NCBI RefSeq assembly: GCF_030546695.1
Contig: NZ_JAUOTP010000001.1
Coordinates: 682,001 to 746,000 of the forward strand
Origin: Sphingomonas natans
Lineage (GTDB): Bacteria > Pseudomonadota > Alphaproteobacteria > Sphingomonadales > Sphingomonadaceae
DNA length: 64,000 bases
Direction of reading: 5' to 3'
Below the pieces are notes generated by a model that searched no databases, was not told the origin of the DNA, and worked only from the letters and a program-made list of their open reading frames with translations. Below, in pieces: positions 1 to 64,000 of this stretch (its first letter is position 1; the number at the start of each line of letters is the position of its first letter). Position numbers and translations under genes: made by a program.

Positions 1-9
1 CTCCGCCGG

Positions 10-1503
<1,494 letters not shown>

Positions 1504-1543
1504 GTCGATTTCCAACCTTCAAATAGCTTTGTCATGTTCGTCG

Positions 1544-3100
1544 TTACTTCGGATGCCGCGCGATGAAATCGACGACGGCCTTCATCCTCGGCACCTGATC
1601 CAGGGGCTGGCCGGTATATTGAATGTGCCCGTAGATGTTCGTATCCGTCCCGCTGTACAAGACCAGCAGGCCGCCGACCTTCGTGCGCCACGCCTCCAGA
1701 TATCGCATGTAGATGTCATACATCCGCGGATCGTGGTTGATCGCATTGGCATCGCGCCCCGCCTCGGGATTGTACGCGATGGAATCCGAACCGCCCTCAT
1801 ATCCGATCAGATCGACATTATATTTGTCGGCGATCTTCTTCTGCGCGACGGCCGCCTCGATCGCCTGATCCGCCTCGGCCGGCAGGCGCGCAATCACCTT
1901 TTCGACGCGCGTCGGCCCGGCCTGATCGATATCCTGCACGGTATGCCCGAAATAGGGCGCGATCGCGAGCGCATCGACCGACTTCCAGGTCTCCTTGTGT
2001 GCGAGCATATCCTCGGACCGCTCTTTCCACACGGCCTGACCGCCAAGGACACGAACGATGCGGTTCGTCTGTCCGGCGAACACTTCGCTCCATGTCTTCA
2101 TCACATCGCGGACTCGATCGGCATAATAATAATCGCCGGCAAGACGGCCATCGATGCCCGGATAGAGCTTCGTGCCCCGCTGGACGGCGTCCTGCGACTG
2201 CTTGAAGCCCGAATTCCACACTTCGTTCGACAGCTCGACATAGGCCTTGCGCCCCGGCGCCAGGTGATCGCGAACATAGATCGCGAAGTTCCGATAATAA
2301 GCCGGATCGGTATCGAACGGCAAAGTGAACCAGGGATCGGAGCCCAGCTTATTCGCCAGCGCGACCATATATTCGACGGCCATGCCGTTGCGGATCTGGC
2401 TGAAATCGTTCTCGGTCGAGCGGTTGGCCCAAGTCTGCATGGGCGCGCCGTTCGTCTTCATCCAGTCCATGAACCGAATGACGCGAAACGGGCGCATGTC
2501 GCTCAGGAAATCCGGATGGAAAAGCTGCCCCGCAGGCGTCCCGGCCGGAACGCACGATGCCACGTCCAATCTCGCCCCGTCTTGCTTGGCGGTTATCGCC
2601 AGCTGCACGATGACGCCGTTCGGATCCCCCGGAATATCCAGCTTGAACTTCTCGGGTCCGCCGGAAAGCTTACCCATGAACTTGGACTTTATGTCCCACC
2701 CCGGCGAAAAGACGCAGTCATGCACCCCGAGCTGCCCCATCGCGGAATGCTCCAGCATGAGTTCCATATAGGTGCCTTTGGGGGTGTTATAGGGGTGCCC
2801 CCCCGCGTCGACCGTCAAATTGCCTATCGTCGGCAAGTGCCCCTCGGTCAGGAAACCATTGTTTTTGACGATGTCGATGAACACGCGTTCCGGCGACCAA
2901 TAGGAAGGCGTTCCGAGATTCATTCCGATGACAGTAGGCTGGAGGAGCGGCGGCCTTGGCTTCGGCAGCGATGATCCTGCGGACTTCTCGCCCGGCATAG
3001 TTCCGCCGGACTTGGGCACGCCGCCGACGGCGAGGAATCCGGCTGCGGCCAAAGCCAGTGCGCCTGCGGAAAACGCCATAGCTTTCTTCCTCCCAATCAT
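1544..3100 (-). CDS. Secreted cellulose-binding / clan GH-A-like glycosidase candidate
   Basis: The protein resembles sphingomonad proteins annotated as cellulose-binding. Residues 1-27 form a signal-like segment (RKK then a hydrophobic Ala/Leu run), suggesting export. The body looks like a TIM-barrel hydrolase: ELSNEVWN at 289-296 supplies an Asn-Glu pair typical of a clan GH-A acid/base, and GYEGG around 433-437 supplies a second Glu where a nucleophile would be expected. Substrate is unknown; polysaccharide is inferred from the neighbouring flippase and glycosyltransferase. Start is uncertain: ATG 3100 gives a charged signal peptide, while ATG 3079 has a near-perfect Shine-Dalgarno (GGGAGGAA, 7 bases away) lying within the first codons of the longer form. 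It ends 40 bp upstream of gatB on the same strand. Confidence 0.7.
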   Translation of the reverse strand: MIGRKKAMAFSAGALALAAAGFLAVGGVPKSGGTMPGEKSAGSSLPKPRPPLLQPTVIGMNLGTPSYWSPERVFIDIVKNNGFLTEGHLPTIGNLTVDAGGHPYNTPKGTYMELMLEHSAMGQLGVHDCVFSPGWDIKSKFMGKLSGGPEKFKLDIPGDPNGVIVQLAITAKQDGARLDVASCVPAGTPAGQLFHPDFLSDMRPFRVIRFMDWMKTNGAPMQTWANRSTENDFSQIRNGMAVEYMVALANKLGSDPWFTLPFDTDPAYYRNFAIYVRDHLAPGRKAYVELSNEVWNSGFKQSQDAVQRGTKLYPGIDGRLAGDYYYADRVRDVMKTWSEVFAGQTNRIVRVLGGQAVWKERSEDMLAHKETWKSVDALAIAPYFGHTVQDIDQAGPTRVEKVIARLPAEADQAIEAAVAQKKIADKYNVDLIGYEGGSDSIAYNPEAGRDANAINHDPRMYDIYMRYLEAWRTKVGGLLVLYSGTDTNIYGHIQYTGQPLDQVPRMKAVVDFIARHPK

Positions 3101-3376
3101 GCCGGGCACATCCGACAAACGTTATAGGTTGGCAAGAAATTTGCTCCATGGCGGCTGCTCGTCGGCGGTCATCATGATCGCAATATGTGGCAGGCAACCT
3201 GAAGGCTGGGAGTTCAAGGCGATGTCGCTACGAAGGCAAAGAACTTGCATCGCTTCGGCCATTCTCGCCGATCTGTCCGCTCCATACCGCATGCGGGCCA
3301 TGCGCCCGCCGACATTGGGGGCGACGGAAAGCGACAGGCACGGCATAGCGATCGCACCGATGACGACGATCTGCCG

Positions 3377-4741
3377 ATGACCCTCGCCTCCGTTCTCCGC
3401 CATGCCGCGCCCGGCCGGCTGGTCGCGCTTGGTCGAACGCGATCGGGCGTTCTGGCCCTCTCGACGATCGGATCGATGGTCGTCCGGATGGGCAGTTCGG
3501 TCATCCTCACCCGGCTGCTGTCTCCGGAGGCCTTCGGCTTGGTCGGCATCATCGGCTCGATCTTCTTCACGCTCGGCATGCTCACCGATCTCGGCTTCCA
3601 GTCCTACGTGGTCCGCCACGAAAGGGGCGACGAGCGACATTTTCGCGACGTGATCTGGACGATCCACGCGTGGCGCGGCCTCGCGCTCGCTTTGCTGGCG
3701 GCCGCAGCCTCGCCGCTGATCGCGGATTTCATGCAGAAGCCGGAGCTTGCCTGGCCGATCGCGGTGGTGGGCTCCACCTTCTTTCTGAACGGGGTCGCGT
3801 CACTGTCGCAGATGACGGCGCTTCGCTCCGATTCGGCCCGATTGCTCTCCGTGCTGGATCTGCTGTTCCAAATCTTCCAGACGCTCTCATGTCTTCTCCT
3901 CGCCGTCTGGCTGCGAAGCGTCTGGGCGATCATTATCTCGATGGTGCTGCAATCGGCGGTTCGGTCCGTGGCGAGCTATTTCATCTTCCCCGACGCTGGC
4001 CATCGCCTTGCCCGCGATCGGGACGTGTCGCGGGATTTCTTCGCCTTTTCCCGCATCGTCCTGGTGAGCAGCGCGCTGTCCCTGCTCCTGTTCCAGAGCG
4101 ACAAGCTGGTATTGGGGCGCCTGCTGACGCTGCAGGAGTTCGGGCTGTACGCGATCGCGCTCAATCTTTCGTCGGCGCCCGCATCGTTCGCGGATTCCTA
4201 TATCAGCAGGGTCAGCTTTCCCCTGTACGCGAGCACCTGGCGCACCGATCCAGGGCGGCTCAGTGAAGTCTATTATTCGGTCGGGCGGATGCCGTCGCTG
4301 CTCTACGCGCTCGTCTGTGGCGGACTGGCGGGCGGCGCGCCTTTGGGGATCGCGATACTCTATGATGACCGCTACGCCGGGGCCGGACCCTTCCTGTCCC
4401 TGCTGGCGATCGGAAGCGCTCTGCGCTTCCCCAATTTCGCCGCGGCCGAGGTGCAAACCGCCATCGGTCGTGTCAAAGGTACGATGCACGCGAACATCGT
4501 TCGGATCGCATGGCTGGCCGTGGCCGGTACGGCGGGCTTCCGCTTGTATGGCCCGATCGGGCTCGTTGGTGCGGTGGGGCTGATGGAGCTTCCTGCCCTC
4601 GCCTACAACTGGACGGCGCTGCAGCGGCTCGGCATTCTCAACCTGCGCAAGGAACTGGTGTTCGTTGCCTGTGCTCTGGCCGGCGCCGCGATCGCCTTTG
4701 CGGCGTCACGCACGATCCTGGCGCTGATGCCTTCGCTTTAA
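3377..4741 (+). CDS. Oligosaccharide flippase (MOP/Wzx-like)
   Basis: This 454-residue, strongly hydrophobic protein has roughly a dozen predicted membrane segments and the N-terminal SSVILTRLLSPEAFGLVGI pattern typical of polysaccharide-export flippases of the MOP superfamily (Wzx, RfbX and relatives). Such proteins flip lipid-linked sugar units across the inner membrane. I chose ATG 3377 because residues upstream in this frame are polar and unlike the family; no strong ribosome site is visible. It is the only + strand gene among the minus-strand gat genes. Its last 36 bp overlap the 3' end of the convergent glycosyltransferase gene. Substrate cannot be read from sequence. Confidence 0.85.
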   Translation: MTLASVLRHAAPGRLVALGRTRSGVLALSTIGSMVVRMGSSVILTRLLSPEAFGLVGIIGSIFFTLGMLTDLGFQSYVVRHERGDERHFRDVIWTIHAWRGLALALLAAAASPLIADFMQKPELAWPIAVVGSTFFLNGVASLSQMTALRSDSARLLSVLDLLFQIFQTLSCLLLAVWLRSVWAIIISMVLQSAVRSVASYFIFPDAGHRLARDRDVSRDFFAFSRIVLVSSALSLLLFQSDKLVLGRLLTLQEFGLYAIALNLSSAPASFADSYISRVSFPLYASTWRTDPGRLSEVYYSVGRMPSLLYALVCGGLAGGAPLGIAILYDDRYAGAGPFLSLLAIGSALRFPNFAAAEVQTAIGRVKGTMHANIVRIAWLAVAGTAGFRLYGPIGLVGAVGLMELPALAYNWTALQRLGILNLRKELVFVACALAGAAIAFAASRTILALMPSL

Positions 4742-5701
4742 CAGCCGTGCCGCCGTCTCCCGCATGAGAATCATGAGGGTGCGCAGCCATAGCGCCCGGT
4801 TCATTCGCGCTGCCAGCGCGAGGGTCTGGCCCATGCGTGCGAACGCCAGTTTGCTGCCATTGTCGCTGCGATACCCCCACATCAAGATCTGGGCCTTGAA
4901 GTCGATTGCTTTGCGCCGGGCCGCCCGCGGCGGCGCGCCGACCACGCTCGCGATATAGCGTTCCACCTGCAGCGTCTCGCGGACGAAAGGCTCTCCCTTC
5001 AGGCGGTTGCGAACGGTGAACGCGTGCTGGCGGAAATAATTGAGCGGCTCGGCAAGGCATGCAATATCATGATAGCGCAGCATGTGTGCGTAGGTCATCC
5101 AGTCGCCGCACTGAGCGAGCTCGGTCTGGGGACCGCCGATCGTGTCGAACGCCGCCCGCCGGAAGAGGATCGCGCTGGCATTCGGCAGGGTGTTCCAAGG
5201 CGACATGTAGCGGCGCAGATATTCGCGGCCATCCATCACGAAGTCCTTGCGAAAAGCCTCCAGATCGTAGGTCGACAGGTCGTCACGCCGCCAGCTGTCG
5301 AAATATTCGTGGCACACCTGATCCTGCGCATCGATGATATACGATTGCGCGACCGCCAGGCCGGCAGTAGGATTCAGATCGAGCTGACGAGCCAACTTTT
5401 CCAGGAACGTCGGATCCGCCGCATCGTCGGATTCGGCGACCCAGACATAGTCGCCGGTCGTCTCCGCCAGTCCTTTGCGCCACTGAAGGAAGGTGTTGCC
5501 GCTATTCGTCTCGTTGAACGACACGCGCACGCGTGGATCGCTCAGATAGCGCGCGATCACGTCGCGGCTATTGTCCGGCGAGCAATCGTCAAGGATCAGC
5601 AGCTCGAAATCGGTGTGCGTCTGCGCGAGGATCGTTTCGATCCGTCGCGGCAGGAAAGCGGCATGGTTATAGTTGGGCAGGATGACAGAGATGGATGCCA
5701 T
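4706..5701 (-). CDS. Glycosyltransferase family 2
   Basis: The 331-residue protein opens with SVILPNYNHAAFL, the classic GT-A fold start, followed by LDDCS (38-41, nucleotide binding) and ESDDAAD (90-96, DXD-like metal/sugar-nucleotide site). It probably adds a sugar to a lipid-linked exopolysaccharide or surface glycan on the cytoplasmic face. ATG 5701 is preceded by GGAG at a 5-base spacing; the frame upstream is a shadow of gatA. It starts 40 bp after the gatA stop on the same strand, so it may be transcribed with gatCA, and its 3' end overlaps the convergent flippase gene by 36 bp. Confidence 0.88.
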   Translation of the reverse strand: MASISVILPNYNHAAFLPRRIETILAQTHTDFELLILDDCSPDNSRDVIARYLSDPRVRVSFNETNSGNTFLQWRKGLAETTGDYVWVAESDDAADPTFLEKLARQLDLNPTAGLAVAQSYIIDAQDQVCHEYFDSWRRDDLSTYDLEAFRKDFVMDGREYLRRYMSPWNTLPNASAILFRRAAFDTIGGPQTELAQCGDWMTYAHMLRYHDIACLAEPLNYFRQHAFTVRNRLKGEPFVRETLQVERYIASVVGAPPRAARRKAIDFKAQILMWGYRSDNGSKLAFARMGQTLALAARMNRALWLRTLMILMRETAARLLKRRHQRQDRA

Positions 5702-5741
5702 ATTCGCTCCAGCTATCGCCCGGCGTCGGCGGTCGGCGCCG

Positions 5742-7223
5742 TCACCACCACGCCTCCGGTCGTGCCGAAAAGCCCGCACGCTGCTCGATCGCGAGGCCCG
5801 CGTCGAGCACGCCTTGCTCGTCCAGCGGCTTGCCGATGATCTGCAGTCCGAGCGGCAGGCCCTTGGCGTCCAGCCCCGCCGGCACCGACATCGCCGGCAG
5901 GCCGGCCAGGCTCGCCGGCACGGTGAAGACGTCGTTGAGATACATGGCCAGCGGATCGGCATTCTTCTCGCCGAGCGCGAAGGCGGCCGAGGGCGCGGTC
6001 GGCGTCAGCAACAGGTCGCACGTCTCGAACGCGCGCTCGAAATCACGCGCGATCAGCGCGCGGACGCGCTGCGCCTTCGTGTAATAGGCATCGTAATAAC
6101 CGGCCGAGAGCACATAGGTGCCGATCAGGATGCGGCGCTTCACTTCCGGGCCGAAGCCGTCGGCCCGCGTCGCCGCATACATGTCCTGCAGATTCGCGCC
6201 GTCGGGCAGATCGCGCAGCCCGTAGCGGACGCCATCATAGCGGGCGAGGTTGGACGAGGCTTCGGCGGGGGCGATGATATAATAGGTCGCCAGCGCATAG
6301 CGCGTGTGCGGCAGCGAGACGTCGACGACGGTCGCGCCCGCATCCTTGACGAGCGCGATGCCCTTTTCCCAGAGCGCCTCGATCTCGGCGGGCATGCCCT
6401 CGACGCGATATTCCCTGGGGATGCCGACGCGCTTGCCGGTGAGATCGCCCGACAACAGCGCTTCCCAGTCGGGCACGGGCAGATCCAGCGAGGTCGCGTC
6501 CTTCGCGTCGAAGCCGCTCATCGCCTCCAGCAGGATCGCGCAATCGCGCACGTCGCGCGCCATCGGCCCGGCCTGATCGAGGCTCGAGGCGAAGGCGACG
6601 ATGCCGTAGCGCGAGCAGCGCCCATAGGTCGGCTTGATCCCCGAAATGCCGGTGAAGGCGGCGGGCTGGCGGATCGAACCGCCCGTATCGGTGCCCGTCG
6701 CCGCCGGCACGATCCGCGCGGCAATGGCAGCGGAGGAGCCGCCCGACGAGCCGCCCGGGGCCAGCGGCGCATTGCCGCCGTCGTTGCGCCGCCAGGGCGA
6801 GATCACGTTGCCGAAATAGCTGGTCTCGTTCGACGAGCCCATCGCGAACTGATCGAGATTGAGCTTGCCGAGCATCCCCGCGCCGGCGTCGAACAGCTTC
6901 GCCGCCACGGTCGCGTGGTAGGGCGGCACGAAGCCTTCCAGCATATGGCTGGCGGCGGTCGTCTGATATCCGGCGGTCGCGAACAGATCCTTCATGCCGA
7001 TCGGCACGCCGGACAGCGGCTTGAGATTGTCCTCGGCCTTCGCCTTGTCGGCCGCATCGGCGGCGGCGAGCGCATGTTCGGGCGTCTCGACGATGAAGGC
7101 GTTGAGCGCCTTGGCGCCGGCCACCGCCGCGTTGAACGCCTCGGCCACTTCGCGCGCCGAGAAGGCGCCGTCGCGCACGCCGTCGCGGATACCGGCGACG
7201 GTCAGATCGGTCAGCGCGGTCAT
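5742..7223 (-). CDS. gatA: Asp-tRNA(Asn)/Glu-tRNA(Gln) amidotransferase subunit A
   Basis: GatA is the glutaminase subunit of GatCAB, releasing ammonia from glutamine for tRNA-bound Glu/Asp amidation. The 493-residue protein carries the amidase signature: catalytic Lys in GMKDLFAT (K78), the Gly/Ser-rich GGSSGG (157-162) with the cis-Ser, and [11 protein letters not shown] with the nucleophilic Ser (about 183). The start ATG at 7223 shares one base with the gatC stop (TAATG), indicating translational coupling. Length is normal for the family. Confidence 0.97.
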
Positions 7224-7510
7224 TATTCGATCACCTTGGGCACGGCGAAGAAGCCATGTTCGGCCTGGGGTGCGTTCGCCAGCACCTTGTCGCGGATGCC
7301 GCCGTCGGTCACCTGGTCGGCGCGCAGGCGCAGCGTGTTCGGGATCACCGCGGCGAGCGGCTCTATCCCCGCGGTATCGACCTCGCTCAATTGCTCGATC
7401 CAGCCGAGGATGTTGTTGAGCTCGGGGACCATCGCCTCGACCTCCTGATCGGTGGTGGCGATGCGGGCGAGGCTCGCGATCTTGCGGACGGTGGCGGCAT
7501 CTACGGACAT
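7223..7510 (-). CDS. gatC: Asp-tRNA(Asn)/Glu-tRNA(Gln) amidotransferase subunit C
   Basis: GatC is the small subunit that wraps around and stabilises GatA and bridges it to GatB. The 95-residue protein has the typical start [16 protein letters not shown], the central helix [17 protein letters not shown] and the C-terminal [10 protein letters not shown] ending. It is the first gene of the gatC-gatA pair, and its TAA overlaps the gatA ATG by one base. No strong Shine-Dalgarno is visible upstream. Confidence 0.96.
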
Positions 7511-7603
7511 GGGGCGCGGCTAGCATCCGTCCCCGCCCCCGACAAGGCGATGCGTGGACGGGAACATGGCGGAACGATAGAGCGCCCTGCTACCTCTCCC
7601 TTT

Positions 7604-7704
7604 CCGTTTGCTTCGAGCGGAGATCGAGCCTGTCGAGATCGCAGTCGAGAAGAGTTCTCGACGGACGCTTCTCGACTTCGCTCGAAGCTGCTCGAACCGA
7701 ACGG
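7604..7704. repeat. Dispersed repeat, family A, copy 1
   Basis: A 101-bp segment built from TCGAG-rich words lies between gatC and the DUF3089 gene. Its reverse complement matches most of the segment at 36817-36926 (shared blocks include CTCGACTGCGATCTCGAC and CTCGATCTCCGCTCGAA). Bounded by CCGTTTG and GAACGG, it resembles the ends of family B repeats in this window. It is noncoding and could fold into a hairpin. Confidence 0.75.
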
Positions 7705-7725
7705 AGAAAATCCGAGGACACGATC

Positions 7726-8838
7726 CTGCTCGCCCGCAAATTCCTCTACGCGATCGCCGCGATCATTCTCCTGATCCTCGCCTTCGGGATCAGCTGGAGC
7801 CTGTTCCAGGACCGGTTCATCCGCTGGACGTTCGTGCCTTCGACCGATTTCGTGGAGCGCGATGCCGGCCCCGCCCCCGATTATGCGAAGGTCACCGCCT
7901 GGCTGGCCCGCCCCGATCTGGCCGTGGACCCGACCCGCTACGTGCCCGCCGGCTTCGAGACGCCCGCTGCGCACGCCGCCGCCATCTTCTACGTGCCCCC
8001 CACCACCTATCTCAGCAAAGCGCACTGGAACGGGCCGATCGCCGACGCCGATGCGAAGGCGCGCGCGGTCCTGTTCGCGAAAAGCCAGGCGAGCGCCTTC
8101 AACGGATCCGGCTCGGTCTGGGCGCCGCTCTACCGGCAGGCGACGCTCGGCGCGTTCCTCGCTGCCGACGATCCGCGTTCGGCCAAAGCGCTCGACCTTG
8201 CTTATGCCGATGTCGCGCGCGCCTTCGACGCATTCATCGCCGCCCAGCCCGCCGACATGCCGATCATCCTCGCTGGACACAGCCAGGGCTCGCTCCATCT
8301 GCTCCGCCTGTTGCGCGAGAAGGTCCGCGGCACCGAACTGCGCTCGCGGATCGTGGCGGCTTATGCGATCGGCTGGCCGATCTCGCTGACGGCGGATCTG
8401 CCCGCGCTGAGCCTGCCCGCCTGCCGGGAGCCGAAGAGCCATGGCTGCCTGCTTGCGTGGCAGAGCTTCGCCGAACCCGCCGAGCCGCGCCTGATCACCG
8501 CCTATTTCGATGCGACCGGCGGCTATGCCGGTCTCCCCCGCAAAGGCACCAAGATGCTCTGCACCAATCCGCTGACTGGCTCGGTCGGCGGATCGGCGCC
8601 CGCTTCGGCCAATCGCGGCACGCTCGTTCCCCGCACCGATTATGCGCGCGCGGATCTGGAGAAGGGGCGCGTTCCCGCCGCCTGCACGCCCGAAGGACTG
8701 CTCTCGATCGGCGAGGCACCGGACGGCTTCGGACGTTATGTGCTGCCCGGCAACAATTACCACGTCTTCGATTATGCGCTCTTCTGGGCGAACATCCGCG
8801 CCGATGCCGAACGCCGCACTTTGGCCTTCGCGCGATGA
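7726..8838 (+). CDS. DUF3089 alpha/beta-hydrolase, membrane-anchored
   Basis: A DUF3089 family protein with the alpha/beta-hydrolase nucleophile elbow GHSQG (184-188, Ser186) and the family's [12 protein letters not shown] and [12 protein letters not shown] blocks. Substrate is unknown; esterase/lipase-like activity is inferred. The first standard start in frame would be GTG 7834, but the frame stays open upstream and encodes a membrane anchor ([19 protein letters not shown]) that homologues have. A CTG at 7726 has GAGGA seven bases upstream, so I use it as the start; this gives 370 residues. The stop overlaps the ruvX start (ATGA). Confidence 0.75.
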
Positions 8839-9308
8839 TCACGAGCGTGGCTGCCGAATTCCGCGACGCGCTTCCCGAAGGCGGACGGCTGGCGGGGCTC
8901 GACGTCGGCACGAAGACGATCGGCGTCGCGCTCTGTGATGCCGGCTGGCATATCGCGAGTCCGGCCGAGACGATCCAGCGCGCCAAGTTCGCGGTCGATC
9001 GCGCGCTGCTCGCGCTGCTGCTCAAGAAGCAGACCGCGACCGGGATCGTCGTCGGTCTGCCGCTGAGCCTCGACGGCACGGACAGTCCCCGCACCCAATC
9101 GGTCCGCGCCTTCGCGCGCAATATCGAGCCGCTCGGCCTGCCGATCCTGCTGTGGGACGAGCGCTGGTCCACCGCGGCCGTGACGCGCACCTTGCTGGAG
9201 GCAGACACGAGCCGCGCGCGCCGCCGCGAACTCGTCGACAAGCTCGCCGCCGCCTACATTCTCCAGGGCGCGATCGATTCGATGGCGAGCGGGGGACTGA
9301 CGGGGTGA
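8835..9308 (+). CDS. ruvX: Holliday junction resolvase / pre-16S rRNA nuclease RuvX (YqgF)
   Basis: This 157-residue protein has the RNase H-like YqgF fold signature: [13 protein letters not shown] with Asp23, [13 protein letters not shown], and WDERWST. The family processes the 16S rRNA 5' end and was first named a putative Holliday resolvase. Its ATG overlaps the stop of the DUF3089 gene by 4 bases, and its own stop overlaps the GTG of the next gene. Length is normal. Confidence 0.93.
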
Positions 9309-10006
9309 GAAGAACCGCGTGCATGGTCATGGTGGCAGCGCTTCCCGTCGCGGCGGGCGCACAGATGACCGCCGAAACCACCGCGCCGTCGGACGAGATC
9401 GTCGTAACCGGCGTAAAGGGACGCTGGTCGCTGGAGGGCAAGCGTCTCCGCGCGGCGCAGGCCGCCTTCGTCGCGGGGCAGCCGCGCTACGCGCCGGGCA
9501 GTCGCCTTGTCTTCCAGATCAACCTCAAGACGGATCGCTCGCCCGACGGCCTCGTGCTCACGCTGCGCAAGGGGGACGAGATCGTCGCCGTTCCCTTGGA
9601 TGGCGACAGGCGGTTCACGCTGCCGCTGCTCGACTCGGACGACTGGCTGCTCTCCGCCAATCGCACGCCCGCCGAGGTCGGCGTGCGGATGTGGGTCTTC
9701 TCGTCCAATTCCACCGAATTCGATCGCCGGCTCGGTGACATGCGGCTTCATTGTCGCGTCGCCTGGGCGCTCAAGCGCGACCGTGCGTCCATCTTCCAGC
9801 GTGCCGCTTTCTCCACGCTGGGCGGCTGCGAGAGCGCCAGCATCATGTTCATCACCACCGCTACGCGTCCGCTGGCTTCGGCCGAAGTGGTCTCCGCGGC
9901 AGGCGCCGTCCGGCCGCTGGAAGTGAAGGACGGTCTGCAATACGGGATGCCGATCGGCGACAAGAGCCTGACGGACGAAGCCCGCGTCCACCTCGTCGCG
10001 CGCTGA
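9305..10006 (+). CDS. Secreted protein of unknown function
   Basis: I do not recognise this 233-residue protein. A signal peptide ([20 protein letters not shown]) points to the periplasm. The mature start carries SDEIVVTG, a string normally seen at the N-terminus of TonB-dependent receptors, but no plug or barrel follows. The rest is a compact globular region with two Cys that could pair. The start GTG at 9305 overlaps the ruvX TGA (GTGA) and has GGGGGA seven bases upstream. It lies in the coupled chain between ruvX and pyrB. Confidence 0.8.
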
Positions 10007-10045
10007 CTTGAGCTTGGCGTCCCCGCTCGATAGGGACTGCGCCTG

Positions 10046-11035
10046 ATGTCCTCCGCCCCGCCCCGCTCCACCGACGAGAGGCTTGGCGTGCACCCGTTTC
10101 CGCATCGCCACCTGCTCGGCATCGCCGGTCTCGCCCCGCACGAGATATTGTTCCTGCTCGACGAGGCCGAGCAATGGATCGCGCTCAACCGATCGACCGA
10201 GAAGCGCGACGATCGCCTCCACGGCCTGACGCAGATCAACGCCTTTTTCGAGAACAGCACGCGCACTTTGCTGAGTTTCGAGATTGCGGGGAAACGCCTC
10301 GGGATGGACGTGGTCAACATGGCCGTCGCCCAGTCCAGCGTGAAGAAGGGCGAGACGCTGATCGATACCGCGATCACGCTCAACGCGATGCGCCCCGACG
10401 TGATCGTCATCCGTCACGATGCGAGCGGCGCGGTGCGCCTGATCGCCGACAAGGTCGATTGCCCCGTGCTTAATGCCGGCGACGGCCGCCACGAGCATCC
10501 GACCCAGGCTTTGCTCGACGCGCTGACGATCCGCCGCCGCAAGGGCCGCATCGCCGGGCTGACGGTCGCGATCTGCGGCGACGTGCTCCACAGCCGCGTC
10601 GCGCGCTCGAACATCCTCGCGCTCGGCACGCTCGGAGCCGACGTCCGCGTCGTCGGCCCGCCGACGCTGCTGCCGCCGCATGTCGAGCGGATGGGAGTCA
10701 CCCGCTTCACCGATTTCGATGCGGGCCTCGAAGGCGCCGACGTCGTGATGATGCTGCGCCTGCAGAGCGAGCGGATGGACGGCGCGTTCGTCCCTTCGCC
10801 GCGTGAATATCATGCGCTTTACGGCCTCACGACCGAACGCCTCGCGCGCGCCGCGCCCGATGCGCTCGTCATGCATCCCGGGCCGATGAACCGCGGGGTC
10901 GAGATCGCCAGCGCCGTCGCCGACGATCTCAACCGATCGGCGATCCCCGAACAGGTCGAGATGGGCGTCGCGTTGCGCATGGCTTGCCTCGACGTGCTGA
11001 CCCGCCGCCAGCGCGGCGTCGAGGGCTGGGCATGA
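10046..11035 (+). CDS. pyrB: Aspartate carbamoyltransferase catalytic subunit
   Basis: ATCase condenses carbamoyl phosphate with aspartate in pyrimidine synthesis. The 329-residue protein shows the carbamoyl-phosphate loop FFENSTRT (STRT 71-74), the aspartate-domain segment [10 protein letters not shown] and the [12 protein letters not shown] block. Starts at ATG 10046. Its stop overlaps the start of the downstream dihydroorotase-like gene by 4 bases (ATGA), the arrangement known from ATCases that associate with a dihydroorotase homologue. No regulatory subunit gene (pyrI) is present. Confidence 0.96.
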
Positions 11036-12249
11036 CGCTCGCGATCCTCAATGGCCGGATCATCACGCCAAGCGGGGTGATCGAGGGCGGCGTGCTGTGC
11101 CGCGACGGGCGGATCGAAGCGGTCGGCGCCTTCGACGTGCCCGCCGATGCCGAGCGGATCGACGCGCGCGGCAAATATGTCGCGCCGGGCATCGTCGATG
11201 TCGGCGTATTTGCGATCGACATGCCCGCCTTCGTCGCGGGCGGCATCACCCGCGCCCTGTTGATGCCCGACCAGAGCCCCCCGCTCGACACGGTCGCCCT
11301 GATCCAGCGCGCCGCCGCGGCGGGCAAGCCGCAGGTCTGGATTCACCCGCTCGCCGCGGCCACGCGCGGCCTGCACGGCACCGATCTCGCCGAGGTCGGC
11401 CTGATGGCGCGCGGCGGTGCGACCGGCATCGCCACCGGGCGCGACTGGATCGCCGATTCGGCGGTCATGCACCGGCTGCTCAGCTATGCCGGCGCGCTCG
11501 GGCTCGTCACCGTATCGCATGCCGAGGATGGCGGGCTGGCGCGCGGTGCGGTCGCGACCGAGGCCGAATCCGCGACGCGGATGGGATTGCCGGCAGCGCC
11601 CGCCGAGGCCGAAGCGCTCGCCGTCCAGCGCGATCTGCTGCTCGCCGAGATCAGCGGCGCGCCGCTCCACTTCCGTCAGGTAACGACCGCGCGCGCGCTC
11701 GATCTGATCCGCGCGGCCAAGGCGAAGGGCCTGCCCGTCACCTGCGGCATCACGCCCGCGCACTTCCTGTTGTCGGACGTGGCGATGGGCGATTTCCGCA
11801 CCTTCGCGCGGCTCTCGCCACCGCTGCGCGAAGAAGCCGACCGTCTCGCCTGCATCGCCGCGCTCGCCGACGGAACGATCGACCTGATCTGCTCGGGACA
11901 TGATCCGCGCGGGCCCGAGGCCAAGCGGCTGCCCTTCTCCGACGCCGAGCCCGGCATGGCCGGCGCCGAAACCCTGCTCGCGCTCTCGCTGGCGCTGGTG
12001 CGCAACGGCGCGATCACGATCGAGCGGCTGTTCCAGTTGCTCGCGACGAGCCCCGCGCAGCGCTTCGGGCTGCCCGCAGGCGCGATCGAGCCGGGCGCGG
12101 AGGCGGACCTGCTCATCGTCGATCCGCACGCGCCGTGGCGGATCGATTCGGAGAAGCTCGTCGCCAGCGCGGGCAATACGCCGTTCGACGGTTTGCCGGT
12201 CGAGGGGAAGGTGATGACGACGATCAAGGGTGGGACGATACTCGGATGA
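11032..12249 (+). CDS. Dihydroorotase-like protein, probably inactive (PyrX/PyrC-prime type)
   Basis: A 405-residue amidohydrolase-superfamily protein related to class I dihydroorotases. The strand-1 metal motif, normally PGxxDxHxH, reads [13 protein letters not shown], so both His ligands are missing. The usual HVST-type His segment is HFRQVTT, and the late SDHAPH-type Asp segment is SGHDPR. By analogy with the inactive dihydroorotase partner of PyrB in Pseudomonas, it probably serves as a structural subunit of an ATCase complex, with a working PyrC elsewhere. ATG 11032 overlaps the pyrB stop by 4 bases. Automated annotation would likely call it dihydroorotase. Confidence 0.88.
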
Positions 12250-13286
12250 GGTTTGCCGCTTTCTCTGCCCCATTGCTTCTCGCGCTGGCGGTGCCGGCCG
12301 CCGCGCAGACGATCGGCGAGGTCCAGACCAAGGCTGCCGCCGGCGATCGCGAGTCGCAGTTCGTGCTGGGTGAGGCCTATCGCACCGGCCAGGGTGTCAC
12401 GCCCGATCGCGAGCAGGCGATCACCTGGTTCCGCAAGGCCGCCGCGCAAGGCGACACGCGCGCGGGCGACGCGCTCGGCCTGTTGCTGTTCACCAAGGGC
12501 GAGCGGCGCGAATCGATCCCGCTGCTGGAAGCCGCCGAGACGCGGCAGGATGCCCGAGCGCTCTATCTGCTCGGCACCGCGCGCTTCAACGGCGACGGCG
12601 TGCCGAAGGATCTGCCGCGGGCTTATGCGGAGATGCGCACCGCCGCGAACATGAATCTGCCGCAGGCGATCCGCAGCCTCCAGCTGATGGAGCCCTATCT
12701 TACCGATCGGGACCGGATGGCCTCGAACACGATCCAGCCCGGCCGCACCCCGCTGCCTCCGGCGCAACCCGCGGTTGCGCAATCGACTGGGTCGGCTCCG
12801 GCGACGCTCGCGCCGCTGGCCGCGCCTGCCGCCGCGACGCCCACTCCCGCGACGCCGGCTCCACTGCCCCGGCCCGCTCCTGTTTTCGTGCCCCGTCCGG
12901 CGCCGGCACCGATCCAGACCACCGCCGTGCCACCCTCCGCTCCGGCAGAGCCGATCGTGACGCCGCCTCCGGTCGAACCGCTCGTCGCACCGCCGCCGAG
13001 GCCTGCAGCGTCCATGCCCCGCCCCGCTGCCACGCCGACGCCGGCTATGGGCAAGTGGCGCGTCCAGCTCGGCTCGCTGATCAGCGCGGACAAGGCCGAG
13101 GAGCAGTGGCGGACGCTGCTGCGCAAGCTGCCCGAGCTTTCGCGCCTGAGCCACACGAGCGTCCAGGCCAACGGCATGTGGCGGCTGCAGGCGACAGGCC
13201 TCGCGAGCCGCTCCGAAGCGCAAGATCTGTGCAAGGCGGTGACCGCCAAGGGCGGTAACTGCATCGCGCTCAATCCGCTGCCATGA
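12246..13286 (+). CDS. SEL1-repeat and SPOR-domain protein
   Basis: The 346-residue protein begins with a cleavable signal peptide (to about residue 19, AAAQ). SEL1/TPR-like repeats follow (ESQFVLGEAYRTGQGVTPD, ALYLLGTARFNGDGVPKD), then a long Pro/Ala-rich linker and a C-terminal SPOR-type domain (WRVQLGSLISADKAEEQW). SPOR domains bind denuded peptidoglycan at division sites, so an envelope/cell-wall role is inferred. It overlaps the dihydroorotase-like gene and the M24 peptidase by 4 bases on each side. Confidence 0.85.
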   Translation: MRFAAFSAPLLLALAVPAAAQTIGEVQTKAAAGDRESQFVLGEAYRTGQGVTPDREQAITWFRKAAAQGDTRAGDALGLLLFTKGERRESIPLLEAAETRQDARALYLLGTARFNGDGVPKDLPRAYAEMRTAANMNLPQAIRSLQLMEPYLTDRDRMASNTIQPGRTPLPPAQPAVAQSTGSAPATLAPLAAPAAATPTPATPAPLPRPAPVFVPRPAPAPIQTTAVPPSAPAEPIVTPPPVEPLVAPPPRPAASMPRPAATPTPAMGKWRVQLGSLISADKAEEQWRTLLRKLPELSRLSHTSVQANGMWRLQATGLASRSEAQDLCKAVTAKGGNCIALNPLP

Positions 13287-14536
13287 TCGCCCGGCGCGAC
13301 CTGCTCGGCGGCACATTGGCGCTCGGCGCAACCGCGCTGCTGCCCGCCGCGCTGTTCGCCGCCGAGATCGATACGAGCGATCTCGAGCGCATGACCGGCG
13401 ACGTGAAGCCGATCGATGCGAACGAACGCGCCGCCCGGCTCGAGCGTGCGCGCCGGCTGATGCGCGAGACCGGCATCGCAGCGCTCGTGATCGAGCCCGG
13501 GGCGAGCCTCGTCTATTTCACCGGCATCGAATGGCATCTGAGCGAGCGGCTCACCGCCGCGGTGCTGACCGCGACCGGCGATCCGATCGTCGTCACGCCC
13601 TTCTTCGAGGAGCCCTCGGTCCGCCAGACGCTCGCCATAAAGGCCGACGTGCGCACCTGGAACGAGGACGAGGATCCGATCGCGCTGATCGCCGGCGCGC
13701 TGCGCGAGCGCCGCCTCGCCACCGCGACGATCGGGATCGAGGAGCGCGTTCGCTTCTTCGCGAGCGACGGGCTCGCGCAGCGCCTCCCGCAGGCAAGACT
13801 CGTCTCGGGCGACCCGATCGTGCGCGGCTGCCGGATGATCAAGTCGCCCGCCGAGATCGCGCTGATGCAAAAGGCGAGCGACATCACGATCGCCGCCTAC
13901 CGCTGGACCTATCCGCGCATCCGCACCGGCATGGGCCGCGCCGAGATCGGCGCGCTGATGGACGCCGCGACGACGAAGCTCGGCGGCATCACCGAATTCA
14001 ACCTGATCCTGCTGGGCGAGGCTGCCGCCTACCCGCATGGTTCGGGCAAGCCGCAGGCGGTGCGCGACGGCGAGGTGGTGCTGATGGACTGCGGCTGCAC
14101 GGTCGAGGGCTATCAGTCGGATATCTCGCGCACCTTCGTCCCCGGCCGCGCGCCCGCCGACGTGCGCCGCGTGTGGGAGACGGTGGCCGAGGGCCAGCGC
14201 ATCGCCTTCGCCGCCGCCAAGCTCGGCGCGCCGGCCGGCTCGATCGACGATGCTGTGCGTGCCTTCTATACGAAGCAGGGCTTCGGCCCGGGCTATACGC
14301 TGCCGGGCCTCTCGCACCGCACCGGGCACGGCATCGGGCTGGACGGGCACGAGCCGGTCAATTTCGTCCATGGCGAGACGACCCGCCTCGCGCCCGGCAT
14401 GTGCTTTTCGAACGAGCCGGGCCTCTATCTCCCGGGCAGGTTCGGCGTCCGGCTGGAAGACTGCATCCACCTGACCGAGTCAGGGCCGCGCTGGTTCTCC
14501 GAGCCCCCGCCGTCGCTGGATCGCCCATTCGGTTGA
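13283..14536 (+). CDS. Tat-exported M24 metallopeptidase (Xaa-Pro aminopeptidase-like)
   Basis: A 417-residue M24 family protein. The N-terminus ARRDLLGGTLALGATALL is a twin-arginine signal, suggesting folded export. An N-terminal creatinase-like domain is followed by the pita-bread catalytic domain with the expected metal ligands: the two Asp in MDCGCTVEGYQSDISRTF, His in HRTGHGIGLDGHE, Glu in SNEPGLYL and Glu in RLEDCI. It likely removes N-terminal residues preceding Pro from peptides. It is the last gene of the overlapping chain and ends 61 bp before the convergent kinase gene. Confidence 0.9.
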   Translation: MIARRDLLGGTLALGATALLPAALFAAEIDTSDLERMTGDVKPIDANERAARLERARRLMRETGIAALVIEPGASLVYFTGIEWHLSERLTAAVLTATGDPIVVTPFFEEPSVRQTLAIKADVRTWNEDEDPIALIAGALRERRLATATIGIEERVRFFASDGLAQRLPQARLVSGDPIVRGCRMIKSPAEIALMQKASDITIAAYRWTYPRIRTGMGRAEIGALMDAATTKLGGITEFNLILLGEAAAYPHGSGKPQAVRDGEVVLMDCGCTVEGYQSDISRTFVPGRAPADVRRVWETVAEGQRIAFAAAKLGAPAGSIDDAVRAFYTKQGFGPGYTLPGLSHRTGHGIGLDGHEPVNFVHGETTRLAPGMCFSNEPGLYLPGRFGVRLEDCIHLTESGPRWFSEPPPSLDRPFG

Positions 14537-14597
14537 GCTGACCGGCGCTACAGCAAGGCCCCGAGCGTGCGCGCGGTCCGCCGCCGCGAAGCCCCGC

Positions 14598-16178
14598 TCA
14601 GGCCGCGCAGCTCTTCCTCCGATCGCGCCCTGCCGCCGCGCGGCGCAGGATCCGCGAGACCTGATCGATCGAATAGGGCTTGTAGATCAGCTCGAACCCG
14701 TCGGTCCCGCTTGCAGCCAGGACGTGGCTGTAGCCGCTCGCCAGCACCACCGGCAGCCCGCCGTAGAGCCGCCGGATCTCGCGCCCCATCTCGATCCCGG
14801 TCATGCCCGGCATCATCACGTCGGAGAAGACCACGTCGAAACGCTCGGGGTCCTTCGCAATCTCGCGCAGCCCTTCGATCCCATTCGGGGCAAGCACCGT
14901 CGTGAAGCCGAGCTGGTCGAGCGCATCGACCGTGCTGGCCGCGACCTCGGCATTGTCTTCGACGACGAGCACGCACAGCAGAGCCCCGATCCCGTCCAGA
15001 TCCAAGTCCACGTCCAAGTCCCCGTCTTCGACGAGCGGCCCGGGATCGGCATGCTCCGCCACGGCGACGCGCGGCAGATAAAGCGTGAAACGACTGCCCG
15101 CCCCGACCGCGCTCTCCACCTGGATCTCGCCACCCGACTGGCGCGCGAAGCCGAACACCTGGCTGAGGCCGAGCCCCGTGCCCGAGCCGACCGGCTTGGT
15201 CGTGTAGAAGGGCTCGAAGATCCGTTCGCGATCCGCCGGCGGGATGCCATTTCCCGTATCGGCCACCGTGATCGCGACGAACGATCCGGGGACCGCCGCC
15301 CGCTCGCGCACCGCCGGAATCCCGTCCGTCCCGCGCAGGCTGATCGTCAACAGCCCCTCGCCCGCCATCGCATCGCGCGCGTTGACGGCCAGATTTACGA
15401 GCGCGGTATCGAACTGGTTGGTGTCGGCGCTCACCCCCAGCGGATCGGCGGGAATGTCGCGGACGATCGTGACCCGCGCGCCGACCAGGGTCTGCGTCAT
15501 TTCCTCGATCGCGCGGAGGTTCGCGTTCGCGTCGAACGTCTCGGGCTTCAGCGTCTGGCGGCGCGCGAAGGCGAGCAATTGCTGGGTGAGCTTCGACGCG
15601 CGAGTCACCGCCTCGTCGATCGCGCCGACATAGCGATCGCGCCGTTCCTCTTCCTGGTCCGGCAGCTTGAGCATCTCGATCGCCGATTTGACGATCGTCA
15701 GCAGATTGTTGAAGTCATGCGCGACCCCACCAGTAAGCTGGCCCACGGCCTCCATCTTCTGCGACTGGCGCAGCGCATCTTCGGCGGTGCGCAGCGCCGC
15801 CTCGGCGCGCAGCCGATCGCTGATATCCTTGGCGTGATGGAACGCGCCGATGATCGTCCCGTCGGGATCGCGCAGCGGCGCGTAGGAAATGTCCCAATAG
15901 GGCTTGAACAGATCGGGATCGCCAAACTCTTCGGTGACGTTGAACACTTCGCCGGCCAGCGCGCGTGCCATGAAGCCTTTGATGACCGCACGCTGTTCTG
16001 GGAGAAACAGGTCCGGAAAGACATCGCCGACTTGCACGCGATACTGGTAGATGCGGAAAAACTCGTCGCTGTGCGCGCGATTGAACGCGATCATCCGGAA
16101 TTCGTGATCGAACGCGCAGATGGGCGATTGATCGGACTGGCCGATGATTTCCCACAGATTGGAATATTCAACCGCCAT
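14598..16178 (-). CDS. PAS hybrid histidine kinase with receiver domain
   Basis: A cytosolic 526-residue sensor kinase with no membrane segment. An N-terminal PAS domain (about 1-125) is followed by a HisKA domain with phosphoacceptor His154 in [11 protein letters not shown], a HATPase domain ([27 protein letters not shown]) and a C-terminal receiver ([12 protein letters not shown], phospho-Asp in [11 protein letters not shown]). The signal is unknown, and no separate response regulator lies nearby. ATG 16178 is preceded by GGGGGGAG at five bases, an excellent ribosome site; an upstream in-frame start at 16229 is unlikely. Confidence 0.92.
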
Positions 16179-16271
16179 CGAGCTCCCCCCGCCCAAGAAC
16201 GTCGCACAGAAAAAAACCTCTGTCAGCACAAGATCGTGTTAACAAACAATTATCTCCAAAATGCATCTTTC

Positions 16272-18458
16272 CTATTTCGACGATGACAGCGATGTCGTGT
16301 CGTCGTGTGGTGGAGTATATGTTGTGCTTTTCGAAAAAGGACTTGTCACCCAAGGGTGACCGTCTCCGCCCCGGCTATTGAAAGTCGCGCTACGAACCAG
16401 CGAAATCGCGATCCCGCCCGAAGCACGCAGTGCCGGAGCATCCAATTTCAGCCATTTGGGTACACAAGCACGCGGCAGACGTCGATCCGCAACGGCGATA
16501 TCGGACCAAGCGCAGCTGTTCGTCAGCGTCTGCCAGTCGATCCGATACCGGCTGCGCAAGGCGAGCAGGCGCCACGTCCGCCCGCCGCGATGGATCGCAA
16601 CGGTGCAGGCGTCGCGGCTGCAGCGCGCGCCGGGCATCGCGTCCAGATCCAGAGCTTCCTCCTGCACGCCCGCACCCGTCCCCAGCACGTCGCGGACATA
16701 ATCTCCGGCGCGCGGGCGGAGAAGGTAGAGGCGGCCGTCGTCGGCGCGGATCGCGAGGTGGCGGCCATCGTCGGTCACGAGCAGATCGGGCGCGGGCGTC
16801 GTCGTTGCCCACAGCGCGCCGATCGCCAGCGGCACGAGCCCGAGCCGGCGCGCTTTGGCCCGCCACAGCATCAGCCAGAGGCCGCCCGCGACCATCGCCA
16901 GAAAAGCGCCGAGCGGCATCGACGGCAAAGCCGCGACCGAACCCGGCAGCGCCGACACCGTCCGCGCGAGCCACAGCAACAGGCCCAAAGCCTGTCCCGC
17001 GACCCACCATATCGGCGCGCCGACGCCGACCAGATCGAGCAGCAGCGCCAGCGCCTCGGCGGGCATGATCACGAAGGTCGTCAGCGGGATCGCGACGATA
17101 TTGGCGAAGGCGCCGTACAGCCCCGCCTTGTGAAAATGGTAGAGGCCGATCGGCGCGAGCACGGCTTCGACGACGATGCCGGTCAGCAGCAGCGAGACGA
17201 GCGCGCGGCCGAAGCGGCGCAGCAGCCCTTCGTCGCGCTTGAGCGTCCAGGCGCGGACGCGCGGATGATCGTGCAGCGCGACGATCGCGGTGACCGCGGC
17301 GAAGCTCAGCTGGAAGCTGGGACCGACAAGCGCCTCGGGCCGGAACAGCAACACGACCAGCGCGCCGACCGCGACCAGCCTTAGCGTCATTGCCTCGCGT
17401 CCCAGCGCCAGCCCGGCGAGCACGATCATCGCCGCGACGCACGAGCGCACGGTCGGCACCTCGGCGCCCGACAGCAAGGTGTAGGCGATTCCCGCCAGCG
17501 CGCCCGCCCCCGCCGCGATCAGATGCAGGGGCCAGTGCAGCGCGAGCCGCTCGCTCAACGCCAGCAGCTTCAGCGTAAGAAACATCGTCGCGCCGATCGC
17601 GGCGGCGACGTGCAAGCCGCTGATCGAGAGCAGATGCGCGAGGCCCGAGCGGCACATCGCATCGGCATCCTCCTGCGTGATCGCGCCCGTATCGCCGGTG
17701 ACGAACGCCGCCGCGACCCCGCCGGTGCTGCCCGTCAGCCGATCCTGGATATGGCGGGTCAGCGCGGTGCGCTTCGCCGCGAGCCAGCGCCAGAAGCCGC
17801 CATAAGCGGGCGCCCGCGTCACGGTCGGCGGATCGAGCGCCTTGCCGGTCGCGCCGATCCGCCTGAACCAGGCGACACGCGCGAAATCATAGGCGCCCGG
17901 CACGGCCGCCGCGGGTGGGGGGACGAGTCGCGCGCGGACGGAGATCGACGCGCCGGGCTCCAAGCCTGCCTGTGCCTTGTCATCATCCACCGAGAGGCGG
18001 ATCTGCGGGGGCAGGCCTGTCGTCGGCGCGGTCGCGACCAGCAGCCGGACTTGCTCTCGCGCAGGCAGGCGATCGACCTCGACGATCGCGCCTCGCACCT
18101 CGGTGACGATCGCGCGCGACAGCACCGGCGCGGCCACTCTCTCGCTGCGGCCCCAGGCGAGCCCCAGGCCGAGCATCGCGACGATCGCGCCCCAGCCGAG
18201 CGCACTCGCCAGCCGCCCGCCGCGCCCGAGCGCGGTCGCCGCCGCGCCCGCGCCGCCGAGCGAAGCCATTGCCGCGCTCCACATCCACGGCTGGCCGAGC
18301 CCGAAATAGAGCCCGATGCCCAGGCCCAAAGCGACGGGCAGCCACAGCGCGATCTGGTCGCGCTCCGCCTCCAGCCACCGCTCGACCGACTGCGCCCAGG
18401 CGGACGGGCGAGGAAGCCCGGACAGCGCCCAGCCCCTTTGTCGCCTCGCAAGCGTCAT
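16272..18458 (-). CDS. comEC: ComEC/Rec2 family competence protein
   Basis: A polytopic membrane protein of about 728 residues. It has an N-terminal DUF4131-like region with two early membrane segments, a ComEC core (GDTGAITQEDADAMCRSG, HLLSISGLHVA, TLLSGAEVPTVRS) and a C-terminal soluble region with several Cys. ComEC forms the channel that brings single-stranded DNA across the inner membrane during transformation. The start is uncertain: ATG 18458 matches the family best, with ATG 18488 and 18524 also in frame. It is divergent from gltX with only about 53 bp between starts. Confidence 0.9.
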   Translation of the reverse strand: MTLARRQRGWALSGLPRPSAWAQSVERWLEAERDQIALWLPVALGLGIGLYFGLGQPWMWSAAMASLGGAGAAATALGRGGRLASALGWGAIVAMLGLGLAWGRSERVAAPVLSRAIVTEVRGAIVEVDRLPAREQVRLLVATAPTTGLPPQIRLSVDDDKAQAGLEPGASISVRARLVPPPAAAVPGAYDFARVAWFRRIGATGKALDPPTVTRAPAYGGFWRWLAAKRTALTRHIQDRLTGSTGGVAAAFVTGDTGAITQEDADAMCRSGLAHLLSISGLHVAAAIGATMFLTLKLLALSERLALHWPLHLIAAGAGALAGIAYTLLSGAEVPTVRSCVAAMIVLAGLALGREAMTLRLVAVGALVVLLFRPEALVGPSFQLSFAAVTAIVALHDHPRVRAWTLKRDEGLLRRFGRALVSLLLTGIVVEAVLAPIGLYHFHKAGLYGAFANIVAIPLTTFVIMPAEALALLLDLVGVGAPIWWVAGQALGLLLWLARTVSALPGSVAALPSMPLGAFLAMVAGGLWLMLWRAKARRLGLVPLAIGALWATTTPAPDLLVTDDGRHLAIRADDGRLYLLRPRAGDYVRDVLGTGAGVQEEALDLDAMPGARCSRDACTVAIHRGGRTWRLLALRSRYRIDWQTLTNSCAWSDIAVADRRLPRACVPKWLKLDAPALRASGGIAISLVRSATFNSRGGDGHPWVTSPFSKSTTYTPPHDDTTSLSSSK

Positions 18459-18511
18459 GCTAGGGGGCGCCACCCCTCGACCCGCCATGGGGTCGAACTT
18501 GAAAGAGACAT

Positions 18512-19945
18512 ATGTCGAGCGCAAGCACGACCGAGGCGTCAGGCCCGGCGGTCGTTACCCGATTCGCCCCCTCGCCGACCGGTTTCCTCCATATCGGCGG
18601 CGCGCGCACCGCGCTCTTCAACTGGCTGTTCGCGCGCCATCACGGCGGCAAGTTCCTGCTGCGCATTGAGGATACCGATCGCGCCCGCTCCACCGAGCCC
18701 GCGATCGAGGCGATCCTCGACGGGATGCGCTGGCTGGAGCTCGATTGGGACGGCCCCGAAGTCTATCAGTTCGCGCGGATGGCCCGTCACGCCGAGGTCG
18801 CGCAGGCGATGCTCGCGAGCGGCCATGCCTATCGCTGCTGGATGACGCAGGACGAGATCGCCGCGCAGCGCGCCGCCGCGCAGGCCGAGAAGCGCCCGTT
18901 CAAGATCGAGAGCCCGTGGCGCGACCGGACCGACGGCCCGCTCGATATGCCGTTCGTCGTCCGCATCAAGGCGACGCGCGGCGGCGAGACCGTGATCGAG
19001 GACAAGGTGCAGGGGACGGTCACCGTCGCCAACGACATTCTCGACGACATGATCCTGCTGCGCTCGGACGGTACGCCGACCTACATGCTCGCGGTCGTCG
19101 TCGACGATCACGACATGGGCGTGACGCACGTCATCCGCGGCGACGATCATCTCAACAATGCCTTCCGCCAGCTCGGCATCATCCGCGCGATGAACTGGGC
19201 CGAGCCGGTTTATGCGCATATTCCGCTGATCCACGGCGCCGACGGCGCCAAGCTCTCCAAGCGCCACGGCGCGCTCGGGGTGGACGCCTATCGCGACGAA
19301 CTCGGCCTGCTGCCCGAAGCGGTGAACAATTATCTGCTGCGGCTCGGCTGGGGCCATGGCGACGAGGAGATCATCGATCGCCCCCGCGCTATCGAGCTGT
19401 TCGATCTGGGCGCCGTCGGCCGGGCGCCGGCGCGCTTCGATCTCAAGAAACTGGAGAGCGTCAACGGCCAATATCTGCGCGAGGCGGACGACGATCGGCT
19501 GACGACTCTCGTCGCCCCCCGTATCGGTCTCGAAATCGGCACGGACGGGCGCGATCTGCTGCGCCGCGCCATGGCTTCCCTGAAGCCAAGAGCCAAAAAT
19601 CTCAACGAGTTGGCGGAAAGCGCCGCTTTCCTTTTCCGCACCCGCCCGCTGGACGTGGACGAAGCCGCGGCCAAGCTGCTAGATGGCCCCGCGCACCATC
19701 TGCTGGTGCGTGCCCGGGACGCGCTCGCGGCGGTTGACGACTGGAGCATCGAAGCGCTCGAAGCCGCCGTCCGCCTGATTGCGGAAGACGAGGGACTCGG
19801 CCTCGGCAAGGTCGCGCAGCCGTTGCGCGCCGCCTTGACCGGGCGGACGACCTCGCCGGGAATCTTTGACGTCCTCGTGCTCATCGGACGCGAGGAAAGC
19901 CTGGCCCGGCTGAGCGACCAGATCGCTCCGCCGGCTGCCGCTTGA
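18512..19945 (+). CDS. gltX: Glutamate-tRNA ligase
   Basis: A 477-residue class I aminoacyl-tRNA synthetase. The HIGH-type motif is [11 protein letters not shown] (HIGG 27-30) and the KMSKS-type motif is KLSKR (247-251). It charges tRNA(Glu), and in organisms with GatCAB usually also tRNA(Gln), which ties it to the gat genes at the start of the window. The ATG at 18512 has only a weak GAGA upstream. Its stop lies 14 bp before the gltA start. Confidence 0.96.
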
Positions 19946-19959
19946 AGGAGAATATCAGG

Positions 19960-21243
19960 ATGGGCGACACCAGCACGATCGGCCTTGGCGGCAAGAGCCA
20001 CGAATATCCGGTGCGCTCGGGCAGCACCGGGCCGGACGTCGTCGACATCCGCAAATTCTATGCCGACACCGGCGCCTTCACCTACGATCCCGGATTCACC
20101 TCCACGGCGAGCTGCGAATCGAAGATCACCTATATCGATGGCGATGCGGGGATCCTGCTCCACCGCGGCTATCCGATCGATCAGCTGGCCGAGAAATCCT
20201 CGTTCATGGAGGTCTCGTACCTGCTGATGAACGGCGAACTGCCGAACAAGGCCGAGCTCGACAACTTCACCTACACGATCAACCGCCACACGATGGTCCA
20301 CGAGCAGCTCGCGACCTTCTATCGCGGCTTCCGGCGCGACGCGCACCCGATGGCGGTGATGACCGGCGTGGTCGGCGCGCTCTCGGCTTTCTACCACGAT
20401 TCGACCGACATCTCCGATCCCGACCAGCGCCGCATCGCGAGCCACCGGCTGATCGCCAAGATGCCGACGCTGGCGGCGATGGCGTATAAATATACGATCG
20501 GTCAGCCGTTCCTCTATCCGGACAACAACCTGTCCTATGCGGGCAATTTCCTGCGGATGACGTTCGGCGTGCCGGCCGAGGAGTATCAGGTCGATCCGAT
20601 CATCGAATCGGCGATGGACAAGATCTTCATCCTCCATGCCGATCACGAGCAGAACGCCTCGACCTCGACCGTCCGCCTCGCGGGCTCGTCGGGCGCCAAT
20701 CCGTTCGCGTGCATCGCCGCGGGCATCGCCTGCCTGTGGGGGCCCGCGCATGGCGGCGCCAACGAGGCCGCGCTCAACATGCTGCGCGAGATCGGCACGC
20801 CCGATCGCATTCCGGAATATATCGCCCGCGCGAAGAACAAGGACGATCCGTTCCGGCTGATGGGCTTCGGCCACCGCGTGTACAAGAATTTCGATCCGCG
20901 CGCGCAGGTGCTGTCCAAGGCCGCGACCGAGGTCCTCGACAAGCTCGGCATCTCCGATCCCGTGCTGGATACGGCGCGCGAGCTGGAGCAGATCGCGCTC
21001 AAGGACCAGTATTTCATCGACAAGAAGCTCTATCCGAACGTCGATTTCTATTCGGGCGTGATCCTGTCGGCGATCGGCTTCCCGACCTCGATGTTCACCG
21101 TGCTGTTCGCGCTGGCGCGCACCGCCGGCTGGATCGCGCAGTGGAACGAGATGATCACCGATCCCGATCAGAAGATCGGCCGCCCGCGCCAGCTCTACAC
21201 CGGCGCGACCCAGCGCGATTACGTTTCCGTCGAGAGCCGCTGA
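19960..21243 (+). CDS. gltA: Citrate synthase (type II)
   Basis: Citrate synthase joins oxaloacetate and acetyl-CoA to start the TCA cycle. The 427-residue protein contains [15 protein letters not shown] (catalytic His), [10 protein letters not shown] and [14 protein letters not shown] with the expected His/Arg residues, and a late Asp in the conserved FYSGVILSA context. ATG 19960 has AAGGAG about nine bases upstream; the in-frame TTG at 19942 overlaps gltX and is not needed. Probably cotranscribed with gltX. Confidence 0.97.
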
Positions 21244-21262
21244 GCCACGCGATGCCGTTGAA

Positions 21263-21349
21263 CCGTTCGTGCTGAGCTTGTCGAAGCACCGTCCTTCTCT
21301 GCCGGCGGGTGGAGCAGGAACGGTCCTTCGACAGGCTCAGGACGAACGG
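21263..21349. repeat. Dispersed inverted repeat, family B, copy 1
   Basis: An imperfect palindrome whose arms start CCGTTCGTGCTGAGCTTG and end CAGGCTCAGGACGAACGG, with a short unique centre. It lies between gltA and the DUF1467 gene. The same ends recur at 39251-39333 and 45168-45248. It is noncoding and can form a long hairpin; it may act as a REP/BIME-like element or a transcript end. Confidence 0.85.
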
Positions 21350-21363
21350 AGCGGGTTTTAACG

Positions 21364-21642
21364 ATGCGCCTCAGCTCTATCATCGCGATCTATTCGCTCT
21401 TCTGGTCGCTGAGCTTCTTCCTCGTCCTGCCGTTCCGGCTGCAGCGCAAGAGCGGGCCCGAGGCCTATGTCCCCGGCACCGTCTCGAGCGCGCCGCCCAG
21501 CTTCAGCTTCGCGCGGACATGCCTGTGGACGACGATCGTCGCGATCGTCCTGTTCGGTCTATATTACGTCAATTACGTGATGGGCTGGCTGCCTGCCGAG
21601 ACGTTCGATTTCGTCTCGGGCAGCCTGCTCCAGCCACACTGA
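21364..21642 (+). CDS. DUF1467 family membrane protein
   Basis: A 92-residue protein with two membrane segments (SIIAIYSLFWSLSFFLVLPF and TIVAIVLFGLYYVNYVMGW). The sequence fits DUF1467, a small alphaproteobacterial family of unknown function. It begins 14 bp after a family B repeat. It ends 6 bp before the convergent cyclic-nucleotide-binding gene. Confidence 0.85.
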   Translation: MRLSSIIAIYSLFWSLSFFLVLPFRLQRKSGPEAYVPGTVSSAPPSFSFARTCLWTTIVAIVLFGLYYVNYVMGWLPAETFDFVSGSLLQPH

Positions 21643-21648
21643 GCCCGA

Positions 21649-22335
21649 TCAGCCGGACGCCGCCGCGGCCTCTTCCATCGATACCATCCGCTGGTTGGCG
21701 AGGCGCAGCTTGTCGCGCAGATCGCCCGCGAACGCGCCTTCCAGGATCGAGCGATATTCGGGATAGAGGCCGAGGAAGGCGTGGAGCGAATCCGCGGTCG
21801 CGCACCAGAAACGCGCCGGGCTTTTCAGCGTCACGGTCGCGGTCGCGGGTCCACCGCTCAGCACGGTGATCTCGCCGAAGAAATGGCCGGGCCCGCTCGT
21901 CGCCACCTCGCGGCCGCCCGACAGGACCGAGACCTCGCCCTCGCTCAGATAGAAGAGGTGCGTCGCGGGCGTGCCCTCGTGCAGCAGGGTCTCGCCGGCC
22001 TTGCCCGACATCCACAGCCCCTGATCCAGCAGCTGGCGCGCGCCGAGCCGCGGTATCGACGGGAAGCAGCGCTCGATCATCGCCACCTCTTCCGCCGAAA
22101 GGATGATCTTGGTGCCCCAGCGGACCGAGAAGAGCGTCTGGATGAAGCTGATCGTCATCAGCGCGCCGCACGCGGCCGCCGACCCCAGCCCCAGCCGCCG
22201 GTGGATGACATAAGCAAGTCCCGCCCCGCCCACGACGACGAGCGCGGCGCGCAGCATCAGCGTCGCGCGCGGCACCGATGCGGCCGCGAGCACGAGCGCG
22301 GAGCCGAACAGGAGGTTTGCCATCGTGAATGTCAT
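21649..22335 (-). CDS. Membrane protein with C-terminal cyclic-nucleotide-binding domain
   Basis: A 228-residue protein with two or three N-terminal membrane segments and then a Popeye/CRP-like cyclic-nucleotide-binding fold: LHEGTPATHLFYLSEGEVSVL, GHFFGEITVLSG and PARFWCATADSLHAFL. The phosphate-binding cassette FFGEITVLSGGPATATV lacks the usual Arg before the Thr/Ala position seen in cAMP-binding CRP, so ligand binding is uncertain. It probably works as a small membrane sensor. ATG 22335 has GAGGGG about 8 bases upstream; ATG 22323 is an alternative. It is divergent from the YceI gene. Confidence 0.78.
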   Translation of the reverse strand: MTFTMANLLFGSALVLAAASVPRATLMLRAALVVVGGAGLAYVIHRRLGLGSAAACGALMTISFIQTLFSVRWGTKIILSAEEVAMIERCFPSIPRLGARQLLDQGLWMSGKAGETLLHEGTPATHLFYLSEGEVSVLSGGREVATSGPGHFFGEITVLSGGPATATVTLKSPARFWCATADSLHAFLGLYPEYRSILEGAFAGDLRDKLRLANQRMVSMEEAAAASG

Positions 22336-22476
22336 ACGCGCCGCCCCTCGCCCGTCTTCGATCGCAGAATAGCGCGCCACAAGCGCGCTAGCGAGTCGAA
22401 GCTGCGTTTTGTCGTTTGACAGCGCACGGGTGAAGCGACGAAACCGCCGCCTGTTACGACCAAGGAGATCCCGTCG

Positions 22477-23082
22477 ATGCGCCTGATGCTGACCGCCCTC
22501 TCGCTTGCGCTCGCCGCTCCGCTCATCGCGCAGATGCCGACCACGCCGCCGGGCGCGCCCGATCCCGCGCGCGCCGTCTCCGGCAGCTACACGGTCGATA
22601 CGCCGCACACGCAGCTGCTGTTCACGGTCAACCATCTCGGCTTCACCGAATATACCGGCGAGTTCACCAATCCGACCGGCACGCTGACGCTGGACACCAA
22701 ATCGCCGGCCGCCTCGAAGGTCGAGATCACCTTCCCGATCGATCAGGTCCGCACGACCGTCGCCGCGCTCGATACGCATCTCAAGTCGGCCGATTTCTTC
22801 GACGCCGCCAAATTCCCCGAGGGCAAGTTCGTCTCGACGAAGGTCGTCGCCAAGGGCCAGACCGCGACGATCACGGGCGACCTGACGCTGAAGGGCGTGA
22901 CCAAGCCGGTCGTCCTGCAGGCGCGCTTCTTCGGCGCGGGCACCGACATGCGCAGCAAGAAGGCCTATATCGGCTTCGCCGCCACCACGGTAATCAAGCG
23001 CTCCGAATGGGGTATCACCTACGCGCCGACCGTATCGGATGAGGTGAAGCTGACGATCAACGCCGGCTTCAAGCAGAACTAG
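22477..23082 (+). CDS. YceI family periplasmic protein
   Basis: A 201-residue protein with a signal peptide (to about residue 19) and the YceI lipocalin-like barrel (GSYTVDTPHTQLLFTVNHLGF, LKSADFFDAAKFPEGKF, TITGDLTLKGVTKPV). Family members bind polyprenyl or other lipophilic molecules in the periplasm. The start ATG has a perfect AAGGAG at 7-8 bases. A TTGACA hexamer at about 22417 could be a -35 element. Its 3' end overlaps the convergent BLUF gene by 14 bp. Confidence 0.92.
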   Translation: MRLMLTALSLALAAPLIAQMPTTPPGAPDPARAVSGSYTVDTPHTQLLFTVNHLGFTEYTGEFTNPTGTLTLDTKSPAASKVEITFPIDQVRTTVAALDTHLKSADFFDAAKFPEGKFVSTKVVAKGQTATITGDLTLKGVTKPVVLQARFFGAGTDMRSKKAYIGFAATTVIKRSEWGITYAPTVSDEVKLTINAGFKQN

Positions 23083-23485
23083 CCGTCAACGCCGCGGCCC
23101 GGACCCGCGCGAAGCCGCGAAAGGTTTCGCGCAGGTTCGGGTCGGCTACGGTTTCGGTGAGCGCATCGACCTGCGCGACGACGCCTGGGCCCGCCGAGAT
23201 GCACTGCGCCGCCATCGCCCAATCGCCGAAGGCGCGCGCCTTGGTCTCCTTGCTGGAGAGCTGGACGATCGCGCGGTGGCGAGGATCGTTCCGGATGCGC
23301 TGATAGGCGGCGTTCACCGAGGCGGTTTCGCCCTCCAGCGTCTGGAGAAAGCGGCGGCCGTCGAACAGGAGCAGCCCGGTCACGCCCAGGATGACATTGT
23401 TGCGGCGCGCCGTCTTCAGGATCGCATCGACGTCGCTCTCAGCGCAGGGTCCGACCGCGGAACTGATATAGGTTAGCTGGAGCAC
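23069..23485 (-). CDS. BLUF-domain blue-light photoreceptor
   Basis: A 138-residue single-domain BLUF protein, which binds FAD and senses blue light. Tyr6, Asn30, Gln48, Trp89 and Met91 sit at exactly the spacings of Tyr21, Asn45, Gln63, Trp104 and Met106 in AppA, so it should be photoactive. No output domain is attached, so it must signal through a partner protein that is not evident nearby. The start codon is GTG 23485, with GGGAG eight bases upstream. It is divergent from leuA and overlaps the YceI gene end by 14 bp. Confidence 0.94.
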   Translation of the reverse strand: MLQLTYISSAVGPCAESDVDAILKTARRNNVILGVTGLLLFDGRRFLQTLEGETASVNAAYQRIRNDPRHRAIVQLSSKETKARAFGDWAMAAQCISAGPGVVAQVDALTETVADPNLRETFRGFARVRAAALTASSA

Positions 23486-23621
23486 GGCCTATCTCCCTGA
23501 TTGTCCGGCACAAATGCCGGACTTCCTTTAAATTGCGGTAAACCCGCGGAAGCGGCTCGAAGGGCGGGACGTGGAGGAAAGGCTGGACGTCGCGGCGGCT
23601 TTTAACTATGCGCTCGCCCCG

Positions 23622-23700
23622 ATGAAGGCTCCCCGCGCCCTCCTGCAGCTTCGACTTACGCGCCCTTAGGCGCGTCGATCGCTCGCGGCCGTCCGGCCGC
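23622..23700 (+). promoter_or_regulatory. Candidate leuA leader peptide and attenuator-like hairpins
   Basis: A 15-codon reading frame (23622-23669) encodes MKAPRALLQLRLTRP with four Leu in six codons' reach of each other. Its stop codon lies within a perfect 7-bp hairpin (ACGCGCC, loop CTTA, GGCGCGT, 23658-23675). A second perfect hairpin follows (GCGGCCG and CGGCCGC, 23685-23700). Leu-rich leader peptides before leuA are a known mode of ribosome-mediated attenuation. No clear U-tract is seen, so the mechanism could be anti-Shine-Dalgarno rather than termination. Confidence 0.6.
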
Positions 23701-23780
23701 CTCGGCCGCCTAAGGGGATCATCGCTGCGCCGGATCTGCTGTTCGCGCGCCATCATGCCCGTTTAGACGTCGAGTATATC

Positions 23781-25448
23781 ATGGCCTTCCTGAGCGACCC
23801 TTCGACCAAGTATCGCGCCTTCCCGCAGATCGACCTGCCCGACCGCCAATGGCCGTCGCGCACGATCACCAAGGCGCCGCGCTGGCTCTCCACTGACATG
23901 CGCGACGGCAATCAGGCGCTGATCGATCCGATGAACGAGGAGAAGAAGACCCGCTTCTTCGAACTGCTCGTCAAGGTCGGCCTGAAGGAGATCGAGGTCG
24001 GCTTTCCCGCCGCCGGCGCGACCGAATTCGATTTCATCTCCGGGCTGATCCGCAAGGGATCGATCCCCGACGACGTGCTGATCCAGGTGCTCACGCAATC
24101 GCGCCGGGACTTGATCGCGAAAAGCTTCGAGAGCCTTCAGGGCGCGCGCGCCGCGATCGTCCATCTCTACAATGCGGTGTCGCCCGCCTGGCGCCGGATC
24201 GTGTTCGACATGACGCGCGACCAGATCCGCGACATCGCGATCGACGGCGCCAAGATCCTGCGCGACGAAGCCGCCAGGCAGCCGAACACCGAATGGCATT
24301 TCGAATATAGCCCGGAGACCTTCTCGACCGCCGAGCTCGATTTCAGCCTCGAGGTCTGCGCGGCGGTGATGGACGTGCTGCGCCCGACGCCCGAGCGCCC
24401 GCTGATCCTCAACCTGCCCGCCACGGTCGAGGCGGCGACGCCCAACATCTATGCCGATCAGATCGAGTGGTTCTGCCGCAACGTGCCGAACCGCGACAGC
24501 GTCGTCATCTCGCTCCACACGCACAATGATCGCGGCACAGGCGTCGCCGCGGCGGAGCTCGGGCTGATGGCCGGCGCCGACCGCGTCGAGGGCTGCCTGC
24601 TCGGCAATGGCGAGCGCACCGGCAATTGCGATCTCGTGACGGTCGCGCTCAATCTCTACACGCAGGGCGTCCATCCGGGTCTGGATCTGTCGGACATCGA
24701 CGAGGTCGTCAGCACGGTCAATTACTGCACGAACATCCCCGTCCATCCGCGCACGCCTTATGCTGGCGATCTGGTGTTCACGGCTTTTTCAGGCAGTCAT
24801 CAGGATGCGATCCGCAAGGGTTTCACCGCGCAGGAACAGCGCAACGACGCCTTCTGGGACGTGCCCTATCTGCCGATCGACCCCGCAGATCTCGGGCGCA
24901 GCTACGAGGCCGTGATCCGCGTCAATTCGCAGTCCGGCAAGGGCGGCGTCGCCTGGGTGATCGAGCAGGACAAGGGGCTGAAGCTGCCCAAGCGGCTGCA
25001 GGCCGATTTCAGCCGCGTCGTCCAGGGTCTCGCCGACGAGACCAGCCGGGAGCTCGACGCCACCGACATCTGGGGCGCGTTCGAGACGCATTACCGGCTT
25101 GCCGGCGCGCAGCCCTATGAGCTGATCTCGTACGAGGAGCAGCAATCGGGACGCGATCGCATCTTCGTCGGCCGCGTCCGCCATGCGGGCCAGGAAACGT
25201 CGATCAGCGGGCGCGGCAACGGGCTGCTTTCCAGCGTGCTGGCGGCGCTGCGCGACGGATTCGCGCTGGATCTGGATATCGTCGATTATTCCGAACATGC
25301 GATCGGCATCGGCGGCGATGCGCAGGCCGCCGCCTATGTCGAGGTGCGCGCGGGCGATCGCTCGGTCTTCGGCGTGGGGATCGACGCCGATGTCGCGACC
25401 GCCTCCGTCCGCGCCTTGCTGAGTGCAGCCGCATCGGCAACGGCCTGA
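23781..25448 (+). CDS. leuA: 2-isopropylmalate synthase
   Basis: LeuA makes 2-isopropylmalate from acetyl-CoA and 2-oxoisovalerate, the committed step of leucine synthesis. The 555-residue protein shows the catalytic [13 protein letters not shown] start of the HMGL-like barrel, the metal-binding [10 protein letters not shown], and a C-terminal LeuA allosteric domain that binds leucine. It belongs to the longer (about 560 residue) LeuA type. It lies 111 bp after the stop of a Leu-rich leader peptide. No other leu gene is adjacent. Confidence 0.96.
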
Positions 25449-25540
25449 ACAGCAAGATTTTACGTGGTGTCGGCACGGCCACGCAACGAAGTTCGGCTTG
25501 GCGTGTTAACGGATCTGTAAGCGATAGTTTCTTCGCGCGG

Positions 25541-25735
25541 ATCGGGTGAGGTAACTATTTCTTACAACGAAGCTGAAAAAGATGATCTATTGGGATCGGC
25601 GCCGTGCGCCGAGCCCTTGGAACCGGCGGCAACGACTGCCGGGCATCACAAGAGTGGGGAAACCAGCATGGGGAGTGTTCACCCACATGATCATGCCTGT
25701 CGCGCGATGGACTTCGGCCGGATAGAGATGAGCGC
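25541..25735 (+). ncRNA. Possible structured RNA / riboswitch-like leader (ZTP-like features)
   Basis: The 287-bp space between leuA and the next gene has no reading frame worth calling but shows clustered pairing: GGCGC-GCGCC hairpin (about 25599-25611) and CCGGC-GCCGG. AACGACT (25631-25637) could pair with AGTGTT (25674-25679), enclosing a TGG-GGAAA-CCA hairpin followed by GGGGAG. That layout recalls ZTP (pfl) riboswitches, but the 3' helix is not convincing and the downstream gene is not a purine gene. Treat this as a hypothesis. Confidence 0.3.
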
Positions 25736-26743
25736 GTGACGTCCATCGCCCATATCTCGCCTGCGGCACGAAGCGACGAGCCTTTCTGGAAGCGTCATCG
25801 TGTCTCGCCCCGCTTGGCCATCATGTGGCTGTGGGTGCTCGTCGTCGTACTCTATTTCGCGTGGGAAGCAGCAACCTATCGCGGCATCTTCGCGATACTG
25901 GCCGAGTGGCAATTCGACCGCCTCGGCCAGGATCTGCCGACCTTCAATTTCTGCCTGTTGACGATGGCGCTGGCCTGGCCGGCGCTGGCGATCCTGCGCC
26001 GTCGCACGCTCTCGCGCGACGAACTCGCCGCGAGCAGGGCCCATACGCTCTCCGACGACGATCTCGACGATGACGAGTGGGAGCAGGAAGCGCAGCTCGC
26101 GCTCTTCTCGGCGCAGGATTACATGCATTTCCTGCTCGGCTTCGGCGCATCGCTCGGCATCGCCGCGCTGATCGCCTTGCTGTGGACCTTGACCCTGCCG
26201 ACGGGCACCGAACCGCCGCGCAGCTTCACCCCCGGCGTCGTCGGCGGATCCGAGCCGCAGGAGGGCTCGGCGCGAATCGAGGGCGCTGTCCGCTACGGAC
26301 GCATCGCCTCGTTCAACCGCGGCATCCTGTTCTTCAATCGCACCGCCTTGTTCGCGCCGATCGTCCCGCCGAAGGGCAGCGATGGCCGGGTGCGCTATTT
26401 CGTCGAGTTCCTGCCGGTCGAGCGGCCCGATCTCAGCGCGGGCGCGACGATCAGCCACCGCACCGGCATCCTCGTCCATGCCGATCTACCGGGCGCGCTC
26501 GTGCGGCTGTACCGCTATCTCGGCTATCAGCCGATCGAGCATTATTACGTGCTCTACGCATCGGCGGCGACGATCCGCTGGCCTTATTACATCATCGCCG
26601 CGCAATTCCTGCTCGGCGGGCTGCTGTTTGGCGCGACCGGGCTCGGCCAGTGGCGGCACGTCCGCAAGCTGCGCGGCGACCTCGATTATTATCATTCCGA
26701 CGATTGGAACGGGGCCGACGAAACACCGTCAGCGCGGCGTTAA
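25736..26743 (+). CDS. Membrane protein of unknown function
   Basis: I do not recognise this 335-residue protein. It has a membrane segment near the N-terminus (LAIMWLWVLVVVLYFAWEA), a second (FCLLTMALAWPALAILRRR), an acidic loop (SDDDLDDDEWEQE), a third (LLGFGASLGIAALIALLW), a soluble region of about 130 residues and a final segment (FLLGGLLFGATGL) near the C-terminus. The start is GTG 25736 with a weak ribosome site. It follows the possible structured RNA leader. Confidence 0.75.
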   Translation: MTSIAHISPAARSDEPFWKRHRVSPRLAIMWLWVLVVVLYFAWEAATYRGIFAILAEWQFDRLGQDLPTFNFCLLTMALAWPALAILRRRTLSRDELAASRAHTLSDDDLDDDEWEQEAQLALFSAQDYMHFLLGFGASLGIAALIALLWTLTLPTGTEPPRSFTPGVVGGSEPQEGSARIEGAVRYGRIASFNRGILFFNRTALFAPIVPPKGSDGRVRYFVEFLPVERPDLSAGATISHRTGILVHADLPGALVRLYRYLGYQPIEHYYVLYASAATIRWPYYIIAAQFLLGGLLFGATGLGQWRHVRKLRGDLDYYHSDDWNGADETPSARR

Positions 26744-26791
26744 CTTTTCCCCGCAACCGAATGTTCGAAGGCGGCGCCGCATAAGCGTCGC

Positions 26792-27370
26792 ATGATGTAT
26801 CAAGTGCTTTCCGTTCCAATCGCCCTAGCTGCCTTTGCCGGCGGCTATTATGCGAGCGAGCCCCCGTCCGTCTTCCCGCATACGCCGGATCTGGCCGAGC
26901 GCGCGCAGGCGCGCACGCAGGCCGCGATGGCGCGGGAGGTGGAGGTCACCGACGCCAACGAGGCGCTGGTGATCGAGCCCGAGGAGCGCGGCAGCCGCCA
27001 CATCGCGCGATCGAGTGACGGACTGTTCTACGTCCGCGCGACGGTCAACGGTCAGCCGGTGCGCTTTCTGGTCGATACCGGCGCGAGCGTCGTCGTGTTG
27101 AGCGCGGCGGACGCGCGCGCGGTCGGCGCGGCTCCCCGGGCCGGCCGTTATAACGCGCGAATGGCGACGGCGGGCGGCAACCGGCCGATGGCGTGGACCA
27201 AGCTCGGCCATGTCCGCGTCGCGGGTCAGGATGTGCGCGGTGTCACCGCAGCGGTCGTCAATGGCGGCCCCGGCGTCTCGCTGCTCGGGCAGAACCTGCT
27301 CTCGAAGCTCGGCGCCATGCGGATCGACGGCGATCGCATGGAATTCGATCGCGCGACCTCGCTCGACTGA
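26792..27370 (+). CDS. Retropepsin-like aspartic protease (TIGR02281-type, clan AA)
   Basis: A 192-residue protein with an N-terminal membrane/signal segment and one retropepsin-like domain. The active-site motif FLVDTGAS is followed by the flap/hydrophobic region and the LLGQNLLSKL ending typical of this bacterial single-domain family, which must dimerise to form an active site. Probably periplasm-facing. Two adjacent ATG codons (26792 and 26795) could serve as starts. Ends 71 bp before the convergent PEPxxWA-CTERM gene. Confidence 0.88.
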   Translation: MMYQVLSVPIALAAFAGGYYASEPPSVFPHTPDLAERAQARTQAAMAREVEVTDANEALVIEPEERGSRHIARSSDGLFYVRATVNGQPVRFLVDTGASVVVLSAADARAVGAAPRAGRYNARMATAGGNRPMAWTKLGHVRVAGQDVRGVTAAVVNGGPGVSLLGQNLLSKLGAMRIDGDRMEFDRATSLD

Positions 27371-27441
27371 CCAGGCGCACCCGGTCGGTCCGTTTTCAAA
27401 TATCGAAGATCGGTCGCCGCCGTTTTCCGGCGGCGATCCGT

Positions 27442-28095
27442 TCAGCCGGCAATCTGTCCGGAACGCTGGCCGCGGCGACGCCGCGTGACCGGCTGCGCCG
27501 TCATGCGGCGGCGCTGCTCGACCGAGCGCAGCAGCCCGCCGACCAGACCGAAGCCCAGGATCAGCATCGCCCAGGTCGCAGGCTCGGGCACCGCGCCCGT
27601 ATCCAGGCCCGGCGGCAGCACCGTATCCTGCTCGGGAATCGTCGGGTTCGTGACGCCCAGCGTCGAGGGCGGCGCCGCGAACGCCTGCTGGCCGGGGGCG
27701 GGCTGCCCGTCATTGCCGGCATCGGCCACGGTGATCGGCGGAGCGCCATTGCCGAAGCTCAGCGGCGTCTGCGTCGGATCCTCGCCCTCGCCCGGCATCC
27801 AGTCGATCGCGTCGATCAGGCGGCGGCGGACGTCGCGCGACGGCGCGGTCACCTCGAACGGATCGAGCGCGGAAACCGAGCGGACATCGCGCAGGCGCGG
27901 ACCGATCCCGGCGGGCGAGGCCATCGCGATGAAGGCGCGCGCGGTAGCGGAAAGACCGTCGAAACCGACCGGGCGGAAGATGCCGCGCTCGTTGGTCACG
28001 GCCGTGCCCACGACGATGAAGCCGGCGATGAGCCAGCCGTTCATCAGCAGATGGCGGCGCTGTTCGCGTCGCAGCATCGGTATCGTGTCAGCCAT
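27442..28095 (-). CDS. PEPxxWA-CTERM sorting-domain protein
   Basis: A 217-residue exported protein. The C-terminus has the PEPxxWA-CTERM tripartite signal: VPEPATWAMLILGFGLVGG followed by an Arg-rich tail (VEQRRR). Such proteins are processed by exosortase (XrtA) and usually associate with exopolysaccharide. The N-terminus has a positively charged stretch and a membrane segment (GWLIAGFIVVGTAV); the middle is Pro/Gly-rich and disordered-looking. It fits the polysaccharide theme (flippase, manC) elsewhere in the window. No exosortase gene is visible. Confidence 0.88.
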   Translation of the reverse strand: MADTIPMLRREQRRHLLMNGWLIAGFIVVGTAVTNERGIFRPVGFDGLSATARAFIAMASPAGIGPRLRDVRSVSALDPFEVTAPSRDVRRRLIDAIDWMPGEGEDPTQTPLSFGNGAPPITVADAGNDGQPAPGQQAFAAPPSTLGVTNPTIPEQDTVLPPGLDTGAVPEPATWAMLILGFGLVGGLLRSVEQRRRMTAQPVTRRRRGQRSGQIAG

Positions 28096-28293
28096 TCCCC
28101 AAGCGTCCTTTTACACAGCCACCGTCAAACATAGATCATGGCTAGCGATATCATACTCAAAATTTGTAAACACGGCTAGTCATCCTTAGTTTCGCGGCGT
28201 CGTGGCGGCCCTTGTGCAACAGGCGCGCGGCTTTAACGTTGTTGCTCCGGCGCGTCCGCGCCACGCGAAGATAGTTACCGGGAGAATTTCAGC

Positions 28294-29388
28294 ATGATCA
28301 TACCCGTCATCCTTTCGGGCGGGTCGGGAACGCGGCTGTGGCCGATGTCGCGCGCGGAGCGTCCCAAGCAGTTGCTGTCTCTGACCGGTGCGGAAACGAT
28401 GCTGCAGCTCACCGCGCGGCGCACGATGGAGCGCTCCGGTTTCGCCAGCCCGATCATCGTCGCCAACGCCGCGCATGCCGACGAGATCGAGAGCCAGCTC
28501 GCGCAGATCGGCATCACCGATGCGGCGATCGTCCTGGAGCCCGCCGCGCGCAACACCGCGCCCGCCATCGCGCTCGCCGCGCTCGCCGCCCAGCCGTCCG
28601 ACCTGCTGCTCGTGATGCCGAGCGACCATGTGATCGACGATGTCGACGCGTTCATGACCGCCGTCGCCGCCGCGGAGCCGCTCTGCACGCAGGGCTGGTT
28701 CGCGACGTTCGGCATCACCCCCGACGCGCCCGAGACCGGCTATGGCTATATCTGCCGCGGCGACGAGCTCGCCCCCGGCGTCAACAAGGTCGAGCGCTTC
28801 GTCGAGAAGCCCGATATCGAGACCGCCCGATCCTATCTCGCCGCGGGGACGTACAGCTGGAACGGCGGCATCTTCCTGTTCACCGCCGCCTCTTACCTGG
28901 GCGCGCTCGGGCGGCTGGAGCCGGCGATGCTCGCGGCCGCGACCGAGGGCATGGACAAGGCGCGGCGCGAAGGCGGCCGCATCTATCCCGATCCGCACGC
29001 CTTCGGCGCCTCGCCCAGCGAATCGGTCGATTATGCGGTGATGGAGAAGGTCGATCGCGTCGCGGTCGTGCCCGTCGACATGGGCTGGTCCGATCTCGGC
29101 AGCTGGGACGCGCTCCACGCGATCGCCCCGCGCGACGCCGCCAACAATGCGCATCATGGCGAAGTCGTCGCGATCGACACATCGGGCTGCCTGATCCGCA
29201 CCGACGGCCCGCTCGTCGCCGCGGTCGGCATCCACGATCTGATCGTGATCGCGACGGGCGATGCGGTGCTCATCCTGCCGCGCGGCTCCAGTCAGGACGT
29301 GAAGCGCGCGATCGAGCAATTGAAGCGCGACGGCCACGTCACGCTCGATCGCTTCACCACGGTCGCGAAGGATCTGCTCGATGCCTGA
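28294..29388 (+). CDS. manC: Mannose-1-phosphate guanylyltransferase
   Basis: ManC makes GDP-mannose from mannose-1-phosphate and GTP for polysaccharide synthesis. The 364-residue protein has the nucleotidyltransferase signature LSGGSGTRLWPMSR (about 7-20), the GYGYI and FVEKPD motifs and the GWSDLGSWDAL segment. It lacks the C-terminal phosphomannose isomerase domain found in bifunctional versions, though a partial cupin-like tail is present. GGGAG lies about 9 bases before the ATG. It overlaps the downstream aldo/keto reductase by 8 bp. Confidence 0.93.
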   Translation: MIIPVILSGGSGTRLWPMSRAERPKQLLSLTGAETMLQLTARRTMERSGFASPIIVANAAHADEIESQLAQIGITDAAIVLEPAARNTAPAIALAALAAQPSDLLLVMPSDHVIDDVDAFMTAVAAAEPLCTQGWFATFGITPDAPETGYGYICRGDELAPGVNKVERFVEKPDIETARSYLAAGTYSWNGGIFLFTAASYLGALGRLEPAMLAAATEGMDKARREGGRIYPDPHAFGASPSESVDYAVMEKVDRVAVVPVDMGWSDLGSWDALHAIAPRDAANNAHHGEVVAIDTSGCLIRTDGPLVAAVGIHDLIVIATGDAVLILPRGSSQDVKRAIEQLKRDGHVTLDRFTTVAKDLLDA

Positions 29389-30331
29389 GCGGCGCGCGCT
29401 CGGCGCGAGCGGGCTCGTCACCGCGCCGCTGATGCTCGGCGGCAACGTCTTCGGCTGGACCGCCGACCGCCGGACGAGCTTCGACATTCTCGACGCCTTT
29501 GTCGCCGGCGGCGGGATGCTGATCGACACCGCCGACGTCTATTCGGCCTGGGTGCCCGGCAATGCCGGCGGCGAGAGCGAGACGATCATCGGCGAATGGC
29601 TGAAGGCGCGCGGTCGGCGCGACGACGTGCTGATCGCGACCAAGATGGGGATGCTCGACGGGCCCGACGGTAAGGGGCTCGATCCCAAGCATATCGCCGC
29701 GGCCGCCGAAGCCTCGCTCCGGCGCCTCGGCACCGATTATATCGATCTCTATTTCGCGCATAAGGACGATGAGAGCGTGCCGCAGGCCGAAGCGCTGGGC
29801 GCGCTCGACGCGCTCGTCGGCGCGGGCAAGGTGCGCGCGATCGGCGCCTCCAACTTCACCGCCGACCGGCTCGCCTCCGCGCTCGCCGCGAGCGATGCGG
29901 ACGGCCTCGCGCGCTACACGGTGCTGGAGCCGCATTATAATCTGGTGGAGCGCGGCTTCGAAGGCGCGCTGCAGGATCTGTGCGTCGCCGAGAATATCGG
30001 CGTCGTGCCCTATTACGCGCTCGCCAGCGGCTTCCTGACCGGCAAGTATCGCGACGCAAGCGATGCCGCGAAGAGCGGCGGCCGGGGCGCCGGCGCGACC
30101 AAATATCTCGACGATCGCGGCCGCCGCGTGCTCGCCGCGCTCGATGCGGTCGCGGCCGAGCAGGACGCGGCCGTTGCGACGATCGCGCTCGCCTGGCTTG
30201 CCGCCCGGCCGGCCGTCGTCGCGCCGATCGCCAGCGCGAGCCGCATCGATCAGCTGCCCGAACTCCTCTATTCGATGGCGATCCGCCTGACCGCCGATCA
30301 GATCGAGCGGCTGGACGCGGCGAGCGCATGA
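29381..30331 (+). CDS. Aldo/keto reductase
   Basis: A 316-residue AKR superfamily member of the NADP-dependent TIM-barrel type. Catalytic tetrad elements are seen in IDTADVYSAW (Asp, Tyr), ATKMG (Lys) and YFAHKDD (His). The ASNF segment and the C-terminal cofactor-binding SRIDQL support this. Substrate is unknown. Its ATG overlaps the manC stop by 8 bp and its stop overlaps the phosphatase start by 4 bp, so the four genes 28294-31970 look like one operon. Confidence 0.93.
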   Translation: MPERRALGASGLVTAPLMLGGNVFGWTADRRTSFDILDAFVAGGGMLIDTADVYSAWVPGNAGGESETIIGEWLKARGRRDDVLIATKMGMLDGPDGKGLDPKHIAAAAEASLRRLGTDYIDLYFAHKDDESVPQAEALGALDALVGAGKVRAIGASNFTADRLASALAASDADGLARYTVLEPHYNLVERGFEGALQDLCVAENIGVVPYYALASGFLTGKYRDASDAAKSGGRGAGATKYLDDRGRRVLAALDAVAAEQDAAVATIALAWLAARPAVVAPIASASRIDQLPELLYSMAIRLTADQIERLDAASA

Positions 30332-31095
30332 CCCAGCGCTGGCCGACGATCCTCTGGCTCGTCCGCCACGGCCAGAGCGCGGGCAATGTCGCGCGCGATG
30401 CCGCGCACGCCGAGGGGCATGAGCGGATCGCGCTGGCTGGCCGCGATGTCGATATCCCGCTCAGTCCGCTTGGGCAGGAGCAGGCCGAGGCGCTCGGCCG
30501 CTGGTTCGCCGCCAGCCCGACGGGCGAGCGCCCCGAAGTGCTGCTCGTCTCGCCTTATGTCCGTGCCGAGGCGACCGCCGAGCATTTCCGCGCCGCCGGC
30601 GGCACGACCGATGCCGACGTGCCGCTGTGCATGGACGAGCGCCTGCGCGAGAAGGAGTTCGGCATCCTCGACGGGCTCACCACCCTGGGCGTCGAGAAGC
30701 AGGAGCCGCAGCAGGCCGAATTCCGGCGGATGCTCGGCAAATTCTACCACCGCCCGCCCGGCGGCGAGAGCTGGGCCGACGTGATCCTGCGGCTGCGCTC
30801 GCTGATGGACACGGTCTCGCTCCATTATGCGGGCCGGCCGGTGATGATCGTCGCGCACCAGGTCGTCGTGCTGTGCCTGCGCTACATCATCGAGAATATG
30901 AGCGAGCAGACCATTCTCGCGATCGATGCCGAGGGCGACGTCGCCAATTGCTCGGTCACCAAATATCGCTTCGATCCCGCCGCGGGCCGCTACGGCAACC
31001 TCGTTCTCGCGCGCTACAACGTGACGGCGCCGATGGACGAGGAGCATACCGCCGTCACCGCCGCGCCCGATCAGCCCGTCGCCGCGCGCGGATGA
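30328..31095 (+). CDS. Histidine phosphatase family protein
   Basis: A 255-residue phosphoglycerate-mutase-like protein with catalytic LVRHGQSAGN (His14), SPYVRAEATAE, and the second His in IVAHQVVVLCL. Family members include phosphoglycerate mutases and diverse phosphatases; the neighbours (manC, AKR, nnrD) do not settle the substrate. ATG 30328 overlaps the previous stop (ATGA), and its own stop overlaps the nnrD start the same way. Confidence 0.9.
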   Translation: MTQRWPTILWLVRHGQSAGNVARDAAHAEGHERIALAGRDVDIPLSPLGQEQAEALGRWFAASPTGERPEVLLVSPYVRAEATAEHFRAAGGTTDADVPLCMDERLREKEFGILDGLTTLGVEKQEPQQAEFRRMLGKFYHRPPGGESWADVILRLRSLMDTVSLHYAGRPVMIVAHQVVVLCLRYIIENMSEQTILAIDAEGDVANCSVTKYRFDPAAGRYGNLVLARYNVTAPMDEEHTAVTAAPDQPVAARG

Positions 31096-31970
31096 GCGAA
31101 CTCACCACCCTCGACGTCGCCTGGCTGGCGGCAAATCCGCTCCCCGATTTCGACGGCGTCGTCGACAAGAGCCAGCGCGGCCAGGCGCTGATCGTCGGCG
31201 GCAGCCCGAGCTCGCCCGCCGCGCCGATGCTGACCGCAGAGGCCGCGCTGCGCGCCGGTTGCGGCCGCGTCCGGATCGGCGTCGCCGCGGCGATGGTCCC
31301 GTCCATCGCCACCGCGCTGCCGGAGGCCGGCTATATCCCGCTCGCGGTCGACGGCACGGGCGCGATCGATGCCGATGCCGCCGATCTGCTCGCCGATAGC
31401 GCGGTGCGCACCGATGCGATCGCGATCGGCCCCGGCATGGGCGATCGCGCGAGCGCCGCGCGGCTCGTGGAGGCGCTGATCGCCGCCGCGCCCGACATGC
31501 CCTTCCTGCTCGATGCCGCCGCCTGCGCCTGCGCCGATCCGCTCGGCGAGCGCATCGCCGGCCATCCGGGGCATGTCGTCCTGACCCCGCATCCCGGCGA
31601 GATGGCCGCGCTGACCGGCCGCCATCTGGAGGATGTGATGCGCGATTGTGCCGGCGCCACGATCGATGCGGCACGCCGCTTCGATGCGATCGTCGCCTTG
31701 CGCTCGACCGAGACGTGGATCGCCGCGCCCGATGGCCGGCTGCTTCACTATCCGGGCGGCGGCGTGGGGCTGGCGACGGGCGGCTCGGGCGATGTCGGCG
31801 TCGGCATCATCTTGGGCCTGCTCGCGCGCGGCGCCGATCCGTTCCGGGCCGCCGCGTGGGGCACGTGGGTGCACGGCGAGGCCGGCCGCAGGCTGGGCGC
31901 GCCGGGCTTCCTTGCGCGCGAGATATTGCCGCTGATCCGAGACCTTATCCGCCGCCCCCTGGCGGTGTGA
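31092..31970 (+). CDS. nnrD: ADP-dependent NAD(P)H-hydrate dehydratase
   Basis: NnrD repairs hydrated NAD(P)H. The 292-residue ribokinase-fold protein has IVGGSPSSPAAPML, AIGPGMGD, LTPHPGEMAALTG and the catalytic LATGGSGDV (usual GGSGDVL). The epimerase partner NnrE, often fused, is absent here, so it must be encoded elsewhere. Start ATG 31092 overlaps the phosphatase stop by 4 bp; its 3' end overlaps the convergent DUF4893 gene by 26 bp. Confidence 0.92.
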   Translation: MSELTTLDVAWLAANPLPDFDGVVDKSQRGQALIVGGSPSSPAAPMLTAEAALRAGCGRVRIGVAAAMVPSIATALPEAGYIPLAVDGTGAIDADAADLLADSAVRTDAIAIGPGMGDRASAARLVEALIAAAPDMPFLLDAAACACADPLGERIAGHPGHVVLTPHPGEMAALTGRHLEDVMRDCAGATIDAARRFDAIVALRSTETWIAAPDGRLLHYPGGGVGLATGGSGDVGVGIILGLLARGADPFRAAAWGTWVHGEAGRRLGAPGFLAREILPLIRDLIRRPLAV

Positions 31971-32583
31971 CCGCGTTCGTCTTGGGGAGCAGCTCGATCA
32001 CGTCGGTCTGCGATTCCCAGATCGGCTGCGGCAGCACCAGCCGCCAGCGATGCGGCCCGATCCGTTCGACGAGGCCGATCACGTCGCGATCATGATCGCG
32101 CCCGTAGTCCAGCGCGCGCGGCTCGTCCCCCAGCGCCATCGCGCCGAGGAAGATCAGCCGCGTCGGATCGAACGGCCACAGCGTCCCGCTCGGCCGCTGA
32201 GGGCCATCGAGCTTGATGAAGCGCCCCGCGCCGACCCGGCAGGTCGCGGCGGGATAGACGCTGAAGGCCGATCCGGTCGCGGCCTTGCGCCCGATCTTGA
32301 TCGTCCGGCACTCATAATCGCCGTCGGGCAGGATCGGATTCTCGAGCCCCGCGTCCGGATCGAGCAGCGCGCCCTCGTCCGCGATCGCCGCGCTTTGCCC
32401 CGCTGCCCGCGCCTGATCGAGCCCGAGCACCCAGGCGTCGCGCCAGTTGCGCAGCCGGCTGCGGTCCGCCTCGGTGATGACGAGGCGCCACGCGGTCGGG
32501 CTGGGAGGACGCTTCGCCGCCCATGCGACGCTTGCGACGAGCGGGAGCGAGGCGACGAAAGCGAGAAGATGTGTGGCTCGCAC
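31945..32583 (-). CDS. DUF4893 domain protein, secreted
   Basis: A 212-residue protein of the sphingomonad DUF4893 family, function unknown. The N-terminal signal peptide (AFVASLPLVASVAWA) implies export. The core has WRLVITEADRSRLRNWRDAW, YECRTIKIG and a Pro/Gly-rich tail. The start is GTG 32583. Two Cys residues could form a disulfide. Its 3' end overlaps nnrD by 26 bp. Confidence 0.85.
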   Translation of the reverse strand: MRATHLLAFVASLPLVASVAWAAKRPPSPTAWRLVITEADRSRLRNWRDAWVLGLDQARAAGQSAAIADEGALLDPDAGLENPILPDGDYECRTIKIGRKAATGSAFSVYPAATCRVGAGRFIKLDGPQRPSGTLWPFDPTRLIFLGAMALGDEPRALDYGRDHDRDVIGLVERIGPHRWRLVLPQPIWESQTDVIELLPKTNAVTPPGGGG

Positions 32584-32651
32584 GACCGCAGACTAGCCGG
32601 GATGCGTGTCTTTACAATGGCCTTCCCAGCACGGCGCAGAGACTTTCGCGC

Positions 32652-33254
32652 TCAGCCCCGCGCGGGCGGCGCGAACGGCACGAGCATCGGCACGCGGCGG
32701 CGATAGGCGGCATAGGCCCCCGCTCCCAGTTCCTCGGCAAGAAAGCGCTCCTCCAGCCGCGCCTTGATCGAGTAGCCGAGGATCATCAGCGCGAAGCCGG
32801 CAAGCGCGGTCGGCGTGCCTTTGCCCAGCCCGATCGCCGCCGATCCCATCAGCAAGGCGGTGTAGATCGGGTGGCGGACCAGCGCATAGGGCCCGCTGTC
32901 GATGATCCGATGCCCCTCCTTGCGCGTGACCGCGGCCGACCAGAGCTTGCCGAGCGTGAGCCGCGACCAGATGGCGAGGATCATGCCGCCCAATGCCAGC
33001 AAGGCGAGCAGCCAGCCGAGCGACGGCGGCACATGCCACAGCCGCGGCAGGAACGGAGTCCATCGCAGGCCCTGCGGCGTGCGCCGATAGATGCCGTCCG
33101 CGAACATCAGCGCGAAGGCGAGGATGTTGATCGTCCGATAGACCGCCTGTCGCCGGGCGGGCACGGCAACGTCGGTCCGGTTCGCCCACAGGCCGAGCGC
33201 GAGCCAGACGATGCCCCACAGCGTCCAAATCCCGAAAATCGAGGCGAGCCACAT
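32652..33254 (-). CDS. Isoprenylcysteine/phospholipid carboxyl methyltransferase-like membrane protein
   Basis: A 200-residue membrane protein of the ICMT/PEMT family. Five or so membrane segments precede the conserved methyltransferase tail HRIIDSGPYALVRHPIYTALLM and the Glu-rich ARLEERFLAEELG. The family uses S-adenosylmethionine to methylate lipid or isoprenylated substrates; many bacterial members have unknown substrates. It starts at ATG 33254, shortly downstream of the patatin gene on the same strand. Confidence 0.88.
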   Translation of the reverse strand: MWLASIFGIWTLWGIVWLALGLWANRTDVAVPARRQAVYRTINILAFALMFADGIYRRTPQGLRWTPFLPRLWHVPPSLGWLLALLALGGMILAIWSRLTLGKLWSAAVTRKEGHRIIDSGPYALVRHPIYTALLMGSAAIGLGKGTPTALAGFALMILGYSIKARLEERFLAEELGAGAYAAYRRRVPMLVPFAPPARG

Positions 33255-33295
33255 GATGCGCGTGTATTACACGAGCACCACGCCTGGCAAGCCGC

Positions 33296-34426
33296 CTAGC
33301 CCGGGACGAGATCGAAGGCGGCGGTCTTGCCGTCGAGGATGTTGCGCGCGAGCAGCGACGACTTGGTCATCGTTTCGGCCACCGCGGCGCGGCCGGCGAG
33401 CCAATGCTCGCGCATCGTCCGCGCCGAGAATTCATAGTCGCGCGATCCGCCCTCCCACGCATTGGCACGGTAGATGAGCTGGACGAGGCTCAGCGCGCGC
33501 TCGTTGGCGAGCGCATCGAGCTTCATCACGTCGGGGTCGTCCTTCATCGCCGCCGGCAGCTTGGCGAGCACGTTGCGGATGACCTCGCGCTCGCCGCGCA
33601 GCTTGAGCATCATGTCGGTCACCTGCCGCGTCCGGCTGGAGAACTGGATCTCCTTGGCGCGCGCGACGACGTCGGTGATCGTCTTCGGCCGCACCGGATT
33701 TGCGGCCGGGAACAGATCGACCTGGAAGACGAGCATGTCCTCGTCCTGATGATCCAATATGTGCGTCAGCGGCGTGTTCGACACGAGGCCCCCGTCCCAC
33801 CACCATTTGCCGTCGATCTCGACCGGCGGCAGCCCAGGCGGCAGCGCGCCCGAGGCCATGATGTGGCGCGCGTCGATCCGCGTCTCGGTCGTGTCGAAGA
33901 AGCAGAAATTGCCCGACTCGACCTCGACCGCGCCGACCGACAGCCGCACCGGCCCGGAATTGAGCAGGTCCCAGTCGACGAGCCGATCGAGCGTGCGGCG
34001 CAGCGGCGACGTATCGTAGAGGCTGAGCGCGCCGTCCGATCCCGGCACCGCGAAGGCGGGCGGCACCCAGCGCGGCGCGAACATGCCGGGCACGCCCGTC
34101 GTCGCCACCACCGCCGCCGAATATTCGTGGAGCATCTCGCGCCCCTGCTCGCCCGTGATCAGCGGAAAGCTCGGCTGGCTCGACGAGGTCTCGGCCCAGA
34201 AGGCCTCCAGCGCCTGCATCCGCTGGCCCGGCGGATTGCCCGCGATCAGCGCGCTATTGATCGCGCCGATCGAGATGCCCGCGACCCAATCGAGCGCGAT
34301 GCCGCGTTCCTCCAGCGCCTCGAACACGCCGATCTGGAACGAGCCGAGCGCGCCCCCGCCCTGGAGGACGAGCGCGACTTTGTCGGGGAGCGGGAGCGAG
34401 CGGAGATTGGGGTCAGCTTCAGCCAT
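33296..34426 (-). CDS. Patatin-like phospholipase (DUF3734-type)
   Basis: A 376-residue patatin family lipid acyl hydrolase. The oxyanion loop is LQGGGALGSF (about 21-30), the nucleophile elbow is GISIG (50-54, Ser52), and the catalytic Asp is in WWDGGLVS. The C-terminal third resembles DUF3734. No signal peptide is seen, so it is probably cytosolic or membrane-associated. It is divergent from the YpfJ-type metalloprotease gene, with 104 bp between starts. Confidence 0.93.
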   Translation of the reverse strand: MAEADPNLRSLPLPDKVALVLQGGGALGSFQIGVFEALEERGIALDWVAGISIGAINSALIAGNPPGQRMQALEAFWAETSSSQPSFPLITGEQGREMLHEYSAAVVATTGVPGMFAPRWVPPAFAVPGSDGALSLYDTSPLRRTLDRLVDWDLLNSGPVRLSVGAVEVESGNFCFFDTTETRIDARHIMASGALPPGLPPVEIDGKWWWDGGLVSNTPLTHILDHQDEDMLVFQVDLFPAANPVRPKTITDVVARAKEIQFSSRTRQVTDMMLKLRGEREVIRNVLAKLPAAMKDDPDVMKLDALANERALSLVQLIYRANAWEGGSRDYEFSARTMREHWLAGRAAVAETMTKSSLLARNILDGKTAAFDLVPG

Positions 34427-34530
34427 GAGCCCGCGTTAAACCAGGCGAAATCGGCCGTGAAGCGCGAAGCATGCAACCGCACGGGCAAGCGACGCATTCA
34501 GCCCGTAACGATTAGGTCAGGAACTCCACG

Positions 34531-35424
34531 ATGCGGCTCGACGATTACAGGGATAGCGACAATGTCGAGCAGCAGAGCGGCGGGGGCGGCGGCGGTTTCG
34601 GCGGCGGCGGTGGTGGCCTCGGCCTGATCTTCGGGCTGATCGCGAGCCGCTTCGGCATCGGCGGCATCGTCGTGCTCGTCATCGGCATGATGCTGTTCGG
34701 GATGAACCCCTTGTCGCTGCTCGGCGGCGGCGGCGCGCCGCAGCAGGCGCGCGTGGAGCAGAAGAGCGCGGCGCAGGTCTGCTCGGCCGATCCGGCGCAC
34801 ACCTTCTCGTGCCGCGTCCTTGCCAGCACCGAGGATACGTGGGCCAAGCTCTTCCAGGCCCGCGGCGCGCAATATTCGCCGACGATCCTGAGCTTCTACA
34901 ATGGCAGCGGCTCATCGGGCTGCGGCGCCGCGCAATCGGCGATGGGCCCCTTCTACTGCCCGACCGACAAGAAGGTCTATCTCGACACCGGCTTCTTCGA
35001 CGAGCTCACCAACCGCTTCAAGGCCGCCGGCGACTTCGCCGAGGCCTATGTCATCGCGCACGAAGTCGGCCATCACGTCCAGAACCTGACCGGCATCGCC
35101 GACAAGGTCCGCGCCGGCCAGCAGGCAGGCGACGAAGCCGCGGGCAATGCGCTCCAGGTCAAGATGGAGCTGCAGGCCGATTGCTATGCGGGCGTCTGGG
35201 CCGCCAACAATCGCGACCGGCTCGAGCCCGGCGACATCGAGGAGGGCCTGCGCGCCGCCAATGCCATCGGCGACGACACGCTCCAGAAGTCGGCCGGCCG
35301 CACGCCGATGCCCGACAGCTTCACCCACGGCACTTCCGCCGAGCGCATGGCCTGGCTCAAGCGCGGCCTCGACAGCGGCGATCCCGCCCAGTGCGACACG
35401 TTCACGGGCTCGATCGACCGGTAG
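34531..35424 (+). CDS. Neutral zinc metallopeptidase, YpfJ family
   Basis: A 297-residue protein. Near its N-terminus are Gly-rich runs (SGGGGGGFGGGGGG) and one membrane segment (GIGGIVVLVIGMMLF). The rest is a zinc peptidase domain with VIAHEVGHHVQN as the metal site and MELQADCYAGVWAA supplying the third ligand. Four or more Cys in the external domain suggest disulfides. Function in the family is unknown. AGGA lies 8 bases before ATG 34531. Tandem GGC codons make the early sequence repetitive. Confidence 0.92.
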   Translation: MRLDDYRDSDNVEQQSGGGGGGFGGGGGGLGLIFGLIASRFGIGGIVVLVIGMMLFGMNPLSLLGGGGAPQQARVEQKSAAQVCSADPAHTFSCRVLASTEDTWAKLFQARGAQYSPTILSFYNGSGSSGCGAAQSAMGPFYCPTDKKVYLDTGFFDELTNRFKAAGDFAEAYVIAHEVGHHVQNLTGIADKVRAGQQAGDEAAGNALQVKMELQADCYAGVWAANNRDRLEPGDIEEGLRAANAIGDDTLQKSAGRTPMPDSFTHGTSAERMAWLKRGLDSGDPAQCDTFTGSIDR

Positions 35425-35465
35425 ATCCCTGTCCGCTGGGACTGGAGCTTTAGAAAGAAGATTTC

Positions 35466-35561
35466 CACGCGGAGACGCGGAGACGCAGAGAGAAGAAAAG
35501 CGGCGCAGCCATCCCCGTTGTCTTCTTCTCTCCGCGTCTCCGCGTCTCCGCGTCTCCGCGT
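35466..35561. repeat. Long hairpin made of GGAGACGC tandem units
   Basis: The left arm (35466-35497) is built from CGGAGACG units and ends AGAGAGAAGAA. The right arm (35522-35561) reads TTCTTCTCTCCGCGTCTCCG and continues with two more CGTCTCCG units. The arms pair over about 30 bp around a 24-base centre. It lies between the convergent YpfJ-type and exchanger genes and could end transcripts from both sides. Confidence 0.85.
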
Positions 35562-35596
35562 GATTCAATCTTTTCACCGCATTCGCGGAGCGTCGG

Positions 35597-36595
35597 TCAC
35601 ACCGCCAGCAACAGCCCCACGAAGGCCACGTAGAACAGTCCCATCCCCGCCAGCAGCCGCCGCGAGACGACCCCGCGCGAGAAGCAGACGAGCATCGTCA
35701 GGATCGCCGCCGCGGTCACCCCCGCCGAGATCAGCAGCTCGTGCCCCAGCAGCCAGGGCGTGAAGAACAGGCCGAACGCCGTCGGCACGGTCGCCTGGAT
35801 CATCATCGCGCCCGAGATATTGGCGAGCGCGAGCCGATATTTGCCCTGCCGCACCCAGATGATCGCGTTCATCGTCTCGGGCAGCTCGGTCGCGATCGGG
35901 CTCAGCAGCAAGGCGGTCAGCTGCGGCTTGAGGCCCAGCGCCGGGCCGATGACTCCGAGCTGGCCGACGAAAGTACGCGAGGCGAGGAAGATAACGACGA
36001 GCGCGATCCCCGTCTGCAGCAGCGCCATCGCGGTGTGCGGCTCGGGCGCCTTGGGCTGGAGGCGGAGCGGCTCCATCTCCTCCTCGCCCAGGCTGCTTTC
36101 GCCGCGCATCTCGCGCAGCACATAGATGCCGTAGGCGGCGAGGAAGAGCAGCCCGGTCCAGGCCTTCAGCGAGAAAAGCACCAGCCCCAGCGCGATCTTC
36201 AGCGCGAACAGCACGAGGAACCACGCCTGATCGTCGCGCAGCCCGCGGAAATCGCCGCGCACCTCGGCGGTGAGCGGAAAGCGCTGGCGCGTGATCAGCA
36301 GCACGATACCGACCGTCGCATAAGCGATCGTCGAGAGCGCGAGCGGCCCGCCCAGCGCCGCGCCGACCCCCAGTTCCTTCGACGCCGCCGTCGCGCCGAA
36401 CGCGACCGCGACCAACGTCACCACGCTCTCCGGCAAGGCGGTGCCGAATGCGGCGAGTACGCTGCCCGTCGCCTGCGTGCCGACCGCCAGGCGCCGCCCG
36501 ACCCACTCGACGCCGTTCACGAAAAACTCGCACGACAGATAGATGACGATTGCGGAGCCGATCAGCAGGATGATCGGTACTATCAGGCTGGGCAC
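35597..36595 (-). CDS. Calcium/cation antiporter (CaCA superfamily)
   Basis: A 332-residue membrane protein with two homologous halves. The first alpha repeat is FGTALPESVVTLVA and the second is SPIATELPETMNAII, the paired acidic motifs of sodium/calcium exchanger-like proteins. An acidic cytosolic loop (SSLGEEEME) separates the halves. The start is GTG 36595 with GGGAG six bases upstream; the frame upstream is Arg-rich and not family-like. It likely exchanges Ca2+ or another cation across the inner membrane. Confidence 0.9.
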   Translation of the reverse strand: MPSLIVPIILLIGSAIVIYLSCEFFVNGVEWVGRRLAVGTQATGSVLAAFGTALPESVVTLVAVAFGATAASKELGVGAALGGPLALSTIAYATVGIVLLITRQRFPLTAEVRGDFRGLRDDQAWFLVLFALKIALGLVLFSLKAWTGLLFLAAYGIYVLREMRGESSLGEEEMEPLRLQPKAPEPHTAMALLQTGIALVVIFLASRTFVGQLGVIGPALGLKPQLTALLLSPIATELPETMNAIIWVRQGKYRLALANISGAMMIQATVPTAFGLFFTPWLLGHELLISAGVTAAAILTMLVCFSRGVVSRRLLAGMGLFYVAFVGLLLAV

Positions 36596-36816
36596 TGGAG
36601 ACTCCCGGGGCCGGCGGCGACGCGCATGAACCGGCCGCCGCCCGGCCCCGAGCGTCCGCCGATCCATGGTCTCGCCAAGCACATGCCGCACGCGCCACGG
36701 GCGAACCCGATTGTGTTGACGCGCGCCCCGTATCGTCGGGCGGCTACTCCCCAAGGAAGGAGGCTGTTTTGGCGCGCGTCAACATTGGGGTCAAGAGGCG
36801 GCGGTCTGACTCCTGC

Positions 36817-36926
36817 CCGTTGGGTTCGAGCAGCATCGAGCTTGTCGAGATGCGCCCGTCGAGAACTCCGTCGCACATTCTCGACTGCGATCTCGACCGG
36901 GCTCGATCTCCGCTCGAAACGAACGG
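36817..36926. repeat. Dispersed repeat, family A, copy 2
   Basis: The segment matches the reverse complement of 7604-7704 over most of its length, with shared blocks GTCGAGAACT, CTCGACTGCGATCTCGAC and CTCGATCTCCGCTCGAA. It is bounded by CCGTTGG and GAACGG. It lies downstream of the DUF2171 gene's terminator. Confidence 0.75.
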
Positions 36927-36940
36927 ATCGGTAAAAGCAC

Positions 36941-36972
36941 AAAGAAAAAGGCCCGGCGTCGCCACCGGGCCC
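36941..36972 (-). terminator. Rho-independent terminator of the DUF2171 gene
   Basis: On the minus strand, a GC-rich hairpin (GGCCCGG and CCGGGCC arms at 36965-36971 and 36950-36956) is followed directly by TTTTTCTTT. It lies 26 bp past the stop of the DUF2171 gene. Confidence 0.88.
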
Positions 36973-36997
36973 CTCTCCGTAATCCGTCGCCCGGGCC

Positions 36998-37903
36998 TCA
37001 ATAGGTGCCCGAAAAGCTCCGGTTGAGATTGGTCGAGCGATCCTCGTCCTGTCCGCCGAACAGGCCGCCCGCATTGCGATCCTCGTCGCGCCAATGCGCC
37101 TTGGCCTGGTCCGCGGTTTTGCTGATCGTGATCGTGTCTTCCACTGATTGGAGCCATGACGACGGGATCGAATGATGATGCCCGCGCGCATCCTGGTCGG
37201 TCTTGGTCAGCTTGATCCGGTCGCCGCGGACATGATCGACGGTGCCGACATGCTGGCCGTCCGAGCCGAGCACCTCCTGATGCTCCTGCACCTTGCCGAG
37301 CAGATCGCGCTGGCTCTGCCGCGTCTGGCGCCAGCTGTGGAATTCGCTGTCGAACTTCTGCTGATGCTCGCGGCGATACTCGTCGTAGTCCTGATCGAGC
37401 TGCTGGACCTGGCGGCTGCGCCATGAATGGTAGCCGGGATCGCGGCCGCTATCGCTGCGATCATTGCCTGCACCACGCGTCGGCCCGTAATCGCCGGCCG
37501 AATATCCGCCGCCGATATCGCCGCCATAGCTCGGCCCGGCATAGCCCGAGCCGTAGGGCGCGAAGCGATCGCTGTCGCGATAGCGCGAGTCCGCACGATT
37601 GTCGTAACGCTCGTCGAAGCGGCGGCGGCGCTCGGCCTCCTCGTCGCCGAACCACGAGCGGACCTCGTCGCCGGCGCGATCGAAGAAGCCGCGATCCTGA
37701 TAGTCATAGCCGCGCGGATCGCGCCCATAATCGCCGCGACCAGCGTCGCCGCGATCGCTGAAGCGCGGACCGGTCTGGTCGTTGCGGGGCTGTCCGCCGC
37801 GCCCGTGAGCGCCGTAGCTGCGATTGCGTTCGGCATCGCGCGCATAGTCGCGGCCGCGATCGTCGTTTGTGCCGCCGAAGCGGTTGTCACGCTCGTAAGC
37901 CAT
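36998..37903 (-). CDS. DUF2171 domain protein with Arg/Asp/Gly-rich N-terminus
   Basis: A hydrophilic 301-residue protein. The N-terminal 170 residues are low complexity (Arg, Asp, Gly, Tyr), with one ordered-looking SWFGDEEAERRR motif, seen in sphingomonad stress-type proteins. The C-terminal part has a coiled-coil-like helix, then a DUF2171 domain (VLGSDGQHVGTVDHVRGDRIKL). Function is unknown. ATG 37903 has AGGAGG six bases upstream, and a strong terminator follows at 36941-36972. It is divergent from rbfA. Confidence 0.87.
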   Translation of the reverse strand: MAYERDNRFGGTNDDRGRDYARDAERNRSYGAHGRGGQPRNDQTGPRFSDRGDAGRGDYGRDPRGYDYQDRGFFDRAGDEVRSWFGDEEAERRRRFDERYDNRADSRYRDSDRFAPYGSGYAGPSYGGDIGGGYSAGDYGPTRGAGNDRSDSGRDPGYHSWRSRQVQQLDQDYDEYRREHQQKFDSEFHSWRQTRQSQRDLLGKVQEHQEVLGSDGQHVGTVDHVRGDRIKLTKTDQDARGHHHSIPSSWLQSVEDTITISKTADQAKAHWRDEDRNAGGLFGGQDEDRSTNLNRSFSGTY

Positions 37904-38147
37904 TCGATCCTCCTGCTTTTCTCTCCAGAAAGAGCGTCGGTCTCTGCGGGCCGGCGCCGTGGGAAGATAAACCGACGGAGCCTTAAGCGGGTTCCTGCCC
38001 GGCGCGGCGGATGCGCCCCTCGCTGCGGTGAAACGAGCCGATCGTGTGACCGCGAAGGAACCAGCCGCAATGGCTTTTCGTATCGCACTGTAACGAGCTT
38101 GCTCGCGCCCCTCGCCATTCCGGGCGGGCACCTCTAGGGAGGCGGCC

Positions 38148-38546
38148 ATGCGTACGAACCCAACTGGCGAGGGCCGCTCGGTACGCCTGCTCCGCGTCGG
38201 CGAGCAGGTGCGGCACAAACTGGCCGAGATCCTGATGCGCGGTGACGTGCATGACGACGTGCTGAGCGCGCATCCGGTATCGGTTACCGAGGTGCGGATG
38301 TCGCCCGATCTGCGCCACGCGATGGTGTTCGTGAAGCCGATGCTCGGCCGCGAGGAGGCGATCGTACTAAAAGCGCTGCGCACCAATACCGCCTATCTGC
38401 AGAGCGAGATCGCCAAGTCGATCAATCTCAAATATGCCGCGAAACTGCGCTTCGAACTCGACGAGAGCTTCGACGAAGGCGCGCGTATCGATGCTTTGCT
38501 CAATTCTCCGATCGTGAAGCGGGACCTTGATGACGACGATGCTTAA
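38148..38546 (+). CDS. rbfA: Ribosome-binding factor A
   Basis: RbfA is a cold-shock 30S maturation factor with a KH-like fold. The 132-residue protein shows [35 protein letters not shown] and the [16 protein letters not shown] segment typical of the family. The usual upstream neighbour infB is absent; a divergent DUF2171 gene lies there instead. The downstream lipoprotein gene overlaps by 17 bp. Confidence 0.95.
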
Positions 38547-39186
38547 GCGCGCCGCCACTCTCATGATGCTGCCGCTCGCTTTGTCGGCGTGCGGCACCAG
38601 CAAGCCGAGCGAACCGGATACGGACGGCAAGATCGTGCGCGCCGTGCTTGGCATGCTCGCCTCGGACGGCAAGCCGCTCTGCGTCGAGCGGATCACCTAT
38701 GGCAGCCCGCTCGTCCAGTATCGCGTCGCGCGGCGCGGGCGGCTCGAGCGTTATTATGCGCTCGAATGGTATCCGCCGACGCCGTTCCGCCCGCCCGCCA
38801 TGCCGACGCAGCAGCAGTTGCGCGAGGATGTCGCCGCCGAGCGTCGCGCCGACATCCCCGAGCCGCCCGTCCGCCGCGACATGCTGCCGCGCGACCAGCG
38901 CTCTTTGATCGACGGCCAGGCCTTCGCCATCTCGGAGGCCGCGGTGCAGACGCACGTCGCGATGATCAAGGACAGCTGGGTGCCAAAGAACGTCCATGCG
39001 CGCTGGTGGCCGGGCAAGGATGTCTCGGTCGGCTGCACCGCCCAGTTCGTGCTGTCGGGCGTCAAGCGCAGCGACAAGATCGCGTTCGTCGCGGTACGCG
39101 TCTATCACTGGGGCACGCTTTACGCGCTCGAGCCGCAGGGCAATGACTGGAAGGTCACCGCCCAGTGGGGGAGCTGGATGTATTGA
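38530..39186 (+). CDS. Lipoprotein of unknown function
   Basis: A protein of about 218 residues with a lipoprotein signal: a hydrophobic run ending in the lipobox LSAC, so it is anchored to a membrane. The mature part has Trp/Tyr-rich segments ([29 protein letters not shown]) and no domain I can name. Starts ATG 38530 or 38539 are both possible. Its first 17 bp overlap the rbfA end. Confidence 0.8.
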
Positions 39187-39250
39187 GCGCGACGCTCGAT
39201 CCCTTGCTCCTGATATTGACCAGAAACCGTTCGTGCAGCTCCCCTGAAAT

Positions 39251-39333
39251 CCGTTCGTGCTGAGCTTGTCGAAACACTGTCCTTCCTTCGCTCGAACGGT
39301 AGAGCGGCACTTCGACCGGCTCAGCGCGAACGG
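39251..39333. repeat. Dispersed inverted repeat, family B, copy 2
   Basis: An imperfect palindrome starting CCGTTCGTGCTGAGCTTG and ending GGCTCAGCGCGAACGG, between the lipoprotein gene and the GNAT gene. A partial extra arm (ACCGTTCGTGCAGCTC) lies just upstream at about 39226-39241. It shares its ends with copies at 21263-21349 and 45168-45248. Confidence 0.85.
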
Positions 39334-39339
39334 CTCTAA

Positions 39340-39906
39340 ATGATGACACCACCCACCGCTTCGCTTCTCAAAAGCCCTCCCTCCCGGGACGGCATCCGCC
39401 TCGTGCCGCTGTCCGCGGATCATCGCGAAGGCCTGCGCGCGGTCTGCGCCGAGGATGTGGCGATCTGGGAGATCTATCCGGTCAATTTCGGCTTGGACGG
39501 GTTCGACGCCGCCTTCGATATCATGCTCGCGCGCCCCGACCGGATCATCTTCGTGATCCATGACGGCGATGCCCTCGTCGGCATGACCGGCTATATCCTG
39601 ACGATGATCGCCTATCAGACGGTCGAGATCGGCAACTCCTATATCCGCCCCGCCGCGCGCGGCACCGGGCTCAACGGCCGGCTCAAGCGGCTGATGATCG
39701 ATCACGCCTTCGCCTCCGGCATCCGCCGCGTCGAGCTGCGTGCCGACAGCCGCAACACGCGCTCCTGCGCCGCGATTCGCAAGGTCGGCGGCGTGCTCGA
39801 TGGCGTACTCCGCCAGGAGCGCGCGACCTGGACGGGCCATGTCCGCGACACCTGCGTCTTCTCGATATTGGCGAGCGAATGGCCGAACCCCTCCACGGCT
39901 GGCTGA
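39340..39906 (+). CDS. GNAT family N-acetyltransferase
   Basis: A 188-residue GNAT protein with the acetyl-CoA loop ARGTGLNGRLKRL (motif A), a following helix (IDHAFASGIRRVELRAD) and the NTRSCAAIRKVGG block typical of RimJ/RimL-like enzymes. The acceptor is unknown. Two adjacent Met codons start the frame at 39340. The truB start lies inside its end (28-bp overlap), so it is probably cotranscribed with truB. Confidence 0.88.
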   Translation: MMTPPTASLLKSPPSRDGIRLVPLSADHREGLRAVCAEDVAIWEIYPVNFGLDGFDAAFDIMLARPDRIIFVIHDGDALVGMTGYILTMIAYQTVEIGNSYIRPAARGTGLNGRLKRLMIDHAFASGIRRVELRADSRNTRSCAAIRKVGGVLDGVLRQERATWTGHVRDTCVFSILASEWPNPSTAG

Positions 39907-40889
39907 TCCTCGACAAGCCGCTGGGCCTGGGCTCCACGCAGGGCGTCTCTGCGGTCAAGCGCGCGCTGCGCCAGGCGGGCCATCCCAAGGCGCGCGTCGG
40001 CCATGGCGGGACGCTCGATCCGCTCGCGACCGGTGTGCTCCCGATCGCGATCGGCGAGGCGACCAAGCTCGCCGGGCGCATGCTCGACAGCGACAAGATC
40101 TACGATTTCACGATCCGCTTCGGCGCCCAGACCTCGACGCTGGATGCCGAGGGCGAGGTGGTCGCCGAAAGCGACGTGCGGCCGACTTTGGCACAGGTCG
40201 AGGCGGTGCTGCCGGTGTTTACCGGCCCGATCGATCAGGTGCCGCCCGCTTATTCGGCGCTGAAGGTCGACGGCAAGCGCGCCTACGCGCTGGCACGCGC
40301 CGGCGAAGAGGTCGTCCTGGCGACGCGGCATGTGACGGTGCATGCCCTCACGATCCTCCCCGGCACGGGGAGGGGGACCGGCGAAGCCGGTGGAGGGGGC
40401 TCACAACCTTCCGTATCGCCAGCGGAGAACCCCCTCCACCATGCTGCGCATGGTCCCCCTCCCCGTCTCGGGGAGGATCGGGAAAGCATCACCCTCTCCG
40501 CGCACGTCTCCAAGGGCACCTATATCCGCTCCCTCGCGCGCGACATCGCGCTCGCGCTCGGCACGGTCGGCCATGTGACGATGCTCCGCCGCACGAAGGC
40601 CGGCCCCTTCGCGCTCGCGGACTCGATATCGCTGGACAAATTGGAGGAGGCCGCTAGAGGAGCGGCGCTGCAGGAGCTGCTCCTGCCGCTGACGGCCGGA
40701 CTGGACGACATCCCGGTTCTCGCCGTCTCCCCCGATCAGGCCATCGCGCTCCGCCAGGGACGCCGGCTTGCCGGTCACGCAGCACCACCGGGTCTCAACC
40801 TCGCGATGCAGGGCGCACTGCCCATAGCGCTCGTCGAGGTTGGCGAAGACATCAAGGTGGTGCGCGGCTTCAATCTGATGTCGGAGTGA
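39879..40889 (+). CDS. truB: tRNA pseudouridine(55) synthase TruB with in-frame repeat insertion
   Basis: TruB converts U55 to pseudouridine in the T-loop of tRNAs. The 336-residue protein has [10 protein letters not shown], catalytic Asp47 in [14 protein letters not shown], and [14 protein letters not shown]. Residues about 161-201 ([20 protein letters not shown] and onward to GPPPRLGED) are not TruB-like. They are encoded by a palindromic repeat element (40355-40486) inserted between the VTVHALTIL strand and the [14 protein letters not shown] strand, in frame and without a stop. The enzyme may tolerate it as a surface loop. Confidence 0.94.
40355..40486. repeat. Palindromic repeat element inside truB
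   Basis: A 132-bp element with nested inverted repeats. The left part has CCTCCCC-GGCAC-GGGGAGG then GGGGGACCGG and GGTGGAGGGGG. The right part mirrors it: CCCCCTCCACC, then GGTCCCCCTCCCC and a closing CCCCGTCTCGGGG. The outer arms pair almost perfectly, and each arm also contains its own small hairpins. It is carried in frame through truB. Confidence 0.85.
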
Positions 40890-40897
40890 ATGAACAC

Positions 40898-41167
40898 ATG
40901 ACGATCACCGCCGTGCGCAAAGCCGAAGTCATCAAGGAACATGGCCAGACCGAGGGCGACACCGGGTCGCCGGAAGTCCAGGTCGCGATCCTGACCGAGC
41001 GGATCATCAACCTGACCGAGCATTTCAAGACCCACGCGAAGGACAATCACTCGCGCCGCGGTCTGCTGATGATGGTGAACAACCGCCGCAGCCTGCTCGA
41101 TTATCTCAAGAAGAAGGACGCCGCCCGCTACACTGCCCTCATCGGCAAGCTCGGCCTCCGCAAGTAA
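40898..41167 (+). CDS. rpsO: 30S ribosomal protein S15
   Basis: The 89-residue protein matches bacterial S15: [56 protein letters not shown] and the IGKLGLRK ending. I chose ATG 40898, which gives the family's usual length, with GGAG 11 bases upstream; a GTG four codons earlier overlaps truB. A strong terminator follows. S15 binds 16S rRNA early in 30S assembly. Confidence 0.97.
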
Positions 41168-41170
41168 TCC

Positions 41171-41200
41171 GAAGGGCGCCTGCGGGCGCCCTTCTCATAT
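41171..41200 (+). terminator. Hairpin terminator after rpsO
   Basis: A perfect 10-bp hairpin (GAAGGGCGCC, loop TGCG, GGCGCCCTTC) begins 3 bases after the rpsO stop codon. The following TCATAT is only moderately T-rich, so partial readthrough into pnp is likely. Confidence 0.75.
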
Positions 41201-41384
41201 CTGCCGCCGTTCCGGGCTAAGACCGGGACGGCGACCAAGACCGGGACAAGGGCAATAAGGCCTGCGTCCGAAGGGGCATCATAGTCCCGCACCGCACGGG
41301 CCGGCTGCCCGACAGAACCCCGCAAATCATCGGGGTTCGCCATAGGCCCCCGGCGCATTGGGCGTCGGGAGTGAAGGAAACAGA

Positions 41385-43730
41385 ATGTTCGATATCAAGA
41401 AGACGGAAGTCCAGTGGGGCGGCAAGACGCTGACCCTGGAAACGGGCCGCGTCGCCCGCCAGGCCGACGGCGCGGTGCTCGCGACGCTCGGCGAGACCGT
41501 GGTCCTCTGCGCGGTCACCGCCGCGCGCTCCGTCAAGGAAGGGCAGGATTTCTTCCCGCTCACCGTCCACTATCAGGAAAAGTATAGCGCGGCCGGGCGC
41601 ATCCCCGGCGGCTTCTTCAAGCGCGAGCGCGGCGCGACCGAGAAGGAGACGCTGACCAGCCGGCTCATCGATCGTCCGATCCGCCCCCTCTTCCCCGAGG
41701 GTTTCTACAACGAGATCAACGTCATCTGCCAGGTTCTCAGCTATGACGGCGAGAATGAGCCGGACGTGCTGGCGATGGTCGCCGCCTCGGCCGCGCTCAC
41801 CATCTCCGGCGTGCCGTTCATGGGCCCGATCGGCGCCGCGCGCGTCGGCTATATCGAGGGTGAGTATATCCTCAACCCGACCCAGGAGCAGATCAAGGCG
41901 GGCGATCTCGATCTCGTCGTCGCCGCCACCGGCAATGCCGTGATGATGGTCGAATCCGAAGCCAAGGAGCTTTCGGAAGACGTCATGCTCGGCGCGGTCC
42001 AGTTCGCGCACAAGGCGTGCCGCGAGGCCGTCAACGCGATCATCGATCTCGCCGAGAAGGCCGCCAAGGATCCGTGGGAAATGGCCGCTCAGGCCGATCT
42101 CTCGGCCGCCAAGGACAAGCTCAAGAAGCTGATCGGCAAGGACATCGCCGCCGCCTACAAGGTGACCGACAAGTCCAAGCGTTCGGGCCTGCTCAACGAG
42201 GCGCGCGCCAAGGGCAAGACCGCCTTCGCCGATGCCGCCCCGCAGGACCAGATGGCCGCCGGCAAGCTCATGAAGAAGCTGGAAGCCGAGATCGTCCGCA
42301 CCGCCATCCTGAAGGACGGCAGCCGCATCGATGGCCGCACCACCACCCAGATCCGTCCGATCGAGGCGATGGTCCACTTCCTGCCGCGCGCACACGGCTC
42401 GGCCCTGTTCACGCGCGGCGAGACGCAGTCCATCTGCTCGACTACGCTCGGCACCAAGGATGCCGAGCAGATGATCGATGGCCTGTCGGGCCTGTCGTAC
42501 GAGCGCTTCATGCTCCACTACAACTTCCCGCCTTATTCGGTCGGTGAAGTCGGCCGCTTCGGCGCTCCCGGGCGTCGCGAAGTCGGCCACGGCAAGCTCG
42601 CCTGGCGCGCTCTGCACCCGGTCCTGCCGAGCGTGGAGGAATTCCCCTACACGGTGCGCGTCCTGTCCGACATCACCGAGAGCAACGGCTCCTCGTCGAT
42701 GGCCACGGTCTGCGGCGGTTCGCTGTCGATGATGGATGCCGGCGTGCCGCTCAAGCGCCCGGTCTCGGGCATCGCGATGGGCCTGATCCTCGAAGGCAAG
42801 AACTTCGCGGTCCTGTCCGACATCCTCGGCGACGAGGATCATCTCGGCGACATGGACTTCAAGGTCGCCGGCACGTCCGAGGGCATCACCACGATGCAGA
42901 TGGACATCAAGATCGCCGGCATCACCGAGGAGATCATGAAGGCCGCGCTCGCCCAGGCCAAGGAAGGCCGCGCGCACATCCTGGAAGAGATGGCCAAGGC
43001 GCTCACCGGCGTCGGCGAGCTCTCCGCGCATGCCCCGCGCATCGAGACGATGTCCGTTCCCAAGGACAAGATCCGCGATGTGATCGGCACGGGCGGCAAG
43101 GTGATCCGCGAGATCGTCGCGACCACCGGCGCCAAGGTCGACATCGAGGATGACGGCACCGTCAAGATCTCGTCGTCGGATCCGGAGAAGATCGCCGCGG
43201 CCCGCAAGTGGATCGAAGGCATCACGATGGAGGCCGAGGTCGGCAAGGTCTATACCGGCAAGGTCGCCAGCATGGTCGATTTCGGTGCCTTCGTCACGTT
43301 CATGCCGGGCAAGGACGGCCTCGTCCACATCTCGGAAATCAAGAACGAGCGCGTCGCCAAGGTCTCCGACGTCCTGACCGAAGGCCAGGAGGTCAAGGTC
43401 AAGGTTCTCGAGATCGACGGCCGCGGCAAGGTCCGCCTGTCGATGCGCGTCGTCGATCAGGAGACCGGCACCGAGCTGGAGGACACGCGCCCCGCACGCG
43501 AGCCGCGCGAGGGCGGCGACCGTCCCGATCGTGGTGATCGTCCGCGCGGCGACCGTCGTCGCGAAGGCGGCCCGGGCGGCGGTGGCGATCGTGGCCCGCG
43601 TCGCGAAGGCGGCGATCGTGGTCCCCGTCGTGAAGGCGGCGACCGCGGCCCGCGGCGCGAGCCGAGCGCCGGCGGTGACGAGGCCCCGGCCCCCTTCGCC
43701 CCGGCCTTCCTGAACCGCGACGACGATTGA
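41385..43730 (+). CDS. pnp: Polyribonucleotide nucleotidyltransferase
   Basis: PNPase degrades RNA 3' to 5' using phosphate and is a degradosome component. The 781-residue protein has two RNase PH domains (core block [17 protein letters not shown]), a KH domain ([12 protein letters not shown]) and an S1 domain ([20 protein letters not shown]). It then extends into a tail of about 70 residues rich in Arg/Gly with three GDRGPRREG repeats, longer than E. coli PNPase. ATG 41385 has AAGGA six bases upstream. The 217-bp leader after rpsO contains a CCCCG-CGGGG hairpin near 41317-41338. Confidence 0.97.
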
Positions 43731-43753
43731 TCTAGCGCTCAGAGCTGAAACGG

Positions 43754-43781
43754 AAAGGGGGCCGAAAGGCCCCCTTTTTGT
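43754..43781 (+). terminator. Rho-independent terminator of pnp
   Basis: A perfect hairpin (AAAGGGGGCC, loop GAAA, GGCCCCCTTT) is followed by more T residues, 24 bp after the pnp stop. Confidence 0.95.
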
Positions 43782-43904
43782 TGGTGTGCTTCGATTGCTG
43801 AGACGCAGTTAAGCGCCGCAACGTTGATACGCTCTTGATCCTCGACTTCGATGTATTGGCCATGAGACGATAGCACTGATAGGATCCTCGGATTGGAGGA
43901 GCCA

Positions 43905-44576
43905 ATGGTCTCAACGAACGCAGTGGTCGCGGTGGCAGCGCCAGCAACATCTCATTTCATCTTTAGTCTTTCGGATCTCGCGATCATCTTAGCTACGCTG
44001 TTAGGCCCTATACTCGCGATCCAAGCACAAAAATGGCTTGAGCGCAGCAAGGCGGTCAAAGATCGTCGTCTCACTATATTCCGGACCTTGATGGCCACTA
44101 GAGCGACCCGTATTTCGCCTCAACACGTTGAAGCACTGAACGCCGTTCCAGTAGATTTTTATGGACCGGACAAGCCACGGCTGAGGGCGATCACCGACGA
44201 TTGGCAATCGTACATGGATCTACTTAACGATACGTCGATGAACTCCGATGCCGGTTCGATAGCTCGCGGCAATGCCCTCGTTGCAATGCTTCGTAAAATT
44301 GCCAATCTTCTCGGCTACAATTTTAATGAATCCGATATCAAACGTGTTTATCATCCAGAAGGATTAGTAACAACCGAGCTAGAACATGCCGCCATCCGTC
44401 GGGGTATCGTACGAATGTTCGCTGGCGAGATCAGTCTTCCGATGTCTGTTAAAGAATTTCCGTCAGATCCTGAATTTTCTGAAAGACAAAGCACACTTAA
44501 TGCGCTTGCTACAGAGTGGCTCATGGGCGAGCGCGCCGTAAAGGTAAGCGGCGAGTCTTCGCCAGATATGGAATAA
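43905..44576 (+). CDS. DUF6680-like membrane protein, low GC
   Basis: A 223-residue protein with one N-terminal membrane segment (LSDLAIILATLLGPILAI), then basic and helical segments (WLERSKAVKDRRLTIFRTLM, TRATRISPQHVEALNAV). It resembles DUF6680, a family of unknown function spread on mobile and accessory regions. Base composition is clearly lower in GC than the neighbours, with codons such as TTA and AGA, suggesting recent gain. ATG 43905 has GGAGGAG just upstream. It sits between the pnp terminator and a toxin-antitoxin pair. Confidence 0.8.
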   Translation: MVSTNAVVAVAAPATSHFIFSLSDLAIILATLLGPILAIQAQKWLERSKAVKDRRLTIFRTLMATRATRISPQHVEALNAVPVDFYGPDKPRLRAITDDWQSYMDLLNDTSMNSDAGSIARGNALVAMLRKIANLLGYNFNESDIKRVYHPEGLVTTELEHAAIRRGIVRMFAGEISLPMSVKEFPSDPEFSERQSTLNALATEWLMGERAVKVSGESSPDME

Positions 44577-44639
44577 TCAATATTACACATCGCAGTGATA
44601 TACACCTGCGCGGATGCGCCCGAAAGCAATTCGCGTAGT

Positions 44640-45134
44640 CTATCGAGACGTCGCATTTATCGTCTCGATCGGCAGGAACAGCACCCGACTATCCTCCGGA
44701 AATTCGATAAACTCCGCACAGGCCAGATAGAAGCCTCGCGCCCTCTCATCCTTCGCCTGCACGAGCACGGCCCTGATGCCGATGCTCTGCGCGGCGGCGG
44801 CGATCCGGCGCAGCGCATCGGCCAGCAGGTCCGCGCCCAGCCCGCGGCCGGCATAAGCCCGGCTCACCGCCAGTCGCCCGATGACCGCGACGGGGATCGC
44901 CTCCGGCGCATTGCGGCGCAGCGCACCAGGCGCTGCCGCGCGCTCCACCGCGCCGGCCGAAATGCAATAAAAACCGGCCACCACCGCCCCCTCGCAGACC
45001 ACATAGGTGCGGGAGAAGCGGCTCTCATTCTTCAGCGCGCGCTGCTTCAGCCAAATATCAAGCGCGGGCTCGCCGCAGTCGAAGGCGGACAGGTCATGCG
45101 CCGCCGTGAGGGGGAGCGGCGCGGATAGCGTCAT
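44640..45134 (-). CDS. GNAT-type toxin (TacT-like acetyltransferase)
   Basis: A 164-residue GNAT protein of the TacT/AtaT toxin group, whose members acetylate charged tRNAs. Seen motifs: the N-terminal FDCGEPALDIWLKQRAL, acetyl-CoA loop AYAGRGLGADLL and the conserved Tyr in ARGFYLACAEFIEFPE. It belongs with the DUF1778 antitoxin upstream on the same strand. Unusually, 153 bp separate the two genes and hold a family B repeat (45168-45248). No strong ribosome site is seen at ATG 45134. Confidence 0.87.
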   Translation of the reverse strand: MTLSAPLPLTAAHDLSAFDCGEPALDIWLKQRALKNESRFSRTYVVCEGAVVAGFYCISAGAVERAAAPGALRRNAPEAIPVAVIGRLAVSRAYAGRGLGADLLADALRRIAAAAQSIGIRAVLVQAKDERARGFYLACAEFIEFPEDSRVLFLPIETINATSR

Positions 45135-45167
45135 GCGCGACCCCAGCACCGACGCGGCCCCCCACCC

Positions 45168-45248
45168 CCGTTCGCCCTGAGCTTGTCGAAGGGCTGTTCT
45201 GCCTTGCGCGCAAGAAGGACAGTGCTTCGGCAGGCTCAGCACGAACGG
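45168..45248. repeat. Dispersed inverted repeat, family B, copy 3
   Basis: Arms begin CCGTTCGCCCTGAGCTTG and end CAGGCTCAGCACGAACGG. It sits between the antitoxin and toxin genes, which are normally adjacent or overlapping, so it probably inserted there. Confidence 0.85.
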
Positions 45249-45287
45249 ACAAAAGGGTCGGCACTATGAGGCTTCCCGCGTCGCGCC

Positions 45288-45584
45288 TCAGCCCTGCCAC
45301 GCGGGCTTCCGCGCCAGCAGCGCGCGCAGCTTGGGGCCGGGCGCGGGCGGATTGTCGAGCGCATCGACGAACGCCGCATGCTGGACGTCGCTCAACACGA
45401 ACAGGCGCTGATCCAGCAGCACGTCGATCGCCTGCGCGCGCGCGCTGTCGATCATGAATTCGGTGCGCGTCTTGCCGAGGACCGCCGCCGCCTCGTCTAT
45501 GATCCGGCGCGTCTGCGCCTCGATCCGCAGATTGATGCTGCCCTTGGGATCGCTCCGTCCCGCCAGACCCAGGTCTTCCCGCAT
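45288..45584 (-). CDS. DUF1778 antitoxin (TacA-like, ribbon-helix-helix)
   Basis: A 98-residue protein with an N-terminal ribbon-helix-helix domain (SINLRIEAQTRRIIDEAA) and a C-terminal tail that would wrap the toxin. DUF1778 antitoxins neutralise GNAT toxins and repress their own promoter as a complex. ATG 45584 has GGAGG eight bases upstream. Two palindromes lie in the promoter region at 45615-45650. Confidence 0.9.
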   Translation of the reverse strand: MREDLGLAGRSDPKGSINLRIEAQTRRIIDEAAAVLGKTRTEFMIDSARAQAIDVLLDQRLFVLSDVQHAAFVDALDNPPAPGPKLRALLARKPAWQG

Positions 45585-45614
45585 CGAACCGTCCTCCGTT
45601 GCCCACCAAGATGC

Positions 45615-45650
45615 GATACCGTATCCACAACGTCAATACGCTGCGTATTG
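45615..45650 (-). promoter_or_regulatory. Candidate toxin-antitoxin operator and promoter
   Basis: Two palindromes share an ATAC...GTAT core: GATACCGTATC (45615-45625) and CAATACGCTGCGTATTG (45634-45650), centred about 22 bp apart. On the minus strand a TTGACG hexamer overlaps the edge of the larger one and could be a -35 element. The arrangement fits autoregulation by the RHH antitoxin. Confidence 0.65.
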
Positions 45651-45707
45651 GATCGGCATTTCCCGATCCATCTTGCGCCTCGTTCAACCATCGGCTAATC
45701 CCGATGC

Positions 45708-46037
45708 ATGACGCAAGACGACGCTCTCGCCACCCTCGCCGCGCTCGCGCACCCCACCCGGCTCGATGCCTTCCGCCTGCTCGTCCGCCACGAGCCTGAC
45801 GGCCTGCCGACCGGCGCGCTCGTCGCCGCGAGCGGGCTCACGCAGAGCACCTTCTCCACGCACCTCGCCGTCCTCGCCAAGGCCGGGCTCGTCGTCGCGC
45901 GCAAGAGCGGGCGGCAGCAGGTCCAGCGCGCCGATCTCGATCGGCTGCGCGCGCTGATGACCTTCCTCGCCAGGGATTGCTGCGAGGGCCGCGCCGAACT
46001 GTGCGACCCCCTGCTCGCCGATCTCGCCTGCTGCTGA
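45708..46037 (+). CDS. arsR: ArsR family arsenic-responsive repressor
   Basis: A 109-residue winged-helix regulator (LAHPTRLDAFRLLVRHEP, SGLTQSTFSTHLAVLAKAGLV). Near the C-terminus Cys91 and Cys92 (DCCEG), with Cys99, resemble the As(III) site of ArsR from Acidithiobacillus ferrooxidans; two more Cys end the protein. It likely represses the arsRC-ACR3 operon until arsenite binds. It starts the operon, 9 bp before arsC. Confidence 0.93.
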   Translation: MTQDDALATLAALAHPTRLDAFRLLVRHEPDGLPTGALVAASGLTQSTFSTHLAVLAKAGLVVARKSGRQQVQRADLDRLRALMTFLARDCCEGRAELCDPLLADLACC

Positions 46038-46046
46038 GAGCTCCGA

Positions 46047-46472
46047 ATGACCGACATCATCCTCTACCACAATCCGGCCTGCGCCACCTCGCGCAACACG
46101 CTCGCCCTGATCCGCAATGCCGGGATCGAGCCGCACATCATCGAGTATCTGAAGACCCCGCCCGCGCGCGCCCTGCTCGTCCAATTGATCGCGCGCGCCG
46201 GCCTCACGCCCCGCGCCCTGCTGCGCGAGAAGGACACGCCCTTCGCCGCGCTCGGGCTGGCCGACGAGAGCCTCCCCGAGGAGGCGCTGATCGATGCGAT
46301 GCTCGCGCACCCGATCCTCATCAATCGCCCGCTCGTCGTCTCGCCGCTCGGCGTGAGACTGTGCCGCCCGTCCGAGGCGGTGCTCGACCTCCTTCCCGCC
46401 CCCCAGCGCGGGGCCTTCGCCAAGGAGGATGGCGCCCTGGTCGTCGATGCCTCCGGCCGGACAGTGATCTGA
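46047..46472 (+). CDS. arsC: Arsenate reductase (glutaredoxin-coupled)
   Basis: ArsC reduces arsenate to arsenite with glutathione and glutaredoxin. The 141-residue protein has catalytic Cys12 in HNPACATSRNTL, and Arg residues in INRPLVVSPLGVRLCRPSE as in E. coli plasmid ArsC. It is between arsR and the ACR3 efflux gene, 9 bp after arsR and 2 bp before the efflux gene. Confidence 0.95.
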   Translation: MTDIILYHNPACATSRNTLALIRNAGIEPHIIEYLKTPPARALLVQLIARAGLTPRALLREKDTPFAALGLADESLPEEALIDAMLAHPILINRPLVVSPLGVRLCRPSEAVLDLLPAPQRGAFAKEDGALVVDASGRTVI

Positions 46473-46474
46473 AC

Positions 46475-47566
46475 ATGGCCACCCTCGCCCCAGCCCCCGC
46501 CAAAGCTCCCGAACCCCGCCCGATCATGAACCTGTTCGAGCGCTGGCTCACGCTCTGGGTCGCGCTCTGCATCCTCGCCGGCATCGCGCTCGGCCAGATC
46601 GCGCCCGGTGCCTTCGCCGCGATCGCCGCGGCCGAGGTCGCGCGCGTCAATCTCGTCGTCGCCGTCCTCATCTGGCTGATGATCGTGCCGATGCTGCTCA
46701 AGATCGATTTCGCGGCCTTGGGCGCGGTCCGCCGCCACTGGCGCGGCGTCGGCGTCACCCTGTTCGTCAATTGGGCGGTGAAGCCCTTCTCGATGGCGCT
46801 GCTCGGCACGCTGTTCCTCGGCTGGCTGTTCCTGCCGTTGCTGCCCGCGGGCCAGGCGCCGTCCTACATAGCCGGGCTGATCCTGCTCGCCGCCGCGCCC
46901 TGCACGGCGATGGTCTTCGTCTGGTCCAATCTGTGCGAGGGCGATCCGTCCTTCACGCTGACGCAGGTCGCGCTGAACGACGCGCTGATGATCGTCCTGT
47001 TCGCGCCGCTCGTCGCCCTGCTGCTCGGCGTCGCCTCGGTCGCGGTGCCTTGGGCGACGCTTCTGCTCTCGGTCGGCCTCTACATCCTTGTTCCGGTCGC
47101 GCTCGCGCAGCTGCTGCGCCGCGCGATCCTGTCCACGGGCGGGCAGGCCGCGCTCGATCGCCTGCTCGCCGCGCTCGGCCCGGTCTCGCTCGTCGCTCTG
47201 CTCGCGACGCTGATCCTGCTGTTCGGCTTCCAGGGCGCGCAGATCGTCCGTCAGCCGCTCGTCATCGCGCTCATCGCCGTGCCGATCCTGCTGCAGGTCT
47301 ATCTGAACGCGGGCATCGCCTATCTGCTCTCGCGCCGCCTCGGCGTCGCCTGGTGCGTCGCCGCCCCTGCCGCGCTCATCGGCGCGTCCAACTTCTTCGA
47401 GCTCGCCGTCGCCGCCGCCATCTCCCTGTTCGGCCTCCATTCGGGCGCGGCGCTGGCCACGGTCGTCGGCGTGCTGGTCGAGGTGCCGGTGATGCTCACC
47501 GTCGTCGGCATCGTGAAGCGCACGCGCGGCTGGTACGAGGCCGGGGCGCAGCCGCGCTCCAGATAG
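46475..47566 (+). CDS. arsB: ACR3 family arsenite efflux permease
   Basis: A 363-residue protein with ten membrane segments of the ACR3 type. The conserved Cys lies in AAPCTAMVFVWSNL and the conserved Glu in GASNFFELAVAAAI, both needed for As(III) transport in the family. It exports arsenite made by ArsC. ATG 46475 follows the arsC stop by 2 bp. Confidence 0.95.
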   Translation: MATLAPAPAKAPEPRPIMNLFERWLTLWVALCILAGIALGQIAPGAFAAIAAAEVARVNLVVAVLIWLMIVPMLLKIDFAALGAVRRHWRGVGVTLFVNWAVKPFSMALLGTLFLGWLFLPLLPAGQAPSYIAGLILLAAAPCTAMVFVWSNLCEGDPSFTLTQVALNDALMIVLFAPLVALLLGVASVAVPWATLLLSVGLYILVPVALAQLLRRAILSTGGQAALDRLLAALGPVSLVALLATLILLFGFQGAQIVRQPLVIALIAVPILLQVYLNAGIAYLLSRRLGVAWCVAAPAALIGASNFFELAVAAAISLFGLHSGAALATVVGVLVEVPVMLTVVGIVKRTRGWYEAGAQPRSR

Positions 47567-48017
47567 GTTCGACGGCGACCCTCCCTTTTACCATTTGCAA
47601 TGTAGGATTTCGTGTGAGAGCTGGTGTGTCCGCTGTTTCATCTGGAGCCGGACGCCATGATCTTCCCCCGCTCGGCCATGCCCCTCCCGCCACGCGCCCT
47701 CGCGGGTACGCCTGCGTATGCGTGCGCGCTCGCACGTACGGGCGCGCGTCGCGCCCGCGCGCGTACAAGCGTGACTCAGTGTGACTCGCTTTTGCGCGGC
47801 GGGCCCCGGAGAGCGGGGTCGGGGGGTGACGTAGTGTCAACTTTGTCAACTTCCGCGCACCCGCCCCGCCCCCGCAAACGCCGTTTCCGGGGGGGACGTG
47901 GCGTGAACTTCGTGAACTTCCGCGCCGAAAAACGCGACGGACCGAAATCATGGTAAATCTTCGCTAACCATCTTGGCGCAGGCTTTTTCCGGGCAATCCT
48001 GCCCAGGAGTACAGGTC
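47567..48017. other. 451-bp repeat-rich spacer, no gene
   Basis: The spacer has no supportable gene. From left to right it holds an alternating purine-pyrimidine, CpG-rich stretch (about 47700-47768), a GTGACTC direct repeat (47771 and 47781), a 30-bp repeat (47825-47854), a diverged copy (47893-47921), and the leader of the gene at 48018. Confidence 0.75.
47825..47854 (+). repeat. 30-bp dispersed repeat, family D, copy 1
   Basis: The sequence starts GGTGACGTAGTGTCAAC and ends TTTGTCAACTTCC, with an internal GTCAACTT doublet. An exact reverse-complement copy lies at 59125-59154, and a diverged copy (GGCGTGAACTTCGTGAACTT) lies at 47893-47921. Confidence 0.9.
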
Positions 48018-48572
48018 ATGACCTCCATTTCCGGAAGCATGTCCGCGGCCTCGATGATGTCGCCCAGCGATCGGATGAAGCTCGCGCTGCAATCCGCCGT
48101 CTCGGCCGGCACGGTGAAGTCCACCGATCAGAGCGCGTTGTCCGGCGCGCTCGACGATATCGATGCCGCGATGAAATCGTCCGGCCCGCCGTCCGCGGGC
48201 GTCACGCCGGGCGGAATGAAGACCAAGATGGATTCGCTGATCGACAATGAGGTTGCCGACGGCAAGCTGACCGACGATCAGGCGACCGAGCTGAAGCAGG
48301 TCTTCGCGAATGCCGCGGGATCGATGAAGGGGGCGCATGGTCCGCATGGCCCGCCGCCGCCTTCGCCCGACGACAGCGACGACGATCCCACCACGACCGC
48401 GACGACTTCGACCGGCAGCACCGATTCGACCAAGTCGGCGATCGAGCAGATGATCGCCTTCCTGCAGAAGCTCGAGGATTCGATGACATCGACCTCGCCG
48501 TACACGTCCAGCGGCAGCAGCACCGCGTCGGGCAGCACCGCCTCGTCCGTGCTGATCAACGCGGTCGCGTAG
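48018..48572 (+). CDS. Ser/Thr-rich protein of unknown function
   Basis: I do not recognise this 184-residue protein. It has a Met/Ser-rich N-terminus (MTSISGSMSAASMMSPSDRM) and two short repeated helical units (LALQSAVSAGTVKSTDQSAL; LIDNEVADGKLTDDQATELK) that look faintly like degenerate EF hands. A low-complexity Gly/Pro/Asp/Thr linker follows, then a helix and a Ser/Thr/Gly tail. No signal peptide is seen. ATG 48018 has AGGAG about 8 bases upstream; an upstream start at 47973 is less likely. Confidence 0.75.
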   Translation: MTSISGSMSAASMMSPSDRMKLALQSAVSAGTVKSTDQSALSGALDDIDAAMKSSGPPSAGVTPGGMKTKMDSLIDNEVADGKLTDDQATELKQVFANAAGSMKGAHGPHGPPPPSPDDSDDDPTTTATTSTGSTDSTKSAIEQMIAFLQKLEDSMTSTSPYTSSGSSTASGSTASSVLINAVA

Positions 48573-48746
48573 AGCTTGGCCTTCCCGCCGGCGGGGAGGC
48601 CGTGCGGGGCCCGGGAGCCAACCCGGTAGGCCGACGGGGTGCAACCCGTCACACGCGCCCGACCCTGCGCGCATCCGCACCCGCAAGCGGGCAAGACGCT
48701 CTTCCCAAGCGCGGATTGCCGCCGGATTTCGCAAATATTGCGGCGC

Positions 48747-49658
48747 TCAGACGGGCGTCAGCAGCGGCTTTCCGCCAAGATATGCCTCGATATTGTCGAT
48801 CGCGAGCTTCGCCATCTGCGCCCGCGTCTCGCGCGTCGCGCTCCCCTGGTGCGGCAGCAGCACGACGCTCTCCAGCCCGAACAAAGCCTCGGGTACGTGG
48901 GGCTCGTCCGCGAACACATCCAGCCCCGCCCCGCCGAGCTTGCCCGACACGAGCGCTTCGACCAGCGCCTCCTCGTCGACCACCGAGCCGCGGGCGATGT
49001 TGATCAGCACGCCCTCCGGCCCCAGCGCCTCGATCACCGCCTTGCCGACCAGCCCCTTCGTGCCCCCGCCGCCCGCGACCGCAACGACGAGCACCTCGGC
49101 CCACTGTGCCAGCGCGACCGGATCCGCCTCGTAGCGCCACTCGGCGCCGGCCTTCGGCGAGCGCGAATGATAGGCGATCTCGCCCGCGATCGGCCGCACC
49201 CGCTCGGCGATCGCGAGCCCGATCCGCCCGAGCCCGAGGATGCCGATCCTGCGCCCGGTCAGGCTGCGCGACAGGCCCGGCGTGCCCTCGCTCGCCCAGC
49301 GCCCCTCCCGCACATACTGGTCATAGTGCGGGATCTTGCGGAACACGCTCAGCATCAGCGCCAGCGCGAGATCGGCGACGTCGTCGGTCAGCACGTCGGG
49401 CGTGTTGGTCACGGCGATGCCGCGCGCCTTGGCATATTCGACATCGACCTTGTCATAGCCGACCGCGCAGACCGCGATCAGCTTCAGATCTGGGCAGGCG
49501 TCGATCGTCGCCGCATCGATCCCCTCGTTCCCGCCCGTCAGCGCGACCGCGATGCCGGGGCCGGGCTCGGACTGCAGCGAATATCGCTCGCCGAGGCCCT
49601 CGAGCCCGAACAGATCGGGGCGTTTCATCAGCATCAGCACGGGAGAGGTGTCGGTCAT
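48747..49658 (-). CDS. D-isomer 2-hydroxyacid dehydrogenase
   Basis: A 303-residue NAD(P)-dependent dehydrogenase. The Rossmann motif is [12 protein letters not shown]; the catalytic residues are Arg in [10 protein letters not shown], Glu in ADEPHVPE and His in LLPHQGSAT. Members reduce glyoxylate, hydroxypyruvate or other 2-keto acids; the exact substrate is unknown. AGGGAA lies six bases before ATG 49658. Confidence 0.92.
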
Positions 49659-49736
49659 GCAGGTTCCCTATGGGGCAAGGCGGGCGGCGGACAGGGGGAC
49701 AAGCCGATCCGCGCCGCCAGTCGGACGAACGGACCG

Positions 49737-50168
49737 TCAGGCGAACAGGTTCACAACCTCAGCATCGCCCGCCACCGCATCCAGCAGCAGCGAGCGGTGA
49801 CACCCTGCCGGCTCGCGCTCGTAGCAGAGCAAGGCGCTGGGCTTCTCGGCCGCGAGATCGCGCATCATCGCCGCCTGCGCGATCGCCTCGGGCAGTTCGA
49901 GCTGCCCGGCATAGATGCGCGCGAGATCGTCGTGCCGCCCCTTGCGCGCCGCCTCGCGCCCTTCGGCGGGGGTGCCGAGCGCGCGGAGGTGGACATAGTC
50001 GATCCCTTCCTCCGCCAGCCCGCCCTTCAGCGCGGTCTTGGAGAAGCCGGGCCGGCGCGACAGCGGCAGCGCGCGCACGTCGATCACGCGGCCCACGCCC
50101 GCCGCCTGCAAAGCCGCGATCAGCTCGGCCTGCGTCACCTGTTCATAGCCAATCGTGAAGATCTTCAT
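49737..50168 (-). CDS. DUF488 family protein
   Basis: A 143-residue DUF488 protein, starting [18 protein letters not shown] with [20 protein letters not shown] and [15 protein letters not shown]. The last Cys-His segment is typical of the family, whose function is unknown. It lies between the hydroxyacid dehydrogenase and the slipin gene on the same strand. Confidence 0.9.
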
Positions 50169-50219
50169 GCGCGGAAGATAAGGACGTTGGCGCCCGTTTC
50201 ATCCCGTTCGGACAGCACC

Positions 50220-50984
50220 TTATTTTTCGGCGATGCGCTTGGCCGCCTCGATCAGCTCGACCGGCATCATCGCGATGATGGTGCTGTTATGCTCCACGCC
50301 GATCTCGGTCAGTGCCTGCAGCCGCCGCATTTCGAGCGCACCGGGCGTACCGCTGACGATGCCCGCCGCTTCGGCGAGCGTCGTCGCCGCATCGCGCTCG
50401 CCCTCGGCCTTGATAATCCGCGCGCGCTTCTCGCGGATCGCCTCCGCCTCGCGGCCGATCGCGCGCTGCATCTGCTCGGGAATGTCCATGTCCTTCAGCT
50501 CGATCGAGTCGACGACGACACCCCAATGATCGCAGGCCTTGGCCATCATCTCCTGCAGCTTCACGTTGATGAGCATCCGGTCCTTCAGCATGCCGTCGAG
50601 ATCGGACTGTCCGATCACGTCGCGCATCGCCGTCTCGGCTGCCTGGACCACCGCCCCCTGCCAGTTGATCACCGTCGTCACGACGCGCGTGCTGTCCTTC
50701 GCGCGGAACCAGAGCACCGCATTGACCTTCACCGGCACGCCGTCGCGCGTTACCGTCTCCTGCGTATCGAGCACGGAGGTGATCGTGCGCAGATCGACCT
50801 TCTGGACGCGATCGACCCAGGGGATCAGCCAGTACCAGCCTGGTCCCTTCGCCTCGCCCAGCCGCCCGAGCCGGAACAGCACGGCGCGCTCATATTCCTG
50901 GTTGACGCCGAACGACTTGAGCAGGGTCGGCAAGCCGATGACGAGCAGGAAGATCAGGAAGGCCAGTCCGCCGGTCAGCATCAT
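50220..50984 (-). CDS. Slipin / SPFH (band 7) domain protein
   Basis: A 254-residue stomatin-like protein with one N-terminal membrane segment ([16 protein letters not shown]), then the band 7 domain ([54 protein letters not shown]) and a coiled coil ([20 protein letters not shown]). Such proteins oligomerise in membrane microdomains. No NfeD partner gene is adjacent, which would be usual for some slipins. Confidence 0.93.
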
Positions 50985-51038
50985 ACATCCGCTCCGTTCG
51001 TTTGGCTTGGCGCCGATCCTGTCCTAGGCGCACCAGCC

Positions 51039-52349
51039 ATGACGCACCAGATTCATATCGTCGGCGGCGGGCTCGCCGGATCCGAAGCCGCCTGGCAACT
51101 GGCGGAGGCCGGCATCAAGGTCCGCCTGTCCGAAATGCGCGGCGTGGAAGGCACGCCTGCGCACCATACGGATAGCCTCGCCGAGCTCGTCTGTTCGAAC
51201 AGCTTCCGCTCGGACGATGCCGCCAACAATGCGGTTGGGCTGCTTCATGCCGAGATGCGCGAACTGGGCTCGCTGATCCTGAAGACCGCCGACGCGCACC
51301 GCGTCCCCGCCGGATCGGCCCTCGCGGTGGATCGCGACGGCTTCGCGATCGGCGTGACGCAGGCGATCGCGGCGCATCCGAATATCGATCTCGTCCGCGA
51401 ACGCGTCGATGCGCTGCCCGAGGGGCCCGCGATCCTCGCCACCGGTCCGCTGACCGGCGCCGCGCTGGCCGAGGCGATCCGCGCGGAAACGGGCGAGGAT
51501 GCGCTCGCTTTCTTCGATGCGATCGCGCCGATCGTCCACCGCGAGAGCATCGACATGGACACCGCCTGGTTCCAGTCGCGGTGGAATAAGGGCGACGGGC
51601 ATGATTACATCAACTGCCCGATGAACAAGGACGAATATCTCGCCTTCCACGATGCCTTGCTGACCGGCGAGAAGGGCGAGTTCAAGGAGTGGGAGAAGAA
51701 CACGCCGTACTTCGAGGGCTGCATGCCGATCGAGGTGATGGCCGATCGCGGCACGGATACGCTGCGCTACGGGCCGATGAAGCCCGTCGGCCTCGACGAT
51801 CCGCGCACCGGCCGCTGGCCCTATGCGGTCGTCCAGCTGCGCCAGGACAATGCGCTGGGGACGCTCTGGAACATCGTCGGTTTTCAGACGAAGCTCAAAC
51901 ATGCCGAGCAGGTCCGCATCTTCCGGATGATCCCCGGGCTGCAGCATGCCGAATTCGCGCGGCTGGGCGGGCTCCACCGCAACACCTTCATCCAGAGCCC
52001 CAAGCTGCTGGATCGCACCTTGCGCCTGCGCGGCCGCCCGAACATCCGCTTCGCCGGCCAGATCACCGGCTGCGAAGGCTATGTCGAGAGCGCCGCGATC
52101 GGGCTGATGGCGGGCCGCTTCGCCGTCGCCGAGCTCGCCGGCGCCGAACTCGCATCCCCGCCGATCGAGACCGCGCTGGGCGCCTTGCTCAGCCACGTGA
52201 CGGGCGGCGCGACGGCGGAGACGTTCCAGCCGATGAACGTCAATTTCGGGCTCTTCCCGCCGATCCCGGGCAAGACGAAGAAGACCGAGCGCAAGGCGCT
52301 GATCACGGCGCGCGCGCGCGAAGCGCTCGCGGGCTGGATCGCTGCCTGA
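51039..52349 (+). CDS. trmFO: Methylenetetrahydrofolate-tRNA-(uracil-5-)-methyltransferase
   Basis: TrmFO methylates U54 in the tRNA T-loop using methylene-THF and FAD. The 436-residue protein has the dinucleotide-binding [16 protein letters not shown] start, the [13 protein letters not shown] segment with the conserved Cys, and the [14 protein letters not shown] block. Together with truB in this window it gives the T54/psi55 pair of T-loop modifications. Start is ATG 51039. Confidence 0.96.
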
Positions 52350-52393
52350 ACCATCGTCATCAATCCGCAATGCAAAGGCTCCACGGGCGCAGC

Positions 52394-54043
52394 ATGGCCA
52401 AACTTCTGATCGCGTCGCTTCTCGCTCTGCTTGCCCCCGCCGCCGCCAGCGCTGCGATGCCGCCCCGCCCCAAGCTGATCGTCATGATCGCGGTCGATCA
52501 ATTCTCGGCCGAATTGTGGGATCGCTATCGCGGCAGCTTCACCGGCGGGCTCAAGCGCCTCGACGGCGGCATCGCCTTTGGCAACGGCTACCAAAGCCAC
52601 GCCGCGACCGAGACGTGCCCAGGCCATTCGACGATGCTGACCGGGCGGCATCCGTCGGGCACCGGGATCGTTGCCAATGAGTGGATCGATCGCGCGACGG
52701 GCAAGAGCGTCTATTGCGTGTCCGTCCCCGGCCAGCCCGACGCCGATGCGCGCGGGCCACAGAATTTGCGCGCCGAGACGTTGGGCGACTGGATGAAGGC
52801 CGCCGATCCGGCCAGCCGCGTCGTCACCGTCTCGGGCAAGGATCGCGCCGCGATCATGCTCGCCGGCCACAAGGCCGATGCCGTCTATTGGTGGAATGAC
52901 GGCGACGGCTTCGTCACCTCGCCGCTCGCCGGCCCGGCCACGCCCGCGGTCACCGAACCCGCCGCGCGCTTCAATGCCGATGTCCTTGCCCGCTGGCGCG
53001 CGGCCCCGCCCGCTCTGTGGCCCGCCCAGGCGCCAGCCAGCTGCACCGCGCTCGCCAGGCCGCACGTCTTCGGCAGCTTCGCGGAATCGGGGCAGATCCC
53101 GCCGGAATTCGCGCAGGGCGTGACGGACAAACCGGACTTCCCGGCTTCCAAGGCCTTCCAGCTCCAACTGCGCAGCAGCGCCTTGTTCGATCCGCTGGTG
53201 GCGGACTTCGCCGATCGGGTGATCGACGGGATGAAGCTTGGCCGCGGCCCCGCGACCGATCTGCTCGGCGTCTCCTTCTCCGCCACCGATTATGTCGGCC
53301 ACCGCTACGGCAATGGCGGCGCGGAAATGTGCGTGCAGATGCAGGTGGTCGACGCCGCGATCGGCCGCCTGCTTGCCAAGCTCGACAGTCTCGGCGTGCC
53401 CTATGTCGTCGCGCTGACCGCCGATCATGGCGGCACCGATGCCGCCGAGCGCGAGACGGAAAACGGCACACCGGCGCAGCGCGTCGACGCCAAGGGCCTG
53501 GCGGCTGCGCTGAACAGCGCGCTGCGAAGCAAGATGGGCCTGCCCGAAGCGCCCTTCATCTATGCGGAGGCGAACGAGCTTTTCCTGCGCCCGGGCTTCG
53601 ATCCCGCGCTCGCTGGCCCGGTGACCGCGGAGGCCGTCGCATGGCTCCGGACGCGGCCCGAAGTGGCAGAGGTCGTGACGCGTGCCGAAGTCGCCGCAGT
53701 GCCCTTGCCCCGGGGCGGGCCCGCCGCGCTCAGCCATGCGCAGCGTTTTCGCGAGAGCTACGATCCCGAGCGGACCGGCGACATCCTGATCTCGTTCCGC
53801 GAGCGCGCCAGCATCGGCCTGCCCGTGAAGTTCGGCGACTCGGTCGCGGGCCATGGCAGCATCTGGGATTATGACCGGCGCGTGCCGATCCTGTTCTGGT
53901 GGCCGGGCGTGCGGGGCCGCGTGCGCGCCGAGGGGATCGAAACGGTCGATATCGCGCCGACATTGGCCGCGTTGGCGCAGGTCCCCGCGCCGATCGTCGA
54001 CGGCGTCTGCCTCCACCGTGTCGCAGGACGCTCCTGCCGCTAG
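52394..54043 (+). CDS. Alkaline phosphatase family protein (PafA/SPAP-like)
   Basis: A secreted 549-residue phosphatase of the alkaline phosphatase superfamily. A signal peptide (MAKLLIASLLALLAPAAASA) is followed by a metal Asp (IAVDQF, about 35), the nucleophile segment TETCPGHSTM with Thr rather than Ser (about 74), a DYVGHRYG block and ALTADHGG. Thr nucleophiles are known from Sphingomonas SPAP and Elizabethkingia PafA, which act on phosphomonoesters. ATG 52370 would extend the N-terminus by eight residues. Confidence 0.9.
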   Translation: MAKLLIASLLALLAPAAASAAMPPRPKLIVMIAVDQFSAELWDRYRGSFTGGLKRLDGGIAFGNGYQSHAATETCPGHSTMLTGRHPSGTGIVANEWIDRATGKSVYCVSVPGQPDADARGPQNLRAETLGDWMKAADPASRVVTVSGKDRAAIMLAGHKADAVYWWNDGDGFVTSPLAGPATPAVTEPAARFNADVLARWRAAPPALWPAQAPASCTALARPHVFGSFAESGQIPPEFAQGVTDKPDFPASKAFQLQLRSSALFDPLVADFADRVIDGMKLGRGPATDLLGVSFSATDYVGHRYGNGGAEMCVQMQVVDAAIGRLLAKLDSLGVPYVVALTADHGGTDAAERETENGTPAQRVDAKGLAAALNSALRSKMGLPEAPFIYAEANELFLRPGFDPALAGPVTAEAVAWLRTRPEVAEVVTRAEVAAVPLPRGGPAALSHAQRFRESYDPERTGDILISFRERASIGLPVKFGDSVAGHGSIWDYDRRVPILFWWPGVRGRVRAEGIETVDIAPTLAALAQVPAPIVDGVCLHRVAGRSCR

Positions 54044-54430
54044 AGCCGACAAAAGTTAGGCTTGTTTCCAGCACCCTGCGATTTCGCGGGGCGCGCTTCG
54101 TCGCGTGTCGCAACTGTTGCGCGAAGGTCACTATCCGCGACTTCCGTTAATGCTTTCCTGCATTTCGCACGGTCCGCGCTTGCAAAGCGCGTCACGAAAC
54201 TGAAGCATCGGAACCGGAGCAGAGAAACCAAGCTGCTTCCAAGCCATACAGGCAGTTTAGAGCGTCGCAGGAACATCGAACGCAGGAAAGCAGCGCCGAA
54301 CCTCGAAAATCGAGGGTTCGGCGAACGGATTTCTGCGTCTCGGAACAATGGGCAAAACATAAGGCCAGCCCGGGCCAGCAGAGAGGAACCTGAGCGGCGA
54401 CGTGTTTCGCCAATACCGGGGATATCTCCA
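54044..54430. other. 387-bp leader region before the TonB-dependent receptor
   Basis: No gene is supported. The region is less GC-rich than its surroundings and contains a hairpin CCGAACCTCGA-AAA-TCGAGGGTTCGG (54297-54319, one bulge). It probably holds the receptor's promoter and a long 5' leader; no standard -35/-10 pair is convincing. Confidence 0.55.
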
Positions 54431-56950
54431 ATGCCCATTTCGCGCTCGACCTCTCTCCTCGCCCTCGCGGTGGCCCTTGCCGGTGCCGCGCCCGCTTTCG
54501 CTGCCGATCCGGCGCCGCCTTCGAACGAGGCAGGCACCAGCGCGCCCGACGATGCGATCATCGTCACCGGCACGCGCGCCATCGGTATCACGGCTGCCGA
54601 GAGCGCCGCGCCGATCAAGCTCGTCAGCTCCGAAGCGATCAGCCATGTCGGTCAGCCGAACCTCAATCAGGTGCTGACCCAGCTGGTCCCGAGCTTCACC
54701 GCGCAGGCCTTCGGCGGCGATGCCGCGAACCTGACGCTCTCCGCCGCGCTGCGCGGCCTCAACCCGAACCAGACGCTGGTGCTCGTCAACGGCAAGCGCC
54801 GTCACGGCACCGCGAACCTTCAGGTTCTGTCCAGCGCGTTCCAGGGCGGAGCGGCGCCCGATCTCGATTATATTACGCCCGCCTCGGTCGACCATATCGA
54901 AGTCCTCACCGATGGCGCGTCCGCCCAATATGGATCCGATGCCATTGCCGGCGTCATCAACATCATCCTGAAGAAGAAGGCCGGCGGCCAGTTCTCGGCG
55001 ACGGGCGGCCAATATTATGACGGCGACGGCGAGACCGCCTCGACCTCGCTGAATTACGGCATCACCAACGATCGCGGCTATCTGAACCTGACCGCTTTCT
55101 ATCGCTTCCACAATTTCAGCCAGCGCGGCCAGCAGGACATCCGCGTCCTCGATCCGGTCACGAACGCACCGACCGTCACCGGCGCGCTCGCCGCCGATTA
55201 TGCGTCGATGGTCGATTATCCGCGGATCAACCCGATCGTGGGCGATGCCCGCTCGCACTTCGGCGTCGGCTCGTTCAACGCCGGCTTCGACGCGACCGAC
55301 AATCTCTCTTTCTACGCCTTCGGCACCGTCGGCTATCGCGATGCCAAGGCCTATGAGAATGTCCGCCTGCCGAACCGCCTCGTCCGCACCGCGGTGCTCG
55401 GCGTCGATCCGGGCACCGTCTCGGCCGCGGTCTATAACGCGACGGCCGCCGCCAATCCCGCCTTCATCTTCTCGCGCACCGGCTTCCGCCCGCAGGAAGC
55501 GTTCAAGGAAACCGATTACTCGGCGACCGGCGGCGCCAAGGGATCGGTCGCAGGCTGGACCTGGGACGTCAGCAGCACCTTCGGCCTCGATCAGGCACGG
55601 GTCTACACGCTGAACTCCGCCAACCGGAACCTGTTCATCGATACGGGATCGACGCCGACCGACTTCTACGATGGCAAGTTCGAGAATTTCGAATGGACCT
55701 CGAACCTCGATCTCACGCACAGCTTCGGCGACGTGGCCCTGCTGGCTGCCGGCGCCGAATATCGTCTCAACAGCTACACGATCTCGGCGGGCGATCCTTT
55801 CTCTTATTACAAGACCGGTGCGCAGTCCTTCCCCGGCTACAGCCCCGCGGCCTCGGGCGGACATCAGCGCCATAACTGGGCAGTCTATGCCGATCTGGCG
55901 CTGACTCCCGTCGAAGGGCTGAAGCTCGACGGCGCGGTCCGCTACGAGGATTATTCGGACTTCGGCAACAAGACGACGTGGAAGATCACGGGCCGCTACG
56001 ATTTCAACGACATGATCGCGATCCGCGGCACGGCCTCGACCGGCTTCCGCGCCCCGACGCTGGCGGAGTCCTTCTACACGCAGGTCAACGTCTCGCCGAA
56101 CTCGTCCTTCGTGCAGCTGGCGGCCAACTCCCCGGCGGCGAAGATCCTCGGCATTCCCGATCTGAAGCCCGAGACCTCGACCAACTTTTCGGGTGGCTTC
56201 GTCTTCCGGCCGGTCTCGCGCCTGACGGTGACGATCGACGCCTTCCAGATCCGCCTCAAGAACCGGATCGTCGGCAGCTCGCAGATCAACAGCCTCACGG
56301 TCGGCGACGCGGTGTTCCGCGCCGCGCAGGCATCGGGCTACACGCTCGAGACCTTCGCCAATTCGGGCATCGTCGCCTTCGTCAACGGGCCGACGACGCG
56401 CACGCGCGGCGTGGACATCGTCGCGAGCTACGATGCCGATCTGGGATCGATGGGCCGCGCCAGCTTCACGCTGTCGGGCGCCTACAACAAGACGACGCTC
56501 CGGGCCGTCGGCTCGAACCCGGGCCCGATCGCGGCGCTCGGCCAATCGGTGTTCGACATCTCGCAGCAGAGCTATCTGACGGATGCGGCGCCGAAGCTGA
56601 AGCTGATCGGCGGCGTGAACTGGAACGTGGGTCCGTTCAGCGTCACGGCGCGCGAGACCTATTACACCAAGACCAGTGCCATCTATAACGATGGCGGCGG
56701 GCTCTACACGCCGACGCGGATCAAGTCGGCGGGGATCACCGATCTCGAGATCGGCTACAAGCTGACGCCGAGCCTGACGCTTTCGGCAGGTGCCAACAAC
56801 CTGTTCGACAAGAATCCGGAAGCCGAGCCCTATCTCGCCGCGTTCGGCGAAACGGCCGGCGGCGGCGTCGTCTACAACCAGCCGCTGACCTACTCGCCTT
56901 ACGGCATCAACGGCGGCTATTATTACGGTCGGGTCACCTTCGACTTCTGA
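54431..56950 (+). CDS. TonB-dependent outer-membrane receptor
   Basis: An 839-residue receptor for TonB-driven import. After the signal peptide (to about residue 24, AFA) comes DDAIIVTGTRA, then the plug (NLTLSAALRGLNPNQTLVLVNGKRRH, VDHIEVLTDGASAQYGSDAIAGVINII) and a beta barrel ending in YGRVTFDF. No STN signalling domain is present. The plug and barrel resemble receptors of the iron-complex/organic type, but the ligand is unknown; the adjacent amine oxidase suggests an amine or amino acid. A terminator follows, with the oxidase gene 130 bp downstream. Confidence 0.93.
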   Translation: MPISRSTSLLALAVALAGAAPAFAADPAPPSNEAGTSAPDDAIIVTGTRAIGITAAESAAPIKLVSSEAISHVGQPNLNQVLTQLVPSFTAQAFGGDAANLTLSAALRGLNPNQTLVLVNGKRRHGTANLQVLSSAFQGGAAPDLDYITPASVDHIEVLTDGASAQYGSDAIAGVINIILKKKAGGQFSATGGQYYDGDGETASTSLNYGITNDRGYLNLTAFYRFHNFSQRGQQDIRVLDPVTNAPTVTGALAADYASMVDYPRINPIVGDARSHFGVGSFNAGFDATDNLSFYAFGTVGYRDAKAYENVRLPNRLVRTAVLGVDPGTVSAAVYNATAAANPAFIFSRTGFRPQEAFKETDYSATGGAKGSVAGWTWDVSSTFGLDQARVYTLNSANRNLFIDTGSTPTDFYDGKFENFEWTSNLDLTHSFGDVALLAAGAEYRLNSYTISAGDPFSYYKTGAQSFPGYSPAASGGHQRHNWAVYADLALTPVEGLKLDGAVRYEDYSDFGNKTTWKITGRYDFNDMIAIRGTASTGFRAPTLAESFYTQVNVSPNSSFVQLAANSPAAKILGIPDLKPETSTNFSGGFVFRPVSRLTVTIDAFQIRLKNRIVGSSQINSLTVGDAVFRAAQASGYTLETFANSGIVAFVNGPTTRTRGVDIVASYDADLGSMGRASFTLSGAYNKTTLRAVGSNPGPIAALGQSVFDISQQSYLTDAAPKLKLIGGVNWNVGPFSVTARETYYTKTSAIYNDGGGLYTPTRIKSAGITDLEIGYKLTPSLTLSAGANNLFDKNPEAEPYLAAFGETAGGGVVYNQPLTYSPYGINGGYYYGRVTFDF

Positions 56951-56960
56951 GCCTGAAGCA

Positions 56961-56993
56961 AGGGGCGCCGATCGGTTCGGCGCCCCTTTTTCT
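56961..56993 (+). terminator. Rho-independent terminator after the receptor gene
   Basis: A hairpin (GGGGCGCCGA and TCGGCGCCCC around a short loop) is followed by TTTTTCT, 11 bp past the receptor stop. It separates the receptor from the oxidase-cytochrome pair. Confidence 0.9.
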
Positions 56994-57079
56994 ATCGCCG
57001 CTTGACCCAGGAGCGGCGCCAATCGATCAATGATATCCGGCGTGTCCGAGACGACGACGCCGGGATGAGGGGACTTTCG

Positions 57080-58657
57080 ATGAGCATGACGCGCCGCGCC
57101 TTTCTCGAGCGGCTCAGCGCCGTCGGCGGCACCACTTTGATGCTGATGGGCCTCGAGGCGTTCGGCATGGGCATCGCCTCCGCCCAGACCGCCCCGCCCC
57201 CGCTCCAAGGCGGCGGCGCCGGCAAGAAGGTCATCATCCTCGGTGCGGGCGTCGCGGGGCTCACCTCGGCCTACGAACTCGGCAAGGCCGGCTATGACGT
57301 GACCGTGATCGAGGCGCGCGCCTTCGCCGGCGGCCGATCGCAGACCGCACGCAAGGGCTTCCAGCTGACCGAATTGGGCGGCGAGACGCAGACCTGCAAT
57401 TTCGACGAAGGCCAGTATATCAATCACGGGCCCTGGCGGATCCCGTTCCACCACCGCTCGACGCTCCATTATATCAAGGAGTTCGGCGTCGAGGTGGAGC
57501 TGTTCAACAACGACAATGACAACAGCTTCATGTATTTCACCAAGGGCAGCGGCCCCCTGGCGAACAAGCCGATCCGCAAGCGCGAGGTCGCGGCCGACAT
57601 GCGCGGGCATACTGCCGACATCTTCGCCAAGCTCGCGCAGAACGGCGCTCTCGACAAGCAGATGGACGCCGCCGATCGCGAGCAGTTCCTCGCCTACCTG
57701 TCGGCCGAAGGCTATCTGAAGGGCGACGCGCACGATTATCACGGCGCCGAAGGCCGCGGCTGGATCACCAAGCCCGGCGCGGGCCTCGTCGCGGGCGAGG
57801 AAGCGCCGATCTACAAGCTGGGCGACGTGCTCCATTCGGAAGCGTGGAAGGTGCTGTCGTCGATCACCGACTGGGACCAGCAGCGCACGATGTTCCAGCC
57901 GAAGGGCGGCATGTACATGCTGCCGATGGGCTTCGTGACCAAGGGCGGGGTCGGCGAGAAGATCGTCTATTCCACCGTCGTCGAGAAGATCCGCCAGAAT
58001 GCCAAGGGCGTCGAGATTTCGGTCGTCAACGGCGAAGGCAAGCGCAGCACGGTCAAGGGCGACTATTGCATCTGCACGATTCCGCTGTCCGTCCTCAAGT
58101 CGATCGACACGGGCTTCTCCGCGCCGTTCAAGGCGGCGATGGACGGCTGCGCCTATGCGCCGGTCGGCAAGATCGGCCTCCAGATGAAGCGCCGCTTCTG
58201 GGAGGAGGATCACTGGATCTATGGCGGGCACGTTTACACCGACAATAGCGAGATCGGCTCGATCTCGCTGCCCTCCACCAACTGGCTCGGCAAGAAGGGC
58301 ACCCTGCTCGGTTACTATCAGTTCATGGGCGATGCCGCGAAGGTGAGCGCGCTCTCGCCCGCGGATCGCGCCAAGTTCGCGGTCGATTTCGGGCAGAAGG
58401 TGTTCCCGGCTTATGCCGAGAGCTTCGAGACCGCTTTCTCGGTCGCCTGGCACCGCGTCCAATATAATCTCGGCGGCTGGGGCATGTGGAGCGACGAGGC
58501 GCGCGCGCGCGATTATCCGGTGTTGCTGCAGCCGCAGGGCCGCGTCTATCTGGCCGGCGAGCATCTGAGCCATATCGGCGGCTGGCAGGCCGGCGGGATC
58601 GAAAGTGCCTGGATGCAGATCGATGCGTTGCATAAGCGCGCTTCCGCCGCCGCCTGA
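57080..58657 (+). CDS. Tat-exported FAD-dependent amine oxidase / dehydrogenase
   Basis: A 525-residue flavin monoamine oxidase family protein. The N-terminus MSMTRRAFLERLSAVGG is a twin-arginine signal. The FAD-binding motif ILGAGVAGLTSAYELGKAGY is followed by GGRSQTA, and the C-terminus has AGEHLSHIGGWQAGGIESAW. It should oxidise an amine or amino acid in the periplasm. A small cytochrome c gene begins 20 bp downstream, so electrons may go to the cytochrome rather than to oxygen, as in NicA2-CycN. ATG 57080 has GAGGGGA six bases upstream. Confidence 0.9.
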   Translation: MSMTRRAFLERLSAVGGTTLMLMGLEAFGMGIASAQTAPPPLQGGGAGKKVIILGAGVAGLTSAYELGKAGYDVTVIEARAFAGGRSQTARKGFQLTELGGETQTCNFDEGQYINHGPWRIPFHHRSTLHYIKEFGVEVELFNNDNDNSFMYFTKGSGPLANKPIRKREVAADMRGHTADIFAKLAQNGALDKQMDAADREQFLAYLSAEGYLKGDAHDYHGAEGRGWITKPGAGLVAGEEAPIYKLGDVLHSEAWKVLSSITDWDQQRTMFQPKGGMYMLPMGFVTKGGVGEKIVYSTVVEKIRQNAKGVEISVVNGEGKRSTVKGDYCICTIPLSVLKSIDTGFSAPFKAAMDGCAYAPVGKIGLQMKRRFWEEDHWIYGGHVYTDNSEIGSISLPSTNWLGKKGTLLGYYQFMGDAAKVSALSPADRAKFAVDFGQKVFPAYAESFETAFSVAWHRVQYNLGGWGMWSDEARARDYPVLLQPQGRVYLAGEHLSHIGGWQAGGIESAWMQIDALHKRASAAA

Positions 58658-58677
58658 TTTCTCTGACAGGATCGACC

Positions 58678-59058
58678 ATGATGAAGTTCGGTTTCGCTTT
58701 TCTCGCCGTTGCCACCCTCGCCGCCCCCGCGTTCGCCGCGCCGGACGGCAAGGCCCTGTTCGCCGCCAATTGCGCCGCCTGCCACCAGGGGGCGGGCCAG
58801 GGCATCCCCGGCGCCTTCCCGGCGCTGGCCAGGAACAAGTTCGTCGTCGGCGACCCGAAGCTCGTCGCCGCGACCGTGCTGAACGGGCGCGGCGGGATGC
58901 CGGCGTTCCGCGATTCACTGAAGGACGATCAGCTGGCCGCGACGGTCAGCTTCGTGCGGATGAGCTGGGGCAACAAGGCCCCCGCCATCCCGCCCGCGAT
59001 CTTCGCGGCCGTCCGCACCGGCAAGATGAAGACCGAAAGGCCGATGCCCGTCCATTGA
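58678..59058 (+). CDS. Small periplasmic cytochrome c
   Basis: A 126-residue class I cytochrome c. A signal peptide (to about residue 20, AFA) precedes the haem motif CAACH (32-36), with an axial Met in GRGGMPAF. It lies 20 bp downstream of the Tat-exported amine oxidase and probably takes its electrons to the respiratory chain. The C-terminus ends in PVH shortly before a repeat-rich spacer. Confidence 0.92.
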   Translation: MMKFGFAFLAVATLAAPAFAAPDGKALFAANCAACHQGAGQGIPGAFPALARNKFVVGDPKLVAATVLNGRGGMPAFRDSLKDDQLAATVSFVRMSWGNKAPAIPPAIFAAVRTGKMKTERPMPVH

Positions 59059-59853
59059 CCGCGAGCGGCGGGCGCCTGCTCCGCCGCCGATCGCGACAGG
59101 CTCCACGAGGCCGTCCGGTGTCGTGGAAGTTGACAAAGTTGACACTACGTCACCTCCCGGGACGGCTCCTCCCGGGCGGAGCGAGGCGCCGCGACGATGC
59201 GGTCCGGCGGACCGTGCCGGGCAACAGTGTGTCACGGCGATTGCCGCCACCGAGCGCGTGGGCGCGTGAAGGCGTGCGAGGCGCGCGCCCGGGGAGAACG
59301 CGCGGTGCCCGGCGGCAAGCCGACCGCTGCGCCGGACGCGACAGCGGACGAGCGCCATGAGGCGATCCCGATCCGCCGAACAGCAGGGAGACGATCGGAA
59401 CGCCTCCGGTCGGCATTGCGCACGAGCGCGATTGCGCAGGGAAAGCGATGCGAGCGGTGGCCAAGAGGACCGGCATGAGCGTGACTCCCGTTTCAAAAGT
59501 CCGGTAACATAACCTTTTTGGTTTCCTGTAGGACAGCGAATTGTCCCGCTGGCTCGCATCCGGCCGGGGATGATGCGCCATGGCCGGTCTTGTCGACGAC
59601 TTCGATGTCGTGTCCGTCCGGATCGATCGGCGGGGTGGCAATGGTCGAGAAAGGCCGGCCGGGTCTCGCCCAGATGGACGTCCCTTCATCAGCCGCGCGA
59701 GCGCGGCGCAGGAGACTCGGGGCCGGCTCGTGACAGGAGGTCGCAACTGCATCGAGCCCGCGCCTTGCCGCGGAGAGGTGCGCCGTGATGGGAGGTCTGC
59801 AAGCGGCTGCCTTGCTTCGCTTCGCCCGCGCCGGCGATCCGCGCGTCCCGCCG
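59059..59853. other. 795-bp spacer with a family D repeat, no supportable gene
   Basis: Frames crossing this region have no recognisable domain, ribosome site or codon pattern. It holds the exact 30-bp repeat (59125-59154), a GC-rich stretch, a GTGACTC word near 59485 that also occurs in the 47.7-kb spacer, and an AT-rich patch (about 59493-59530). Just after the patch is a GGACA-GCGAAT-TGTCC hairpin (59531-59546). It may include a decayed gene. Confidence 0.55.
59125..59154 (-). repeat. 30-bp dispersed repeat, family D, copy 2
   Basis: GGAAGTTGACAAAG ... ACACTACGTCACC is the exact reverse complement of 47825-47854 over 30 bases. It lies just after the cytochrome c gene. Confidence 0.9.
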
Positions 59854-61227
59854 CTAGAGCGGCGCGAGATCGCCCGCGAGCGTGGGGAGCAGCTCCGAGA
59901 CGGTCGGGTGGATCGGGACTGCCCAGCGCAACGTATCGACCGCGGCGCCCGCGTTCATCAGATTGAGGATCGCATGGATCGCCTCGTCGCCGCCGGTGCC
60001 GAGGATCGCCGCGCCTAGGATCTTCTTCGTCTCCGCGTCCGCGATCAGGCTCATGAAGCCCAGGGTCTCGTCCTTCTCCACCGCGCGACCGACCTTCGTC
60101 ATCGGGCGCTGGGCATAGAGAAGCGGCCGGCCGGTTTCCTTCGCCTGCGCGAGCGTCAGCCCCACGCGCCCGAGCGGGGGATCGATATAGAGCGCGTAGC
60201 CGAGCAGGCGATCGGAGACCTTGCGCGCCTCGCCGTCGAGCAGATTGGCGGCGACGATTTCGTAATCGTTCCAGGCGGTGTGGGTGAAGGCGCCCTTGCC
60301 GTTGCAATCGCCCATCGCCCAGACGCCGTCGACCGAGGTGGCGAGGCTATCGTCGACAATGATGTAGCCGCGCTTGTCGGTTGCGATGCCGGCGACATCG
60401 AGGCCGAGATCGTCGGTATTGGGGCGGCGGCCGGTCGCGAGCAGGACATGGCTGCCCTCGATCTGCGGATCGCCGTCGGTGCAGTCGACGCCGACGATGA
60501 TACCGGTCTCGCCGCGCGCGAGCGTGATGCACTTGGCCGACGTGCGCACGGTGATGCCCTCACCTTCCAGAATATCGCGGATCGCCTCTGAGACGGCCTC
60601 GTCCTCGCGCGCGATCAGGCGCGGGCCCATCTCGACGATCGAGACCTTCGATCCGAAGCGGCAGAACATCTGTGCAAATTCGAGGCCAATATAGGAGCCG
60701 CCGACGACGACGAGATGCTCGGGTGGCTCGGTCAGCGCGATCATGCCGCTGTTGGTGAGATGCGGCACATCGCCGACGCCGGGCAGATCGGGAATGGCGG
60801 GGCGGCCGCCGACGTTAAGGAAGACGCGCGGCGCCGTGATCGTCTCGTTTCCGACGATGAGTTCATGCGGTCCGGTGAAGCGCGCCTGGCCGCGAAGCAA
60901 CGTCAGCCCATCCATCCCCGCGAGCCAATCCTCGTTGCTCGTGCGGCTGTCGAGGATGACCTTTTCGGCGCGCGCATGAACCTTCGCCAGATCGACCGTG
61001 ATCGCGCCGGTGCCGACTCCATAATCCGCGCCGCGCCGGGCGAGGTGCGCGGCATAGGCGCTGGCGACCATCGTCTTGGTCGGCTTGCAGCCGGTGTTGA
61101 CGCAGGTGCCGCCGACATGGTGGCGCTCGACCAGCGCCACCTTCATTCCCATCGCCGCCAGGCGACCGGCAAGCGGTGTCCCCGCCTGTCCCGCGCCAAC
61201 GATGATCGCGTCGAACGATCGGCTCAT
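59854..61227 (-). CDS. FAD-dependent pyridine nucleotide-disulfide oxidoreductase (mercuric reductase-like)
   Basis: A 457-residue member of the class I disulfide oxidoreductase family. The N-terminal FAD motif is IIVGAGQAGTPLA, the redox-active pair is Cys42/Cys47 in GGTCVNTGCKPTK, the NAD(P) motif is VVVGGSYIGLEFA, and the C-terminal HPTVSELLPTL has the usual catalytic His. It lacks the C-terminal Cys pair of true mercuric reductases, so the electron acceptor is unknown. ATG 61227 overlaps the stop of the upstream DUF4126 gene by 4 bp, suggesting coupling. Confidence 0.92.
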   Translation of the reverse strand: MSRSFDAIIVGAGQAGTPLAGRLAAMGMKVALVERHHVGGTCVNTGCKPTKTMVASAYAAHLARRGADYGVGTGAITVDLAKVHARAEKVILDSRTSNEDWLAGMDGLTLLRGQARFTGPHELIVGNETITAPRVFLNVGGRPAIPDLPGVGDVPHLTNSGMIALTEPPEHLVVVGGSYIGLEFAQMFCRFGSKVSIVEMGPRLIAREDEAVSEAIRDILEGEGITVRTSAKCITLARGETGIIVGVDCTDGDPQIEGSHVLLATGRRPNTDDLGLDVAGIATDKRGYIIVDDSLATSVDGVWAMGDCNGKGAFTHTAWNDYEIVAANLLDGEARKVSDRLLGYALYIDPPLGRVGLTLAQAKETGRPLLYAQRPMTKVGRAVEKDETLGFMSLIADAETKKILGAAILGTGGDEAIHAILNLMNAGAAVDTLRWAVPIHPTVSELLPTLAGDLAPL

Positions 61228-61682
61228 ACTGCCGAGACGATCAGGAACGCGCCGACGAGCGCGACGGCATCTTCGAGCAAAGCGGCAGGGCGATCGCTGC
61301 CGAACGCCCTGGCGAGCGCGTGGCGTAGCGCAGCGCCGCCGAGCGTGCCGATCACCGCGCCGACGATGCCGGCGACGCCGCCCGTCCACAAAGCGCCGGC
61401 GGTCGCACCGATCGTCGCGCCGGCGAGCGCACCCATGACGATTCGCGCACCGAACTGGGGCGGCACCTTGCGGCTGGGGGTCGAGGGAAGCTGGTCGGTG
61501 ACGAGTTCGGCGGCGGCGGCAAGCGCAAAGATCCAGGGGGTGAAGCGATAGCCCATGAAGGCGAGCCACGAGCCTTCGATCGGCCAGGCGTGGAAGCGCG
61601 CGGCGAGCGCGACGGCGGCGGGTGCGGTCATCGCGCGCAGGCCCGCGACGATTCCGATTAGCAGAGCGAGAATGAGGATCAT
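61224..61682 (-). CDS. DUF4126 family membrane protein
   Basis: A 152-residue protein with about four membrane segments (LILALLIGIVAGLRAMTAP, PWIFALAAAAELVTDQ, and two Gly/Ala-rich runs), fitting DUF4126. Function is unknown. ATG 61682 has GGGAGG six bases upstream. It overlaps the downstream oxidoreductase gene by 4 bp, and this pairing recurs in sphingomonads as far as I recall. Confidence 0.85.
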   Translation of the reverse strand: MILILALLIGIVAGLRAMTAPAAVALAARFHAWPIEGSWLAFMGYRFTPWIFALAAAAELVTDQLPSTPSRKVPPQFGARIVMGALAGATIGATAGALWTGGVAGIVGAVIGTLGGAALRHALARAFGSDRPAALLEDAVALVGAFLIVSAV

Positions 61683-61750
61683 GGGCAGCCTCCCGGCGCC
61701 GTGCTGGCGCCCACGCAGGCTAAACTCGTTTCGCCCCGGTTACTACCGTG

Positions 61751-61951
61751 TCAGGCGAGGCTGACGCCGTCGACGAAGACGCGGTCCGCGGCAGCGAGCG
61801 TTCCGATCACGCGGACGCGCTTCTCGACCTCGTCGACGGGCATGCGCGGGAGCTCCAGCCAGTAGCGGCCGCCCATGTCGCGGCGCAGGTAGAAACCGCC
61901 GCCCTCGCGCATCAGCATGCCGGTTTCATCGATCGGGGCGCCTGCATCCAT
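61751..61951 (-). CDS. DUF5818 family small protein
   Basis: A 66-residue protein containing GGGFYLRRDMGGRYWLELPR and VRVIGTLAAADRVFVDGV, which match DUF5818, a small family of unknown function. It is probably a compact all-beta protein. ATG 61951 is used; no clear ribosome site is seen. Confidence 0.75.
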   Translation of the reverse strand: MDAGAPIDETGMLMREGGGFYLRRDMGGRYWLELPRMPVDEVEKRVRVIGTLAAADRVFVDGVSLA

Positions 61952-62058
61952 CCCGCTTCCTATCGCGGCGTGCCGACCGCATCCATCCCGCTTTTGTGCG
62001 ACGGACGGGGGAACGGACGGAGCCTCGGCTGGTTCGATGGCCGAAGGAGATTTCGATC

Positions 62059-62238
62059 ATGGCAGACAATGCAAACCAGAAGCCCGGCCTCACCACCTTC
62101 GGCTGGCTCGCGCTCGGCGCGACCGCCGCGGCGGTGCTTTCCAGCCCGGCGCGCCGCGAGAAACTGAAGGCGGCCGCAGGCGGCCTGTTCGACAAGTTCT
62201 CGCCCGCCGCCAAGACGACGACCGACACGACGATCTGA
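62059..62238 (+). CDS. Small protein of unknown function
   Basis: A 59-residue protein with a short hydrophobic segment (FGWLALGATAAAVLSS) followed by a basic region (ARREKLKAAAGGLFDKF) and a Thr-rich tail. AAGGAG lies nine bases before ATG 62059, which supports expression. Possibly a small membrane-associated protein; no family is recognised. Confidence 0.7.
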   Translation: MADNANQKPGLTTFGWLALGATAAAVLSSPARREKLKAAAGGLFDKFSPAAKTTTDTTI

Positions 62239-62276
62239 TCCTCCCGGGCGGGGCCTTGCGCCTCGCCCGTCTTTCT

Positions 62277-62474
62277 TCAGGCGATGATATCGGGGATCAG
62301 CATCCCCTCGAGTGCCGCCACTTCGTCCTTCAGCCTGAGCTTGCGCTTCTTGAGGCGGGCGAGCTGCATCTGATCGGTGGCGGGCGCGAAGACGAGCGCG
62401 TCGATCGCCGCATCCAGATCGCGATGCTCCTGCCGAAGCTCGCCGATGCGGCGGATGATCTCGGCTTCGTCCAT
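62277..62474 (-). CDS. YdcH/DUF465 family protein 1
   Basis: A 65-residue helical hairpin protein (RRIGELRQEHRDLDAAIDAL, LARLKKRKLRLKDEVAALEG) of the DUF465 family, function unknown. I start at ATG 62474. A second DUF465 gene lies divergently at 62639. Confidence 0.85.
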   Translation of the reverse strand: MDEAEIIRRIGELRQEHRDLDAAIDALVFAPATDQMQLARLKKRKLRLKDEVAALEGMLIPDIIA

Positions 62475-62638
62475 CTGCGCACCATTCCCCGAAGCGGCCC
62501 CGGACAGGGTGGTAGGGCGTCGCATCCCGGCGCTCAAGCCGCCCCACGCACGGACCGTCGATTAGACTGATGTAGCGCAAGACAGGGGGTCTGATCCGTG
62601 TTCTACTTACCTCCCCCAAGCGAAGGAGGAGTGAGTCG

Positions 62639-62800
62639 ATGGCAGATTCCCATTCTCAATCTCTGGTCGCCAAGCATGCCCTGCTTGACGCACAGATCCT
62701 GACCGAGACGCGCCGTCCCCGACCCGACGAGATCATCCTTCACGCGCTCAAGAAACAGAAGCTCAAGCTGAAGGAGACCATCGCGAGGCTGACCACTTAG
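62639..62800 (+). CDS. YdcH/DUF465 family protein 2
   Basis: A 53-residue protein, MADSHSQSLVAKHALLDAQI then LHALKKQKLKLKETIARL, which fits the DUF465 helical hairpin. It is short enough to be missed by many gene finders. AGGAGG lies eight bases before ATG 62639, and a strong terminator follows. It is divergent from the other DUF465 gene. Confidence 0.85.
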   Translation: MADSHSQSLVAKHALLDAQILTETRRPRPDEIILHALKKQKLKLKETIARLTT

Positions 62801-62830
62801 CCAGCGATGATGACGCTTTGACGTCGAAGA

Positions 62831-62871
62831 GGCCCGGACCCGCGTTTCCCCCGCGGTCCGGGCCTTTTTTG
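62831..62871 (+). terminator. Rho-independent terminator after DUF465 protein 2
   Basis: Hairpin arms GGCCCGGACC (62831-62840) and GGTCCGGGCC (62855-62864) are followed by six T. It lies just before the 3' end of the convergent ABC permease gene. Confidence 0.92.
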
Positions 62872-62875
62872 TGAG

Positions 62876-63700
62876 CTAGTTCTTCAGTTTGTAGCCCGAG
62901 CGGAGCATCGCGTAGCAGATCGCGCCCAGGACGATGTTGACGACCAGCAGGATGATCCCGCCGATCAACACCGGCGCATCCGCCTGCCCCAGGAAGCCGT
63001 AGCGAAAACCGGAGATCACGTAGAAGAACGGGTTGGCGTGGCTGATCGCGCGGAACGCACCGTGCAGCCCTTCGATCGAATAGAAGGTCCCGGAGAGCAG
63101 CGACAGCGGCTGGACGATGAAGTTGGTGATCGTCGCATTGTGATCGAATTTTTCGGCCCAGATCGAGACGATCACGCCGAACAGCGCCATCATCCCCGCC
63201 CCCGCCAGCGCGAACCAGATCACGGCGAGCGGATGGATCGGGAAGACCGCTCCGCCCGGCCACAGCAGCATCGCGAGCCACACGACGACGCCGACGAGCA
63301 ACGCCCGCGTCACCGCCGCGCCGGCGAGCGCCGCGAGCAGCTCGCCATTTGACAGCGGCGGCATCAGATAATCGATGATCGTGCCCTGCATCTTGCCGAC
63401 CATCAGCGAGAAGCTGGCATTGGCGAAGCTGTTCTGGAGCATCGCCATCATGATCAGGCCGGGTGCGGCGAACGTGGCGAAGGGGAATCCCATCACGAGA
63501 TTGCCGCCGCGCCCGAAGGCGATCGAGAAAACCATGAGCAAAAGCAGCGCCGAGAAGGCCGGGGCCCAGATCGTCTGCAGTTGCACCTTGAAGAACCGAC
63601 GCACCTCCTTCACATAAAGGGCGCGCAATCCCCCCCAGTTGATCGTCGGGATCACCGGTTCTCCGGGGGCGTGATGACTTTTATCCAGCGGGGTGGCCAT
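62876..63700 (-). CDS. ABC-2 type transporter permease
   Basis: A 274-residue membrane protein with six segments of the ABC-2 (NodJ/drug exporter) type. The conserved features are YVKEVRRFFKVQLQTIWAPA at the start, MMAMLQNSFANASFSLM, and PLSLLSGTFYSIEGL near the end. It probably exports a lipid, polysaccharide or drug with a partner ATPase, whose gene is not in this window. ATG 63700 is the best start; the frame upstream is Arg-rich. It is divergent from gcrA. Confidence 0.9.
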   Translation of the reverse strand: MATPLDKSHHAPGEPVIPTINWGGLRALYVKEVRRFFKVQLQTIWAPAFSALLLLMVFSIAFGRGGNLVMGFPFATFAAPGLIMMAMLQNSFANASFSLMVGKMQGTIIDYLMPPLSNGELLAALAGAAVTRALLVGVVVWLAMLLWPGGAVFPIHPLAVIWFALAGAGMMALFGVIVSIWAEKFDHNATITNFIVQPLSLLSGTFYSIEGLHGAFRAISHANPFFYVISGFRYGFLGQADAPVLIGGIILLVVNIVLGAICYAMLRSGYKLKN

Positions 63701-63771
63701 GGCTTTGCGCCTAGTCGCCGTGCGGCGGGGCGGCAAGCGCCCTGCTAATGATTGATGAGGAACCTGTCCCA

Positions 63772-64000
63772 ATGTCGTGGACCGACGAGCGTATCGACCA
63801 GCTGAAGCAGGCCTGGGAGGCCGGGATGACCGCCAGCCAGATCGCCGAGAGCCTCGGCGGGGTCAGCCGCAATGCCGTGATCGGGAAGGCGCATCGCCTG
63901 GGCCTGCAATCGCGCCCGTCGCCGGTGAAGCCGACCGAGACGGTCGCTGCGCCCGTCGCCGCCGCGCCCGAGCCCGTCGTCAGCGAAGCGCCCGCCGCGC
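63772..64000 (+). CDS. gcrA: GcrA cell-cycle regulator (3' end beyond window)
   Basis: GcrA binds RNA polymerase sigma70 domain 2 and activates methylated promoters in alphaproteobacterial cell-cycle control. The visible part has the typical start MSWTDERIDQLKQAWEAG, then MTASQIAESLGGVSRNAVIG and KAHRLGLQSR, followed by the Pro/Ala linker. The C-terminal polymerase-binding part is cut by the window end. GAGGAA lies about 10 bases before the ATG. Confidence 0.95.
   Translation, partial: MSWTDERIDQLKQAWEAGMTASQIAESLGGVSRNAVIGKAHRLGLQSRPSPVKPTETVAAPVAAAPEPVVSEAPAA

Follow-up and report, generated by a model that had tools for sequence, protein, structure and literature searches.

The truB gene and its palindromic insert

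The window, by which we mean the whole 64,000-nucleotide stretch of the Sphingomonas natans genome analysed here, contains a truB gene that forms a single open frame with an ATG start and scores above the cut-off of the TIGR00431 TruB model; it gives the only TruB_N match in this genome. Within the gene lies a palindrome belonging to a dispersed repeat family that we refer to as family A. The features are as follows.

39879–40889, plus strand: truB, tRNA pseudouridine(55) synthase, 336 aa, GGTLDP motif, frame intact (open reading frame list, NCBIfam)
40354–40477, plus strand: family A palindromic element, a 124 bp inverted doublet, in frame, residues about 159–200
40354–40402, plus strand: left repeat unit, from the outer arm TCCTCCCC through the inner arm (inverted-arm search; single-unit matches elsewhere in the genome)
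40403–40426, no strand: 24 nt spacer separating the inner arms (inverted-arm search)
40427–40477, minus strand: right repeat unit, an inverted relative of the left unit (inverted-arm search, genome matches)

The earlier note had described a nested palindrome in frame within truB at 40355–40486; the nesting and the frame stand, and the limits, which we set by the outer TCCTCC...GGAGGA ends, shift slightly to 40354–40477. The outer inverted arms (40342–40379 and 40452–40489) are 38 nt long and 87% complementary, and the inner arms are at 40389–40402 and 40427–40440. The segment 40345–40490 is predicted to fold as DNA at -59.6 kcal/mol compared with a shuffled mean of -30.0 (z -9.3) and as RNA at -107.8 (z -9.35), and in each case none of 200 shuffles equals it. 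The 13 Rfam matches in 40000–41000 all fall below the gathering scores, are mostly to eukaryotic miRNA families, and were taken as hairpin artefacts; sub-threshold matches at window positions 40316–40514, on both strands, are attributed to the long hairpin.

TruB residues 161 and 203 align with residues 162 and 167 of PDB chain 1r3f, so that there are 41 residues here where the chain has four, in agreement with the proposal in the earlier note that some 41 residues are added between two TruB strands with the frame left open. Gly, Pro and Glu are abundant in the element peptide. In an AlphaFold2 model built with 51 of 79 prepared sequences (mean pLDDT 82.3) the sole stretch of three or more residues scoring below 50 is 164–198, flanked by strands 150–159 and 203–210; the insert is thus predicted to be a disordered loop, and we would expect it to be translated as an additional floppy segment of the enzyme. 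Inheritance of an insert is seen within a group of named Sphingomonas loci. Across 13 named loci that have an inherited insert in common, a set chosen by eye, the dN/dS of the insert is 0.64 (bootstrap 0.38–1.04) and that of the core 0.08. In this one clade the insert is kept in frame and is barely constrained. The named loci, 80 in all, are the best matches to an insert-bearing query, so that filled loops are over-represented among them, and they were used for illustration, dN/dS and structure alignment only.

Family A copies elsewhere in the genome

A search of the genome with 40340–40500 returns 71 matches, and of 74 candidates 40 were scored; by hand count the family occupies at least 40 distinct places. 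Many of these are inverted doublets of about 106–149 bp and others match a single unit only, over 33–50 bp. Many copies have about 73–84% identity over some 125 bp, and the mean GC content of the family is 72%. Matches of about 47 bp to a single unit include L061, L064 and L069, which have a possible diverged second end under the rule used to locate outer ends and may be diverged doublets. Both outer ends were found by rule in 27 of the 40 copies, the other 13 being excluded from length counts, and the lengths of the 27 modulo three are 0, 1 and 2 in 8, 12 and 7 copies respectively. Inspection of these 27 copies by eye reveals no consistent GTAG/CGTC tag at their ends, and no clear target duplication or flank consensus. 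Family A has a REPIN-like architecture, mostly of inverted doublets.

The earlier note called for a search for further copies and in-frame insertions, and both are present. Pfam and NCBIfam models were run against the open reading frames that span elements, and for four of these frames solved structures served as a further comparison. Copies are clearly in frame in methylmalonyl-CoA mutase, the error-prone polymerase DnaE2, and dihydrolipoyl acyltransferase. Mutase residues 499 and 547 both lie opposite chain residue 535, which places an insertion of 47 residues at the start of the element; in DnaE2 one NCBIfam stretch spans the element and the HHH_6 match ends at the element start; and in the acyltransferase the element lies in the linker between the lipoyl and E3-binding domains. 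MurD very probably carries a fourth such copy, with a single weaker related NCBIfam family aligned as one stretch across the element; the piece preceding the element is recognisable as a domain, yet its alignment with the PDB chain reaches only 0.3 bits. A copy in an ImuB-like gene (L068) is probable and L005+ is uncertain as an in-frame copy. The proposal that this is a protein-diversifying element holds only in so far as in-frame copies occur in further conserved proteins; useful diversification does not follow, with the TruB insert nearly unconstrained in one clade and predicted to be disordered.

Conserved proteins with an in-frame copy, TruB and MurD included, account for 5 of the 40 places. 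All five of these copies, which were partly chosen by their open frame, have lengths of 1 modulo three; among the 22 others 7 do (Fisher P 0.0098). Such a bias would be expected were survival limited to inserts that keep the frame. Eleven element-spanning open reading frames have no family at the cut-offs and are not counted as intragenic (L070+, L005-, L012, L008+, L006, L059, L066, L002+, L003, L010 and L071), and in L008-, L064 and L069 the element precedes the recognised domain. The remaining places were judged by open reading frame and GC3 only. The probable ImuB-like copy (G000:C1 near 198985) and the dnaE2 copy (L055, G000:C1 near 203398) are about 4 kb apart. Among the matches listed for the relatives G005 and G004 there are many element-like peptides in long open frames, and in-frame copies may therefore be common there.

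The TruB loop in the Sphingomonadaceae

The earlier note proposed that relatives would lack the loop, and in their TruB alignments it is indeed missing or different. An initial TruB search gave a match in 58 of 59 genomes, with a partial locus alignment showing wildly different loops. In a survey of 119 Sphingomonadaceae genomes, approximately one per genus, 118 have a TruB_N match, and up to 20 kb around truB was taken for 117 of these; the window was added to them. Of the resulting 118 loci 113 gave a readable loop (L157, L170, L173, L250 and L264 failed the patterns), and the loop length from the ARAG motif is 40 residues or fewer in 51 and greater in 62.

Loop DNA was compared by BLAST with 2.10 Mb of locus DNA in which truB was masked by tblastn. 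At E<=1e-5, 27 of the 113 loops have matches, and no equal-sized piece of truB does either upstream (0/113) or downstream (0/113); the match of one RPDP-type loop among the 27, L215, is probably due to chance. At E<=1e-4 there are 28 loops, two upstream pieces and no downstream pieces with matches (of 113 each), and at the laxer 1e-3 there are 36, 9 and 17. A control with random segments, in which 72 of 113 match at 1e-5, was set aside because random pieces of syntenic loci match their orthologues. Palindromy at z>=4 relative to dinucleotide shuffles occurs in 24 of 36 long loops, in none of 26 RPDP loops and in none of 51 short loops, although these classes depend on the BLAST test since the class of 36 includes RPDP-bearing loops with a BLAST match (L215 too). 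One short loop reaches a palindromy p of 0.01, and no upstream or downstream truB piece from the 113 loci reaches z>=4. By BLAST or palindromy, and with L215 excluded, 28 of the 113 loops hold a repeat-derived insert.

About 33 of the 113 loops (such as L160, L163, L178 and L245; L190 was set aside as a pattern artefact) have a conserved non-palindromic segment around RPDPYDP, which may be an old fixed insert, and six RPDP loops have a repeat at the left edge. The earlier note had regarded the same loop without a palindrome as grounds for rejecting an element; long RPDP-type loops lacking a palindrome do occur, but differ in sequence from the window's. Among the named loci, L142, L150 and L154 carry a further repeat-like kind of the CGTCATCCCAGCGAAGGCTGGG type, and L117 and L145 carry a repeat-like sequence resembling CTCCGCGTCTCCGCG. 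The records behind L089 and L150, filed under the names Bacillus sp. 2B10 and Arthrobacter sp. TPD3018, have a sphingomonad-like truB; probably these names are wrong or the assemblies are mixed.

Several dissimilar repeat families occupy the same TruB loop across the Sphingomonadaceae, and this is the main point beyond those raised in the earlier note. Clustering of 34 inserts by BLAST (the 27 with matches, and seven chosen by eye) gives groups of 11 (window-like), 9, 6 and 2, together with six singletons; L162 was assigned manually to the group of 6 and L240 was kept separate. The group of 9 is chained through the composite L218, in whose 115-residue loop several CGTC-type units are combined with one GTTCG..CGAAGG-type unit. 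By eye this group separates into five inserts of a CGTC-tagged kind and four of a GTTCG..CGAAGG kind. There are thus four groups by BLAST, or five kinds by eye, plus singletons. By eye, CGTC is seen at the ends of loops L155, L158, L168, L184 and L269. The window's own genus has three families in this loop and one apparent remnant, the loop of G001 (L042), which looks by eye like a family A element shrunken in frame, a sign of decay after insertion.

Five loops were searched against whole genomes, and each type is multicopy in at least one. The HPREGGDPE type has 15 matches in G008 and 31 in G020; STGSAR has 116 in G027, 12 in G083, 9 in G128 and 7 in G068; LKQVQGDD has 6 in G062 and 47 in G148; GLVP has 11 in G003 and 9 in G148; and HPNPLP has 54 in G004, 22 in G136, 19 in G060 and none in G071. 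Many of these span one arm of 25–50 bases, and there are fewer places than matches because palindrome strands and single arms are counted apart.

Three genes near truB were used as controls, which we take to be rbfA (judged by its sequence and its place among the neighbouring genes), rpsO and pnp.

38148–38546, plus strand: rbfA-like open reading frame, control gene
40886–41167, plus strand: rpsO-like open reading frame, control gene
41358–43730, plus strand: pnp-like open reading frame, control gene

The library of repeats, which was built from TruB loops and speaks for those families only, has no match in the tblastn intervals of pnp, rpsO and rbfA (250, 31 and 37 kb, about 318 kb) and matches about 43 other places in approximately 2.1 Mb of loci. 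The other aligned parts of TruB have no rare insertion longer than 6 residues, and rare insertions in PNPase reach 30 residues, without library matches. In 23 order-level relatives with a TruB match the aligned pieces flanking the loop are at most 51 nt apart, and the insert is therefore absent from them. In a phylum-wide sample of 140 genomes, 139 matched, five of which are Sphingomonadaceae; 60 loci were fetched, comprising 38 from outside the family with frames of at least 335 aa, 18 others of the same class, and 4 fillers. Loops were read by script in 44 of the 60, with 43 being of 31–36 residues and L314 a pattern artefact, and of the other 16 loci 13 have a short loop in the printed text, with L309, L318 and L319 not judged. 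The outgroup TruB loops that could be read carry no insert.

A FastTree tree of the 113 genomes was built from the TruB core and PNPase with the loop excluded. The 30 labelled rows (of which L191 and L244 pass neither numeric test) require at least 24 presence/absence changes, with 19 forced by starred branches, whereas shuffled labels require 26.8 on average. However, 42 of 500 shuffles are as low as the observed value, and the sampling is thus too sparse to show inheritance either way. The changes per family equal the rows per family (11, 7, 5, 4 and 2), and so at the present sampling there is no sign of a single insert inherited across genera; with about one genome per genus, old gains followed by losses may also have occurred.

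Origin of the insert and recurrence at one site

Palindromic inserts of related organization have been described previously. In Di Nocera et al. 2013 (PMC3733652), GTAG/CGTC REP dimers are dispersed inverted dimers of short palindromic units that sometimes lie wholly within genes. The truB genes of S. maltophilia, E. litoralis and S. alaskensis are named there as holding REPs, as are DnaE2 genes, and truB of R. conorii as holding RPE-1. Family A resembles these in being dispersed as inverted dimers in genes, and some TruB loops are CGTC-ended by eye; it differs in that the window's family has no such tag and in that one TruB turn is the site. The Rickettsia palindromic elements are reported as palindromes of about 105–146 bp in frame in conserved genes, with the product Gmk translated and active (PMC2229807). 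Family A likewise inserts palindromes in frame in conserved genes, although in another host order, and the comparison with these elements in the earlier note is apt for a dispersed palindromic family that lies in frame within genes, the likeness being one of working and not of compared sequence. REPINs are REP doublets, inverted repeats with a spacer and a predicted hairpin, which Bertels and Rainey 2011 (PMC3116915) treat in extragenic space and tie to RAYT transposases. Family A shares the two inverted units, the spacer and the hairpin-forming capacity, but several of its copies are in frame in conserved genes and the window's genome has no Y1_Tnp match.

A search of open-licence papers brought up none recognised as stating one shared recurrent TruB site. 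As far as this search extends, what is new is that one site is shared, how widely it is used, how many families use it, and the control comparisons. In-frame palindromic inserts have hitherto been described as scattered across many genes; here one enzyme loop is re-entered by dissimilar families, which makes the TruB turn an unusual point of natural entry for mobile DNA within a functioning gene.

We consider it probable that this turn is a tolerated and recurrently colonised safe harbour, in which a non-autonomous REPIN-like element entered and was kept and which several families re-enter. A copy of a dispersed palindromic element of this kind would have inserted into truB. Its retention would follow from an added length divisible by three, the lack of a stop in that frame, and a position at a turn between strands that tolerates a long disordered loop. 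The turn between strands 150–159 and 203–210 would then be a recurrent landing site in the Sphingomonadaceae for dissimilar families, apparently many times over, with entries later shrinking by in-frame deletion or being overlaid by further repeats. The recurrence probably stems from tolerance at the turn and abundant mobile palindromes, with selection against inserts that break the frame, and not from targeting or benefit. What moved the element may be a transposase that worked in trans or has since disappeared. The window's genome, estimated to be 100% complete in 13 contigs, gave no Y1_Tnp match (PF01797, RAYT-type), and on this ground a RAYT was rejected as the mover; a control search found PF01797 in 6 of 14 named genomes. 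In a set of 22 relatives, almost all of them picked because their loops are filled, 13 have no Y1_Tnp match and 9 have a PF01797 match, some of them weak and candidate RAYTs at most. PF01797 also covers other transposases. As a defined site the turn offers a means to test what moves repeats without a known transposase, and as a natural replicated experiment it bears on palindrome survival within genes, protein tolerance and target choice.

Tolerance alone does not explain the choice of this turn over others, and a possible though doubtful alternative is that the machinery of several families prefers the DNA of this turn, recognising there a short sequence, a hairpin or a palindrome that arrived before. 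The contrast between about 28 of 113 filled loops on the one hand and, on the other, no library matches in the roughly 318 kb of pnp, rpsO and rbfA and about 43 other places in some 2.1 Mb of loci would fit this, as would the several repeat kinds in the composite L218 and the fact that no rare insertion elsewhere in the aligned TruB exceeds 6 residues. Yet no transposase was found in the window's genome, the 27 family A copies have by eye no clear target duplication or flank consensus, and dissimilar families would all need the same target. Tentatively, then, the turn preceding the SKGTYIR motif could be an active attractor, a safe harbour in coding sequence re-entered through target preference by several unrelated palindromic mobile families. 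If so, this enzyme, which modifies RNA, would bear a rotating loop made of repeats throughout an entire bacterial family.

It is unlikely that one or a few ancestral insertions were subsequently overwritten by other repeats through recombination or nested insertion. The composite L218, the family A-like remnant in G001 (by eye) and the repeats at the left edge of six RPDP loops (L190 excluded) would be accommodated readily, but the 51 short loops of the 113 are interspersed among filled ones and at least 24 presence/absence changes are required (19 forced by starred branches), a count qualified by the 42 of 500 shuffles that are as low. Selection of the palindrome as an RNA or protein feature, with the repeats merely its source, is very unlikely; the feature could be a functional loop, for instance, or a hairpin formed in the message of truB, rpsO and pnp. 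In its favour, the predicted RNA hairpin is very stable, and open frames in the 27 family A copies (125 of 162) exceed those in dinucleotide shuffles (94 +/- 5.3, none of 200 equal), although the copies are kin. Against it, none of the 77 short or RPDP loops is palindromic at z>=4, and dN/dS in the insert is near neutral. Ordinary low-complexity expansion of a loop in a GC-rich gene without a mobile element, suggested by the 72% average GC of the family and the Gly-, Pro- and Glu-rich peptide, is hardly credible, being contradicted by the many copies about 73–84% identical over some 125 bp elsewhere in the genome and opposed by the fold z of about -9.
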